From contig CM049313.1 of NCBI GenBank assembly GCA_026874595.1, positions 57,431,159-57,495,158 on the forward strand: DNA of 64,000 nt, written 5' to 3'. A program made the position numbers and the translations under genes. How positions within the stretch are numbered: the stretch's first letter is position 1; the number at the start of each line of letters is the position of its first letter. Source of the stretch: Sipunculus nudus (lineage: Eukaryota; Annelida; Sipuncula; Golfingiida; Sipunculidae). The notes under the pieces are model-generated. The model was given only the letters and a program-made list of their open reading frames with translations. It did not search any database and was not told where the DNA came from. Positions 1 through 64,000 of the stretch are shown here, piece by piece.

Positions 1-340
1 TTCATATACTGCACATGAAAGAAAATCATATGTGCACCAGCAGCAGTTAATTTGAGAAAGATCAAACAAATCCTCTTTGTGATACTGTGTCCAAAATATA
101 ATCACAGATGGGGCTCTTGAGGCCAGATTAGCATTTGGGCAGGTTCATATTTCACCTTGCAGGCACAAATCATCCCCATGAATTTGAGAGAGATCAAATA
201 TATTTATATAAATTCACTTTGACAGACTTTGTCCGAAATATAATCAAGGACTGTGCTCTAGTGGCCATATTGCATTTGGACAGGTCTGTAATTCAACTTG
301 TAGTTACAGATCTTCCCCATGCAATAGACACATCCGATCG
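1..340 (+). repeat. Family C tandem-repeat fragment (about two units)
   Basis: About two units of the same ~137-bp repeat found at 2590-4385. Shared phrases include the AATCATCCCCATGAA motif, 'tcctctttg(t/a)gatactgtg' and 'gtgctctagtggccatatt'. The array runs off the left edge, so its start is not seen. The open frame across 135-533 reads through repeat sequence and is not a gene. Confidence 0.8.
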
Positions 341-2589
341 TGACGTCACAGAAACTAGGTCACTGACCACGTGGTGCTCTGTAAGGCAAAACATGGGCTG
401 CGGCAGGCACTGGACAAGCTATTTACACTACAATACCAGTCTGAGTTACGCTTCATTTTTCTCCCTGTTTAGTGTCATTTTGCATATCAAACACCATAAA
501 CCATGTCATTCTAGTGTCCCTACAATTAACTAGTCATTTTAACTCCAGGAGGCCTTCCCTAGAACATTTAAATTTGCAGCTGACAATCCCACCTGGTGTT
601 TAACATCCTTGCATTTAGTCATGGCTAATCAAGAGGTCAGAGGTTTTCACGCTTCATTCTATAAGTATATATTTGTAATATGCTTTCCTACCACAAGTGC
701 AGTTCCATTCGTGTGACATACATGGACAATTTTATTCACTTAATCAGCAGTAAAATGTCAGACTTAATTCCTTGTTCAGACCTATACCTCCCTGACGGGA
801 GTAAACGTTTGTACCGAAAAGGGAGTACAGCCTTCACTTTGGTGGATCATTTCCCATAACAAATCACATTTCAGAGTTACTTTTTCTAAATATGAAATCT
901 TTATATAAGAATAAATTTATCTTTAGACCTGTCTATCAGCTGATCTAAGTTGAGAATGTCCATGGAAGCTTTATCTGATATGACATAATTAATTACTCAT
1001 TTTCCTTAGTTAATTTGAGACTCATAATCTGTAACAGATATACCTCCTTCACTTAATATTCAATGAATGTTTTCATCTTATAGTTTCTTCTTTGTATAAT
1101 TATTATTATAATTATTATTTTTATTATAATTATCATTATCATCAATAATAAATCATAATAATAACTTTAATAATAATATGAATATCATTAATATCAAAAT
1201 CACTCAAAAGGACAAACCCTAGAAAATTTATATATTGTTAATGTTTTTATAGTTATAATCAATTTTACTTTATTTTAATTTTAATTAAATTATATTCAAA
1301 TCATTCGCCACAAAATTTAAACAAAAAATGTAACTTACAAACTTGCACAACACGATGGCTTTTTCTTTCAAACGAGCACATAACGTTGCATTTATCGACT
1401 ACTACACCTAAATAATTATTTAACTGATTACAATACTATACATCAAAGGAAACCATTCTTTACATTGTTTTACAGTTACTCTTCTCGTAATTATTATTTC
1501 AGTCATGGTTCATATGAAGCACTATATAGCTGGTATTAATTTTTTAATATACTAGTGGGAACCCAGGCAAGGTATTGGAAAACATCACTCATTTAAATTT
1601 AATAATGCGTCATTAATTATATAAAATATGGAAGTTTTTGGTGGGAGGTGCATTATTATTGCCCTTGTTGAAATAAGGATTGGCATTAAGATGTGAATAG
1701 TGATTAATGTGCATGGATTTGATGATATTTCTAATATTTATTGGTCCGGGGGACGGGGGGGGGGGGGGGGTGGCATTTTAGACTAACTTTTTATAAGCCA
1801 TACAAATTATGAAGCAGTTAAGAAGGGATCACATTTTGTAAGTGGACAATATGTTTTCCTCAGTGTCAGTTGGTCACAAAAAAAAACTGATATCCTATAT
1901 AAAGTCGTTCAAGTTTGATTGCATGCAGTTTTTTGTACAGTATAAGACATCACTTGTTGCAACACCATACTCACACTCATATTCACATGTATAGGTCTAT
2001 GATGAGCAGCAAAATTTTTGCAAATTTGCAAGATTATAATATACGTATATAAATTTAAATCTACGTGGCACTATTAAATTGTGTTTAAGAGAGGAGACTG
2101 AATTAAAAGTTGAGTATTCTTGTATATTCGGTAGTATTAGTTTTTAGGGGAGACTGCACCATTTAGTGTATTTCATGCAAGTTATAGGCTACTGTTATAA
2201 ATCATGGATTTTTTTTCACTAAAATTAATCATATTTTCAAGTTGTATAAGCTATATGGAAGACAAGTCTTTTTAGATGTTTAAACTATTTTAACATTTCT
2301 GCCCTACGATCTTATATTCACAAGTGTCATCTCTGATAAAACTGACCAAATATGAGCTGTTGCAGGAAATTGGCTTGTCCCTTTTATTTCAATGGGTGGT
2401 GGCCTAATTTATCGGGATAATTAATTGAACTGTGGGCCATGGCAGAGTCTCTTTTATTTTGATACTGATCAAAGATACAGTGATGCTATTATATAGGTTA
2501 TCTGTGTTGATTATATGGCTGGCAGTCACACTGGGCTGTGCTACTTGCCTTACGGCCCAGTGCGCATGCGCCAGTTGGGGGGCTTTGTT
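341..2589. other. AT-rich noncoding stretch
   Basis: No coding frame with splice or codon support on either strand. It contains an ATT/AAT-rich low-complexity patch (1090-1200) and a run of 16 G at 1755-1770. The short complementary open frames near 2404-2623 look like chance. Confidence 0.6.
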
Positions 2590-4385
2590 TGCAAACATCG
2601 GATGTGTCTATAGAGAAAGGTGAAACATATCCTCTTTGTGATACTGTGTCCAAAATATAATCATGGATGGGGCTCTTGAGGCCATTTTAGCATTTGGACA
2701 GGTCTGTAATTCATCTTGTAGGCACAAATCATCCCATGAATTTGAGAAAGGTCAAACATATATACAGTGAAACCTCATTTTGTTGAAGTCGACAGGACTC
2801 TCAGAAAACTTTGACACATCCGAGGTTTGACACAAGCTGGTTTTATTTGGTAATAATTTTACTAGAGTTGTCCTGAATAAAGAGTCTGTAACTTTAACAT
2901 AAGTGGGTTATTAAACTTAAGCGAGTTATACTCTCACAATATATCCAATTTGAGAGACTTTGTCTAAAATAGAATCATGGATTGTGCACTAGTGGCCATA
3001 TTGGCATTTTGACAGGTCTATAATCCACCTTTTAGGCACAAATCATCCCCATGAAATTGAGATTGACCAAACAAATCCTCTTTGAGATACTGTCCGAAAC
3101 ATAATTATTGATTGTGCTCTAGTGGCCATATTGTCATTTGGACAGGTCTATAATCCACCTTGTAGGCACAAATCATCCCCATGAAATTGAGAAAGATAAA
3201 AAAAATCCTCTTTGAGATACTTTGTGTGAAATATAATCACTAATTGTGCTCTAGTGACCATATTGTCATTTGGACAGGTCTATAATCCACCTTGTAGGAA
3301 CAAATCATCCCCATGAAATTGAGAAAGATCAAACAAATCCTCTTTGAGATACTTTGCCTGAAATATAATCACGGATTGTGCTCTAGTGGCCATATTGTCA
3401 TTTGGACAGGTCTATAATCCACCTTGTAGGCACAAATCATCCCCATGAAATTGAGAAAGATCAAAAAAATCCTCTTTGAGATACTTTGCCTGAAATATAA
3501 TCACGGATTGTGCTCTAGTGACCATATTGTCATTTGGACAGGTCTATAATCCACCTTGTAGGCACAAATCATCCCCATGAAATTGAGAAAGATCAAAAAA
3601 ATCCTCTTTGAGATACTTTGTGTGAAATATAATCACTAATTGTGCTCTAGTGACCATATTGTCATTTGGACAGGTCTATAATCCACCTTGTAGGCACAAA
3701 TCATCCCCATGAAATTGAGAAAGATCAAACAAATCCTCTTTGAGATACTTTGCCTGAAATATAATCACGGATTGTGCTCTAGTGGCCATATTGTCATTTG
3801 GACAGGTCTATAATCCACCTTGTAGGCACAAATCATCCCCATGAAATTGAGATTGACCAAACAAATCCTCTTTGAGATACTGTCTGAAATATAATCATGG
3901 ATTGTGCTCTAGTGGCCGTATTGTCATTTGGACAGGTCTAATATCCACCTTGTAGGCACAAATCATCCACATGAAATTGGGAATGATAAAAAATCCTCTT
4001 TGAGATACTTTGTGTGAAATATAATCACAGATTGTGCTCTAGTGACCATATTGTCATTTAGACAGGTCTATAATCCACCTTGTAGGCACAAATCATCCCC
4101 ATGAAATTGAGAAAGGTCAAACAAATCCTCTTTGAGATACATTGCCTGAAATAAAATACAGGTTGTCCTCTGGTGGCCACTTATGAATATGGCCAGATCA
4201 GTAATTGAGAGGGCAGTAGCCCTGACTGTTAAACCAATCATCCCTATGAATCTGAGATGGATCAAATATATTCTTTCTGAGACACTGCATGTGAAAGAAA
4301 GTTGCATTGATGGATGGAAGGACAGCCCAACAGAACAACAAGGCGATCACTATAGGGCACTACTTTTCAAGTGGGTCCCTTATAA
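2590..4385 (+). repeat. Family C pearl-like element, ~137-bp tandem array
   Basis: At least ten head-to-tail units of ~137 bp. Each carries the AATCATCCCCATGAAATTGA phrase, 'aaatcctctttgagatactttg', 'attgtgctctagtggccat' and 'gacaggtctataatccacc'. Neighbouring units between 3050 and 4150 are nearly identical, which suggests recent unequal exchange or gene conversion. The 3' end (about 4330-4385) has GCGATCACTATAGGGC followed by GTGGGTCCC and TAATAAA, matching the end of the complete family C copy at 62282-63561. No 5' AACAAG start was identified. Confidence 0.85.
2767..2942. mobile_element. Short MITE-like insertion inside the family C array
   Basis: About 175 bp interrupts one repeat unit. 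The unit breaks after 'aggtcaaacatata' and resumes at 'tatccaatttgagagac'. The insert begins TACAGTGAAACCTC, which resembles the ends of pogo/Tigger-like MITEs inserting at TA. The right end does not show a clear matching inverted repeat, so the copy may be truncated or the assignment wrong. Confidence 0.4.
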
Positions 4386-5399
4386 TAAACTTGCCCTTAA
4401 TATTTGATTCTGTTTATGAACACCATAAATTCTTGATCTGTTATTTAGCATAATTATTACTGGTGCAACGTCTGTTGTATGGGTTATGAGGAACTCAACT
4501 GAGAACTGAGAGAAAAGACACAATTAAATATGTATATAAAACAGACTATACTGTCAAAAAAGATAATATTAAATTAAGAGCAAATGTTATAATTTCTGTT
4601 TGATTGTTGGAAGTGGAGGCTTTGAGGGTATTAAAATAGGTTTGCATTTCTGTTAACACTGGCCAACAATCTTTATTACATACAGTATATGTAAAAAAAT
4701 TCTTTGACATACTTATAATACTCATACTCAAGACAATAACTCATGATGTCTCAGAGTTTAAGCCTTTTGATTTGGCATTTATTCATCACTGACATCATAT
4801 GGTGGTGAGTTTTTGGTATATTTAGTGAAACTGTTAAAAATGGCCTGGTCAAAAATAAAGTCAGCATGTTCTGACAGATTCTTTCAAACTTTTGCACACT
4901 GGTTCATACCTGATGTAGGAACACATGATTAAAGACTTTAATAACATGTGCCCTTGTCTTGTAACAATAAATCATCCTGTAATATTTTCATATATGGGCC
5001 CATGAGGTCCAATATCACATACTGTCATATGAAATCACTGAATGAGCTAAAAATAGTATACTGGAAAGGCTAAAAGAAATGTCCAGAGATGTTTAAATGA
5101 TGTTCAATGTACATGTGCTCTGTTAAAGTAATTCATAAGAGGAGCGTGACTCATGATGTCTCAGGTTAAGACCTTTCAAACTCTGACATAACAGTTTGCT
5201 CATCATTGACATCATATGGTGAGATTTGTATTGGTATGTACATGTACAAACCAATTATTTAAATTAGCGATGTCACAGATGTTCTAGAGAGAAACCTGAC
5301 AGTAAATTAAGATTGGTCACTTCTGTTCAGTTTTGAAATATCATGGAAATCATAAAGAAAAGTTAAGGGATGGCAGGTATGTTGAAAACTACTGATTTC
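4386..5399. other. Noncoding DNA with a short direct duplication
   Basis: No gene seen. A ~85-bp segment at about 4735-4815 ('actcatgatgtctcag...gacatcatatggtg') recurs diverged at about 5150-5240. Confidence 0.5.
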
Positions 5400-6325
5400 A
5401 AAAGTGTTGAGGGATAAGGTTGCAAGATGGCAAACCATGGCTGAATTCTTTTGAATGAGACTAAGATTACATTATCAAAACATCACCTGTTCTTTCTGCA
5501 CTGTTCTCCAGCAGTTTAAGGACTTAATTAATCCAGCTGGAACATAACTCACAAGTGCTCTAGAAAGTCAGGTGTTAACCCTATTGAAAAAGAGCCAAGT
5601 TTTGCCAACCTGTTCCCTTACACCAGATCTTATAAAGAAGGCAAATTCCTCTAAGACAATGACTGAACCCCCACCCCCACCCCCCACCCCACCAGAAGAA
5701 GTTTCAAACCACTGATTAATATAACTGAGATGTGACCATCCTGATAGTTTCATGTGGAGCTAATGTGCCAACAAGACAATGTGGCAACAATACACAATGT
5801 GCCAACAAGAACAAATGTGGCACAGAACTAATGTGGCACCATGAGCTTATAAGGCATCAAGAACTAATATGACATCAAGATCTTATGATGGGCCAGAAGA
5901 CAATGTGACAAAATAAAATAAACATGCAACTGCACCATGAATTGTAAAAAGTGATTTGAGTATGAACCCCTTGTCATTACTGAATTTAAAACAACATGAC
6001 ACTGATATTATAAAACTGACTATTAAACATATATAAATTTTTGTTAAATTTAGGCAGGAATCCTAGAAACTACTTAGTCCAAGATTTTGGGCAAGGTTGC
6101 AAAATGACAATACATGGCTAGAATTCTTTCAAGTAAGACTAAGGCAAACATTAATAAAACATCACCTGTTCTTTCTGCACTGTTCTCCAGCAGTTTAAGG
6201 ACTTAATTAATCCAGCTGGAACATAACTCACAAGTGCTCTAGAAAGTCAGGTGTAAACCCTATTAAACAAGAGCCAAATTTTGCCAACCTGTTCCCTTAC
6301 ACCAGATCTTATAAAGAAGCAGATT
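5400..6325. repeat. Direct repeat pair of ~235 bp
   Basis: The segment at about 5405-5640 recurs at about 6090-6322. The inner 160 bp is almost identical in both, from 'catcacctgttctttctgc' to 'ccagatcttataaagaag'. They lie ~680 bp apart in the same orientation. This may be a local duplication or the ends of an unrecognised element. No coding sequence lies between them. Confidence 0.7.
5755..5895 (+). repeat. Degenerate ~17-20 bp minisatellite
   Basis: Repeated 'aatgtggcaacaagaac'-type units (variants: atgtgccaacaagac, atgtggcacagaacta, ggcatcaagaactaat) decay along the stretch. Noncoding. Confidence 0.55.
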
Positions 6326-8848
6326 AATTCCAAATTAGACATGAAAGTAGTCTTTTCACACATGGTAGGTAAGGATTCCATCACTGCCAATGTTTAAAAA
6401 AACCACTGCTTGATAAAAACAAAAGTAGAAAGAATAGCCTGACTCCCAGGCTAGACGCTTAAGCACCTGATGCCAATAGGCAAAACAGACTGGCAAACAA
6501 ATTGAAACAGACTCAACAAAACAAGTACCAATAATATGCAGTAAAATAGCAAAGTGCTATTAGAGTTGCCAGTGATATCTTTGTTTATTAATAAATTTTA
6601 AACAAGTAGTCATATATTATGGGAGCTGATCATGCTGTTTATAATCATATTTATTCAAGAATTTTAGCCTTTTCTTTTCATCTGACATATCATTTGTTAC
6701 GGACATCACACAGCAAAAAAATAATGAAAAGGTGGATAAGAAATGACAATGCATGCTGTTACACTTTATCATTTAATACCACAACACAAAAGTAATTTGG
6801 TAAATATTGAACTGTACACACCAACCAGGCAATTCTGTTGAATCTAGGCAAGGAAGGTGGACCAAATTAAAAATTATAAAAGTGAAAAAAATTAAATATC
6901 AAACAAAAGTAAACACTTGATCAATGATACCTTAATATCTAAGGTCTCAATTTTTAAATTTTCATTAAAATCAAACATCATGACTGAAGTGAAAATTTAA
7001 TCACATGAAGACAATTTGATTTGGATAAAATTCACTTGGTCAATGCACCAAATATTCCTGGAAATTGACTGGAGTTACAATGGTTTGGTCTCCAGAAATA
7101 ATTTTTCTTCATTTATGTGAAACACTTAGGAAAATGTTGAGAGTCATTTGTGATAAAGTCACAGGCAGGAATCATGTGGGAGGTACATTTTCTATGCATG
7201 TTTTTCCTCTTTTTTTTGTTGTTTTTTTTTTTTTGTTTGCATCACCATGTTTTCGAGCTTTTGTCTGTAACAACCCCTGCTGTTTGTGAACACTGTTTAT
7301 TTTTGTTGTTTTAGGGTTGTCGTTTTATTTTTATGCTCATATGGTGATGTAACATATTTATGCACATGTTACTCATCCCACTGACTTTTTTTTTGCCTGG
7401 CAGGTTGCTTTGAACCTGAAAGACTTTGTTGATAGAGTTTTGGAACAAACAAGATCACAAATAACCACTTTCATATTTAAGAGAAACTTATCAACAGTAA
7501 ATCAGTCAATTCCTTAGATTTTGACTCTCTTTATTCTTTTTATCATGGCTGATTTTTCTTGAAAATTTTTTTTTCTTCAAAAGGATACATGGTGCAATGA
7601 CTCAAGAATAAAACAAAATAAAAAATAAAGTAAAATAAGGAAAAAAAATCCCTAAATTTTTGTCCAGTATTCAATGTTTCTTGCTGAATAAAACAATGCT
7701 TTGATCTTGATGTTACTTATGAATTTTAACCTGCATGTTGTGATGAAGTGGTGACACTTGCCCAAGCATAAGAGCAATGTCATTTCTTATCCATGTTATC
7801 ATTATCCACTTAGTGATGTCAATAACAGAGTATTTAAAAAAAACTGACACAGGATGCCAGCGACAAGGCAATGGTCTTTTCATTAGTCTAATAACGAAGG
7901 TGCCAACAGTAAAGTATCATCAAATTGATGCTTCCATGGTCTAAGATTTGTGCTTCATTAACAAGTGATTGGTCTGAAAACCATCAAAGACCATGGCTAA
8001 GGTACAAAAATGTAACAAAAAAGAAAGTGGTCAGAAACCAACTTCCTCCACAAGGATCATCATCAAACCACAGCCTTCACAGGAATATTTTGTCAGGATT
8101 CAACATCTCTTTAAACTCATAAGTACCACAATAACTTATCTTGGCTTCAACTGGGACAAAAAAACTGGGCCACTTATAGAAAGAAAACCTCTGAATGAAA
8201 AAAAAAAACAAAGGATTGTGCTCAAGGTTACCATCCAATTCTAAACACTGAATGACTTGTAGTATCTTTATGTCACAAGGCTGTGCTTAAGTATTTGTTT
8301 GATAAACTGTACTGTTAGAAAATGTTTGTGGAATTCTTCGGCAACATATATATTTATTTACAGATGAAACTTTGATGGTTACTATATAGAATTGCTTCAT
8401 ATATATTCTCATGCTACTAGTCAATTTTAGGTTAAATCAAAAGTTACCCACAAAGGACTTACTGCCTCCATTTCACCTTTTATAAACATATATTATGGTT
8501 ATGAGTGAACATGTTAAATGCAGGTCTATCATATGGAAGATGCCGTAGATTGATTTTCTTTGTACATTTGTGTTTCAATAATTTGTTGAATTATAACAGT
8601 TGTATGGGTGAGAATAAATAATGGTTTCCTTTCTCTCAGTTCTCAGAAGACAGAAGTGTCGGATTACTTTGGTGCTTTTGCTACTCTGCTAATGACAAAA
8701 CAGAGGGAGACAAACTTAAATGATCACTGTAAAATAATATCTGACAATCCTACTTAAATTGCTGACTGACCTTGTAGAAAAGGAACAGAGTCTAGCCCAG
8801 TATATTTATCACTGATGGCTGACCTGGTGGAACAGGTAGACAAGTCTG
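6326..8848. other. AT-rich noncoding stretch, no gene seen
   Basis: Contains poly-T and poly-A tracts (for example 7208-7236). The open frames at 7065-7289 and 7925-8244 are short, overlap in several frames and have no recognisable motif or splice support. Confidence 0.55.
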
Positions 8849-10046
8849 AACAAGTGACCCTTGGGTCACGACACTCAGCAGACTAGGAGGACATTCACAA
8901 AAGGAAAGTTATCATCTGAATGCCAAATTTTGTGTGTGGTATCCCCATTCAGCTGCAGCAATTAAAGTTCTTCAAAAGCAACAAGTCCCAAAAGTTCCAT
9001 GATAATTTGTCAAGCCATTCCCATGAAATCTACCCTTTTTGTATGCAGGGAGCTGAGAATATGTTTCTCATGCACATTTAAGAAGAACATTCCTGGATTT
9101 CAAGACAAAAAATTCTAATCCTGCAGTAAAGTTTTTCATCCAGTTTAAAGTTTTGTCTGGATATTTAAAATGTTTTGGTCAGTGATATAGGTCACTTTGA
9201 GCTAATATTAGGTTTCCATAGAGATAGCCTCAGATGTTTCGCTGTGTAGCACTCAAATTATGGATCACCATGACCTATTTCAGGTTTCCATGGAGATTGC
9301 CTAAGATGTCCCTGTATATAAAGGGTTACTGAAAATCATGTTTTTGGCCCACAGTTTACAATAAACAGGTTACTAAGACCTAATTTCATGTTTCCAGAAA
9401 GATTTGAATGGAGCCCCATCTGTGTAACATAAGAAGATTCTCATTAGAAAAATTTGTGCCATGCCCCATCTGACTGAACGGGTGCTCAAAATCATGCTTA
9501 AGCCTCTAGTTCACAGAATGTAGGTTATCATGACCTAACTTCGGATTCCTATTGAGACTGGCCTAGGACCTCAGCTGATGTACAGCTAGACGGAAGTTTA
9601 TAGGTCACAGGTTATTTCATCCAAAGGTCTCAAAAATAGAGAAAATTTGCCTAAAAATATGAAAGATAAGGTGGTGCCACCAGTCTTCAGGAAAAGATGA
9701 AACACTCCATGATCAATATGCATTGAACAATCATGGTAATCAATGCATTGGTTATTCATATACACTGGAGTTTGTGTTAAGTTTAAAATTATTCTAGGAG
9801 GTACTTTCAAACTCAATAGCTTGAAGATATATGTTATAGTGACCTAATTACAGGTTTCCAATGTTTTTTTTTAAAGAAGATTTTTTATGGACCTCTATGG
9901 GTTTTCTGTTAGAATTTTCTTGGTCGAGCAATTCAGATTTGTGCCCTGTTAATGGACAGAAGGACCGACGGACAGACTAAAGGACAACAGACAAAAGAGT
10001 GTTCACTATAGCTGAGATGAATTTTAGTCAGCAGAGCTTTGAAAAA
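8849..10046 (+). mobile_element. Pearl/HINE-like element, family A (diverged copy)
   Basis: Starts with AACAAGTGACCCTTGGGTCA, the family A 5' motif (AACAAGTGRCCCATGGGYCA in better copies). The core holds tandem ~155-bp units with 'aggttatcatgacctaa' (9532) and 'ggatcaccatgacct' phrases. The 3' part has a GACGGACAGAC microsatellite (9968-9990) followed by a degenerate 'cactatagctgagatga...cagcagagct' tail. No protein coding. Confidence 0.65.
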
Positions 10047-10545
10047 ATAAATGCCTTGGGCAAATGATCAAGGAAATTTGGTTCAGAAGTCAAACCTTAT
10101 GCATGGCAAGCTTAAGTTACCTCCTTACAAATAAAATATGTCTATGTTATATATACTTACGATTAAAAAAAATTATACAAATGCATTTATATATATATTT
10201 ATGAATCAGTAACAGATGCAAATAAAGGTGCAACAAATATATAATTATATATATATACAAAAATATAGGGATCCCAACATCTTATTAAAAAATTCTGTGT
10301 TTTGACCAAATTTTAATGCTGTTTTAATGGCAGTTTCCAGGAGTGCCATAAGATATGGCAATATTAAAATTAATTTGTAAAATCTTGTAATTTGTACATT
10401 CTATGGTGTATTCTATTTGTACATCAAAATATATATTGTAAAAAGACCACTTCCTGTACATGAATTATACTTTCTTTTCTGTTCCAAAATGTGAGTGGGA
10501 TCCCTAAAATATACATATATAAATATATAGAGATCGACAGATAAA
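10047..10545. other. AT-rich noncoding, no gene seen
   Basis: TATA-rich low-complexity sequence around 10140-10260 and 10500-10540. Confidence 0.55.
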
Positions 10546-10760
10546 TATAGAGAGAGTGGAGGGAACTTAATTGACATTTTATTCAATAATATTTTCTGAA
10601 TTATAATTTGTAAGAGATTGAAAGATAAATATAGAGAGAGAAGGGAACATTTTATTCAATAATATTTTCTGAATTATAATTTGTATGAGATAGAAAGATA
10701 AATAAAGAGAGAGAAGGGAACATTTTATTCAATAATATTTTCTGAATTATAATTTGTTGC
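10546..10760 (+). repeat. Tandem repeat, 73-bp period, three copies
   Basis: The phrase 'attcaataatattttctgaa' occurs at 10581, 10654 and 10727, exactly 73 bp apart. Each unit also has 'gagagagaagggaac' and 'agatagaaagataaata'. The first copy carries a small insertion (cttaattga). Confidence 0.85.
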
Positions 10761-11582
10761 ACCCTTATATAAGTGAGTGACTGCCAGGAGCATACATCAT
10801 AGCTGGAATTTAAAGGTACAATAAATATGTAAAGGTACAATAAAATTATTACATAATCAGGGACCATCCGCTCACTTAGTCCCGGCCACATGTTAAACCT
10901 GAAAAGTGTGGCATAATTTAGAGGTCAGGGAATAATATCACGTGAATTTCCCTGGTTTACTGAAAACAACACAACGTCCGGGTAAATCATATTGCCACCA
11001 AAATAAATGCCAAATCAAGTGAAAAATATTTAACAAGCTAATTCCAGCCATGATGCACACAATAAAACTACTAAAAACTAACTACATGAATGAAAAGAAA
11101 TGAGAAATGAATGATATGGTAATGACAGATGGATGAAATGGGGCCCACCCTCCCCCCCAATTAGAAAACCGAAGTAGTACATGTACATTTTTTTCCAAAA
11201 TATACGTGTGACCCAGCCCCTAAGCCCTCCCTCCCCCCAGTGTTCCCAATTTTGAAGCGAAAACAGAAAGTACATGTACATTTTGAAAAATATCTTCTTG
11301 GGAAATTACCAATGAATCTGGTGTCCAGCAAGGACAAGGTTGTGCCCAGAGTCCAATAGGAAATATTTGGTTTTAATTTGTATTGTGTGCTAAAGAGTAA
11401 ATGGGTACAATTTCATTTGTATATTTTGCCAAAGAGAAATTAAGCGCAATTTCCTTTGAATAAAATGCCAAAGAAAAAACTTGAACAATTTAATGTTCTT
11501 CAGATTTTAATTGAATTTTATATATTTAAAATAAATAATGCCAAAAATAACAGTGTTTGCATATTGTTTAATTCAAATATTT
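10761..11582. other. Downstream flank / likely 3' UTR of the 429-aa gene
   Basis: No coding frame with support. The minus-strand gene stops at 11585-11583, so the part nearest 11582 should hold its 3' UTR. ATTAAA-type variant signals are visible on the minus strand near 11510 and 11490. No clear AATAAA is seen. Confidence 0.4.
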
Positions 11583-12652
11583 TTATCGATTACCAAAGGT
11601 TTCCGTCAAAATTTCCTTCCATTTATTGATCATTGATCTTACTTTTAATACCTTTTTTGGTCTTTTATTTGTGGACTTTAGGCCTGCTGGTCCTGACTGA
11701 ACACCAGAGGAAGTTGAGGGGACTGGGGAGGAGGTAGTGGGCGGTGATGACGGGGAAGAGGAGGAGGGGGAAGTATAAGAACGAACTGAAGCTGGGGAGG
11801 AGGCGGTGGTAGGATGAAGATGGGTTGAGGCCGGGGCGGAAGTGGAGGGGACTGGGGAGGAGGTAGTGGGCGTTGATGATGGGGAAGAGGAGGAGGGGGA
11901 AGTGCAAGAACGGACCGAGGCTGGGGAGGAGGTGGTTGATGGATGCAGACGGGCTGAGGCTGGGGCTGAGGTTGGGGAGGTGGAAGGTTGGTGTGGGGCA
12001 GGGGTCACAGAGGTGCTAGGGGAGGGGCGGGGACTGTTGGAGGTCATGGAGGGAGTTTTGATGATACACCATGAGGAGAGGGAGGGTGAAGGGGTGGTGT
12101 TTGAGCCCTGGGTGGAGGGGGGAGAAGGGGGCTGTACATGGACTGATGGAACAGGGCTCCTGACAACTTCCCAAGAATCACTATGAGACCCATGAACACC
12201 CACCCTGAGGCGTTTTGCGGGGTGAGAGTCCTCAGAGTCAGTGTCAAAGACACTGCTCCTCTTCTGACCCCGCTGAGCTGAACGATATGCTTCTACAGAT
12301 TCTAAAACCTCCTGAGGAAAGGTATCCTGGCGGTCACTCACTTCGAACAGGACCGCATCTAACTCACTTTGTAACTCATCATTGCGGTCTCTGGTCTGGC
12401 GCAGCTCCTCTGTTGTTGTGGCGTGGTCCTTACGGACCTCGGCCAGCTGGCTATTGGCCCGGTCCAGCTGTGACTGCAGGTCCGTGACTTTTGTGGTCAA
12501 GGACTGGACCTGGACCTGCAGTTGCTGGACCAGACCTGTGGCTGTGGCCAGCTGGCCTGTGAGCTGCGCCTGCACCTGTTGCTGGTTCTGGTGCCCCACA
12601 CTCAGACCATCACCAATCAGTTTGGCCACCACCTTGACCGACTCACTTCTTT
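11583..12652 (-). CDS. Last exon of the 429-aa gene (coiled coil, Ser/Pro-rich tail)
   Basis: Acceptor TATTCCACAG ends at 12653. An open frame continues upstream of it to an in-frame ATG at 12680, but that is probably intronic read-through, because splicing from exon 3 joins in frame at 12652. The exon is notably GC-rich compared with surrounding DNA. It encodes the coiled coil, the basic PAKRLRV cluster and the Ser/Pro/Thr tail. A direct duplication of ~129 bp (about 11700-11900) yields two similar ~43-residue blocks, each ending SSPVPSTS. Stop TAA lies at 11585-11583. Confidence 0.75.
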
Positions 12653-15600
12653 CTGTGGAATACAGAAAAAGGAAGACCATCTGTGAAAATTTGTAGACAG
12701 GTACTACTACAAGAAGTAAAACATAACTGAGAATGTTTGTACATTTAAATTACATGTCTACATGTTTGTTCTTATTCTGTAGAGCAATTCAAGAAACCTA
12801 GAAGCTACATGCATTCAGAAATGCAAGGGTTAGCAAACATCTACACAGTTAGTATAAGTGCTATACTATTCCCACACTCTTTTTTTGGCTTTTTGATAAT
12901 TAAACTGTTGACAATTAAGCAGTTTACACATTTGTACAGTCAGATCCATTTTTTTATTGAACAAATTTTTATTTCAATTTTATGAAATGTGAACACTTGC
13001 AATATAGTCCCCAGTCCACAGGCAGAAGGACTTGAGAGTGGGTATGGATTTGGGGGGGATTTGAAAATGATGGAAGTTACATCATCTCTGTACCTCTGCA
13101 TTTATTTTCTTTATTTAATATATTTTATGCAGTTGCTATAAAACTACCTTCCACATTGTGCTCAGATGGAGGGAGTAGGGGGGTTACCATAAAATTAAAT
13201 TTCCATCCAACAGTGCTTACAGGAGTTTATTCAAAAGTTTATTCATAATTATTTACTATTTAAAAACAGGTAGATGGCAAACAAAGCAAATCACTCTTAT
13301 TCCCACTGCACTGAGGCAGGAGAAAAATGAACAATTATTTGCATTGGATCCTCATTTTTTATTACATCAATTTTATTTAAAGTTTATAAATTTTTACATG
13401 TGCAGTATAACATATATACCTGAATATTGAAGTTGATTCACAATTCTAAATTGCATCATAATCTGTTGCTAATTCGGTCAGGTGACATATTATGGATACT
13501 GACATATTTATTTTTTCAGATATACAATTTTTTTTTATAAAATATATCTTTTGAATTTTCAAAACAATATAGGTCCTACATATACCCGATAACAAAACTT
13601 GATTCAGAATTCACAATTGTAAGTTGCACCTTTATTTATCCATGATTTGGCTCATATATTATCCAATTATGCAGGCCTACTGATGGGTTTATTTATATTT
13701 TAACAAGGGACCCATGGTTCACAGCGCTCAGCTGAAGTTAAAAATTTTGCAAATGCAAAATATGCAAAATATTCTATTGTAATGTTTTCATATATATAAG
13801 GATATAAGAAGCTAAGAGGAAAGGGGCCCTTTTATTTGGTTATAGTAAAGTTTTAAATATATGATTGCAAAACTTATATATGTCAAGACTGTCATGAAGA
13901 CAAGTGGCCCATGGGCCATGACGCTCGGCTAATTTAGACTGTGTGCTCATTTCTTTTATTAATGTTATATATTGTTTGTGAGAGTAGCCTATGGCTAAAG
14001 TTACCTTGTTAAAAAGTGGACAGAAAATAAAAATTTCAGGAATCATAGGAGACCTGCCCAGGACCGCTCTGGATTTCACAATAGAGGGTTCCAAGGAAAA
14101 TGGATACAATTTTTACCCTGTCTGTCTAGGTGCTCAAAATCATGTTACTGGTCCATATAGCTGGCTAAATATAGGTCACCATGATCCAATTTCAGGTTTC
14201 CAAGGAGAATTGCCAAGGATTTTCCTCAATGTCATGTTAGAAGATTCTAGGGCCAATGGATACAATTTGTGCCTTGTCTGTCTTGGTGCTCAAAACCATT
14301 TTTCAGCCCATAGGTCACACAATATAGGTCACCATGATCTAATTTCAGGTTTCCAAGGACACTTGACTAAGACCTCGCTGAATTTAATATTAAAAGATTC
14401 TAAGCCTAACAGATACAATGTGTGCCCTGACTGACTGTCTGGGTACCTTTATGACTTCTTTTCCTAAAGGTCACAAAATATAAGTCATGGTGACTTAATT
14501 TCAGTTTCCCACAGACATTGGCTAATGAAATCTCAGAATATTAAATTAGAAGATTCTAGGCCTTACAAATACAGTGTGTGCCCTGCCTGACTTTCCTTGA
14601 TGCTCAAAATACATTTTTTGGCCTGTGGATCATAAAATGTAGGTCACCATGACCTAATTTCAGGTTTCCAAGGAGATTTGCCTAGGACCTTCCAGAATGT
14701 TGCATTAGAAGATTCTAGGCCTAACAGATATGATATGTGCCCATCTGAGATTCGGGGTACTAAAATTTGGGTTTTTGTCTTGCAGGTCACAAAATGTAGG
14801 TCACCATGACCTAATTTCAGGTTCCCAAGGAGATTTACCTAATGCCTCTCAGAAAATTGTGTAAGAAGATTCTAAGCCTTACAGATACAATTTGTTACCA
14901 TCTGACATTCAGGGTGTTCATTAGACATCTTTTCCTATAGGTCACAAAATATAGGTCACAGTGACCTAATTACAGGTTTCCAAGGACATTTGCCTATGAC
15001 CTCCCTACATGTCATGTTCCAGGATTCTAGCCCTAATGGATACTATTTGTGCCCAATCTGAATGACTGGGTCCTCAAAATCATGTTTTCGGCCTGTAGGT
15101 CGCAAAATATAGGTCACCATGACCTTATTTCAGGTTTTCAAGTAGATCGGCCTAGGACCTCCCTAAAAGTCACATTGGAGAATTCTAGGCCTTATCCATT
15201 CAATTTGTGCCCCATCTGACTGTCTAAATGTTAAAAATACAATTACTCTGCCCCAAGCAGATAATAATTTTATGCTCGCCACACCATCAGTGTTTTGTGT
15301 GTTGGGCGCCATTAAAAGGAAATGATACTGGGGGGGGGGGGGGGGGGGACAATACTAGTATATACACAAATATTTAAAGCCCAAGACCTGCCTGGTTGAA
15401 AAGAACGTAATGATAACCAAAATCAGAGTTAAAAACTGTACCGACAAATAGTGAGAATACTTGGAGGGCTGACATCATTATTAGTAGGGGGCGCTGGGCG
15501 ATAATTAAGGTAATTAACACTGTGTTCTGGGAAATCTGGTACTCTTCACGTATGGAAACCCATAGCCAGCAGCGTGAGGACCTTGCTAAATAAGCAGATT

Positions 15601-18600
15601 CATTTGAAACAAGTAGTTTAATTTTATCTGCAGTATAACCAGTTCATGAAGAAGCGGAATTAACTATAGGAGAGGGTGAATATCCAATATGGCGGCACTG
15701 CTTACAAGAGGGCGGAAGTTCAAGGTAGCTAGATTTTGAATAATGATTACAGATGACCTCACTTTGACAAGAAGGGTCACGATTAGTAAGTTTATGTTAC
15801 ATACATTCCCATCTGTATTCTAACTGGACTAAAAACTCCATTAAATATTATATTAAGAAAGATCTGGGGCAACCATCATGCACTGCAAACCGGAAGTAAG
15901 TACCGGCAAATAGCAGTCCAGGACATTGTTTGAGAAGACATGCCCACGCTAGGACAAAATCACTCGTCAACCAGGACTCGGCAGCCATCTACGAAACGAC
16001 GACCAGCGAATTCATCTGACATAAAAAACGACAACCAGCAACGTACTATCTGGAAGAAAAACCCACCACCACTCCCTACACCACTGACTAAAGCACCCAA
16101 GTGTTCTTCTTATTAATGTTAAAATTTTAAAGTATATTGAATATTGTTTCTAAGCAGTATATTTGTCGAGGTGTAAACTGTTTACTTTTACTACTACTAC
16201 TTTTACTTTTAGTATGACCTATACGATATATATGGCGTGTTGTACCCCACCTTCCCGTCAGTGGGAAAGAAGGGATAATTGCTGAATATGTTGAATATGA
16301 AAATTTTAATGTTATTTTTAATAAACCTCGGCCAGTTTTTCCCACAATTCCATGTCTTGTGCGCTTCTTTCAGCACTTCTGAGAACGGAGCAAGTGACTG
16401 GATGGGTATGAATGATATTATCAAGTTTTGATTAATTACTGGATAATTGTGAGCAGGTTCAGGTGTGTGCATGTTGGTGTGATAGAGCATAAATCATGTT
16501 TTATTCGGCCCGTAGGTCAAAAAGTATAGGTTACCATGACCTAATTTCAGGTTTCCAAGGAGATTTGCCTAGAAACTCCCAGGATATTGTGTTAGAAGTT
16601 TCTAGGCTCCACAAATACAAATTGTCCCCATCTGACATTCAGGGTGCTCGTATGACATCTTTTCCCTTTAGGTTGCAGAATATAGGTCACAGTGACCTTG
16701 TTTCACGTTTCCAAAGGCATTTGCCTAGGGTTTCCAAAAATTCCGGTAAGTCACAAAATATAGGTCAACATGACCTTATTTCAGGTTTCCAAGGAGATTT
16801 GCCAAGGGCCTCCCTGGAGGTAAAGTTAGAAGTTTCTAGGTCTTACGGTTACAATTTATGCCCTGTTAACGGACGGACGGCCAGACAGCTGGCCAGACGC
16901 TGGACACAGGGTGATCACAATTGCTCAGATGACTTACAGTCAGCTGAGCTAAAAAAAAAACAGTAAAAGTTTTGAGATATACTGTGATGCATATGAAAAA
17001 TTTACAGATGAACAGGCAAGTGGACAGATTGAACTAATACCTTTATTTCACTTTCAGGGGAATTATGCATTTAAGTTTATATTAAAATTTTTTTTTTTAG
17101 CATATCCTCTTTTCCATTAATAGTTTTATCAGATTCATCTTTTTATTTAGTTTTATAAATTTGTAATAAAATAATCTGAAAAGAAAATTAAAATATCAGA
17201 ATTCTAAGTTGCAATCATCATTTATCAAGAGTGTAACTCATATCGGGTTGTATTATGCAAACACATATATTTTATTATTTCTAAATCTCAAATGTTTGAA
17301 CTTAATTTAAAAGAAAATAATGCCACAACATGGCATGTTCTAGATTTTTTCTTGAATCACTAATAAAAAGTTTTGGACATCGGAATTCTCAGTCAATGCT
17401 GAACTACAATGCCGTACATTCACTGAAATAAAAGATTCAGTAAAGTTGATAGAAAAACATCTTTTCAGATGAAGTATACACACTGTTGGTTGAATGAGGG
17501 ACAAACAATATCATTGTGCCAAATACATACTCCCAGCTATAATTTATAACTGGAATTAAAAGTCACTCTCACACCTCTTGAAGTTTTTACTCTTCTGAAT
17601 TAAGGAATTACTTATCTGATGAACATCCACACTTTCACAGCAATACACAACTTTGTATAGACACAATTAAATGTGCACTTTAATTATAGTAACCCTATGT
17701 ATGGGTACAATACAATTATTGTAACCCTTGTACAATACAAAATCTAAACTGTAGCATAGGCTAGAATGAGAATGAATCAAATACAGGAAATTATAACATT
17801 CATCTAGTTTATGCACCATCTGGGGAGGTGGGGAGGAGTGCAGGGCAGAGGGGAAGCCTGCTAGTAGTGGCCAAGCTGAGCCAAGGCAAGCTGCCTGGAG
17901 TGGCACTACAAAACACAAGTGAAGGCTGTACTACTAGGTGGGCTAGATGTAAACAACACTTGACATGGTGTATGAAAACTTGAATAAAAGCTACTCTTTT
18001 CGATCAATTCCTTTGAAATTTCAGATTTTAAAAGATTAAATCCTTTTGTATATATTCTGTGAAAATTAAAACCACATTGCTTACAGGGAACAAGTGACCC
18101 ATGGGTCATGATGCTCAGCCTACTGACATGTTGATAATGTCCTTGCACAGACAACTAATTAAGATAAGTGGCATCATTGTTCATGCATATTAGCTTAAGT
18201 TCATCAAGACCCATAAGCACAACAAATTTGATAACAATCAAACCAGCCTTTCACGAGGAATCTGGCAATTAGTGTGTATTTTGCATTATTTCTGGGGTGT
18301 TCAAACATACCCCAAAACTCTGAGAATATAGATCACTGTGACCCAATTTCAGGTTCCTTGGGAGAACTTTTGAGGAAGTCTCAGGATGTCAAGTTAGAAG
18401 ATTCTGGGCCCCATGGTTACGATTTGTGACCTACTTTGGTATCAAATTTTTAATTATTCTGGGGGGGTACTTCAGAGCCCCATAGCTTGGACAATATGGG
18501 TGACAGAAACCTAATTTCAGGTTTCTAAGGAGACTTTTCATGGGTCTCCCAGCATGTCAGGAAAGAAGATTCTAGGTCTAGCCATTACAATTTACGCCTT

Positions 18601-21600
18601 GTTAATAGATGACACATCTTTTATGGTCTCAAAAATAGATAAAAAAATAGTAAAAAATTGAAAATTGTACAGGTAGTGCCACCAGTCTGCAGAAACTGAT
18701 GAAACACTCCATGATCAATATCCATGCAAAGAATCATGGTGATCAATGCATTAGTTGTTCAGATATTTGAGCTTTTGTATCCAATTTTTTATTATTCTGG
18801 GGGTTACTTTGAAACCCCATATCTTGAAGAATATGGGTAACAGAGACTTAATTCCAGGTTCACATGGAGATTTTTCATGGACCTCTCTGGATGTAGTGTG
18901 AGAAGATTCCAGGTCCAGTGGTAACGATTTGTGCCTTGTTAACGGCTGGACGGCCGACAGACAAAGATTGATCGCTATAGCTCAGATGACTTACAGTCAG
19001 CTGAGTTAAAAACGTGCCATTGCCAAAGTTGGACAAAATTTACGGTATTGATTTTTTATTTATGCTAATAACTTAAAAGTTTTGCAAATTCAGATCTAAT
19101 TTTGGGAAAATAATTGAATCTTGATTAAATAAAGTTATATCCCGGAAAAAAAGTCTCCAGCTTCAGCAAATTCTCAAGTGAGTATATATATTTCCTGAAT
19201 TTTTAAAAATTTCATTATCTTTAGTTCAATAACTTTATAACAATAAGCAGTACAGACCTAATTTTTGGTATGATAATAGAAAATGAATTGAAGAATATGT
19301 ATACTGAATATGATAAAAAACAGATCAGTGGTTTTGATATTAGGCAGTCTTGAAGTGTAACAATGGCTTTTTTATGGAAAACGGAGGTTTTTCCTTTATA
19401 TCTCAAAGGAACGAAGTCCTAATGACCCGATTTTCAGTATAGTAGGAGATTTTGGAGACATTTAATGGTATGCAAAATTTTGGAATCGTAGGTCCAACGG
19501 TTTTAAAAGTGCCCTGTTAACGGCCGGATGGACGACGGACAAAGGACCATGACTATAGCTCAGATCAGTGACTTACAGTCAGCTGAGCTAAAAACTAGAC
19601 AGAGCTGGTCTCTGAGATTATTTCTGTGAAATATTGAACCAATTGGCTGAATGATTTCAGAAAAGATTTTCAAATGTTTTCTAGCTTTTTCGGAATAAAA
19701 TGTAAGATAATGCAGATCGTGCCACTAAACACTCAATCCCACAACATTTGATATGTGACAGATTTTTGGATAAAATTTGGGGATGCTAGTTCCTGCTATT
19801 CCTGAGAAATTCTGGATTAATGTCCTGATGACACCTTTACAGAGAATGTCAATTTGGGTGGTGCCACCAATACTTCAATTTCAAATAAGACTCTTGTCAC
19901 CATCATTTGCATAAAATTTGGAGATGATAGCACCAGCCGTTTCTGAAATTGTAATTTTAGTATCCCTTTTTCGGCCAAATGACTTAGTTCAGCTTCCTGT
20001 ATCTCAGCCAAAATTCTCTGAACTGTAACCATTTGAACAATCCTGAGAAAAATTGTTTTAGGGATTATTTCTGTTAAATGTTGTATGTTTTGGCTTGACA
20101 GTTTCAGAGGAGAAGGGTTTTAAAGTGTTTTTAGTTTTTTCCCAATAAAATCTAAAGTAAATGCAGATAGCCAAAAAAAAGCAAAATCTGATAGTTTTTT
20201 TACATGACTGATTTTTTGCATAAGGTTTGGTGATGATAACTTCTGCCATTTTTGAAATAGTATCAGTTAACTTTCAGATGATGAACAACACTGCACCATC
20301 ACATAATCTCACAGGTTTGCTAACAAAATGGAATTCGAGGCACTGAATCCAGCTTTGTCAAAAGTTATGAACGATTTTGCAAACAGTCCTAACCATAAAT
20401 AATCTCATTCATAGTAATCTTGTAATTAGCGTTGTTATTGTTCAATGTAAACAATTTGTATGAAAATAAATAATATATTATAAATGAAAATTTCAACTAT
20501 ACAATTCATACAATAATTCTGTGACTATGAAGAGTATTTCCTCTGTGGTGTACTTGATCTCCTATTTTTGCCAAAAGCAGCGGCATGTCAGGGCGTGTGG
20601 TCTTTTCATAGTTCATTTCAGACAAACAATCTATTGTTGGCTGCACTAAAAAGTCGAGATTTTTTATTTTGGGTTTCTTTTTAAGGCCACATCAATAAAA
20701 GAGAATTTACGGTAACTTATTTTATACTGTAACTTCAAGCATGGTTAAATTTGTACATATTTAGAATATATTAATTAATACTATAAACACTCCTTAGAAC
20801 AAGGAGCATTTTGGCACATTAGGTTGAACAGGTGTTTCCCAAACATCTGTGTTTTACCACACATATTCGAATCTGCATAACACCTGTTTGTTTCTTTTTA
20901 TCTTGTAATTTACTGCACAAAACAAGTGGCCCATGGACCATGAGGCTCAGCTAAATTTGACTGGGTGCTCATTTTTTTTTTATTAATGTTATTGTGTGTT
21001 AGAATAGCCTATAGCTTATGTTACTATTGTTGAAAATGGACAGCAATTTCAAATTTCAGGATTCAAAGGAGACTTGCCAAGGACCCTCCTGTATTTCACA
21101 AAAGAAAGTTCCAAGAATAATGGACCCAGTCTGTCTGGGTGCTCTAAATCATATTTCTGCTCCATAGCTCACAGAATATAAAGGTCACTATGACCCCATT
21201 TCAGGTTTTCAAAGAGATTATCCAAGGACCTCCATCAGTGTTATGCTAGATGAGTTACAGTCACCTGAGCTAAAAAAGCAATTCACCCAATCATATAATT
21301 CTAAAATAATTCTATTTTATATTAACACACACACAGTTTCCAACATAATCATAGACTGTTCATATTTTACTTAGAGGCCGATCGAGTTGGTAGATGCAAT
21401 TGACCTCATCATTGAGACAGGCACACAAAGTTGGGAGTTATACAAAAATAGAATTATGAGTATGAATTGATTCTAATATAAATAGTTCTAAGCCACTATT
21501 TTAGGTGTTAGGGTATATTACTCTTATAGGGATTGTCTAACTAGTGGCCCATGGGCCATGACGCTCAGCTGAATTCAGAGAAAACCATGGGCAACATATG

Positions 21601-24600
21601 ACTCCCTGAGTGGAAGTCTCAAAAATAAAGAAAAAATTTGAAAAAAAAAAATCCAGGTGGTCCACCAGTCTGCAGGAACTGATGAACAATCCATGATCAA
21701 TATGCATGCAAAAAATCATGGCGATCAATGAATCAGTTATTCAGATCCTGGAACATCTGTATCAAAATTTTAATTATTCTGGAGGGGACTTACTTTCCCC
21801 ATAGCTTAAAGGATATGGGTAACAAAGACCTAATTTCAGGTTTCATTGAAGACATTTCACGACTTCCTTGGATGATAAGTAAGAAAATTCTAGGTCAAAC
21901 AGTGACTTTTTGTGCTCTGATTAAAGATAAGGCTTGATTTTAAATTCTTAAAAATAGTGAAAAAATGTGTAAAAATTTAAAAAAATACAGTAGCACAACC
22001 AGTCTTTAGGGAACTGATGGAACACTCCATGATCAATATGCATGCAAAAAAACATGGCTGTCAGTGCATAAATTATTCAGATACTGTTGTTTTTATATCA
22101 CATTTTAATTATTCTGAGGGGTATTTACTAGCCCCATAGCTCAGAAAATTAGGGTAGCAGAGACCTTATTTTATGTTTTAAAGGAAAATTTCATGCACCT
22201 CCCTAGATGACAAGTATGAAGATTCTAGTTCAAGCGGTTATTATTTAAATTGTGCTTTGTTAACAGATGAGGCTTTATTTGGAGGTCCCAAAATAGAGAA
22301 AATAATGTGTAAAAATTTGAAAAAATACAGGTGCAACCAGTCTACAGGAACTGATGAAACACTCCATGATCAATATGCATGCAAAAAATCATGGAGATCA
22401 ATGCATTAATCATTCAGATACCGGAGCCTTTGTATCAAATTTTTAATTATTCCATGGCCCCATATCTCAGAGGATTTAGGTAACAGAGACTTAATTTTGA
22501 TTTTTCAAAGGACATTTTTCTTGGACCTTCCTGGATGTAAAGTAAGAAGATTCTAGGTCCAGTGGTAACAGTTTGTGCCCTGTTAAATGCCAGATGGCTG
22601 GAAAGACGGACCGAAGAAGGACAAAGGGTGATGGCTATAGCTCAGTTGATTTTCAGTCAGCTGAGTTAAAATTCATAAGTTGGGCTTGCCTATGGTGAAG
22701 CATGGTGGGGATTGTGCCTGACTATCAGCTGTTACATAGGCCTATTCCTGCAACAGAATGACCAAGTTTGTTACAGTTTTACAATTTACAAGCACTTGTT
22801 GGTAAAGTTACTAATATATGCATATATTTATACATAAGTAAATAAAGAATGTGTAAAAAGCCAAAAGATTCATTTGCCGCCTCGTTCTGATTACCCTGCT
22901 GAACTGTGTGTCAAGCATGTGGCACGCGCCCTTAGTTGTTGATTGCGCAATAATGTCCTTGCGGTGCAATAAACCTGAATGGCCTCATGCCTTGCTATTT
23001 CGAGCTCACCCCATACAAAAAAAAAAGGTTGCAGCAACCTTGCAGCAACCTTGTGGCAACGTTGCTGCTACCCATTTTAGGTTGCAGCAAAGGGTACCAG
23101 CTAGTCGCCAGGTACCAGCAAGCTGGAACCCAAGGTTCCCACAACGTTGCTGCAACTTACCAGCTAGTTGCCACATACCAGCTAGCTGGAACCCAAGGTT
23201 CCCACAATGTTGCTGCAACATACCAGCTAGTCACAAACTACCAGCTAGCCAGAACCCAGGTTCCAACAACGTTGCTGCAACATACCAGCTAGTCACCACG
23301 TACCACCTAGCTGGAACCCAAGGTTCCCACAGCAATGCTGCAAGTTTATACACATATGCATGCAGCTAGATGAAATCAAAGGTGCCTACAACACACAGGC
23401 TCTGTATAAAAATAGATCTCCACTAGCCACAAGATTCCAACTAGCAGAAAGAAACCACAGGTTAAATTCACAAGGTCTCTGCATCCACCTGGGGGTTGGC
23501 CTAACAATCAACACATTTTAATGCAAATTTCTTTCAAATGAAAAATTCTTTCAATTTGGTAACTTACGACATAAATTTTTAATTTAAAATTCAGTCTACG
23601 TAAATTTATTATATTTAATATGATGTAAAATCAGTACTGGTATGCCAATGGTTTACTTGGGTGACCATTTTGCCAGAGAGTTCTCCTTGCAATAAGTGTA
23701 CACATAAGATAGCCGGTGGGCAACTGAATTACATTAATACAAATTAAAATATCTTTATAATGTTCACATCATCCAATTTTAGTGGTGAGGAAGCATTAAC
23801 TGTTGGAAGTTGTTAAACATGCACACACACAGCAAGCACCCAATCACCTCTAAATTCAGTGAAAACACATCATACAAATTCAAACATTTAATGCAAGAAT
23901 GGTTAAATATGCATCAAAGATGAAACATTTGAATTTACTTATTATACTACCCAGTGATTAAAGTAAGATGCCATAGTTTTGCAGTGTTTACAAAATTAAT
24001 AAAATTTTGACTATAAATCTAAACATGAACAATTTTAACAATACCATATGTCTGTATGGCTGACTATCAAGTTGAGATCCAAGTATGAAGTCCTAACAAA
24101 TTACTACGGACTAAAGAATTCTCCTTTACTCTCACACAAACCAAAGCTAATATTTCCAATGTTACTGATGAAAAAATGTAAATCCCAGACACATATTTTC
24201 CTCCATAATTTATCTGGGTAATTATATTACTGAATCAATGGTATGCATGGTTATCTTAAGTATGTTATTTTTGTTTGCTGTGTCTAAAGTGGAAAGACAA
24301 AAGTTTGATATTAAAGATTTAAAGACATCTCTCATTTTATCATTACATCAAATTGTGAACATATAATATATATAAATAAAAGGCAGGTACTGATAATTTT
24401 ACCTCAGAACCTAACCCTAGATTAATAAATTTTAGATATACTTGTTGCTATGGTGATATAAATTACAATGATAAACCAGTGAGTTTGACATCAGTGAATT
24501 TCCTAATTAAATATAAGCATTTTCATTCACACAAAGAAATTACAATTGGCATCCATTCACATTCTTCAACAATACTCCACAACTATCTCAACTGAATTCC

Positions 24601-27600
24601 ATGAACATTAGTCTTTTTTTTTTCCATGGCCTGTTGGTGACACTGTCTATTGAATGAGAATATAAGGTATCCATATGATGAGAATGATTTTATTTATAAA
24701 GGGACACGTTCAGGAGCAATGCTGTGCCTATTTTTTCATACTATCAGTTCAGTTTTGCTTTATACGATACTTTCCCACAAAACCGGCCCAGCACACAGCC
24801 ATATAGAACCTCGCACACGGCTGTTTAACACCTTGTTATGGCTCCGTATGTTGGTAAACACAATCCACGTGTCTGTTTACCATAACAAGGCCATGTGACT
24901 GGAGGTCCAAATATGAGTCTAAACACATGTTTTAGCTAGTATGGAAAAGCATTATATTTTTGGTCAAGTCAGTCGAGGCATCTCCTGATCGACATGTGTT
25001 ATAGCTCCGTGATGCACGTCCCCCTGTGCTGTGTTTACGCTGACACCTGTGATCGCGCCTGATACATTGTTTTAAACACTCGTTTACTGGAGTAAGCAAA
25101 TGGTTTCAAGGCAATATTTTGGCAGGTATATATTTTTTTTAAAGGGAAGAAGCTATTTTTTGTGTTAATTGAACATGCTTTTTAGGTGATTGGACCCCTT
25201 TAATTTCTCTTGATTTCAGGTTTGATATGCACAGGGTTAAGAATAATCCAGAGGTCATAACCTGTTGTTAAGACATGAGAGCAGATCTCTGAAGTTATAT
25301 AACGAGATTTCAATATTATGCCATCAAGGCACTGACAAGGTTCAAACCAGGGAACAGTCCAAAGCCTTAACCACCAGGCTACATCTTACCTCTTGAACTT
25401 TAAATCTTTGAGATGTACACACTGTTCTCCCTCTCACATGTGGTTTAATAGATCTCTGCCGTATTTGGCTGCTCACAAACATATATACTATTTTCCACTT
25501 GCACATTGACACAAATTCCCAAAATTTTGAACAAACTCACTATCTCCATCTGAGTATCCACTGCATCCATTTCACAAATTTTTATATGTGGAATTTCTAA
25601 ATCAAGGAAATTTTCAAATTTATCAGAAAAAAATGTTTTTGAAGTACTTTGTGGAAAAGACTTAATCAGTGCTAGTACAGTTGGTGAACATTTGCACAAA
25701 GACTGACACAGGCACATTGGTTTGACTTCAGCAAACCATTGCACCTGTCCAAATCTGATAGTACTGTTCACAGACATATATTTCACAGTACAAGAGTCTC
25801 TGGAGCTTTGCCTTTTGTAATCTTTTGACTGCAACAACTGACCTCTTAGGTAAACCCTGTTGAAGAATCTTGGGGACTTTGGGTGATAACTGAAGTAATT
25901 CATAAGCAGCATATAAACCTCTGCATCTAGTTCTCTATCATAGCCTTTGCCAGGAAAGAAATAAATCCCGTTGTATGTCTCCTGAAGATTGTATTTGTCC
26001 ATATGTAGGAATTTGCGAGCAAGCTGACCTGCACGAGAATAGGATGGGATTTCCTGCACTAGAGAGGGTGCTAACTGAACAAAGTTCATAGCATTCACAA
26101 TTTGGAGATCAATATACTGTGTCCCATGAAATAATTTTGTCAGCTGACCATTTGCATCCTCAAAAGGGAAGCAGGAATTGCACCAGAGTGGCCCTAATTG
26201 TTCTACAGATTCTGGCAAATGTAATAAGTTGTGCATATTAAGTGTATTGTAACGTGCTCCATACAGTTCATCAAACATAAAAACAAAATACTGCAGATAA
26301 CGTCTGCTATTTTGAATGTCAGCAGGGGTAACACTTCCTTTGGATAGCAGAAATAGGGCACACATAAAAGAGGTGTAGTGATATAAATAAAGTGGGTCCA
26401 TTATATCCAGCAGAATAGGTAAAGAATAGAAAAAAAGCCAAGATCTGAATTCTGATGCTTTCCAGAATTTGCCATGGTTTGAATATGAACGGGGAAGTCT
26501 TGATATCATCCAGGGGGGCTTTATTTTGGAAAGTCTCTGGTCTATCAAACATGTATAGGCTGAAAGGGAAAATCTTTCCTTGGAATGGACAGATGAAAAC
26601 CACAAATTGGTTAATAATTTGGTGATGCCAAGCAGAGAACCATGCATATAATCTATAGCCATACCAGACACAAAACTGAAAGTTTGTAGGGCCATTAAGA
26701 AAGATGGCCCTTTCATGCCCATAGTAGTTTCATCAGCTTTCATGCCTTTCCTTCCTAATGCATTTTGTGCACCCTGTATACATATTGCTTTGGTTCTTTC
26801 TGGACCTGAAGGGTTGTCTTTGTCATAAGGAAACACATGGACACTTCCTCCTTTATCTGTTTTTAATGTTTCACCTCGCTGAAGACAGCTACTGCAGCTG
26901 TACATTCCATTGAACTGGTTCATGTTCATGACTAAACTCTTGGCAGGAAGGTCTAATGTTGCACATATCAGAAATGATTTAACATTTTCATTTTTTCCAT
27001 CAATATTAATTAGAATACCTTCACTTTCAAGTCTGTCTAAACATGAATGCAGAGGTTTGATAAAAGAGAGCATGACTGGCTTAGTGTCACCATACCAAAG
27101 CCCACATAGTACCAGGTTTTCCTTTTTAGACCTGAGGTGAAATGGCAACTCATTGACCATGAGATATATTGGCCACAAGGAGGTTTTTGAGCTTTTAAAT
27201 ACTGAAATTCCATCTGTATTCAAAGTGAATGATATATTATAAGGATGGCTTGAAGACAAAGGTCCCTGTTTTGACTCATTACTCAACTGCTTATATAAAT
27301 TTCCATCATATATATCTTCTATGTTTTCCCTATTCTTTTTTGTTCTTGTGAATCTGTGCCTGAGTACTTTAGTGAATCCATCTCTTGTAAACATCTTTGA
27401 CAGTTGATTTTCCACTGGAATATAAAGGAAGTATGCAGTGTTACCCTCCAGGTTCTTTTGGCAATATTGATTTGAACATTTAGTTTGTCCCTTTGCAGTA
27501 GGTGTTGTACAGCTATTACAAAAGTAAAATTTAGTGACAGGTGACTTCAGAGATGCAAAGTACTGTTTAAATCTATAGACAGACTTCAAGCCTGGATGTG

Positions 27601-30600
27601 ACACCATGCAGTGTAAGCTGATTAGTTCCAGTAAATCATTCAGCTGACATGAGTTGAGGGAATGCACTATGCAAAACAGCCATATCAGCAGTATGCTGAC
27701 AGAAACTGTTAACTGGGCACCAGGATATATTGGCAAATTTCCCTTTTCAAAAAGATGTTCATTTTCTCTATCAGTTTGGTTCTCCTCCTCAACATGATCC
27801 ACTTCCAAATCTTCACTCTCATCATCTGACAGTAAGCGGGTCTTATTATTAAAATGAAGAAACTGGTTTTCATCATCACTTTCACCATTCTTGGAATCTT
27901 CATGTTCAAAGCTGAAAATCAGATTCTGCACAATGTCCTTAACCAGTAAATTGTCCTGAAAACTTGGCATGTTGGTATCATTTTCATTTTCTGGTTGTTT
28001 AGGTTGTGACTGTGAAAGCCCTTCATCATCTTCAACATCTTCATCTGTTGTACCACTTGTGTCTAGATCATTAAAAGGATGTAGAGCACAAGCTGAAGCA
28101 CCCTTTGATCCACTTTCAACTGTACCATTATCTGGATATATTACTGCCAAGTTGATATCACCAAATCTGTTTTTCAAAACAGATCTGTCTGCTGATTTCT
28201 GTTCTGACATGAGTGTACTTTCATCTGCAAGATTATCTGGTTTACTTTGGTCACTCAGAAGCTGCATTCTTTTCAGTTTATTCAGTTTTGGTCCATAAGC
28301 TTTAGGTCTGACACGCCCAAGTCTGTCAGTTTTCATCATATTATTTTTTGCCTTGTCCATGGCTTTTCATCCAGTGTGGCCTAGAAGTTGTAAAGACCTG
28401 CAATGGAATAAACAAAAGTGGTAACACAAACTTATAAGGAAAATACATTTCTGTGACCAGCAGCTTGTCTTCGTTTGTATTTGCATTCACATGCATATTG
28501 AGAAATGATGGAACTGTCATGAGTCTCCAAGTATATATGATTTTTTCTTATGTAAAAAGAGCAGATCAAACCTTCTTAACCATGCTGATATATATCTGCC
28601 ATCTTTGCAATCAGCTTTAACATGCACTACACTTTTTCATAAAAATATAATTAAGTTAGCCTAAGACTTCCTATATTAAACCACAGAGGCATGTTCAGGA
28701 TGCTTTTATCATTGAGGAGGGGGCACTGTCTGAATATGAAGTACAGAGATTTTATATTAAACTTCTAAAATATTTTTTGCATAATATACTATCTATGTGA
28801 TATTATGAGTTACTCACCCTTTTAATCAAGTCTTATCTGACCTATTTTTGCAGCTCCTAGCTGAACTGTCTGATATTTATGTCAATTTAAAGCATGCAGG
28901 CAGGGCAGGGCGTGCTGGTAGCTTAGTGCTGGTCAGTACTACAATCACTTGATATACGTCACCCAAACAAGGTCAAGGCTACAGGGCAGCAGTGAATATG
29001 TACTGTTAGGCTGCTGGACATGCCTGATCAGTCAAGGGATCCCGTGAATGGGGTACTGGTACCCTGGATGATTATCATTTGATTTAACCAGTTAACAGAA
29101 ATTTTATAATAGGTATATTTGAAAAGCATATCATTTCTCAATTAAAATGTTATATTTTTCAATCAAATGAAGTTATTTAACCTATGGAAAAAATATTTAG
29201 TGCATAACTGATGTGCATTCTCCAAAGTGAGGCTGTTGTTGGAGGGAAATTTAGATTTTCAACTGGTAGTTGGATATCAGTGGATATAGCAAAAATATGG
29301 CTGTACCCTCTTTTGTGCTGGTCTCATGGCCCAGGGAAAAGGATAGGATGTCTGTCATCCCTTATTCATGTATAAAAAAACTGCAAGGCATGGATAATGA
29401 ACTATATGAGAAGACAGATGTGTATGCAGAAGGACAGGTGGTCACAGCTACTTGCCCTGGATGGCCTGGGAAATATCCAGCCAAGATTATCAAGATGGGT
29501 GGTAAGTCCTTTCTCTATTTCTCTGAATTTCAAATGAAGGTTTTTAATTTCACTATAACCCACAACTTCTGCGAAAATTGATATAATTTTTATATAATGA
29601 CAAGCTTCCTTTTTATCAACCAAGGGTTTGACATAATTGTAATATACTATCCCATGTATGAATTCTAAATGAGTTCAAAATGAAATGTGAAATATTATGA
29701 TATATATATATATATATAAATGGTGGGAATAGGTTTAAAACTCATAATTGCGGATTGAAAATTAAAAACCACCAATCACTGATTATGAATCAAATATTTC
29801 ATGCAAATTCTATATTACCTTGAAATCTGTTGTATAATTATTTCTATAGTCTGTTCAAGCACCCCTGTCAACCTAATTTTTCTCTACATAACACAAACTT
29901 GCCAAACAAAATTTACGTCAATAGCCTAAAGAGGAAAATGTGTAATTTTTGGTAGCCTACCTACTTTCGATATGAATATTTTTCACTTTACAGTTTGGTT
30001 GATTTGTCTCACATAGGGTCATGGTTCATGGCATCCTCAACAAGTTTATCTTCCTTTGATATGTATAGAAAGTAATTGTGACATACGTAACAGTGAAGCG
30101 GGTGCACAAGGAGAATATATTAGCCTGGCTGTATACAGGACTCAACAGCTCTTTATTATTGGTCCAGTGAATGTCAGTGCCTCTCTTGTGCATCATGTCT
30201 GTTATGATGACACCACTGTTCCCTGTCATGCTCATTTTATAGATTAGTGGCAAGATGTCACTACAGAATAAACTAGTTACTCATAAAATGGTTTTAAATT
30301 GTTTACACGAATATGACATGAGATAAAGTCAGTACAGCTAAAAACTGAACTTGGTTACTAGTTGGACATGTACATCTGTATTCATAGTGATTTAATCAAA
30401 TAATCGGCACACCATTACATATATTTATATACATGATGTTGTGTGTAAAATCTAAATTTATTTTGAAAAAACTTTCACCTTCAGATGAGAAAGAAAAGCT
30501 GACAGAAGAAATGGCTGCTCTGGTTACAGAACGATTTAAATCCTCAGGTATGCTTGATTTTATGGAATATTTAAATCCCCCAATAAAATCATTCCTTTAT

Positions 30601-33600
30601 TTATATCATAACTTAATTATCCAGCAAAGCCACTGATTAGTTAAAGAAACATGAAATCTATTTTTAAAGAATCCAGTTATGATCCATTTATTTATTTTAT
30701 TTATTATTATATTAATTTTTCCTGCTACACCAGTTTTATTTAATGGCATTGAATGAAATGTTTCCTTTGAAATTGATCCCCTGTACCCATTACAGGAATT
30801 ATTCTTTCAAGACTTTGGGCCTTTTTCTTTGCTTTTTGTACTGTTGAACACCATAGGGAATTTGTTGATGAAGGGGAAATTAATGGGAAAGTTGCACCTT
30901 CTGTTTTCCCTAACTGCCAAGACCTTGCTTCCAGGGACAATTAAGGTAGAATTCAAACATATACCAAAACAAGACTTGACATCAGGTCTCTATGAGTATA
31001 AGCATGCATGTCTTAATATGTTAATAATAAAATCACTGTAAATGATACTTCATCTTCAGCTGCAGCTACACATGATACCTGTGAAACTGCACCAACATTG
31101 AAACGACAGAGGAAGAAAAATCCAGATGCAGCCACTGAGGGGACAAGTAAAATTGCTGAGAAATCATCAGTAACATCCAAAAGGAAAAAGAAATTAGGTA
31201 TTGGAATCAATTAGGTCATTAATGCAGTGCAACATTTGATAGAGCAAAAATTAATATTAAACATTTTTAATCTGGTGGCTGTGAAATTTCATACATTCAG
31301 AAATTTGAGTGCTACATCACTTTACAATCATTGTTCGTAAACATGTACTGATTCAAATAAAAATGACATAAAATTATAAAATAATTATTACAAATATTAA
31401 ATTTTATTTCTGTTTGAATCAGGGAAACTGGAAAAAAATATTTATATGTGAATATTTCAAAGTTTACAGTACTGAATTGTGCAGCTGACTAAATCTGCTT
31501 TAACAAAAATAATGATTTTCATTCACAATGTTTCCTCATATTTTAATTAACAGATGGACCAAAGGTGCAAAAGGAGTCAAACCAGGATAAGATTCTAAGA
31601 CAGAGACAGAAAGGTAGACAACTTTCTTAATTTCTTGCTTTTTAAATGATTAAAGTAAGAAATTTTGTATACCACCAATTATTAAAAAATATGTGCAATA
31701 GTATACCTGAATTTTTACTCACCTGTAAAATGTTTCCATGTCACTTCTTTCTATCTGACTGTAGTTCTCTTGGTTAGTTTCTTGTCATCTTCACATGCTG
31801 CTTTTTAGAAGTCACTTTGTACTGTCAGCGCACAAGCATTACTTTGTGATTTACTACATTAACACTGTAGTTATGTAATTACTGTGTAATAATCTTTTAG
31901 TCAAACACTTATTAATAAACATTGAAAATTGCCCAGTTTATCAATGGATACAGATTGTCTACTAAAATCACTTTTATTAGTCCCAAGGTGGTTATTTGAG
32001 ACAGGTTCAGCTATATGTGTGCATGCCCAGAGCTCTTTTCATATACCAAAAAAATGAGTGTTCATTGTTTTCTGTTTCAAGAGGAGAAGGAAAGAAGGAA
32101 AAATGAGCACGAGGCAGCATTAAATGCAAAGCTGACCATGGCGAAGGAGATGTTCAGAACTGTTCATCTAGCCCCAGTCCATCAGCCACCCCCAGCTGTT
32201 CAGCCACCCCCAACCATTCAGCCACCCCCAGCTGTTCAGCCATCCACAGCCATTCAGCCACCCACAGCTGTTCAGCCACCCACAGCAATTCACCATGCCC
32301 CAGATGTTCATCCAGCCCCAGCTGTTCAGCCACCACCAGCTGTTCATCTAGCCCCTGCTGTTCTTCCACCACCAGCCGTTCATTCAGCCACATCTGTTCA
32401 GCCATCCCAAGCAGTTCATCCTGGCACAACTGTTCATGCAGCCCCAACCGTTCAACCAGCATCAGGAGATCTTAGTTCTACAGATCCCACTCAAGCTGAC
32501 AACCACCAGGGATCATGGGGAGGACCCTGGAGTCACCAGCAGCCTGGCAACCAGCAGGGACACTGGGGAGCCCCCTTGAATCATTTCCAACCAGCCAGCA
32601 GTTACCATGGAGGCCCTGCCAACAAAAGTGTGACCCTGACTGCCAGCCATGATTACCAAACAGTAATGCCCCAAACTGCTAGCCAGCAAGGACCTGTGTA
32701 TTGGAGCAACCAATCAACACCTGGCACCCAGACCCAACAAGTGGTCCAGCAGAGCACCATGGGTCCCATGATGGCTGCTCTTTGTGGATCTGATGACACC
32801 TGCCCTAACTGTGTCTTGAAAGACCAGCAGCTAGCCGAGCTCCAAAAGAAAATAGAAATGTTGGAAGAGGAGAAGAGTGTCCTCCTCAAGGACAACAATG
32901 CCTTGCTGCAGCAAAACAACAGCAGAAATGTCACAGTTGGTAAGGATGATTTTTTTTTAAATTATGAAAATCTATCAAATCTGGCGAATCTACTTGGAAA
33001 AATAATGATGCAAATATTAATTTTACTTGTCATATTGTAAATTAGCACCATTGGTTATACGTAAACATAGGAACTTTTCTAAGCTGACCCTAACATTAAG
33101 ACATCTAGATAAACAGTCACTGGACCGGATAAATTTATTTTGGCATTATCTTGTCATATGCTCAATGAAATAAAAAAAAAAGAAGAAAAATGGAAAAATT
33201 CTCTATTAGTTTACATTCTGTTACAGTTACTGCTCAAAGCTTTTTTCCTATTCTAGCAGTGTAACTTTTACTTTGAAAATTATTAATATTATATGACTGT
33301 TACATATTACTATTCAACTCCTGTCACTGCATGATTAGACAAAGTGAATATTGACAAATATTTACAGATTTTGTTTACATTTCTTTTTTTACATCTTTCT
33401 TCTTCAGCAAGTCCACAGCCTGAGAAGTGTGGTAATTACACTCCAAAAAGAGGCATCATCATTCCGTCTGCTGAACATGTGAGTGAACAAGTCCATATAT
33501 TATATCTTCATAGATTAGTTTAACATAATGTTGATTCAGTGATTAATAAATAACACTTTTGGTTGATATCATTCAGCTACAATACTTCCTGATGCAAGCA

Positions 33601-36600
33601 AAATAGTACATTTCCTGTTACACAAAACCTGTGATTTCCATATTTCAGATAATTTATTTGCTTTATATTTTTCATGAATTTATATACTGGTCCAATTCTT
33701 TCAAGACTTCACATGTTGATTGTCTTAATGGCTCAGTTCTTTCCAATTTATAAACTAATCATACACTATGACACAAATGTAACATATGCAGTCTGTCACA
33801 TTTCCATAAGTTATTATATTTGAAAATTTCTTGGTAAAGCAGAAGATTGTAATATTTATCCTCTTGTGTACAGAAAATATTAGGTTCAGGAGACGAGATG
33901 CCAGAAGGGTATCAACGCCTTTCAAAGAATTCTGATGTTGCTGTTCCAACAGCTTGGCTCAGCATTGTGTACGGAAAGTGCAAAAAAAAGGGAGAGGCCT
34001 TTATGCTGAAAAAAATGATAGATGGCCTGATGAATCCATGGGATGTCCCTCAGTCAGGTCTGTTTGACAAACTGTATTTTACTATTTTCATATTAATATA
34101 CAGACAAATTTAAATGAATCTGCTCTTCAAGAGTGACTATGGAATAATATATACAGCTAATTAAGAATGAAGTTATTTTACTTGAGTAGAACTATATTAC
34201 GTACCATAAAATACTACTGTAAGATTACACAGGTGCATTTATATTTTCATTGTCAGTAAATATCACAATACATATCTTACTTGGACCAAATTACATGTTC
34301 ATAATAAGATATAGCAGTTAAGTTTTATAAAAAAGAGCACCCAAAACATGCATAATCTCGTGACCTCTGACCTGATTAAATATGCATGAATTTTTCAGAG
34401 AATTAAATCCAGGTGAGAAAACTTTATTGGTTAAAGTTTACAATGAGTTTCACAAAAATCCATCAGACTTTTGGTAAATCATATGTTACCAACCAAGTCT
34501 GGTGACCTCTGACCTCATTAAATATACATGGATTATGCCAGAATCAAACTTAAGCTAGATATTAGATTTGTTAATATTTTGGTTGAGTTTCATAATGCAA
34601 TCATAATCCATCATATGCCTGATAAGTTATAATGGTGACACCACAAAGTAGCCTCATGACCTCTGACCTCATTACGTATGCATGGATTTTGTGTATAATC
34701 AAATTTGGGTGAGATAATCTATTGGTAAGTGGTTATAGTGAATTTTGTGAAAATCCAGCAATACTAAAAGTTAACAGATGGATGGACAGACCGTGGGTTT
34801 ACCATATTACATCCTGTCATTGATGGGCATTTAAAACTCTTTCATACAATTGTATATTTGTATAATTATTTTAGGTGGAGTCCGAGAATGCGAAGGGGAG
34901 AGTAGGCTGGTACTGGAGGCTGTCACAAGTATGTGTATAACAAGTCACACTTAAGTAATTCTATGTCTTAATTACTATGTACCTGCCATCTCACAGAAAG
35001 CAGAAGATTACTGGAGATGCCACTGGTCTTCTGTACAAGACTGGTTTTCCCTGACATTTGACAATGCTGATTTTCAGAAAATTCCACCTTTCCATCTTAA
35101 TATATCTAATAATTTGAGTTTAACTCTCAGTCAAGGTCATGTCTCAGTTTTACAATCAGTTTTGTCCTCCAACCTATATCTATGCACACACAAAAATTAA
35201 TCTTTAATATCTTTAATATTAATCTTAATATTAATCTTAATATATCTTAATATATCTAATAATTTGAGTTTAACTCTCAGTCAAGGTCATGTCTCAGTTT
35301 TACAATCAGTTTTGTCCTCCAACCTATATCTATGCACACACAAAAATTCAAAGATATCAGTTAAATTTTTCTTTTGTATATGAGCAAACATAATTAATTT
35401 ATTATAGGTGGCTGTGAAACTGTACTGAAATCATTGTACATTTCATTCAAAGAGAAAAGTATTGCTACAGTAGTCATCTGAATGTACAATCCTATTCCTG
35501 CTTGATTTGCAAGGATCAAAGTCTGGTGAAATATAGTATAATAGACCAGCATATATTCAATTTTATTTGAAAGTCCTGAAGGTGATTGGTTGGATGGAAA
35601 CCAAGTTGCATTCTTCATAAGATTTTGGGCTCAGACATTTTTTATCTTGTATTCACATATATTCAAAAGATTTCTCTATATTGTGTAATTCATGTTCTTT
35701 TTTTTCAGGATATGGTACTGAGAAACTGGGGTTGACTGAAGTGGAGAGTGGGAACCATGTTTACAGGAAGATTCTAAGTCTGAGGAGAACAAATAAGAAC
35801 TGTACCCATGCACGTACAGTTGAGGACAACTTGACAAATTAACCTGACACTGATTACATATCTTCCTGCAACCTCATTTACGAATTACAGTTTCCAGTGG
35901 TTGCCAAATTCAAGTCAATAAATAGTTATGCAAAATGGTATTTTCCAGTTTTCTACTTCAGTCAAGAGTGAAAGTATGGAGTAAAAGTAATGGCCCTTAT
36001 TCTAATATTAACCCTTTTTATTTGTTTCCTGATCTTCATAGATTAATGTACATAAAAGTGCACTTGTCTCTGGTTCTGTTCATCATGTATTGTTCCACAG
36101 ACCTATAAAATCTAATTTCAAAAGTTTGCAGCATTTTGGGATTTTGCATGATTTAAATCCCAGCCAGTACATTCTGAGGAGCCTATACCTCTGGCTGTAT
36201 GGTCAATACCCTGAGGGAGGGTTGTGGCAATGTTGCTGCTACCTTGGGAGAGGGTTGTAGCAATGTTGCTGCTACCTTGGGAGAGGGTTGTGGCAACGTT
36301 GCTGCTACCCTGAAAGAGGGCTGCTGCAACGTTGCTGCTACCCTGAGAGAGGGTTGTGGCAAGGTTGCTGCTACCCTGAGAGAGGGTTGCTGCAACGTTG
36401 CTGCTACCCTGAGAGCGGCTTGCTGCAACGTTGCTGCTACCCTGAGGGAGGTTTGCTGCAATGTTGCTGCTACCCTGAGAGAGGGTTGTGGCAAGGTTGC
36501 TGCTACCCTGAGAGAGGGTTGCTGCAACGCTGCTGCTACCCTTTATCTGTATCCTGCTAACCCTGCTACATTTGCCCATATGCCAAATAAGGAACCTCAT

Positions 36601-39600
36601 GAATGCTGTTGGGACGTAGCAGCAACCCTCATTTGCATGCTAAATAATACGTAGCAGGTACGTACCCACTACCCTTAGCTGGAACGTTGCTGCTACATCC
36701 CCACAGAGGGTTGTCACAGGCCCTGTTTTTCTGTATGGGACACCTAAGATGTGATCTATCATACCTTTGTCTCACAACTGGGTCTGCTGAAAGTAAGTGG
36801 CCAAAACATGCTCTAATATAAAACTAGCTACATATTTTTACATTCTTAGCTTTCAGTTCATTTGATTCAAACTTAAGGAGTATTCTTACAAGGGATAAAC
36901 TTCACACTGAAGTGTGTCATTAACTCATTTCACGGCAAAGACTGGAGTGGGGATTTTGGTCACCATTTACACATCTTTCCTGCTTTTTAATGATTTTATG
37001 CACTGTTATAATACAAATAATTCAATTTCATGCAGTGAGACTATTTTTATAAATGGACTACTACTCATCTGCAAAAAACTTATTGATTTATGAGAATTCT
37101 TGCTGAAAACTTCTGATCAATAAATGACATGCATATCCATGCTTGGCAATTGGGAAATCATAATAAATGACAGGTGTGCATGTTCTTGGCCATGAATTCA
37201 GAACATTTTAAATGTTTTTCTTTGTCTGAATGAATCACATGATAAAGGTGCTTGTACCTGTTCTCAAGTATAGACTCCTGCACTTGAACTTGTACTCAAG
37301 TAAGCCTAAAAAATTCAGCACTTGTACTTATCAAAAGTTGAAGTACATTTACTGATGTACAGACCCCCTGTAATAGACCAAAGCCTGGTCAGCTGAGTTA
37401 AAAAAAGATTAAAGTTGACTTACTGAGTGTGCTGATTGAGCGCCAAGTCACGGTGGTGGGCCAGTTGGCTGGTCTGAGGTGGGGCTGGTAAATTTTCTTT
37501 TTGTTTGGGTTGAAAAGTTGTCTTAGGCATTTCTGCATGCTGTCTGCACTAAGACCTGCAAAAAAAAATACACAATCAAATGATGAGAAAAGAAGTGGTT
37601 GTATAGCAAACTACAATAAACAAAAGACCAAGGGACCATGGTGCTCAGCTTTAAATTTGTCCAAGAGAAAACAAATTGCCCATGAATCACAGTACCCAGC
37701 TGAAATGTAGCAGAATGCAGGATACAGAAAAAGAAAATATACTCAGCTGTTGGGCTGCTGAAATCTGGCCAGTATTTATATTTAGCTCCATCTAGGGAGG
37801 TGGGGGGGGGGGGGTTGCATCTTTTTATAATGCTTTTGCAGACATTGGTTTGTTTGTTAGCAACATTACTCAAAATGTCATCAACAGATTTTGATGCATG
37901 ACATTTTCGGGATCTCTCAGCAATGATACCAGGAGCAGCTGATCGAATTGTGGAAGTGATCCAGGTTACTATCTGGATCCCGGAATTTTTTAAAAGCAAA
38001 ATGCCTCATTTCTGACAACGCCACATGCGGGTTGTGCCTTGGCAAAGATCTGTGCAAATTTCTAGTATCTGAATAATTTACTCAAAAAATTTTGTTTCAT
38101 TAAGAAAATCACCCCAGCTGAACATTCAGGAGTAAATATTTAATTCCAATATTTGAAGAATGACCCTTATTGCTATCTGTTGAGGTATCAAAAAAAAGTT
38201 TAAAAGAACACCGCAAATGTGCAAAGTTGTCTTATAGCTGTTGATATCTGACTTCATTAAATATGTGTGAATTTTGATGAAAATGTAATTCAGGTGTCAA
38301 AGTCTGTTGGTTATTATGTATTAAGGATTTTTGGTAAGTTACCACTGTGCCTCCAAAATACAGTGACCTCTGACCTCATTATATATGTGTGAATTTTGAT
38401 GAGAATATAATTCAGGTGAGAAACTCTATGGGTAAATATATATAATGAGTTTCATGAAAATCTGTGAATAGGATATTTGTTAAGTCATCAAGGTGCCTCA
38501 ATAGTGCAGTGACCACTGACCTCATTAAATATGCGTGGATTTCGAGGAAATCTAACCTAGGCAAGATATATTATTGATTGACTTTTCATGTAATCTATTG
38601 GTAAGTAGTTATGGAGAGTTTGATGAAAATCCATTGAAGCCCTGGTAGGTTTTTTTTGGCGACACATAAAGTTAATGGACAGACAGGAGGTAAACCATAA
38701 TACTCCTATCATAAGATGGGCGTATAAAAACAAACCTATTAGAATTCCACCCTGCTGGACACCATAAATTCACTTTTAAGCTTGCCAGGTGGTTTATCAA
38801 AACAGGGTCATTTGGAATAATAACTTTCAAAACAGTCAAAATAATTTCTGAAATTATATTTATTTTATATCCTATTGGTTTCATGTGAAAGACAATGCAA
38901 ATGGTTTTCAACTCTTCTGTAGCAGAGAATCCCAGCTACTGGGTATTCCTCAATTCATGTGCTAACTTAGGGACCTAAGCACTTGTGTAACATAAGACTG
39001 CATGTATAATCACATTTGAATAATTTCTTTAAATTTAAGTAATAATTATAAATAATATATATAGAGCTGAGGATCTACAACCTAAACATTTGTTAATTGA
39101 AAAACATTTATTGCATCATTACGTATCATAATTTCTTGTGTGTTATTATACAATATTTTTTCTAGGTTACGATTTGTGCCCTGGTAACAGATGTCCATAT
39201 TTTTGAAGGTCTCAAAAATAAAGAGAAAAATGGGTAAAATTAAAAAAAGATACAGTACTCCAATCAGTCTGCAGGATCTGATTAAACATTCATTAATGAA
39301 TGCGCATGCAAAGAATCATGGTGATCATTCTATAAGTTGTTCAGATACTGGAGCTTTTGTATCAAATTTATTATAATTCTGGATGATACTTGGGGCCCCA
39401 TTGATCAGAGGATATGGGCAAAAGACTTTTCCAAGGATATTTTTCATCCAGGTCCATTGATAACAATATGTGCCTGGTTAATGGACAGACGGACAGATAG
39501 ACAGACAGCTAGACAGAAGGACGGCAGGGACAAAAGACTGAAAACTATAGCTCAGATGATTCACCTGTTAGGTCTCTACAACAAAGCTATCAAGATGGTG

Positions 39601-42600
39601 TAAATATAACATACCAAAAACCCGACTAAGCAACCATTTTCTCCTCAGATTTGAGAGATATTTGCACAGATGGATGGATGAAAAGCAAGAACAACTGCAA
39701 ATGGTCTTAACAGTCTCAGACACAAGATGGAGGTATCCAAGATCTATGGACATGCACAATATCAGGCCATTATATATACAGCAAATCACCCCTTAGAAAA
39801 GGGCTTTAATTAAAACTTTGAAAATGGTGAGGTAGGTGGTGCAACCTGTGTAGTTCACAAGATAACTCTCCAAGATGTATGTACAAGCCAAATTTCAGGC
39901 CATAACATTAAACAACTCCTGAGATATGAGCAATGGTGGGACCAACAATGTAAAAGGAACTCATGAAACACTCCATGACCAATTTGCATGATGAACCATG
40001 GTTAACAATGCATTATTTATTTAAATAATAAAGATTCATCAAGTTTTTAATTATTCTGGGTGTATTTATTAGCCTTACAGCTTGGAGGATATGGGGAACA
40101 AATTTCTAATTCAAGGTTTCCATGGAGATTTTTCATGGACCTCCCTGGATGTCAAGTAAGAAGCTTCCAGGTCCAGCAGTTAAGATTTATGCCTGGTTAA
40201 TGCACAAACAGACAAATAGATGAACAGATAGACGGACAACAAAAGATCGCTAAAAACCAAAAATGTTTTCTGCTGTCATTTGTCTTGTATTTTTAGAGCC
40301 TTGTAGGGAACTCTTTTTGGATTTTCACAAGAGAGCCAGGGGTCTAATGTTCACTCTGTGAATTACTGTGCATGATGGCAGTCGATAAAAAAAGAAAAAA
40401 GTGAATGTGAAAATACCATTCATTCCTTTCCTAGTGGATCGACACTGTTCTATTGCCCAAGGTAGGGGGGCCACCTGTCTGGTTTACGAAAAAACTTTCT
40501 AAGATGGATGCACATGACGATTTCAAACCAATGTTCCCTAGATATTAGCAACTTTCACCCACAGCAAATGTACAGAAGGATGGCATGTGAAAAAGATTGC
40601 AGATGGCGCCACCAGTCTTGGAGGAATTCAAGATCTATGGATATGCACAATATCAGGTTAATACTGCAAATCACTCCTCAGTAAAATGGCATTAAGTTAT
40701 TCTACGAAAACAGGAAGCTAGGTGGCACCATCTGTCTGGTGTACGAGAAAACTTTTGAGGATGGAAGGACATGCCAAATTTCGGACCAATTCCTTCAACC
40801 ACTTCTGAGATATGAGTATACACCCAAAGAAAATGTACCAATGGACGCCATGGAAAAATGATTGCAGATGGCGCCACCAGTCTTGAGTACATGATAGAGG
40901 AGTCCAAGATCTATAAATATGCACAATTTTAGCTCAATACACTAAACCACTTCTGAGATAAGGGCTGTTATCTAAAAGATTCCCAGGTTTCTACTACACA
41001 GAAAGGATTGCTTCATTGTTACACACAATAACATAGGTGTTGGAACAAGTATGCCGGGTTATGGAAAAGATCAGTCCAAGGGTCGCAAAGGAGACTGTTT
41101 TTGCGGATTATAATAAATAAATACTTAAAGACATATCTTGGAAAAAGCAGAAAAGACCATTACAGCCTGTCGGTGGCACCCCATGCAGATCAAAATCATT
41201 TAGCAGTTACATGCTCAATATTCCTATGAAATTCAATATTCCTGTGAAATTTGATACTGAAGGCTGCAGCAGTTCCTAAGATATTTGGTAAAAGACAATA
41301 CATGTATGGAAACACATCAAGTTGTCAAATTTTGTGATCGACACATTTTGAAGTTCCGTAGAGATGCCATCTTGAAATGACATGACTGAATTTATACTCA
41401 AATTTTTCCCCTTCCTCTAAGGAACTTTTGCCTATGATATGAAGGCGAAAATATTTATACTTTATGACTTATCATGGAAGAAGTGAAAAAGTTCATTTTG
41501 GCCCGCAGAAACTAGGTCAACATAGGTAGCATCCCCAGAAGCTTATTTTTGCTTATTCATCCCATGATCAGTAATTCTGAAGGCAGTTTCATGAAGGCAG
41601 CTGCTGTGGCTGTTGAGATATTTGGTAACATATGGTGGCCAGTGGACAGTTGACAGTGGATGGCATACGCTGCGCCATGGCATACGTTCACAGAGAGAAC
41701 TAAAAAAAAATTAAACAAGGGACCCATGGGTCATGGCGCTCAGCTGATCATGATTGGACTATAAATGTATCACCATTGTGATACTATATTGAGTCGATAA
41801 AGCTTATGAATATCAAGGTCATTTTGGGTTTTTATAAAGGAATATAATGTAATATGTGAGTAAATGATATATGAAATAACATGACTGATGGATAAATATG
41901 GAGTAAAATATTGTGGTTTATTTTTTATTAATTTGGGAGGGGTTGAAAAAAGCAATTTATTTGAGCAAATATAAATGCAATGACTGCATACTAAGCAGTG
42001 GTATAATGATGCTATTTGTTAAAGGATCTTCAGTGTATGGAAAACTGCAAGATTTCAATTTGACAGATATGATGTTATGATTAACTATGCTGATGAGGGG
42101 ATTTATGAATTTGTGACTGTATGACACAATATCTCTTTAGTCTTGACAAGGTACATTATTGTGATGCCCACTTATTGAAGGATCTATAGTTATGGAAAAC
42201 TGCAAGAGTTCAATTTGACAGATACAAGGTTGTGATTAACTATGCTGATGAGGGGATTTATGAATTTGTGACTGTATGACATGATACCTCTTCGGTCTTG
42301 ACAAGGTACATTATTTTGATCCCCACTATGTCTACATATTACACAATATTAACATAATTTCTGGCATGTACATATGTACCTATGAACAAACAGTCAACAG
42401 TACTGAAACACCTGGAAGGTTATAATATTAAAAATATGATGAAATGTAGATAAAGTTTGAAAGGAAGAGGTAATCTAGGCCATGGTTGGTTGATATGAAT
42501 GAAAAAATTGTTGCAAATAATATTTTGAGATCTGACCATGCGTTTCCATTGGTTACCTTTTTGATAAGCTGTTGCCAGTTCAACAGTTTACACATTTGAC

Positions 42601-45600
42601 TAATGAGATCCAATTTATTTAGTAAACCTTTTTTTTTATCAAACTTATGATATGTATACAGTTGCCAAAACATCCTCACTCCACAGCTAGGTGCAATGAC
42701 TTGATTGGGGGGGGGGGGGGGATGTTATGATCAGAGTTACAATGCCTCTGTCTCTCTGTAGATGTTTTCTTTAATTATTAAATTTTATGCTATAGCCATA
42801 GAACTATTGTTCACAGTGCCAAGGGGCAAGGACTCAGTGGGATGAAGAAGGGGATGGTGAGAGTTACAACACCCTTGCATATACATACAGAATAAGAAAT
42901 TTAATTCAACAGTGCTTAAAAGAAAAAAAGTTTTTTTCATGATCATTTAATGTATAAAACAGGCAGAAAAATGGAGAAACAAAGCAAATCATTTTTTCCC
43001 CATTCTACTGAGCCGGGAAAAATTAACAATATTTGCATTAATTCCTTTTTTTCATTACATAATTTTTTTCCAGGTTTACAAATGTTACTATAAATTTACA
43101 GTATAACATATAATTGTGATTGTGAATATTTCAGTTGATTCACATTTCTAAATTGAATCAACATTTATAGCTAATGTATCTAGTTTATAGTACCTGTCAA
43201 CAGAATGGGATGGAGAGAGGAAGGGAGGCAATTAGGGTGAAAGAGAGAGAGAGAAAGAGAAAGAAAGATGGAGAGAGAAAGAGAAAAAGCAGTGAGAGAG
43301 AGCTAGACTGTCATGGAGAGGGAGAGAGGGAGAAAGAGAGAGAGAAAGAGAGAGCTAGACTGTCAGAGAGAGAGAGAAAGAGAAAGAAAGAGAGGCTCTG
43401 GTAATTATACTGCCTGACCCAGCCTGACCCAGATACTCACAGAGGCAGTAGGTCAGACCTGAAGGTGTCATGTAACAGCCCAGTATACAGAATTTGTACT
43501 GACCTGATGTAAACAATCAAGACATGGTGCTTGAAAACTTGAATGAAATCTACAGTTTTTGATCAATTGGTTTCAAATTTCAGATTTTAACATATGAAAT
43601 GCTTATGTGTACATCCTGTGAAAATAAAATCCACAGCACTAACAGGAAAAATTTGAATATTTATATTTTTTAAATGGCATTAACTATGAAACTAATATTT
43701 GTTATAAAAAGTGTCTAAGGATCAAAACACTCAATATATTATATCAGGAGCAAACTGGACTTGGGAATGTTTAATTTCATTAAGTAAAATAAAGGATCAG
43801 TAATTTAAATTTTGATTATTTAGCCAGTATCATGTAAGAACTGATACAACCAGGGATTATTAGTCAAACATATTAAAAACTTTAATGAGCACTTGTCTGA
43901 GTAATATTTTAAATTTTTGACATATTTATTTATTTTTTAATTTATTAATAAATATAACCAACAAGTTAAATACCTGGAAAAGACCTGGAAATTTAGATTA
44001 ATTTAATATATTCAACTACATACTTGTCTATCATTATCTTGCTTCATATAATCCCTTATAGTAAACAACAATTTTATTTAATTATTTATTTTTCATTTTT
44101 ATGGTTGAACTGAAAAATACCCAATGGTGACTGCATGGTGTCATTTGAAATACAATTTTGGCCATCCATGGAAGATCCATAAATGATCAGTAATTGCAAG
44201 GTAATTCCCTGTAACTCATTAACTATAACATTCCTTTTCAATTTTTTTTAAGTTCTTATGATAAACCAATAATTAAAATAAAAGTTTATTGTTATGTTTA
44301 TGGCCAAAACAAATACTAGAGGAGGGGGGTTGGACAGTTAGATCCAGCTGAAGCCACCAAGGAGCTGGCTGGCTGCACAGTGCCTTGCTTCAAGCATGCA
44401 TAATTGGCCTGAAAGGTCAATGCGGGGACATACAGAGGGGCTTCAGTACAGCCTAGTGTGATATGGTCCCAAAAAAACTTTCATAAAAGCTAGTTTTTGA
44501 TCAATTCCTTTTATAACTTCAGAATTTAGAAGCTCAAATCCTTATGTGTGCAAGATATGAAAATTAAATCAACAGTGCTTACTGGTACATGGAAAAAACA
44601 TGCCATGGCCAAAGTTGGGCAAAATTTAAGGTACTGATTTTATATTTATGCTAATAACTTATAAAATTTGAAAAATTCAGAACCAATTTTGGGAATACAA
44701 TTGAATCTTGATTAAATAATGTTATATCCCTGGCAAAACATTTCTACGTTCAGCAATTCTCATGATAAGGGAGTAAATATATTTCTGATTTTTTACAAAG
44801 TGCATTATGTTTGGGCTCATAACTTAAAACAATTACGCAATACTGACATCATTTCTAGCCATGTACATATACAGTGTATAGAAGAACATGTATATTATAT
44901 GTGGTCAAAGTCAGATCAGTGGTTTTGATATTAGGTGGTCCTGAAGTGTAACAAAGGGTTTTTAATTGTAAATTGAAGTTTTTTCTTAATATCTAGAAGG
45001 AATACAGTCCTAGTGACCAAACCTTTTGGTATGCATGGTAGGGGATTTGGGTGACATCTAACAGTATGCCAAATTTTTGGAGCTGAGAGCTGGCCTAGGA
45101 AGCTTGAGAGCTGAGCTCTAGCAAACTGCAGAAAATCTAATACTTTTATCACCGTCCAGTTGTTTACGTGCTTTTGTTCACAGGTTGCTGATTTCTCAGA
45201 TAGAAGAATTCTTTAGTCCAGATGTAATTTACTTTCAAGTTTATTCAATCAAAGTTAACAATAACAAATGTCCAATATATATATTCTGCTAGTTTCCCTA
45301 TTTTCCACTTAACTGATTCTGTTCTCTCTGTCTCTGTCTCTCTCTCTCTGTGTATTAACTCCTGTTCTTATTCCTGTCTCTTCTCTCTTTCCTAGTTCTC
45401 TAACTCTTTGACTCCCCTCTCTTTAGCTCTGACCTTAACTCCCTGGTTCAGTAGCCAGTATCTCTATTTAAACATTTTACCCAAAATAATAATTGCAATT
45501 AAGGAATTTCTTACAGCATTAATACAAGACATATTGTGTAATACATTCAACACCTTTCTTGCCCTCCTGTGAACACCTAAGTCTAAACTGTTAATTAATT

Positions 45601-48600
45601 ACTTTATCTGTGCCTGTCACTTTAAGAGTAAACCCAGTCAAATGTATGAACATGCTTATTAATGAATTCTCTGTGAACACTAATCAAAGGGCTGGCAGTT
45701 AAATGATAAACTGAAATGTAATTAGAGAGTTACCCTGCACAGAAGTCTACTAAATACCTGTTTCATTCCATAGGACTGATCACCTTATAATATCTAATGA
45801 AAATTGGTAAAATATAATGATTTGAATTATCATAAAATTATCACACTGGTGATAGTTGCCCTTCCATCAAGAAATTGACTCTCCTGAGTCGAAACAAACA
45901 AACAAAAATAAACAATATTGTTAGAATTACACAATATAAATTACCTTAGCTGTCATTAATTTAAACTTACATCACATGGAAACACTTGAATTTGATATAA
46001 TAGGATTAATGTAAAAACAAGTATAATCATCCTCATCAACATAGTAAATATGCTACATACAATCAAAGTGAATATTCTGACATAGTAAAATGAACAAAAA
46101 CTAAAATAACAAAGTATGAGAACATGCCATTGCCCCTTTCATTTGTTAAGTGATGCATACATTTGGCTCGTGAGATGAAGTGCATAATTGACATGATTCT
46201 AATTTTGTGAAACTATGGACCTGCCAGAGATTTTGCCTTTTATCTAATAATTTAGTCCTAACTGTTGGATCCTTAATTTTGATAAAAAAAATGACATATG
46301 AATATAGATAAAAGACAAATTCAAGGCAGTAATCACTTGAATGAAATGAAATAAGTGAGCTAAATAATATGCATCCAGAATTTGTGAAAGTACAAGCTGA
46401 AACAAAGTAGTAGCACCAAGTGCAATTAAATTAAGCAAATATACGTTAATTTTCTACTCAGACAAGTCTTCATCATTGTGTTAATTAGTTTTATACTTCA
46501 TTACTACCAATAACCATGTAAACCTATCCATTTTCTTTTCTCAATTTTGTGCCAAAAGGCATAAGTCTTTACAAGTCAGTATATACATTTTCTATACATG
46601 TATATTGTAATAAACACACTGGACTATTATTGCAAAAATAAGACATGATATATACTATGGTATATATTTTAAATAGATGGTATATACTATTGCCTATTAT
46701 ACTAGGGATTTACTCTCCGTCATCACTGTTTACAATATACATGCAAAAGGTACATTCATTTGTTTCTGCTTTACAGATATTACAAAAATTGTTTCTTATG
46801 GATCTACCGCACATTTCACAATGTTGGACCCTATTTTTACACTTTTCCATTTTACACTTTCTTTGCCTATTAAAATTCTGTCTTTGAAAGTGACCTCTTC
46901 CTCCCTGAACAGATATATTATTGACCTGAGGTGCTAGTAGCTGATCTAACTGTCTTATGGTTTTAATATGGGATTTCAATTTTTTGGTAAGTTCATTTAT
47001 CAACCCTTCTTGAATGTCAGCATTTCTTTCTAATTGATTGTTGTAGTGTTTTGATCTGTCCAATTCTCTTTCCAAAACAACCAATCTATCATTTAGTTTC
47101 TCTGTTTCCTGGACTAACTCTTTATTTTCTAATTCAAGTGACTGAATTTTGACCTGTTCATCTTCCACAGATACAGTATTTACTGAAACTGATGAAACTT
47201 TCTTAACTCTTTTCTTCAGCTTGATGCGCAAAGCATCATTCTCAAAATTAACTACAGTTTTCAAATTTAAAGTTTGATAAAGTTCCTTGTTTGAAATATC
47301 CATGAAGGGTAGTTGACTGGGAGCTGCAAAACTTCTTCCATAATGAACGTCTCCAGGTCCACATTTTGTTATATCATCATCTTCTCTTGCACTTTGCTGT
47401 TGTGTAAAACAGCAGCGGGCGAAGTGGTTCAGTTGATGGCATTTGTGGCATCTTTTTCCTTTAGCTGGACAGTGACATTGATGGGCTCTGCTGTATGTAA
47501 ATCCACACTTGTAGCAGAGCCCTCTTTTTTGGAACCAAATCATACAAAGGAGTGGCATCTTTTAGCTGGGGAATTAGTCCAAATTTGATCTGGGGGAATT
47601 AGTCAAATTAATGTTAACTTGGCGTTGTGTGAGATGTACCGAATAGTAGTTGGATCGCAAGCCGGATTCTCCCCAACTATCACCGTCCAGTTGTTTACGT
47701 GCTTTTGTTCACAGGTTGCTGATTTCTCAGATAGAAGAATTCTTTAGTCCAGATGTAATTTACTTTCAAGTTTATTCAATCAAAGTTAACAATAACAAAT
47801 GTCCAATATATATATTCTGCTAGTTTCCCTATTTTCCACTTGACTGATTCTGTTCTCTCTGTCTCTGTCTCTCTCTCTCTGTGTATTAACTCCTGTTCTT
47901 ATTCCTGTCTCTTCTCTCTTTCCTAGTTCTCTAACTCTTTGACTCCCCTCTCTTTAGCTCTGACCTTAACTCCCTGGTTCAGTAGCCAGTATCTCTATTT
48001 AAACATTTTACCCAAAATAATAATTGCAATTAAGGAATTTCTTACAGCATTAATACAAGACATATTGTGTAATACATTCAACACCTTTCTTGCCCTCCTG
48101 TGAACACCTAAGTCTAAACTGTTAATTAATTACTTTATCTGTGCCTGTCACTTTAAGAGTAAACCCAGTCAAATGTATGAACATGCTTATTAATGAATTC
48201 TCTGTGAACACTAATCAAAGGGCTGGCAGTTAAATGATAAACTGAAATGTAATTAGAGAGTTACCCTGCACAGAAGTCTACTAAATACCTGTTTCATTCC
48301 ATAGGACTGATCACCTTATAATATCTAATGAAAATTGGTAAAATATAATGATTTGAATTATCATAAAATTATCACACTGGTGATACTTTATTACTTGAAT
48401 AAAACCTACAGTTTTTGATCAACTGGTTTCTAATTTCAGATGTTAATAGATGAAATGCTGATAAAAACAAGTGACCCATTGGTCATGACGCTCAGCTGAC
48501 TGGGAAGAGATTTGCAAAAGGAAATTTTATGATCTGAATGGTAGTATATAATCATTGAACTGAAGCATCAAATAGATTAACCAACAGGCTGAGATTGTGT

Positions 48601-51600
48601 CTGTATTAATATATCTCAAAAATAGAGAAAAAATGCGTAAAAATACAGGTGTCTCTACCAGTCTGCAGAAACTAATAAAAACACTTAATGGTCAATATCC
48701 ATGCAAAGAAGCATGGTGGTCTCTGGATTAGTTGTTCAGATACCTCAGCTTTTGTATAAAATTTTCCATTATTCTGAGGGATAGTTTGGAGTCCTATAGC
48801 TTGAAGGATATGGGTAACAGAGACCTAATTTCAGGTTTCCACAGAAACTTTTCATTGGCCTCCTTGCATGACAAGAATGAAGATTCTAGGTCCAGTTGTT
48901 ACAATTTGTACCCTGTTGACAGATAACCACAGCTTTTAAGGTCTCAAAAATAGAAAAAATAATTCATAAAAATTTGAAAAAAATAGAGGTGGTGCACCCA
49001 GTCTGCTGAAACTGACGGAACACGTCATGATCAATATGTATGCCAAAAATCATGAGCACCAGTGTTGTAGTTATTGAGATACTGGAGTTTTTGTATAAAA
49101 TTTTTCATTATTCTGGGGGGTATTTTGGAGCAATAAAGCTTAATGGAAATGGTTAACAGAGACCTAATTTCAGGTTTCTTTGGAGATTTTTTATGGGTCT
49201 CCCTGTGTGTAAAGAATGAAGATTCTAGGTCAAGTTGGTATGATTTGGGCCCTGTTAACAGATGTTCCTATCTTTAAAGATCTCAAAAATAGAGAAAAAA
49301 ATTAGAAAAAAAGCCCGAACAAATACATAAGGTGCCACCAGGCTGCAGAAACTGATTTAACACTCCATGTTCAATATCCATACTAAAAATTATGGTTATC
49401 TCTGCATTAGTTGTTCAGATACTTCAGCTTTTGTATCAAATTTTCCATTTTTCTGAGCAGTACTTTGGAGTGCCACAGCTCAAAGGGTATGGGTAACAGA
49501 GACCTAATTTCAGTTTTTCCAAGGAGACTTTTCATGGGTCTCACTGTGTTAAGAATGAAGATTCTAGGTCCGGTCTTTACAAATTAAACCCTGTTGACAG
49601 ATAACTACATCCCTAAAGGTCTCAAAAATGGAGAAAAATATGGTAAAATTTGAAAAATACAGGTGGCACCACCAGTCTGCAGAAACTGATGAAACATCTC
49701 ATGATCAATATGTATGCCAAAAATCATGACCATCAGTGATGTAGTTTAAGAGATATTGAAGTTTTTGTATGAAATTTTTCACTATTCTGGAGGGTACATT
49801 TGGGCCCCATAGCTCAAAGGGTATAGGTAACAGAGACCTAATTTCTGGTTTCCATGGAGACTTTTCATAGGCCTCTCAGAATGTCAAGAATGAAGATTCT
49901 AGGTCCAGTCTTTAGGATTTGTGCCCTGTTAACATATGTCCACATTTTCAAAGGTCTCAAAAATAGAGAAAAAAATTAGTAAAAAAAATTAAAAAATACA
50001 GGTGGCGCCACCAGTCTGCAGGAACTGATGGAACCTCTCATGATCAATAAGTATACAAAAAATCATGACCATCAGTGATGGAGTTAATGAGATATTGAAG
50101 TTTTTGTATGAAATTTTTTACTATTCTGGGGGGTACTTTGGGGCCCCATAGCTCAAAGGATATGGGTAACAGAAACCTAATTTCTGTTGCCATGGAGACT
50201 TTTCATATGTCCACATTTTCAAAGGTCTCAAAAATAGAGAAAAAAATTAGTAAAAAAAATAAAAAAATACAGGTGGTGCCACCAGTCTGCAGGAACTGAT
50301 GGAACCTCTCATGATCAATAAGTATACAAACAAGGCCTACAGGCCTAATGTGAACCTGTGCATATGGATATACACCAGGTATAACACTATAATGCAAGTA
50401 CTAAACATCTAAACAAGAAACAATACACAAACATCACTGCTGAAATTCTCGCATGGCTGCACACAACACAAAAACTATTGTAGGTAGCACCACCAGTCTT
50501 GTATACAACAAAGCTATTTGACATGTATAAATATGCCCAATTCCAGGCTGATATATCAAATTCCTCCTTAGAATTAAGCAGGCACATACACTTTGCAAAA
50601 GTCATTGCAGATGGCGACACCTGTCTTGTGAACGAGAAAGCCATTAAAGACATATAGACAGGTCAGAATAACAGGCCAATACATCAAACTCTCCTTGAGT
50701 CTGATGCATGGGGCTGACCAGGCTTAGGTGAGAAAGGCTGTTGCTCCGAGTGTACTGTGACAAATTACTGGCTCAGGCTACTGCACTGAGTTAACTCTTG
50801 ACCTGCACCTGGCTAGACTGAGTGAAATTTTGACCTGTACTTGGCTGCACTGAGTGAATTCTTGACCTGTTGCATAATCTGACACAGTTGGCAGTCTGCC
50901 AAAGCTATAAATAAATCCAGACTGACCATTTGCCTGTTGCCAATCTGAAATAGTAGCCACACAATTGCATAAGCTCACAGATTGGCTTCATATGCAGCCC
51001 TGTGGGGCATGACACCCATGTGGTGATCACATGATACTCATGATGTGATCACATGCTACCCATGAGATGATTACATGCTGCCCATGAGGTGCTCACATGA
51101 CACCCATGAGGTGATCACATGCCTTGTGCTTGGCTGCACTGATTGAAGTGTTGACCTATATTTGGCTGCACTGAATGAACTCTTGATCTGTTGTAAAATC
51201 TGAAACAGCTGGCAGTTTCTCAACCTATTCAAGAAACATACACAATCTTGGCCTGTTATGTAACTCTGCTAAAATTTATCAAACACAAACCATTTGAACA
51301 AACTTGTGAGGGCTCGCCTCTGGGATCATTTCTGTAAATTTCTGACCGTTTACAAGAAGAAGACTTTTAAAGTTTTTTTCAGCTTTTTCCCTGTAAAATC
51401 TAAGTAAATGCAGATTGCAAAAATACGCTGAATCCATCAACATTTACTTTGTGACAGATAACTGCATAAAATTTGGAGATGGTATCTCCTGCTATTCCTG
51501 AGAAATTATGAGTTACTGTACAGATGATATCTAATATCATAAATCTACATTTTTAAAAGCTTTTAAAAAACGTTCTTGTCAATATTTTCCATAGATAACC

Positions 51601-54600
51601 TGAAATCTAAATGTCTAGAGGCATGATGTAATGGATGCTGATAAACTAGTGCTAGGCTAGATGTATCTGCTTCACACAGCTAACATGTATGGTAAAATGA
51701 CTCAATTCAATCTTTATAAATCAGCCAATATTCATTCTTTGGAACCATAAAAGACAATTATTATAAGAATTATTCAGGGAATTATTCTTGCAAAATATTA
51801 AACAAACTGGCCTCAGTATCATCAGTCAAAAAACGTTTTGTAGGTTTTTAACTCATACGGGAAAATACAGCAAAATGGCAAAGTTCAGCTTCCCATAATT
51901 CAGCCAAAAGTCATTGAACCAAAACCATTTGAACAAACTTGAATTATTAACATCTAAGGATAATTAATGTGTGAGATTTAAGAATTTGGCCCAGTGGTTT
52001 TTGAGAAGAAGATTTTTGTAGCCACTTAGGTAAAATGGGCTGTTATGGCATATGACTAAATTCAGCTTCCCATAACTCAGCCATAAGTCACTGAACTGAG
52101 ACCATTTGAACAAATTTGAATTATCAACATCTAAGAATAATTAATGTGTGAGATTTAAAAATTTGGCCCAGTGGTTTTTGAGAAGAAGATTTTTGTAGCC
52201 ACTTAGCTAAAATGGGCTGTTACGGCATATGACTAAATTCAGCTTCCAATAACTTAGCCTAAAGTCACTGAACTGAGACCATTTGAACAAAATTGAATTA
52301 TCAACATCTAAGGATAATTAATGTGTGAGATTTAAGAATTTGGCCCAGTGGTTTTTGAGAAGAAGGTTTTTTTAGCCACTTAGCTAAAATGGGCTGCTAT
52401 GTCATATGACTAAAGTCAGCTTCCCATAACTTAGCCAAAAGTCACTGAACTGAGACCATTTGAACAAACTTCAGAAAGCACTACCCTAGGATCATTTCTG
52501 TGCGATATTAAACAATTTGGCAATATCGTTTCAGAGAAGAAAGTTATTTGTAGACTTCAGTATGATACTGGCACTGATGACCCCCGTACAAAAAAGGCCT
52601 ATGCAGGTGGCGCCACCAATACCTCAATTTCAGATATGACTCATGTGACCAACATTGGCATAAAATTTGGTGATGATAGCTCAAGCCATTTCTGAGACTG
52701 TAATTTTAGTATGCTTTTTTGGACAGATGACTAAGTTCAACTTCCTGTAACTCGGCCAAAAATCCCTGAACTTAAACCATTCGAACAAACTTGAGAAAGA
52801 TTGTTCCAGGGATCATTTCTGTGAAATATTGGACAATTTGGCTGGACAGTTTCGGAGAAGAAGATTTTTAAAGCTTTTTTAGCTTTTTCCCTTTAAAATC
52901 TAAGAAAATGCAGTTAGAAAAAAATAAACAAAATCCGATATAGTTTTTTGGAAGACTGACTATTTGCAAAAAATTTGGTGATGCTAGGTCCTGCCGTTTT
53001 GGAGATAGCTATGGTTAACGTACAGACGACTCACGACGGACGACGCCGCACCATCGCATAAGCTTACAGGTTCGCTAAAAATCATATGTTAATGAGATAT
53101 TGAAGTTTTTGTATGAAAATTTTTACTATTCTGGGGGGTACTTTGGGGCCCCATAGCTCAAAGGATATGGGTAACAGAGACCTAATTTCTGGTTTCCATG
53201 GAGACTTTTTATAGGTCTCTCAGAATGTAAAGAATGAAGATTCTAGATCCAGTCTTTACGATTTGTGCCCTGTTAACAGATGTCCACATTATTAAAGGTC
53301 TCAAAAATAGAGAAAAAAATTCGTAAAAAATCGAAAAATACAGGTGGCACCACCAGTCTGCAGGAACTGATGGAACATCTCATGATCAATATGTATGCCA
53401 AAAATCATGACCATCAGTGATGAAGTTAATGAGATATTAAAGTTTTTGTATGAAATTTTTGACTATTCTGGGGGGTACTTTGGGGCCCCCATAGCTCGAA
53501 GGATATATGTAACAGAGACCTAATTCCAGGTTTCCAAGGAGATTTTTAATGGACCTCTCTGGATATAAAGTAAGAAAATTCCACGTCAAGCGGTTACGAT
53601 TTGTGCCTTGTTAATAGACAGACGGCCGGACGGACGACGGACAAAGAGTGATCGCTATAGCTCAGATGACTTACAGTCAGCTGAGCTAACAAGCTGTGAA
53701 AATTGAATCAACAGCAGGTACAGGAAAAAAATGTGCCATGGTCAATTATGGGCAAAATTCAAGGTAATAATTTCATATTTATGCTAATAACTTATAAAAT
53801 TTGAAAAATTCAGATCTAATTTTGAGTATACAATTGAATCTTGATTAAATATAGTTACATACCTGAAAAAAAGTCTCATTAATCAGCTTCAGTAAATCTC
53901 GAGTTATAGGAGAAAATAGATTTCCTGAATTTTTACGAAGTGCATTATGTTTGGGCCCATAACTTCAAGAATTTATAAAATATGGAACTAATTTCTGGTA
54001 TGTATATAGGAAATATATAGAGAAATTAATATTTTAAAAATGATCAATATCAGAATAGTGGTTTTAATATAAGGCAGTCTTGAAGTGTAACAATTGGTTT
54101 TTAATGGAAAACGGAGGTTTTTCTTAATATTTTGAAGAAACGAAGTCCGATTGACCCAATTTTTGGTATTGTAGGAGATTTTAGGGACATCTAATGGTAT
54201 GCTGAATTTCAGATTTGTAGGTCCAAAGGTTTACAAAACATGCCAGTTTAACAGACGGATGGACAGACGGACAGACAGACGGCCGATGGACAAAGGACGG
54301 ACAGACAGACGGCCGATGGACAAAGGACCACGACTATAGCTCAGATGACTTATAGTCAGCTGAGCTAAAAACTGTTTGCCTTACAAAATTATAAACTTAC
54401 ACATTATGTACTCCAGTTCTTGGATTGTCAGTTGATGGTTGTTCACAGCATCTGAAAATATAAAATGCAAAGTTATAAATACACCTTAAACAAGTCACCA
54501 CAAAAGTTTGGGGCTAACTTTACCCTTATTTATAATAAATCAACTATGTATTGTATTAGGCAATGTTGATATAAATTGCACAACCTACTCCTTCAAAGAA

Positions 54601-56110
54601 ATATTCTCATAATACAGTAATTTTATCACAATAATAGGCTAAAGACTTTTATGATTCCATCACTCGGTAACTGTATACTGTGATTGCCTTTATATCAGTT
54701 GGGCAGTATATTTAGCAGTTTTCTATATTTTCAGAGTTTCACAGGGTTTCCACCCCGCGAAGTCAATCATTATATATAATTATTTAAAATTATATCAAAG
54801 ACTTTAATTCACTGAAATCTCTCATAATCCATTTGGCTTAGGACCTGGAGGAACAGCACAAAAGTGTTGTTGGTGTATGACTTAACTCTGATAGGCCCAG
54901 CTTACTGGTACTCAATGTGGACTGTCCCAGGGGTTTCTCACACCTTCCAGTGGTCTGCTTGTATCACGTACAGGAATTACAAGAGCCTCAGCTCATAAGA
55001 AAACACTCATTAGTTTAAGTGTAAAAAATCAATCTGTGACAAAATTACCATGTAATCTGAGGTCTTGTTTGTTCCTGGAGATTGCCATTGATGAGAGTAT
55101 GTCACTCATTAGTTTAAATACTCTATATTTTATAATCCCAATAATCACCAAAATTAACAGACATCACTTTGTTGCTATAGCAACCAAAAATGATTGCCAG
55201 GTCATGTGCACATATGCAACATAGTAGAATGCACAGATCTTCCAAAGAATGACTGGGTCAGCAAACTGGAGCCCTAACATCAGCAAGAAATGTTGGGGGA
55301 ATGACTTGCCAATGACCTCCCTGGATGTCATATTAGAAGGTTCTAGGTTCCATGAACAATAGTAAAGTTTTTTAGCCATTAGCTCACAAAACAGAGGTTT
55401 CCATGACCTAATTTCAAGTTTTCATGGAGATTCGGACAAGAATTTCATGTTAATTATGTTAGAAATTTCCAGGTCAAAGAGATATAATTAGTTCCTTGCC
55501 TGCTTGTCTGAAAATCATGTTTTTTCAGCAGTTACTTGCAAAAAAATAGGTTATAATGACATAGGTAAAAATTTCCAAGAAAATTTGCACAGAACTTCCC
55601 TTTATGTTGTGTTCGAAGATTCTGGGCCTAATGGATACAATTTGAGCCCATCTGACTTACAGCATGCACAAATCTTGTTTTCAGTAAAATCAAGCTTGAA
55701 GAATATAGGTCACAGGGTCTTAATTTCATGTTAACAAGGACATCCATTTACTTAGCCACTTCTAACTTGATATCATGATCTGAAGCCACCAATGATACAA
55801 AGACAACCACAATATATTCTCAAAGACTAAATGGGTTCTATGAAAATGCTATATCTACAGATAACTCCTAATGGACCAACAGATAGGTTTTAAATGGAGA
55901 ATCTATGTTATATAGTTTAAATTATATTTTAATCAGTTCTGTAGCAAAACAAGGTTTAGACATCTAAACACAACATAACATTAAATATGCAGCATGTTTT
56001 GCATGCAAAGATTATTGGTTCTTTGTAAATCAACATAATATGCATAACCAAATAAGAGTGGAAATCTACTTACTGTCCACGGCGCCACGTAATTGTTGTA
56101 CTGTTGTCAT
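11583..56110 (-). CDS. Four-exon gene, 429-aa coiled-coil / Ser-Pro-Thr-rich protein of unknown function
   Basis: Spliced on the minus strand: 56110-56074, 54451-54401, 37555-37424, 12652-11583. All three introns have GT..AG ends and fall in the same phase (one base of the codon before the intron), giving 1,290 coding bases with no interruption. ATG at 56110-56108 is five bases into its exon, after an acceptor ending TTCCAG. The protein starts MTTVQQLRGAVDN. About residues 75-180 form a Gln/Leu-rich heptad-like coiled coil. Around 190-215 there is an acidic patch (DTDSEDS) with a basic PAKRLRV cluster. About 230-400 is Ser/Pro/Thr-rich low complexity with a ~43-residue unit repeated twice. 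The tail is basic (KRPKKVLKVR). The basic clusters suggest a nuclear location, which is inference. I recognise no catalytic domain. Introns are enormous and filled with mobile elements, including a 13.7-kb transposon. Extra small phase-compatible exons could have been missed. Confidence 0.7.
12880..13500. repeat. Dispersed repeat F, copy 1
   Basis: Similar over ~600 bp to about 42570-43160. Both share 'cagtttacacattt', a G run, 'tttctttaattta', 'gcaaacaaagcaaatca', 'actgaggc(a/c)ggaaaaa' and 'ttgatt cacatttctaaattg' phrases. No coding potential and no ends recognised. Confidence 0.6.
13702..13744 (+). repeat. Minimal family A remnant: 5' end joined directly to a TTAAAAA tail
   Basis: AACAAGGGACCCATGGTTCA followed by CAGCGCTCAGCTGA and then AGTTAAAAA. 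The 5' terminal module abuts a family-A-like 3' terminus with no core, microsatellite or full 3' module in between. Confidence 0.6.
14641..15125 (+). promoter_or_regulatory. Four perfect palindromic nuclear-receptor half-site pairs (ERE type)
   Basis: AGGTCAnnnTGACCT occurs without mismatch at 14641-14655, 14798-14812, 14953-14967 and 15111-15125, spaced 155-158 bp by the tandem unit. Near-perfect versions occur at 14173, 14326 and 14482. This is the exact consensus bound by estrogen-receptor-type dimers. Whether anything binds here is unknown. Confidence 0.6.
15269..16493. mobile_element. Candidate 1.2-kb non-autonomous DNA transposon inside family A
   Basis: The family A array stops near 15265 and resumes at 16494 ('atcatgttttattcggccc'). 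The insert starts TTTATGCTCGCCACACCA and ends with TGGTGTGATAGAGCATAAA. The ends are inverted repeats matching at TTTATGCTC and CACACCA, with two extra bases (TA versus G) between. Inside is a run of 19 G (15330-15348) and otherwise unique sequence with no supported coding frame. A target-site duplication is not clear. Confidence 0.45.
16684..16776 (+). promoter_or_regulatory. Two more perfect ERE-type palindromes
   Basis: AGGTCACAGTGACCT at 16684-16698 and AGGTCAACATGACCT at 16762-16776, only 78 bp apart. The unit here has an internal deletion. A one-mismatch version lies at 16528-16542. Confidence 0.6.
16961..18088. other. Intronic AT-rich DNA, no gene seen
   Basis: The 3' part (about 17960-18088) matches the start of repeat E copies elsewhere (43530-43650, 44470-44600): 'aaaacttgaataaaagcta', 'gatcaattc', 'gtgaaaattaaa'. 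No supported coding frame. Confidence 0.5.
18089..19012 (+). mobile_element. Pearl/HINE-like element, family A (~320-bp-unit subtype), inserted in repeat E
   Basis: Starts AACAAGTGACCCATGGGTCA and ends CAGTCAGCTGAGTTAAAAA. The core has 'gtgccaccagtctgcag', 'actgatgaaacactccatg' and 'cagagacttaattccagg' phrases. The 3' part has GGACGGCCGACAGAC and TGATCGCTATAGCTCAGATG. The flanks ('attgcttacaggg' left, 'cgtgccattgccaaagttgg' right) are contiguous in the related copy at 44578-44620 ('gtgcttactggtac...catgccatggccaaagttgg'). This gives an empty-site comparison that defines both ends. Confidence 0.8.
19013..19594 (+). repeat. Repeat E, copy 1 (ends in the family A 3' module)
   Basis: Similar to 44590-45141 and 53690-54372: 'gccaaagttgg(a/g)caaaattta', 'tttatgctaataactta', 'gaatcttgattaaat', 'ggttttgatattaggcagtc'. 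It ends with GGCCGGATGGACGACGGAC, CTATAGCTCAGATCAGTGAC and CAGTCAGCTGAGCTAAAAA, so it is a member of the same pearl-like group. Confidence 0.7.
19595..20326 (+). repeat. Family D pearl-like fragment (5'-truncated)
   Basis: Shares units with 51290-53080: 'atttctgtgaaatattgaac', 'ttttagctttttc(c)caata', 'gtgccaccaatacttcaattt', 'cataaaatttgg(a/t)gatgatag'. It ends 'cactgcaccatcacataatctcacaggtttgctaac', a diverged family D terminus. No AACAAG start is present. Confidence 0.65.
20327..20920. other. Intronic AT-rich DNA, no gene seen
   Basis: No recognisable repeat or supported coding frame. Confidence 0.5.
20921..21277 (+). mobile_element. Short family A pearl-like copy
   Basis: Starts AACAAGTGGCCCATGGACCA, carries one to two ~155-bp units (AGGTCACTATGACCC at 21182-21196, one mismatch from the ERE consensus), and ends TTACAGTCACCTGAGCTAAAAA. 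Most of the 3' microsatellite module is deleted. Confidence 0.7.
21539..22671 (+). mobile_element. Family A pearl-like copy (~320-bp-unit subtype)
   Basis: Starts AACTAGTGGCCCATGGGCCA then GACGCTCAGCTGAA and ends TCAGTCAGCTGAGTTAAAA. The core has about three ~320-bp units marked by 'actgatgaaacactccatg', 'gcatgcaaaaaatcatgg' and 'ccccatagctta'. The 3' microsatellite is weak ('gaaagacggaccgaagaagg'). Confidence 0.75.
22672..23009. other. Intronic flank left of the large transposon
   Basis: No gene seen. The last two bases before the transposon (23008-23009, AC) match the two bases after its right end (36740-36741). Confidence 0.45.
23010..23028 (+). repeat. Left terminal inverted repeat of the large transposon
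   Basis: CCCATACA followed by ten A and GG. It pairs with 36722-36739 (CCTGTTTTTCTGTATGGG). The A run accounts for most mismatches. Confidence 0.7.
23030..23345 (+). repeat. Left subterminal repeat array
   Basis: Begins with short inverted units (GTTGCAGCAACC, CAACGTTGCTGCTACC). About four ~60-bp units follow, with 'taccagctag(c/t)', 'ctggaacccaaggttccc' and 'acaacgttgctgcaac'. The CAACGTTGCTGC core is shared with the right-end array and is a plausible transposase or accessory-protein binding site (inference). Confidence 0.75.
23346..25334. other. Noncoding left arm of the transposon
   Basis: AT-rich with no supported coding frame. It includes a palindromic segment at 24831-24890, described separately. 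The minus-strand transposase 3' UTR probably extends into its right part. Confidence 0.45.
24831..24890. repeat. Imperfect hairpin
   Basis: The right arm TGTTTACCATAACAAGG (24874-24890) pairs with CCTTGTTATGG (24831-24841) and, after a gap, with TGGTAAACA (24852-24860). The loop is CAATCCACGTGTC. It could fold in DNA or RNA. No known RNA family is recognised. Confidence 0.5.
25335..25392 (-). repeat. tRNA-like SINE head (degenerate Pol III promoter)
   Basis: Read on the minus strand, TAGCCTGGTGGTTAAGGC resembles a tRNA A box. GGTTTGAACCT, ~25 bases later, resembles a B box (GGTTCRANYCC). The spacing fits a tRNA. No complete cloverleaf or CCA end is seen, so this is read as a SINE or tRNA relic, just downstream of the transposase stop. 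Confidence 0.45.
25445..28360 (-). CDS. TNP2/EnSpm-type transposase, 971 aa, intact
   Basis: Predicted to cut and rejoin DNA at the ends of the surrounding element. ATG sits in a good context (GCCATGG) and the stop is at 25445. Residues 1-40 are basic and 90-205 strongly acidic. A C-x2-C-x10-C-x4-C zinc-binding motif lies near residues 281-300. The core that follows is typical of animal TNP2 transposases: NTDG (D383) with SLWPIYLMVNELPF, then ICATLDLPAKS (D470), QFNGMYSCSSCLQRGET, IDYMHGSLLG (D570), FWKASEFRSWL (E637) and HNLLHLPESVEQLGPLW. D383 and D470 are candidate catalytic acids, with the glutamate less certain. The frame has no stops or shifts, so it may be functional. A splice acceptor (TCCATTGCAG) ending at 28398 suggests a noncoding first exon upstream. 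It is transcribed away from the accessory gene. Confidence 0.88.
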   Translation of the reverse strand: MDKAKNNMMKTDRLGRVRPKAYGPKLNKLKRMQLLSDQSKPDNLADESTLMSEQKSADRSVLKNRFGDINLAVIYPDNGTVESGSKGASACALHPFNDLDTSGTTDEDVEDDEGLSQSQPKQPENENDTNMPSFQDNLLVKDIVQNLIFSFEHEDSKNGESDDENQFLHFNNKTRLLSDDESEDLEVDHVEEENQTDRENEHLFEKGNLPIYPGAQLTVSVSILLIWLFCIVHSLNSCQLNDLLELISLHCMVSHPGLKSVYRFKQYFASLKSPVTKFYFCNSCTTPTAKGQTKCSNQYCQKNLEGNTAYFLYIPVENQLSKMFTRDGFTKVLRHRFTRTKKNRENIEDIYDGNLYKQLSNESKQGPLSSSHPYNISFTLNTDGISVFKSSKTSLWPIYLMVNELPFHLRSKKENLVLCGLWYGDTKPVMLSFIKPLHSCLDRLESEGILINIDGKNENVKSFLICATLDLPAKSLVMNMNQFNGMYSCSSCLQRGETLKTDKGGSVHVFPYDKDNPSGPERTKAICIQGAQNALGRKGMKADETTMGMKGPSFLMALQTFSFVSGMAIDYMHGSLLGITKLLTNLWFSSVHSKERFSLSAYTCLIDQRLSKIKPPWMISRLPRSYSNHGKFWKASEFRSWLFFYSLPILLDIMDPLYLYHYTSFMCALFLLSKGSVTPADIQNSRRYLQYFVFMFDELYGARYNTLNMHNLLHLPESVEQLGPLWCNSCFPFEDANGQLTKLFHGTQYIDLQIVNAMNFVQLAPSLVQEIPSYSRAGQLARKFLHMDKYNLQETYNGIYFFPGKGYDRELDAEVYMLLMNYFSYHPKSPRFFNRVYLRGQLLQSKDYKRQSSRDSCTVKYMSVNSTIRFGQVQWFAEVKPMCLCQSLCKCSPTVLALIKSFPQSTSKTFFSDKFENFLDLEIPHIKICEMDAVDTQMEIVSLFKILGICVNVQVENSIYVCEQPNTAEIY
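28361..29296. promoter_or_regulatory. Divergent intergenic region of the transposon
   Basis: About 0.94 kb separates the start codons of the two oppositely transcribed transposon genes. It should hold both promoters. The transposase 5' UTR exon begins at 28397 after a splice acceptor. No clear TATA box can be singled out in this AT-rich DNA. Confidence 0.5.
29297..35842 (+). CDS. Nine-exon transposon accessory gene, 588 aa, BEND5/BEN-like
   Basis: Exons: 29297-29501, 30485-30547, 31060-31197, 31554-31613, 32082-32939, 33408-33478, 33874-34057, 34875-34928, 35709-35842. Every junction is GT..AG and the frame stays open over 1,767 bases. All introns but one are in the same phase. Residues 1-68 (MAVPSFVLVSWPREKDRMSV start, PGWPGKYPAKIIKMG end) resemble the N-terminal module of BEND5-like proteins. 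Residues 90-135 are Lys/Arg-rich (KRQRKKNP, SKRKKKL), likely a nuclear signal. Residues 180-280 are Pro/Val/His repeats from an 18-bp minisatellite, followed by a Gln/Ser-rich part. About 400-437 is a coiled coil. About 465-575 (KILGSGDEMPEGYQRLSK start) looks like a divergent BEN domain, a DNA-binding fold. AATAAA lies at 35917-35922. A role binding the subterminal repeats, like plant TNPA, is inference. BEN assignment is by eye and moderate. Confidence 0.72.
32082..32939 (+). CDS. Largest exon of the accessory gene (proline repeat and coiled coil)
   Basis: The 858-bp exon follows acceptor CTGTTTCAAG and ends before donor GTAAGGATG. It starts with a charged EEKERRKNEHEAALNAK helix. Then come about 16 copies of a six-residue unit such as VQPPPA/VHPAPA (32167-32460). 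It ends with CVLKDQQLAELQKKIEMLEE and further heptads. The minisatellite also creates a long open frame on the opposite strand, which I regard as spurious. Confidence 0.75.
34330..34836 (+). mobile_element. Family B (DR1-bearing) pearl-like element in an accessory-gene intron
   Basis: Lies between exons 7 and 8 of the accessory gene. It starts 'aaaagagcacccaaaacatg' and ends 'gtttaccatattacatcctg' plus 'gatgggcatttaaaa'. It has three units of ~150 bp with perfect TGACCTCTGACCT at 34361-34373, 34503-34515 and 34657-34669. It hopped into the larger transposon or was already resident there. Confidence 0.75.
35097..35350 (+). repeat. Tandem duplication, 150-bp period
   Basis: The segment 'tatatctaataatttgag...tatgcacacacaaaaatt' at 35101-35200 repeats at 35251-35350 with no mismatch seen, separated by a TTAATC-rich stretch. 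It lies in the last intron of the accessory gene. Confidence 0.85.
36215..36545 (+). repeat. Right subterminal repeat array
   Basis: About ten units of ~30-33 bp: 'gttgctgctaccctgagagagggtt(g/c)(t/c)(g)gcaa(c/g)'. They share the CAACGTTGCTGC core with the left-end array. Several frames stay open across it because the unit length is near a multiple of three. These are not genes. Confidence 0.8.
36722..36739 (-). repeat. Right terminal inverted repeat of the large transposon
   Basis: CCTGTTTTTCTGTATGGG, the inverted counterpart of 23010-23028. It is followed by ACACC, which gives the AC shared with the left flank. Confidence 0.7.
36740..37423. other. Intronic flank right of the transposon
   Basis: No gene seen. 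At 37380-37405 is a family A 3'-end scrap (GGTCAGCTGAGTTAAAAAAA). Confidence 0.45.
37424..37555 (-). CDS. Third exon of the 429-aa gene
   Basis: The 132-bp exon lies between acceptor TTTTTTTGCAG and donor GTAAGTC. The frame carried from the previous exon stays open and encodes a basic/aromatic segment including LRQLFNPNKKK and PANWPTTVTW. It lies just right of the large transposon (ends 36739) and of a family A 3'-end fragment at 37380-37405. Confidence 0.7.
37617..38201. other. Intronic DNA with a family A 5'-end scrap
   Basis: AACAAAAGACCAAGGGACCA followed by TGGTGCTCAGCTTTAA at about 37617-37652 is a family A start without a matching end. A run of 13 G lies at 37802-37814. No supported exon. 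Confidence 0.45.
38202..38730 (+). mobile_element. Family B (DR1-bearing) pearl-like element
   Basis: Starts 'aaaagaacaccgcaaatgtg' and ends 'gacagacaggaggtaaacc' plus 'gatgggcgtataaaaa'. Units of ~145 bp carry TGACCTCTGACCT at 38364-38376 (perfect) and TGACCACTGACCT at 38510-38522 (one mismatch). Same arrangement as 34330-34836 and 57407-57919. Confidence 0.75.
38731..39165. other. Intronic AT-rich DNA, no gene seen
   Basis: No supported coding frame. Ends in a poly-AT stretch before a family A fragment. Confidence 0.45.
39166..39575 (+). repeat. Family A fragment (~320-bp subtype)
   Basis: 'tacgatttgtgccctggtaac', 'tctcaaaaataaagagaaaa' and 'atcagtctgcaggatctgat' phrases, then GACAGACGGACAGATAGACA (39484-39503) and CTATAGCTCAGATGATTCAC. 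The terminal CAGCTGAGC motif is missing. Confidence 0.65.
39576..41040 (+). repeat. Mixed repeat G and family A fragments
   Basis: Repeat G units of ~130-150 bp ('gcagatggcgccaccagtctt', 'caagatctatggatatgcaca', 'ccacttctgagatatgag') occur at about 39600-39950 and 40440-40960. A family A fragment with 'gacaaatagatgaacagatagacggac' lies at about 39950-40262. No coding frame is supported. Confidence 0.55.
41041..41710 (+). repeat. Family D-like fragment
   Basis: Ends 'gctgcgccatggcatacgttcacagagagaactaaaaaaaaa', which aligns with the family D terminus at 53045-53080 (gcaccatcgcataagcttac then TAAAAA). A family A start (AACAAGGGACCCATGGGTCA) follows at 41713. Confidence 0.5.
42000..42335 (+). 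repeat. Tandem duplication, ~165-bp unit, two copies
   Basis: Two copies of 'tatggaaaactgcaaga(t/g)ttcaatttgacaga...gactgtatgaca(c/t)(a/g)ata...cttgacaaggtacattatt'. Identity is high but not complete. Noncoding. Confidence 0.8.
42570..43160. repeat. Dispersed repeat F, copy 2
   Basis: Matches 12880-13500 (see there). Contains a run of 15 G at 42707-42721. Confidence 0.6.
43216..43396 (+). repeat. (GA)n-rich purine tract
   Basis: GAGAGA/GAAAGA low complexity with two copies of 'gagagctagactgtca'. The open frame through it is an artefact of composition. Confidence 0.85.
43397..44589. other. Intronic AT-rich DNA with repeat E/F scraps
   Basis: Short matches to repeat E at 43530-43650 and 44470-44590. 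No gene seen. Confidence 0.45.
44590..45141 (+). repeat. Repeat E, copy 2 (cut by the LTR element)
   Basis: Matches 19013-19594 and 53690-54372. It lacks the 3' module because an LTR retrotransposon is inserted at 45147. Confidence 0.65.
45147..45853 (-). repeat. 3' LTR
   Basis: 707 bp. Begins TATCACC and ends GGTGAT on the plus strand, short inverted ends. AATAAA on the minus strand (45245-45240) is a likely polyadenylation signal. Contains a CT-rich tract (45330-45360). Confidence 0.88.
46710..47558 (-). CDS. Gag-like zinc-knuckle / coiled-coil protein, 282 aa
   Basis: Probably the nucleic-acid-binding Gag protein of the LTR element. The N-terminus has two zinc knuckles: CYKCG...AHQC (residues ~15-28, unusual spacing) and a canonical CHKC-x4-H-x4-C (CHKCHQLNHFARCC, ~37-50), the pattern of Gypsy/mag-type Gag. 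Residues ~130-210 form a long coiled coil (LELENKELVQETEKLNDRL). The C-terminus has a second cysteine-rich block (C-x3-C, HCEMCG, CNICK, CTFCM; ~235-275) like a zinc ribbon, which is unusual for Gag. The usual capsid region upstream of the knuckles is missing. The ATG lies ~120 bp inside the 5' LTR. The frame is intact. Confidence 0.72.
   Translation of the reverse strand: MPLLCMIWFQKRGLCYKCGFTYSRAHQCHCPAKGKRCHKCHQLNHFARCCFTQQQSAREDDDITKCGPGDVHYGRSFAAPSQLPFMDISNKELYQTLNLKTVVNFENDALRIKLKKRVKKVSSVSVNTVSVEDEQVKIQSLELENKELVQETEKLNDRLVVLERELDRSKHYNNQLERNADIQEGLINELTKKLKSHIKTIRQLDQLLAPQVNNISVQGGRGHFQRQNFNRQRKCKMEKCKNRVQHCEMCGRSIRNNFCNICKAETNECTFCMYIVNSDDGE
47678..48384 (-). repeat. 5' LTR
   Basis: Same 707 bp as 45147-45853 with one difference seen. 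It should contain the element's promoter. Followed by ACTTT. Confidence 0.88.
51011..51120 (+). repeat. 22-bp minisatellite, five copies
   Basis: Units like GACACCCATGAGGTGATCACAT, each with a GTGATCAC palindrome or a one-base variant. The first and fifth units are most alike. Confidence 0.85.
51880..52480 (+). repeat. ~184-bp tandem repeat, about 3.3 copies
   Basis: Unit marked by 'gactaaattcagcttcccat', 'aactgagaccatttgaacaaa', 'aataattaatgtgtgagatt' and 'ggcccagtggtttttgagaa'. Identity is above ninety percent by eye. Core of family D. Confidence 0.85.
53690..54372 (+). repeat. Repeat E, copy 3 with full family A-type 3' end
   Basis: Matches 19013-19594. It ends with two copies of GACAGACAGACGGCCGATGG, then CTATAGCTCAGATGACTTAT and AGTCAGCTGAGCTAAAAAC. 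Only 29 bp separate it from the second exon of the 429-aa gene. Confidence 0.7.
54401..54451 (-). CDS. Second exon of the 429-aa gene
   Basis: The 51-bp exon lies between acceptor TATATTTTCAG and donor GTAAGTTTAT. In the shared phase it encodes AVNNHQLTIQELEYIM plus split codons at both ends. This extends the helical, Gln/Leu-containing N-terminus. Confidence 0.65.
54452..55299. other. Intronic DNA, no gene seen
   Basis: Upstream (minus-strand sense) of exon 2. No further exon with consistent splice phase was found. Confidence 0.45.
55300..55745 (+). repeat. Family A core fragment
   Basis: About three ~155-bp units ('cctccctggatgtcatattag', 'aggtttccatgacctaattt', 'ctaatggatacaatttgagcc'). 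The palindromes are degenerate. No ends. Confidence 0.6.
55746..56073. other. Intronic DNA, no gene seen
   Basis: Lies just 3' (minus sense) of the first coding exon of the 429-aa gene. Nothing recognisable. Confidence 0.4.
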
Positions 56111-56115
56111 GTTTA
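56074..56115 (-). CDS. Exon with the start codon of the 429-aa gene
   Basis: Acceptor TTCTTTCCAG precedes 56115 and donor GTAAGTAG follows 56074. ATG lies at 56110-56108. Coding bases 56110-56074 encode MTTVQQLRGAVD plus one base. The five bases before ATG (TAAAC) would stop an upstream frame arriving in phase 0. An upstream exon joined here would therefore be 5' UTR or would end its own protein. Confidence 0.65.
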
Positions 56116-56844
56116 CTGGAAAGAAAAGAAATATATGTACAGCTGTAGAATTATTTCCAACAAATCAAGTTCTCCTCATGGCCAACCCAGGATACTTTAA
56201 ATTGGGTTCCTGAAAGGTATGCAGCGCTTTTGTCAAATATACCCAGATAGGGCTGCGCAGTGGGACCATCGCTGAAACGAACTTCCCATCAGCTAGCTGA
56301 CTGAGGGCCAGGAATAGGCTCTGAGTGGCCATACAATGGCTTTGTTGTAAAGCATCTGTATATGTATATTTGCCTCTTCAATCATAATTCAGTTAAAATG
56401 GCTTTAAATTTCAGTCTTTGTTTTTGTAACACTGGTGGTCTGAAGGTGGCTGCCTACAAAGGGGTGAAAGCAAGCAGCATGCTATCTTGGAACTTTTAAA
56501 ATATTTTATGAAATGGGGTTTACTAACTCCACATGAAACTGATTCATTCATATGAGGTGCTCCTATAATTGACTTTCATGCAATTGTGTAATCCGATTTT
56601 TGTATTCCTTAATTACCAGAATTACCTCTTGTTATGTAAGTCAGGGTTCACATTTAAGGTAATTGCCCAGCAGCTTTCACTTGCCCTGTATGAATTTTTA
56701 TCATCAGCTGAGGTAAAAATATGTTTTCACTTATTAAATTTACTTTATGTAAAATTATGAATGTTGGATCCTATCCCTGGAAATTCCATGACATTAATAA
56801 AAACTTTACAAATTTTAAGTCCCTAAGTTGAGAGTTTTTACTAA

Positions 56845-56849
<5 letters not shown>

Positions 56850-56916
<67 letters not shown>

Positions 56917-56955
56917 ATATACCAGTAAATATATATATATATATATATATATTTA
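56850..56955. repeat. (AT)n microsatellite
   Basis: Long uninterrupted AT dinucleotide run with a short break (CTATATACCAGTAA) before a second run. Confidence 0.95.
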
Positions 56956-57019
56956 TACAACATAATTCAAAGCTGTCAAAAATGATCATCTGTATGCAAT
57001 AACACTGAAAGTATCTTAC

Positions 57020-57139
57020 CTCTGTTCTTTGCTTTATGTCGTCAGGTTCCTTCAGAAGGTCAGTTTTGACCTTGACTTAACAGGTTTTTACTTCTTCTTT
57101 ATTTAAGACTTCAGACTGTGTGACTGGGGATTTTCTTTT
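57020..57139 (-). pseudogene. Exon-like block, triplicate unit 1
   Basis: 120 bp between TTTCCTCAG and GTAAGATAC. Reading phase 0 gives KRKSPVTQSEVLNKEEVKTC then a stop. The other phases also stop. It could be a terminal or noncoding exon, or a decayed copy of 59198-59109. Confidence 0.4.
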
Positions 57140-57406
57140 CTGAGGAAAAAAAAACACTTTAAAAAAATGATGTAAGATCAAGGAACCCTGAAGTTTTATA
57201 TGCTCATTTGATTGATCTTTATAGCTTTTTATATTTTAAAAACTTGACAAACACTTCAGCAGAATCTAACTAAAGCTCAAATGACTTATTGTCAGTTGAG
57301 CTAAAAACCAATTTATCTGTTAAAATATGAAAGAACTTTTAAACATACCTTATGTAAAGCTATGAATGTTGGATTCTGTCCATGGAGATTTCATAACATT
57401 ATTATA

Positions 57407-57919
57407 AACAAGAGCACCACAAACATGCATATTACCCCAGTTGTTATCAGATGACCTCATGAAATGTGTGAATTTTGATAAGAATATAATAAGGTAAAGA
57501 ACTGCTGTAAATATGTATAATCAGTTTCATGAAAATGCATAAGATTTTTGGTACGTCACCAATTACGGTGTGTCCAAAGTGCTGAGACCTCTGACCTCAT
57601 CAAATAAGCATGGATTTTGCTGGAAATTGATTTTAGGCAAGATATTTAATTGATTAACATTTCTAATGAGTTTAATTAAAATCCTTTATATTCTTAGTAT
57701 GTTACTGCACACCACAAAGTAGCCTAGTGACCTGTGACCTTATTAAATATCCGTGCATGTTGTTGATAATACAACTCGGGAGAGATAATGTGTTGGTAAG
57801 TAGTTTTGGTGAGTTTTGTAAAAAAACCATCAAAGCCCTGGTATGTAATCATGGCGCAACTAAATAGTTATATACAGTGGGTATACCATAACACTCCAGT
57901 TATGACAGGCGCATAAAAA
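57407..57919 (+). mobile_element. Family B (DR1-bearing) pearl-like element with a defined insertion site
   Basis: Starts AACAAGAGCACCACAAACAT and ends 'gacaggcgcataaaa'. The host sequence is known from the two sister units: 'cattaataaaaactttac...aagtccctaag' and 'cattatcaaaaataatac...aagtccttaag' lack the insert, whereas here 'cattattata' and 'ataagtcctcgag' flank it. Carries TGACCTGTGACCT (57728-57740, perfect DR1) and AGACCTCTGACCT (one mismatch). Confidence 0.78.
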
Positions 57920-58592
57920 TATAAGTCCTCGAGTTGAGAGTTTTTACTTAGCGTCATATTGACCCTCTGGCATTACTACCAGATTACTGGCACCAGAGTG
58001 TCATGACATCTACTTCTGAGGATCGCATTATAAGGCCTTATGAAGATGCAAATATTTTCGTCATTTTCAGGTACACTGTCAATCAACATAAACCAGATCA
58101 TTTGTTAGCATGTTTTGTGTACTTTCTAATAATACCAAATATGAGCAAGAAAAGTTCCTGTTTAACCCAGTACATTGGTAAACCCCTCGGCAAGTTTGTT
58201 GAACTTATGACCGCATGAACACAAGCAATGCTCGCACGGGTTACAGAACGCAAGCAACTTCCAGGCGACACAGGAAATGACCCGGGTCCATGGAGACGGT
58301 GTTTCAGTTTGGTTTGTGAGCTCACATAAATACTATTGTGTTTATTAACCATTCTAAGCATAATATTGAGATTACGGGCCATTTATCACAACATGAATGC
58401 AACCAGATGCAAGACCACTGCGATACATTCCTCCATAATACTAGTATCATGACTCAAGTAGGCTTACCAGCCTAAATTATCGACTGCCTACTAAATCAGG
58501 GTTGTCACGGCTAGTTTTTACTACTTTTATACAACATACATTAGCCGGCTTAAAATGATCATCTGAATGTAATAATACCGATTGTCTCTTAC

Positions 58593-58680
58593 CTCTCTTC
58601 TTTACATTCCTTTGTCTGAAAACTTAGACATTTTGGCCTCTTCTACTTTGACAACAGACTGTCTATGGGAATAGTCTTTT
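58593..58680 (-). pseudogene. Exon-like block, triplicate unit 2
   Basis: 88 bp between TTTTTTCAG and GTAAGAGAC. Phase 0 gives KRLFP then a stop, and its length shifts frame relative to unit 3. Probably decayed or untranslated. Confidence 0.4.
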
Positions 58681-58985
58681 CTGAAAAAAAAGAAAATTGA
58701 ACTTTCAACACATGGTGAAAGATCCAGAAAGTTTTATAAACTCATTTGATCAATCCATCAACTTTTTATATTTTTAAACTTATACACAGTTCAACAGAAG
58801 CTTACTATAGCCCAGATAACTATAGTCAGCGGAGCTAAAAATTAATTTCCCTGTTTAAAATATGAAAGGATTTTTCAGTATACTTTTTATGAAAATTACG
58901 AATGTTTGATTCTGTCCCTGGAGATTAAATAACATTATCAAAAATAATACAAAATACAAGTCCTTAAGAAGAGAGTTTTTACTGA

Positions 58986-58988
<3 letters not shown>

Positions 58989-59047
<59 letters not shown>
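58989..59047. repeat. (AT)n microsatellite
   Basis: Uninterrupted AT run in unit 3 of the triplicated segment, homologous in position to that in unit 1. Confidence 0.95.
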
Positions 59048-59055
<8 letters not shown>

Positions 59056-59108
59056 TTTTATATAACATAAATGATCATATGAATGTAACAACACTGATTG
59101 TCTCTTAC

Positions 59109-59198
59109 CTCTCTTCTTTCCTTTATCTGTTTCTTATTCGACTTTTTGGCCTCTTTTTCCTTAGTTGGACATGAGACTGTTTTGGGGGACTGTCTTTT
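59109..59198 (-). CDS. Candidate lysine-rich exon, triplicate unit 3
   Basis: 90 bp, phase 0 in and out, open throughout: KRQSPKTVSCPTKEKEAKKS and a further NKKQIKERRE. Acceptor CTTTTTTCAG, donor GTAAGAGAC. It would join in frame to the COG8 exon at 63885-63752 (which ends in phase 0). Joined onward to the exon at 56115 it would reach TAA at once. Its use in any transcript is unproven. It may be a 5' UTR exon of the 429-aa gene or part of a truncated COG8-like transcript. Confidence 0.4.
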
Positions 59199-59279
59199 CT
59201 GAAAAAAGGATAATTAATCTTTCAACACGTATATGAGACAAAGGTATCTAAGATTTTTTGACAGTCAAACTTTCAGGCA

Positions 59280-59470
59280 GATTCTTCTAAACACTCCTGG
59301 GACAAATGCATAGATCTATGTATTCTGTGAATATTTGATTATAGATGGTGGCACCTGTCATGTGTATGAGAAAGCTATCCAAGATGGATGTGCCAAATTC
59401 TAGGCCAATACATTTAACCTCTCCTGAAATACAAGTGAGTTTCATCCAAAGTTTATGCTCAGATAAAAGC
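59280..59470 (+). repeat. Repeat G fragment
   Basis: 'agatggtggcacctgtcatgtg', 'gtatgagaaagctatccaaga' and 'ccaatacatttaacctctcct' match units at 40440-40960 and 50450-50700. Confidence 0.6.
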
Positions 59471-59501
59471 CACACAGAAACATTTGCAGATTTGCATTCT
59501 C

Positions 59502-60555
59502 AACAAGTGACTCATGGGCCATGACACTAAACTGAATTTGATATGTGCATGTATGTGATGCAGGCCTCAACGTTGATGTAATGATATGGTGAAAATGTTT
59601 AAAGAACCTCAAACAATGGGAAGAATGATTTCCTGAGTGCTCAAATCATGTGTTTTGCCAAAATCTAAAAGAATATATGTCAAAAGTGACCTACAGTATT
59701 TTGTGATTTCTGAGGATAATTGCCCTGAACTTCTGACTTGATGTTAGGTTAGAAGGTTCAAGTTCCAACTGTTAGTTATATATAGGATTTGTGCCTATCT
59801 GACCCTCACATTGCTAAAATTATATTTCTCACCACCCCCCCCCCCCCCCCACAGCTCTGTGACTTAATTTTGGATTCCAAGGAAATCTGCCCAATGCCCC
59901 TACTTCTGTATTTTACATTAGAAGGAAGTAAGTCCAACATTTAAGGTTAGTGTCCCTGCTGACTGTCTGGGGGTTCAAATTTATGTTTGGGCAAGCAGTT
60001 CACCAAATATGATGCACCATGCCAAATTTCAGGTTTCCATGGAGATTTGCCTAAAAATCTCCCTGGAAATTAGTTGTTAGCTCAAATCATGTTTTTGGCC
60101 AGTTGCTGGCAGAACATTGATCACTAGCACCTAATTTGGTCAGAACATCCCTGGATGTTAGTCGTTAGAAGGTTCCAAGCCTAACTGTTATGATCTATGA
60201 CCCTCTGTCTTTCATAGTGCTAAAATCATGGTTTTCTTCATAGCTTAAGAATATAGGTCACACTGACCTAAAGTTTATATATGGTTTAAGAAGACTTGCC
60301 TAGGACCTCTCTGGATGTACAGTTAGAAGTTTCCATGTCCGACAGATATGATTTGTGCCCTGATTACAGCCAGACACACTGCAAGACAGCCAGATGAATA
60401 AAGGACAACATCAGGCTGATCACTTGTCACTATGGCAGAGCTAAAAATGTGACCTGATAACAGCCTCAAAGGGTGCAAGACAGCCTGATGGACAAACGAC
60501 AACACTTGGGTGATCACTGTAGTTCAGGAGACTTAAATAAAGTCTTCTGAGCTAA
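59502..60555 (+). mobile_element. Family A pearl-like element (diverged)
   Basis: Starts AACAAGTGACTCATGGGCCA then GACACTAAACTGAA. About five degenerate ~155-bp units follow, one with a perfect AGGTCACACTGACCT (60255-60269). The end is duplicated: 'tgatcacttgtcactatggcagagctaaaaa' (60417-60447), then 'gatcactgtagttcaggagac...cttctgagctaaaaa'. A run of 16 C lies at 59835-59850. Confidence 0.68.
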
Positions 60556-60659
60556 AAATATGAAAAAAAAATGCAAAAGATAATTTGCCAGCACTACCAG
60601 CCTTATTAAACTTCAGAAACTGTCCATCATTTTTTATATAAAAAATATCACAAACAGCT

Positions 60660-61910
60660 GTGAAAATGAAATGTGACCTATGGGTCAAGATGCTCAGCTG
60701 ACTCACACAACATTTTTGCCTTTTAATAATCACAACAGGAATTTTATTATCTGAAAGCCAAATTGAGATGTGATCTTGACCTTTGACCTTCTGACACAAA
60801 GTTAAGTTTTCTCCTTCAAATAATGGGTCATACACATGTAAAGACTGAATTCAATCATGACCAGAGGGGGTCATCCCTATATATTGTCAAGATCAGTATA
60901 TTACTATGTATGTCAGCAGTCTTTTGTTCAGGTATAGCATCTCTGTTAAACACCCATTTAAAAACTCAAAAGCTGTTTCTAATTCATATTAAAACCTATA
61001 CAGATAAAAGATCATTTACATTTAATAAAAGTTTTTACTGATGGTACTGTATATATTTAGGAAATTCCTAGTAATTTTCATAAATATAATATTTCTGCAT
61101 TTTGTTATTTTAAAATGTTAATGTATAATATTTTAAGCACTGAGTAACAGCAAGCAGCATCTCAGCAGGCTAATAAAAAACTGCAAGATAATATTTCAAA
61201 GCTTTTTATAGTTTCTCCTAAAACATGACGCGTTTCCTTCTATAACTTAAAACTGAATTTTTACTATTTTAATCAAGTGAAGAATTTAAATTTCACTTTT
61301 AAACAAGGAAAAACAAGGTAGATCAACAACCAAATTTTTTTTTTTTGATTGTCATGTTACTAAATGAAACTTTTTTTCAATTAAACTGATTTTGTTTATT
61401 TTCACATGACACATCGAACTGAAATTAACCAGACTAATAGTATTAAGTCCTTATGAATGAAGTCCGAATGTTCCGGGCCAGGTGTACTCCAATTAAATTA
61501 GATGTTCAGTTAAGCTTCGCGAAGTTATCAGTCATTCAGCTTTGTTGAATCAGTCGCTTAAGCATGATTCATTGTTTGTGGCTGATATTTGGCCCAAAAC
61601 TAGGTCAATTGAGATGTAAACAGATAATCAATGAATCTGTTCCTTTGGAAGGCATTGGTGGGATCAGTATATATTGGCAGTTTTAGCCTGTTCTAGGTCA
61701 GAATAACGCCCACCAATTACAATTCTAGACCTGCCTAGGTCCCTATAATTTTGTCAGATTCTGATCTTACTTCATCTTTAGAACACTGCTAGATTCCTAT
61801 AACGTTAATTAACTCTGTTTTACTCCTTGTATCTTATTTATTGGTGCTGCAATTATGATATAAGTGGATTTTCAGTGTCTGTTGAAGTTCTAAACTTTGT
61901 AATAACCTCT
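60660..61910. other. Mostly unique noncoding DNA
   Basis: A family A 5'-end scrap lies at 60670-60712 (GTGACCTATGGGTCAAGATG then CTCAGCTGACT). Nothing else is recognised. The two short open frames at 60533-60835 and 60823-61041 lack support. Confidence 0.45.
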
Positions 61911-62281
61911 ACAGAAAGTAATATCCGGTATGCTGGCTCCTGCTGTTCCAGAGATACTGTACGTGGGTTAATGTACTGATGAGCAATGACAAAAGAGGTC
62001 ACTGCGGGTGGCACCACCGATACCTTGATTTCAAATATGACTCATCATCAATCATGTGACCAACATTTGTATCAAATTTGGGGAAGCCAACATCTGAGAT
62101 TTTAATTGGCCAAATGACTAAGTACAGCTTGTGCCAAAATGCACCGTATTAGTAAGATTTGCACAAACTGACAATTAATTCTATAAAATATTGAATAAAT
62201 TGTATGGACAGTTTTGGAGAAGATTTAAAATTTTTTTTTAATTTTTCTTTGAAAACCCAAGTCAATGCAAATAGCTAAAAA
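61911..62281 (+). repeat. Family D fragment, left part (split by family C)
   Basis: 'gctcctgctgttccagagata', 'gcgggtggcaccaccgatacc', 'catgtgaccaacatttgtatc' and 'ggacagttttggagaag' match 52560-52920. It continues at 63562. Confidence 0.65.
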
Positions 62282-63561
62282 AACAAGATGTGGACGGACA
62301 ATGGTCCTCAGAGGGCCCCGCGTTTCTACAAGTGCTGGACTAGTTTACACATGGGTGAAAAGTTAAGTAAAATTTGAAAAATATGACAAACAGAAACAGG
62401 TTTTTTATCCATATGCATGAGGGGGAAAAAATCCTACTGGATCAAATGATATTAAAGAAGATTTGTCTGAAATAATGTGTGCAATAGAAAATCACTGGAT
62501 GTAATCTGTTAGCCATATTTGAATTTGAGCCAGTCTGTAATTCAATAAGTCTGAAGCCCTCATAGGCACCAATGATCCCTGTGAAATTGGGAAAGCTGCA
62601 GCGAGTTGTTGTTAAGTTATTGTGTGCAAAAGAAAATCAGCCATCGGGCTGTGGCAGTCATATTGGAATTCCAACAGGTCTGTATTTCAACAGGTCTGGA
62701 TCCCTTATAGGTACCAATCATCCCTGTGAATTTGGGAAAGCTGCAGTAGGTTGTTGTTGAGTTATTGCACACGAAAGAAAATCAGGGATTGGGCTATGAG
62801 GGCCATATTAGAATTCCGACAAGTCTAATTCGATAGGTCTGGAGCCCTCATAGGTACCAATCAACCCTGTGAATTTTGGAAAGCTGCAGTAGGTTGTTGT
62901 TGAGTTATTGCACACGAAAGAAAATCAGCGATTGGGCTATGAGGGCCATATAAGAATTTCAACAAGTCTGTAATTCGATAGGTCTGGAGCCCTCATAGGT
63001 ACCAATCAACCCTGTGAATTTGGGAAAGCTGCAGTATGTTGTTGTTAAGTTATCATGCACAAAAGAAAATCAGCGATTGGGCTGTGGTGGCAATATTGGA
63101 AATTCGGACAAGTCTGTAATTCGATAGGTCTGGAGCCCTCAGAGGTGCCAATCATTCCTGTGAATTTGGGAAAGCTGCAGTATGTTGTTGTGGAGTTATC
63201 ATGCGAGAAAGAAAATCAGCTTTTGGGCTGTGGTGGCCATATTGGAATTTCGACAAGTCTGTAATTCAATAGGTCTGGAGCCCTCATAGGTGCCAATCAT
63301 TCCTGTGAATTTGGGAAAGCTGCAGTATGTTTTGTTGAGTTATCGCGCACGATAGAAAATCAGCGTTTCTGGCTGTAGTGGCCATATTGGAATTCTGACA
63401 AGTCTGTAATTTAATAGGTCTGGAGCCCTTATCGGTACCCATTAGTATGTTGATGTTGAGTTATCTTGCGCAAAAGAAAGTGTCACTGACAGAAGGAGGG
63501 ATTGACGGACTGACACGGTGATCACTATAGGGCAACCACTTGTCAAGCGGGGCCCTAATAA
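62282..63561 (+). mobile_element. Complete family C pearl-like element nested in family D
   Basis: Starts AACAAGATGTGGACGGACAA and ends GCGGGGCCCTAATAAA. GGGCCCCGC (62313-62321) and GCGGGGCCC (63547-63555) are perfect inverted copies near the two ends. The core has about six units of ~150 bp ('cctgtgaatttgggaaagctg', 'ttgttgttgagttat', 'gaaagaaaatcag', 'ggccatattggaatt', 'ataggtctggagccctcat'). The 3' module has GACGGACTGACACGGTGATC then ACTATAGGGC. Flanking D sequence resumes at 63562 ('ctcagtccaacagag'). Confidence 0.82.
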
Positions 63562-63715
63562 ACTCAGTCCAACAGAGTTTTACAGTTGACTGATTTTTGC
63601 ATTAAATTTAGTGATGTCAGCTCCACCTCATTTTAAGATAGTATGGGTAACAAACAGATGGTGATTGATGGAGAATGCCACACCATCTTTTAAACTCACA
63701 GGCTCACTAAAACAA
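63562..63715 (+). repeat. Family D fragment, right part and 3' end
   Basis: 'gttttacagttgactgattttt', 'aatttagtgatg' and 'gccacaccatcttttaaactc' followed by ACAGGCTCACTAAAACAA align with 52940-53080. Confidence 0.65.
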
Positions 63716-63751
63716 TAAAGACAGAAGTTTCTCTAAATTATAAATACTTAC

Positions 63752-63885
63752 ATCCTCAAAGATCTCTTTAGAACATTCTGCTGTCTGGATGAATGTCTTG
63801 TAGTTATGGATCGCCAAGTCTTGAGTCTGCTCAAGTATCTGAGTTCTCTGAGTTCTCTCTTCAGACAGACTGTCAGGCTCCCTTC
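63752..63885 (-). CDS. COG8: Exon of COG8 (conserved oligomeric Golgi complex subunit 8), N-terminal part
   Basis: COG8 is a lobe-B subunit of the eight-protein COG tether that returns vesicles within the Golgi. This 134-bp exon lies between acceptor GCATTTACAG and donor GTAAGTATT and encodes 44 residues in one open frame. [26 protein letters not shown] and [10 protein letters not shown] align with the animal COG8 segment around residues 60-105, where 'REP..L.EER.Q', 'Q..DLA..NYKTFI' and 'AEC' are conserved. The gene reads leftward, so the COG8 core (including the LEIPQLMDTC region) should lie to the left, but I find no such exon in the window. Either an intron is extremely long, or this is a duplicated or truncated COG8 piece. 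Upstream exons would lie beyond 64000. Confidence 0.75.
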
Positions 63886-64000
63886 CTGTAAATGCAAAGA
63901 GAACATTTGTAAATCTTATGATCTATGGAATATAAATCTTATGATGTATGGAATATAACACAGAACTTTGCATGGCAAATACTAAATAAATAGAACTTAG

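What the first reader, a model, noticed from the sequence alone, without database searches (positions are those of the whole stretch)
23010..36739. Intact 13.7-kb CACTA-like transposon with two divergent genes
Seen: matching termini, subterminal repeat arrays at both ends, an unbroken 971-aa TNP2-type transposase and an unbroken nine-exon second gene, all between the same inverted ends. Known: plant CACTA/EnSpm elements encode a TNP2-type transposase (TNPD) plus a second protein (TNPA) that binds subterminal repeats. Inference: this animal element has an analogous two-component system and may still be active, since both frames survive.
Basis: partly seen in the sequence, partly recalled or inferred. 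Interest (0 to 1): 0.87.

Follow-up and report, generated by a model that had tools for sequence, protein, structure and literature searches.

The report
Animal CACTA-like transposon with BEN-type partner
This is a complete, recently moved 13.7-kb jumping gene that carries its cutting enzyme and, back to back with it, a second gene whose likely DNA-binding product may recognise the repeats at the element's two ends, a layout best known from plants.

Summary
The window holds a DNA transposon of 13,730 bp (23010-36739) with CCCATACA(A/G)AAAAA inverted ends, inside a dispersed repeat. The uninterrupted site with one AC occurs at eight other places, the form with two ACs at none: a 2-bp target duplication. 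CCC ends plus 2-bp duplications match the animal "TRC" branch of CACTA/EnSpm (PMC1636069). The 971-aa transposase has Transposase_21 and the D-D-C(2)C-H(3)H-E signature. Gene 2 looks real: nine exons, GT-AG introns, 588 aa, coding constraint, splice positions shared with a relative of about 40% identity. A near-palindromic 13-bp core lies at 17 sites, only in the two ends. Transposase and gene 2 stay head to head in four same-family loci and in diverged relatives, two of which have a sub-threshold Pfam BEN hit downstream. Gene 2 is probably a BEN-type DNA-binding partner, an analogue of plant TNPA. Not shown: expression, binding, mobility, or any significant BEN match for the window's own exon. 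The other full-length copy found (0.68% different) has both genes broken.

The parts
23010..36739 (.). complete transposon, 13,730 bp
   Evidence: inverted ends plus empty-site matches
23008..23009 (.). target-site duplication AC (left copy)
36740..36741 (.). target-site duplication AC (right copy)
23010..23023 (+). left terminal inverted repeat CCCATACAAAAAAA
36726..36739 (-). right terminal inverted repeat CCCATACAGAAAAA
   Evidence: the 23-mer of this end has no other match at <=2 mismatches
23029..23343 (.). left subterminal repeats (11-bp and 63-bp units), 6 core sites
36207..36693 (.). right subterminal array, 10 x 33 bp (36207-36542) plus one more core near 36680; 11 core sites
25445..28360 (-). 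transposase gene, 971 aa, one exon; Transposase_21; D383, D470, C489-C492, H710-H714, E734
28361..29296 (.). 936-bp space between the two divergent start codons (promoter region inferred)
29297..29501 (+). gene 2 exon 1 (small N-terminal domain, conserved in relatives)
30485..30547 (+). gene 2 exon 2
31060..31197 (+). gene 2 exon 3
31554..31613 (+). gene 2 exon 4
32082..32939 (+). gene 2 exon 5 (18-bp-unit Pro-rich repeats, then a stretch that reads as coiled coil by eye)
33408..33478 (+). gene 2 exon 6
33874..34057 (+). gene 2 exon 7, probable first half of a BEN domain
34875..34928 (+). gene 2 exon 8
35709..35842 (+). gene 2 exon 9 with stop codon

Best explanation
An autonomous-looking cut-and-paste DNA transposon of the animal TRC branch of CACTA/EnSpm. 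SHOWN: exact ends, 2-bp AC target duplication, open TNP2-type transposase with the DDE/C(2)C/H(3)H signature, open nine-exon second gene with signs of coding constraint, a repeated near-palindromic core confined to both ends, and a conserved head-to-head gene pair. INFERRED: both genes are read from the 0.9-kb space between them; the gene-2 protein binds the GCAACGTTGC-type cores at both ends through its probable BEN domain and pairs through its coiled coil, bringing the ends together; the transposase then cuts at CCC and joins the element into a new site with a 2-base stagger. Gene 2 would thus do the job of plant TNPA.
For: Boundaries and target duplication. Transposase. Gene 2 model; coding constraint against a C12 relative, itself broken (41 synonymous, 52 non-synonymous over 262 codons, ratio 0.33, p 3e-8) and a C9 fragment (10 and 2 over 45 codons, p 2e-6); same splice positions and phases at the exon-1 donor and the exon 2, 5 and 7 acceptors in the C3 relative, read by eye. 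Core only in the ends. Linked pair: same family C8 (window), C2, C1, C12:53.93 Mb; diverged C3; exon-1-like hits (E 0.036-0.69) 2.6-6.4 kb from diverged transposases, divergent, at C8:28.05, C12:5.84, C5:65.96 Mb, 3 of 5 non-family hits, chance about 2e-9 for a 10-kb limit set after seeing them. BEN: 2 of 9 genome-wide Pfam BEN rows lie further downstream in two of these loci (C12:5851162, C5:65970533; chance about 2e-5); Foldseek of exon 7 lists the NACC1 BEN domain 2nd and 5th of 5.
Against: No transcript, binding or mobility data. Window exon 7 and its C3 relative do not match Pfam BEN; the Foldseek matches are not significant (E 7.7 and 9.5) and the model is middling (pLDDT 69.7); the two BEN rows are below Pfam's cut-off (18.1 and 17.1 bits against 23.2), and six of the nine rows, including the only one over cut-off, are not near a transposase. 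A search with the window's own exon 1 found 8 non-family hits, none within 130 kb of a transposase, so that domain also occurs elsewhere. Window against C2 shows no constraint within the transposase (3 synonymous, 9 non-synonymous). C2 right end is 35 bp short. Only two near-full-length copies found.
Confidence: 0.66

Rival explanations
1. Gene 2 is a captured host BEN-type gene carried as cargo and not needed for movement.
For: The exon-1-like domain also occurs away from transposases, and no function has been tested.
Against: The pair keeps its order and orientation in four same-family loci and in diverged relatives, and splice positions are shared at about 40% protein identity, so the link is old; exon 7 shows coding constraint.
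Confidence: 0.13
2. Gene 2 is a regulator or anti-silencing factor acting on the element's promoter or chromatin rather than a part of the cutting complex.
For: BEN proteins are mostly chromatin and transcription factors (recalled); plant TNPA also acts on its promoter (passage in PMC1636069).
Against: The core is found only in the two ends and not in the interior, so not in the 936-bp space between the genes. Not exclusive of the best explanation.
Confidence: 0.17
3. The element is a dead relic whose open frames survive only because it is young.
For: Very low copy number; the C2 copy, 0.68% different, already has a stop in the transposase and single-base gaps in gene-2 exons 1 and 7; no constraint visible between these two transposases.
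Against: Ends, catalytic signature and both frames are whole in the window copy, and two insertions at different sites within 0.68% divergence mean recent movement.
Confidence: 0.3
4. The true right end is 36704 and the last 35 bp are host DNA.
For: Two C2 places stop matching there.
Against: Those two share the same flank (one event); the 35 bp contain the matching inverted end; the empty site joins exactly at 36739/36740.
Confidence: 0.01

Closest known systems
SmTRC1 and other animal TRC elements (CACTA/EnSpm branch; PMC1636069: abstract, passages and section 8 read)
   Same: Transposase_21 domain, ends starting CCC, 2-bp direct repeats at the ends (7 of 14 SmTRC1 copies in that paper); several proteins per element; a tandem-repeat region in the element
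   Different: SmTRC1 copy there is about 4.7 kb with 54-bp inverted ends, its proteins come from alternative splicing; the word 'subterminal' does not occur and no divergent second gene is described in the parts read; this element is 13.7 kb with two head-to-head genes
Plant En/Spm (CACTA) with TNPD and TNPA
   Same: TNP2-type transposase, subterminal repeat arrays, a second protein
   Different: CCC not CACTA ends, 2-bp not 3-bp duplication (3 bp recalled), separate divergent gene, probable BEN-type protein
Harbinger/Nuwa elements (passage in PMC12730594)
   Same: two proteins: transposase plus a DNA-binding protein
   Different: different transposase superfamily; partner there is Myb/SANT
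BEN-domain proteins such as NACC1 (PDB 8yzs)
   Same: weak fold match of exon 7; sub-threshold BEN hits beside diverged relatives of the element
   Different: host regulators (recalled); no link with CACTA/EnSpm found in the searches made

Membership tests
CACTA/EnSpm-type (CMC) DNA transposons | TNP2/Transposase_21 transposase | tested here: met
   PF02992 6.9e-10, 38.9 bits against cut-off 28.6
CACTA/EnSpm-type (CMC) DNA transposons | DDE with C(2)C and H(3-4)H between second D and E (PMC12730594, passages) | tested here: met
   D383, D470, C489/C492, H710/H714, E734 in the window copy; of 18 other loci that cover all seven residues 15 keep all (23 of the 30 loci were given, some overlapping)
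plant-type CACTA | ends begin CACTA/CAC | tested here: not met
   ends begin CCCATAC
plant-type CACTA | 3-bp target duplication (recalled) | tested here: not met
   2 bp, AC
animal TRC elements | CCC ends | tested here: met
   definition from PMC1636069
animal TRC elements | 2-bp target duplication | tested here: met
   empty site with one AC at 8 places, with two ACs at none
En/Spm-like two-component system | subterminal repeats shared by both ends | tested here: met
En/Spm-like two-component system | second protein that binds the subterminal repeats | not testable with these tools
   needs a binding assay
En/Spm-like two-component system | both proteins needed for excision | not testable with these tools
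   needs a cell assay
BEN-domain proteins | match to PF10523 | tested here: inconclusive
   none for window or C3 exon 7; sub-threshold hits downstream of two diverged transposases; weak NACC1 fold match

The most novel reading that the evidence does not exclude
A whole animal branch of CACTA/EnSpm transposons is a two-component system in which a BEN-domain, coiled-coil protein encoded by a divergent gene recognises the ends; BEN domains, known from chromatin factors, would then have a transposon-encoded group, and some host BEN proteins might descend from such partners.
Probability: 0.4. Interest if true: 0.8.

Novelty: new variant of a known kind. Interest (0 to 1): 0.62.

Why it matters
Plant CACTA elements need a second protein that binds the end repeats; I found no paper that settles whether animal relatives do. 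A copy with exact ends, a defined partner gene and a defined candidate binding motif makes that directly testable, and a BEN-type partner would connect a family of chromatin DNA-binding domains with transposons.

Tried and rejected
Transposase fold: a single-sequence model was useless (pLDDT 32.7) and was not searched. Exon-7 model searched with Foldseek against the PDB only; the second structural library was absent. PDB sequence searches with gene-2 pieces gave no meaningful match (the factor H rows are short matches that I take as chance). Pfam gave no credible domain for gene 2 and NCBIfam none for the transposase. First BEN search at E 0.001 gave nothing in this genome or its controls; at E 10 it gave nine rows, one over cut-off, at C11, far from the one C11 transposase. 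Exon-1 search with the window's own letters gave 8 non-family hits, none near a transposase: reported against the reading. The gene-2 row against C2 (10 and 29 changes) is inflated by misalignment in the exon-5 repeats; one search has 3 + 3 changes in exons. Exons against introns of gene 2, window against C2, is not significant (p 0.14), transposase against its 3' side is (12 of 2,916 against 23 of 1,985, p 0.003). A one-AC pattern alone cannot show that other forms are absent, so the two-AC form was searched as a control and not found. 36704 as right end: rejected by the empty site.
Full report
WHAT WAS CHECKED. The window is part of an unnamed 1.43-Gb genome in 153 contigs. The finding claims a transposon at 23010-36739 with two divergent intact genes. 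I tested the ends, both genes, the repeats and the gene pair's conservation. I did not test that the host is an animal.

ENDS. The first 14 bases from 23010 and the reverse complement of the last 14 to 36739 agree at 13 positions, CCCATACA(A/G)AAAAA. The left flank ends in AC and the right flank begins with AC. The two flanks joined with one AC, 476 bases, match 38 other places, four at 96% and the rest at 79-83%; all 38 span the junction and 26 cover the whole query (40 of 406 candidates scored, so a lower bound). The 31-base junction with one AC occurs at eight places with 0, 0, 1, 1, 2, 2, 2 and 2 mismatches; the reversed control occurs nowhere. That pattern cannot list other forms, so I searched the junction with two ACs as well: no match at up to two mismatches. 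So the element entered a copy of a dispersed repeat, is 13,730 bp long and made a 2-bp duplication. An insertion on C2 begins with the same CCCATACA but has other flanking DNA. Two right-end copies on C2 stop at window 36704; they lie 18.3 kb apart and share the same right flank, so I take them as duplicates of one truncated end. A copy at C8:30.67 Mb keeps window 23021-26437 only, and a 76%-identical left-end piece lies on C4.

TRANSPOSASE. 971 codons, minus strand, no stop; Pfam Transposase_21, 6.9e-10. The CMC signature given in PMC12730594 (passages read) is complete: D383, D470, C489-x2-C492, H710-x3-H714, E734. I gave 23 of the 30 loci to the check, one being the window itself; of the 18 others that cover all seven residues, 15 keep all. 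The genome search lists 58 rows in 39 places.

GENE 2. Nine exons from 29297 to 35842 give 588 codons; the eight introns are GT..AG. Splice sites that could be aligned are kept in the C2 copy. In a relative on C3 (exon 7 42%, exon 1 39% identical) the exon-1 donor and the exon 2, 5 and 7 acceptors lie at the same codon and phase, read by eye on printed sequence; the exon-7 donor is not kept there. Changes against a C12 relative, itself with stops, are 41 synonymous and 52 non-synonymous over 262 codons (ratio 0.33, p 3e-8), and against a short C9 fragment 10 and 2 over 45 codons (p 2e-6); against C1 the ratio is 0.71, not significant. The transposase against C1 gives 0.57 (p 0.004), against C8:30.67 Mb 0.32 (p 0.09), against C2 0.78 (not significant).

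END REPEATS. Four 63-bp units on the left and ten 33-bp units on the right share GCAACGTTGCTGC. With up to two mismatches and both strands counted, this core has 9 hits in 23010-23400, 19 in 36180-36739, and none in the other 63 kb of the window; these are 6 and 11 distinct sites, since the core is near-palindromic.

CONSERVED PAIR. Both genes in the same head-to-head order: window; C2; C1, broken and stretched over about 30 kb; C12:53.93 Mb, a small broken derivative. Diverged: C3, transposase 52% and 46% identical in its two best stretches and broken, gene 2 some 10 kb away. With the C3 gene-2 letters as query, five further places outside the family appeared at E 0.036-0.87; three lie 2.6, 2.9 and 6.4 kb from a diverged transposase on the opposite strand (C5:65.96, C12:5.84, C8:28.05 Mb), chance about 2e-9 for a 10-kb limit chosen after the fact; the other two do not. 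With the window's own exon 1 as query, eight other non-family places appeared and none lies within 130 kb of a transposase; the domain is therefore not confined to the element.

WHAT GENE 2 IS. Pfam does not recognise it. Two lines point to a BEN domain, its first half on one exon as exon 7 would be. A genome-wide BEN search gave nine rows; two (C12:5851162, C5:65970533; 18.1 and 17.1 bits, under the cut-off of 23.2) lie on the gene-2 strand downstream of the exon-1-like hits at two of the three loci above (chance about 2e-5). A third (C1:110581574) lies 29 kb from a transposase in mirrored head-to-head order; the other six, with the only one over cut-off, are not near a transposase. Foldseek of an exon-7 model (pLDDT 69.7) lists the NACC1 BEN domain twice among five matches, E 7.7 and 9.5. 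My own reading of exon 7 as BEN-like came first and rests on recall. None is decisive alone; I put BEN at about 0.7. The end of exon 5 reads as a coiled coil by eye.

HOW IT PROBABLY WORKS. Shown: ends, duplication, both open genes, constraint, core, linked pair. Inferred: gene-2 protein binds the cores at both ends, pairs by its coiled coil and presents the ends to the transposase, which cuts at CCC and inserts with a 2-base stagger. In maize Spm both TNPA and TNPD are essential, and TNPD stabilises TNPA on DNA (stated in PMC1636069).

AGE AND ACTIVITY. Window and C2 copies differ at 91 of 13,380 aligned bases, 0.68%, gaps left out, at unrelated sites, so movement was recent. The C2 copy has a stop in the transposase and a single-base gap in exons 1 and 7 of gene 2. 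Only these two near-full-length copies were found. Present activity is open.

COMPARISON. CCC ends and 2-bp duplications are what PMC1636069 reports for animal TRC elements (abstract, passages and section 8 read). The element fails the plant CACTA end motif and duplication length. No paper in the held library combines 'BEN domain' with 'EnSpm' or 'CACTA transpos' (19 papers hold two of the three terms, all with zero BEN); five papers hold 'BEN domain', 'transposon' and 'transposase', seen as listing only. Most subscription papers and Repbase were not searched, so novelty of the gene pair is provisional.

Noticed in passing
G000 C12:35649261-35650595 (L058-L064): Gene-2 relative in which the exon-7 piece is repeated about seven times in tandem.
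   Followed up: partly
L055 (C9:12906652): A 256-bp piece of gene 2 around exon 7 sits inside an open frame that reads by eye like a retroelement reverse transcriptase.
   Followed up: partly
G000 C2:44903266-44926999: Two copies of the element's right part with the same right flank, 18.3 kb apart: a local duplication.
   Followed up: partly
G000 C5:65957511-65970667: A transposase relative in an 897-codon open frame, with an exon-1-like hit and a sub-threshold BEN hit on the other strand: perhaps a second complete family.
   Followed up: no
window 22765-23009 and 36740-36974: The insertion target is itself a dispersed repeat with 38 other places found.
   Followed up: partly
window 46710-47558 and 11583-12680: Open frames of 282 aa (Cys/His-rich start) and 365 aa (coiled-coil-like) without a Pfam family over cut-off among the rows shown.
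   Followed up: no
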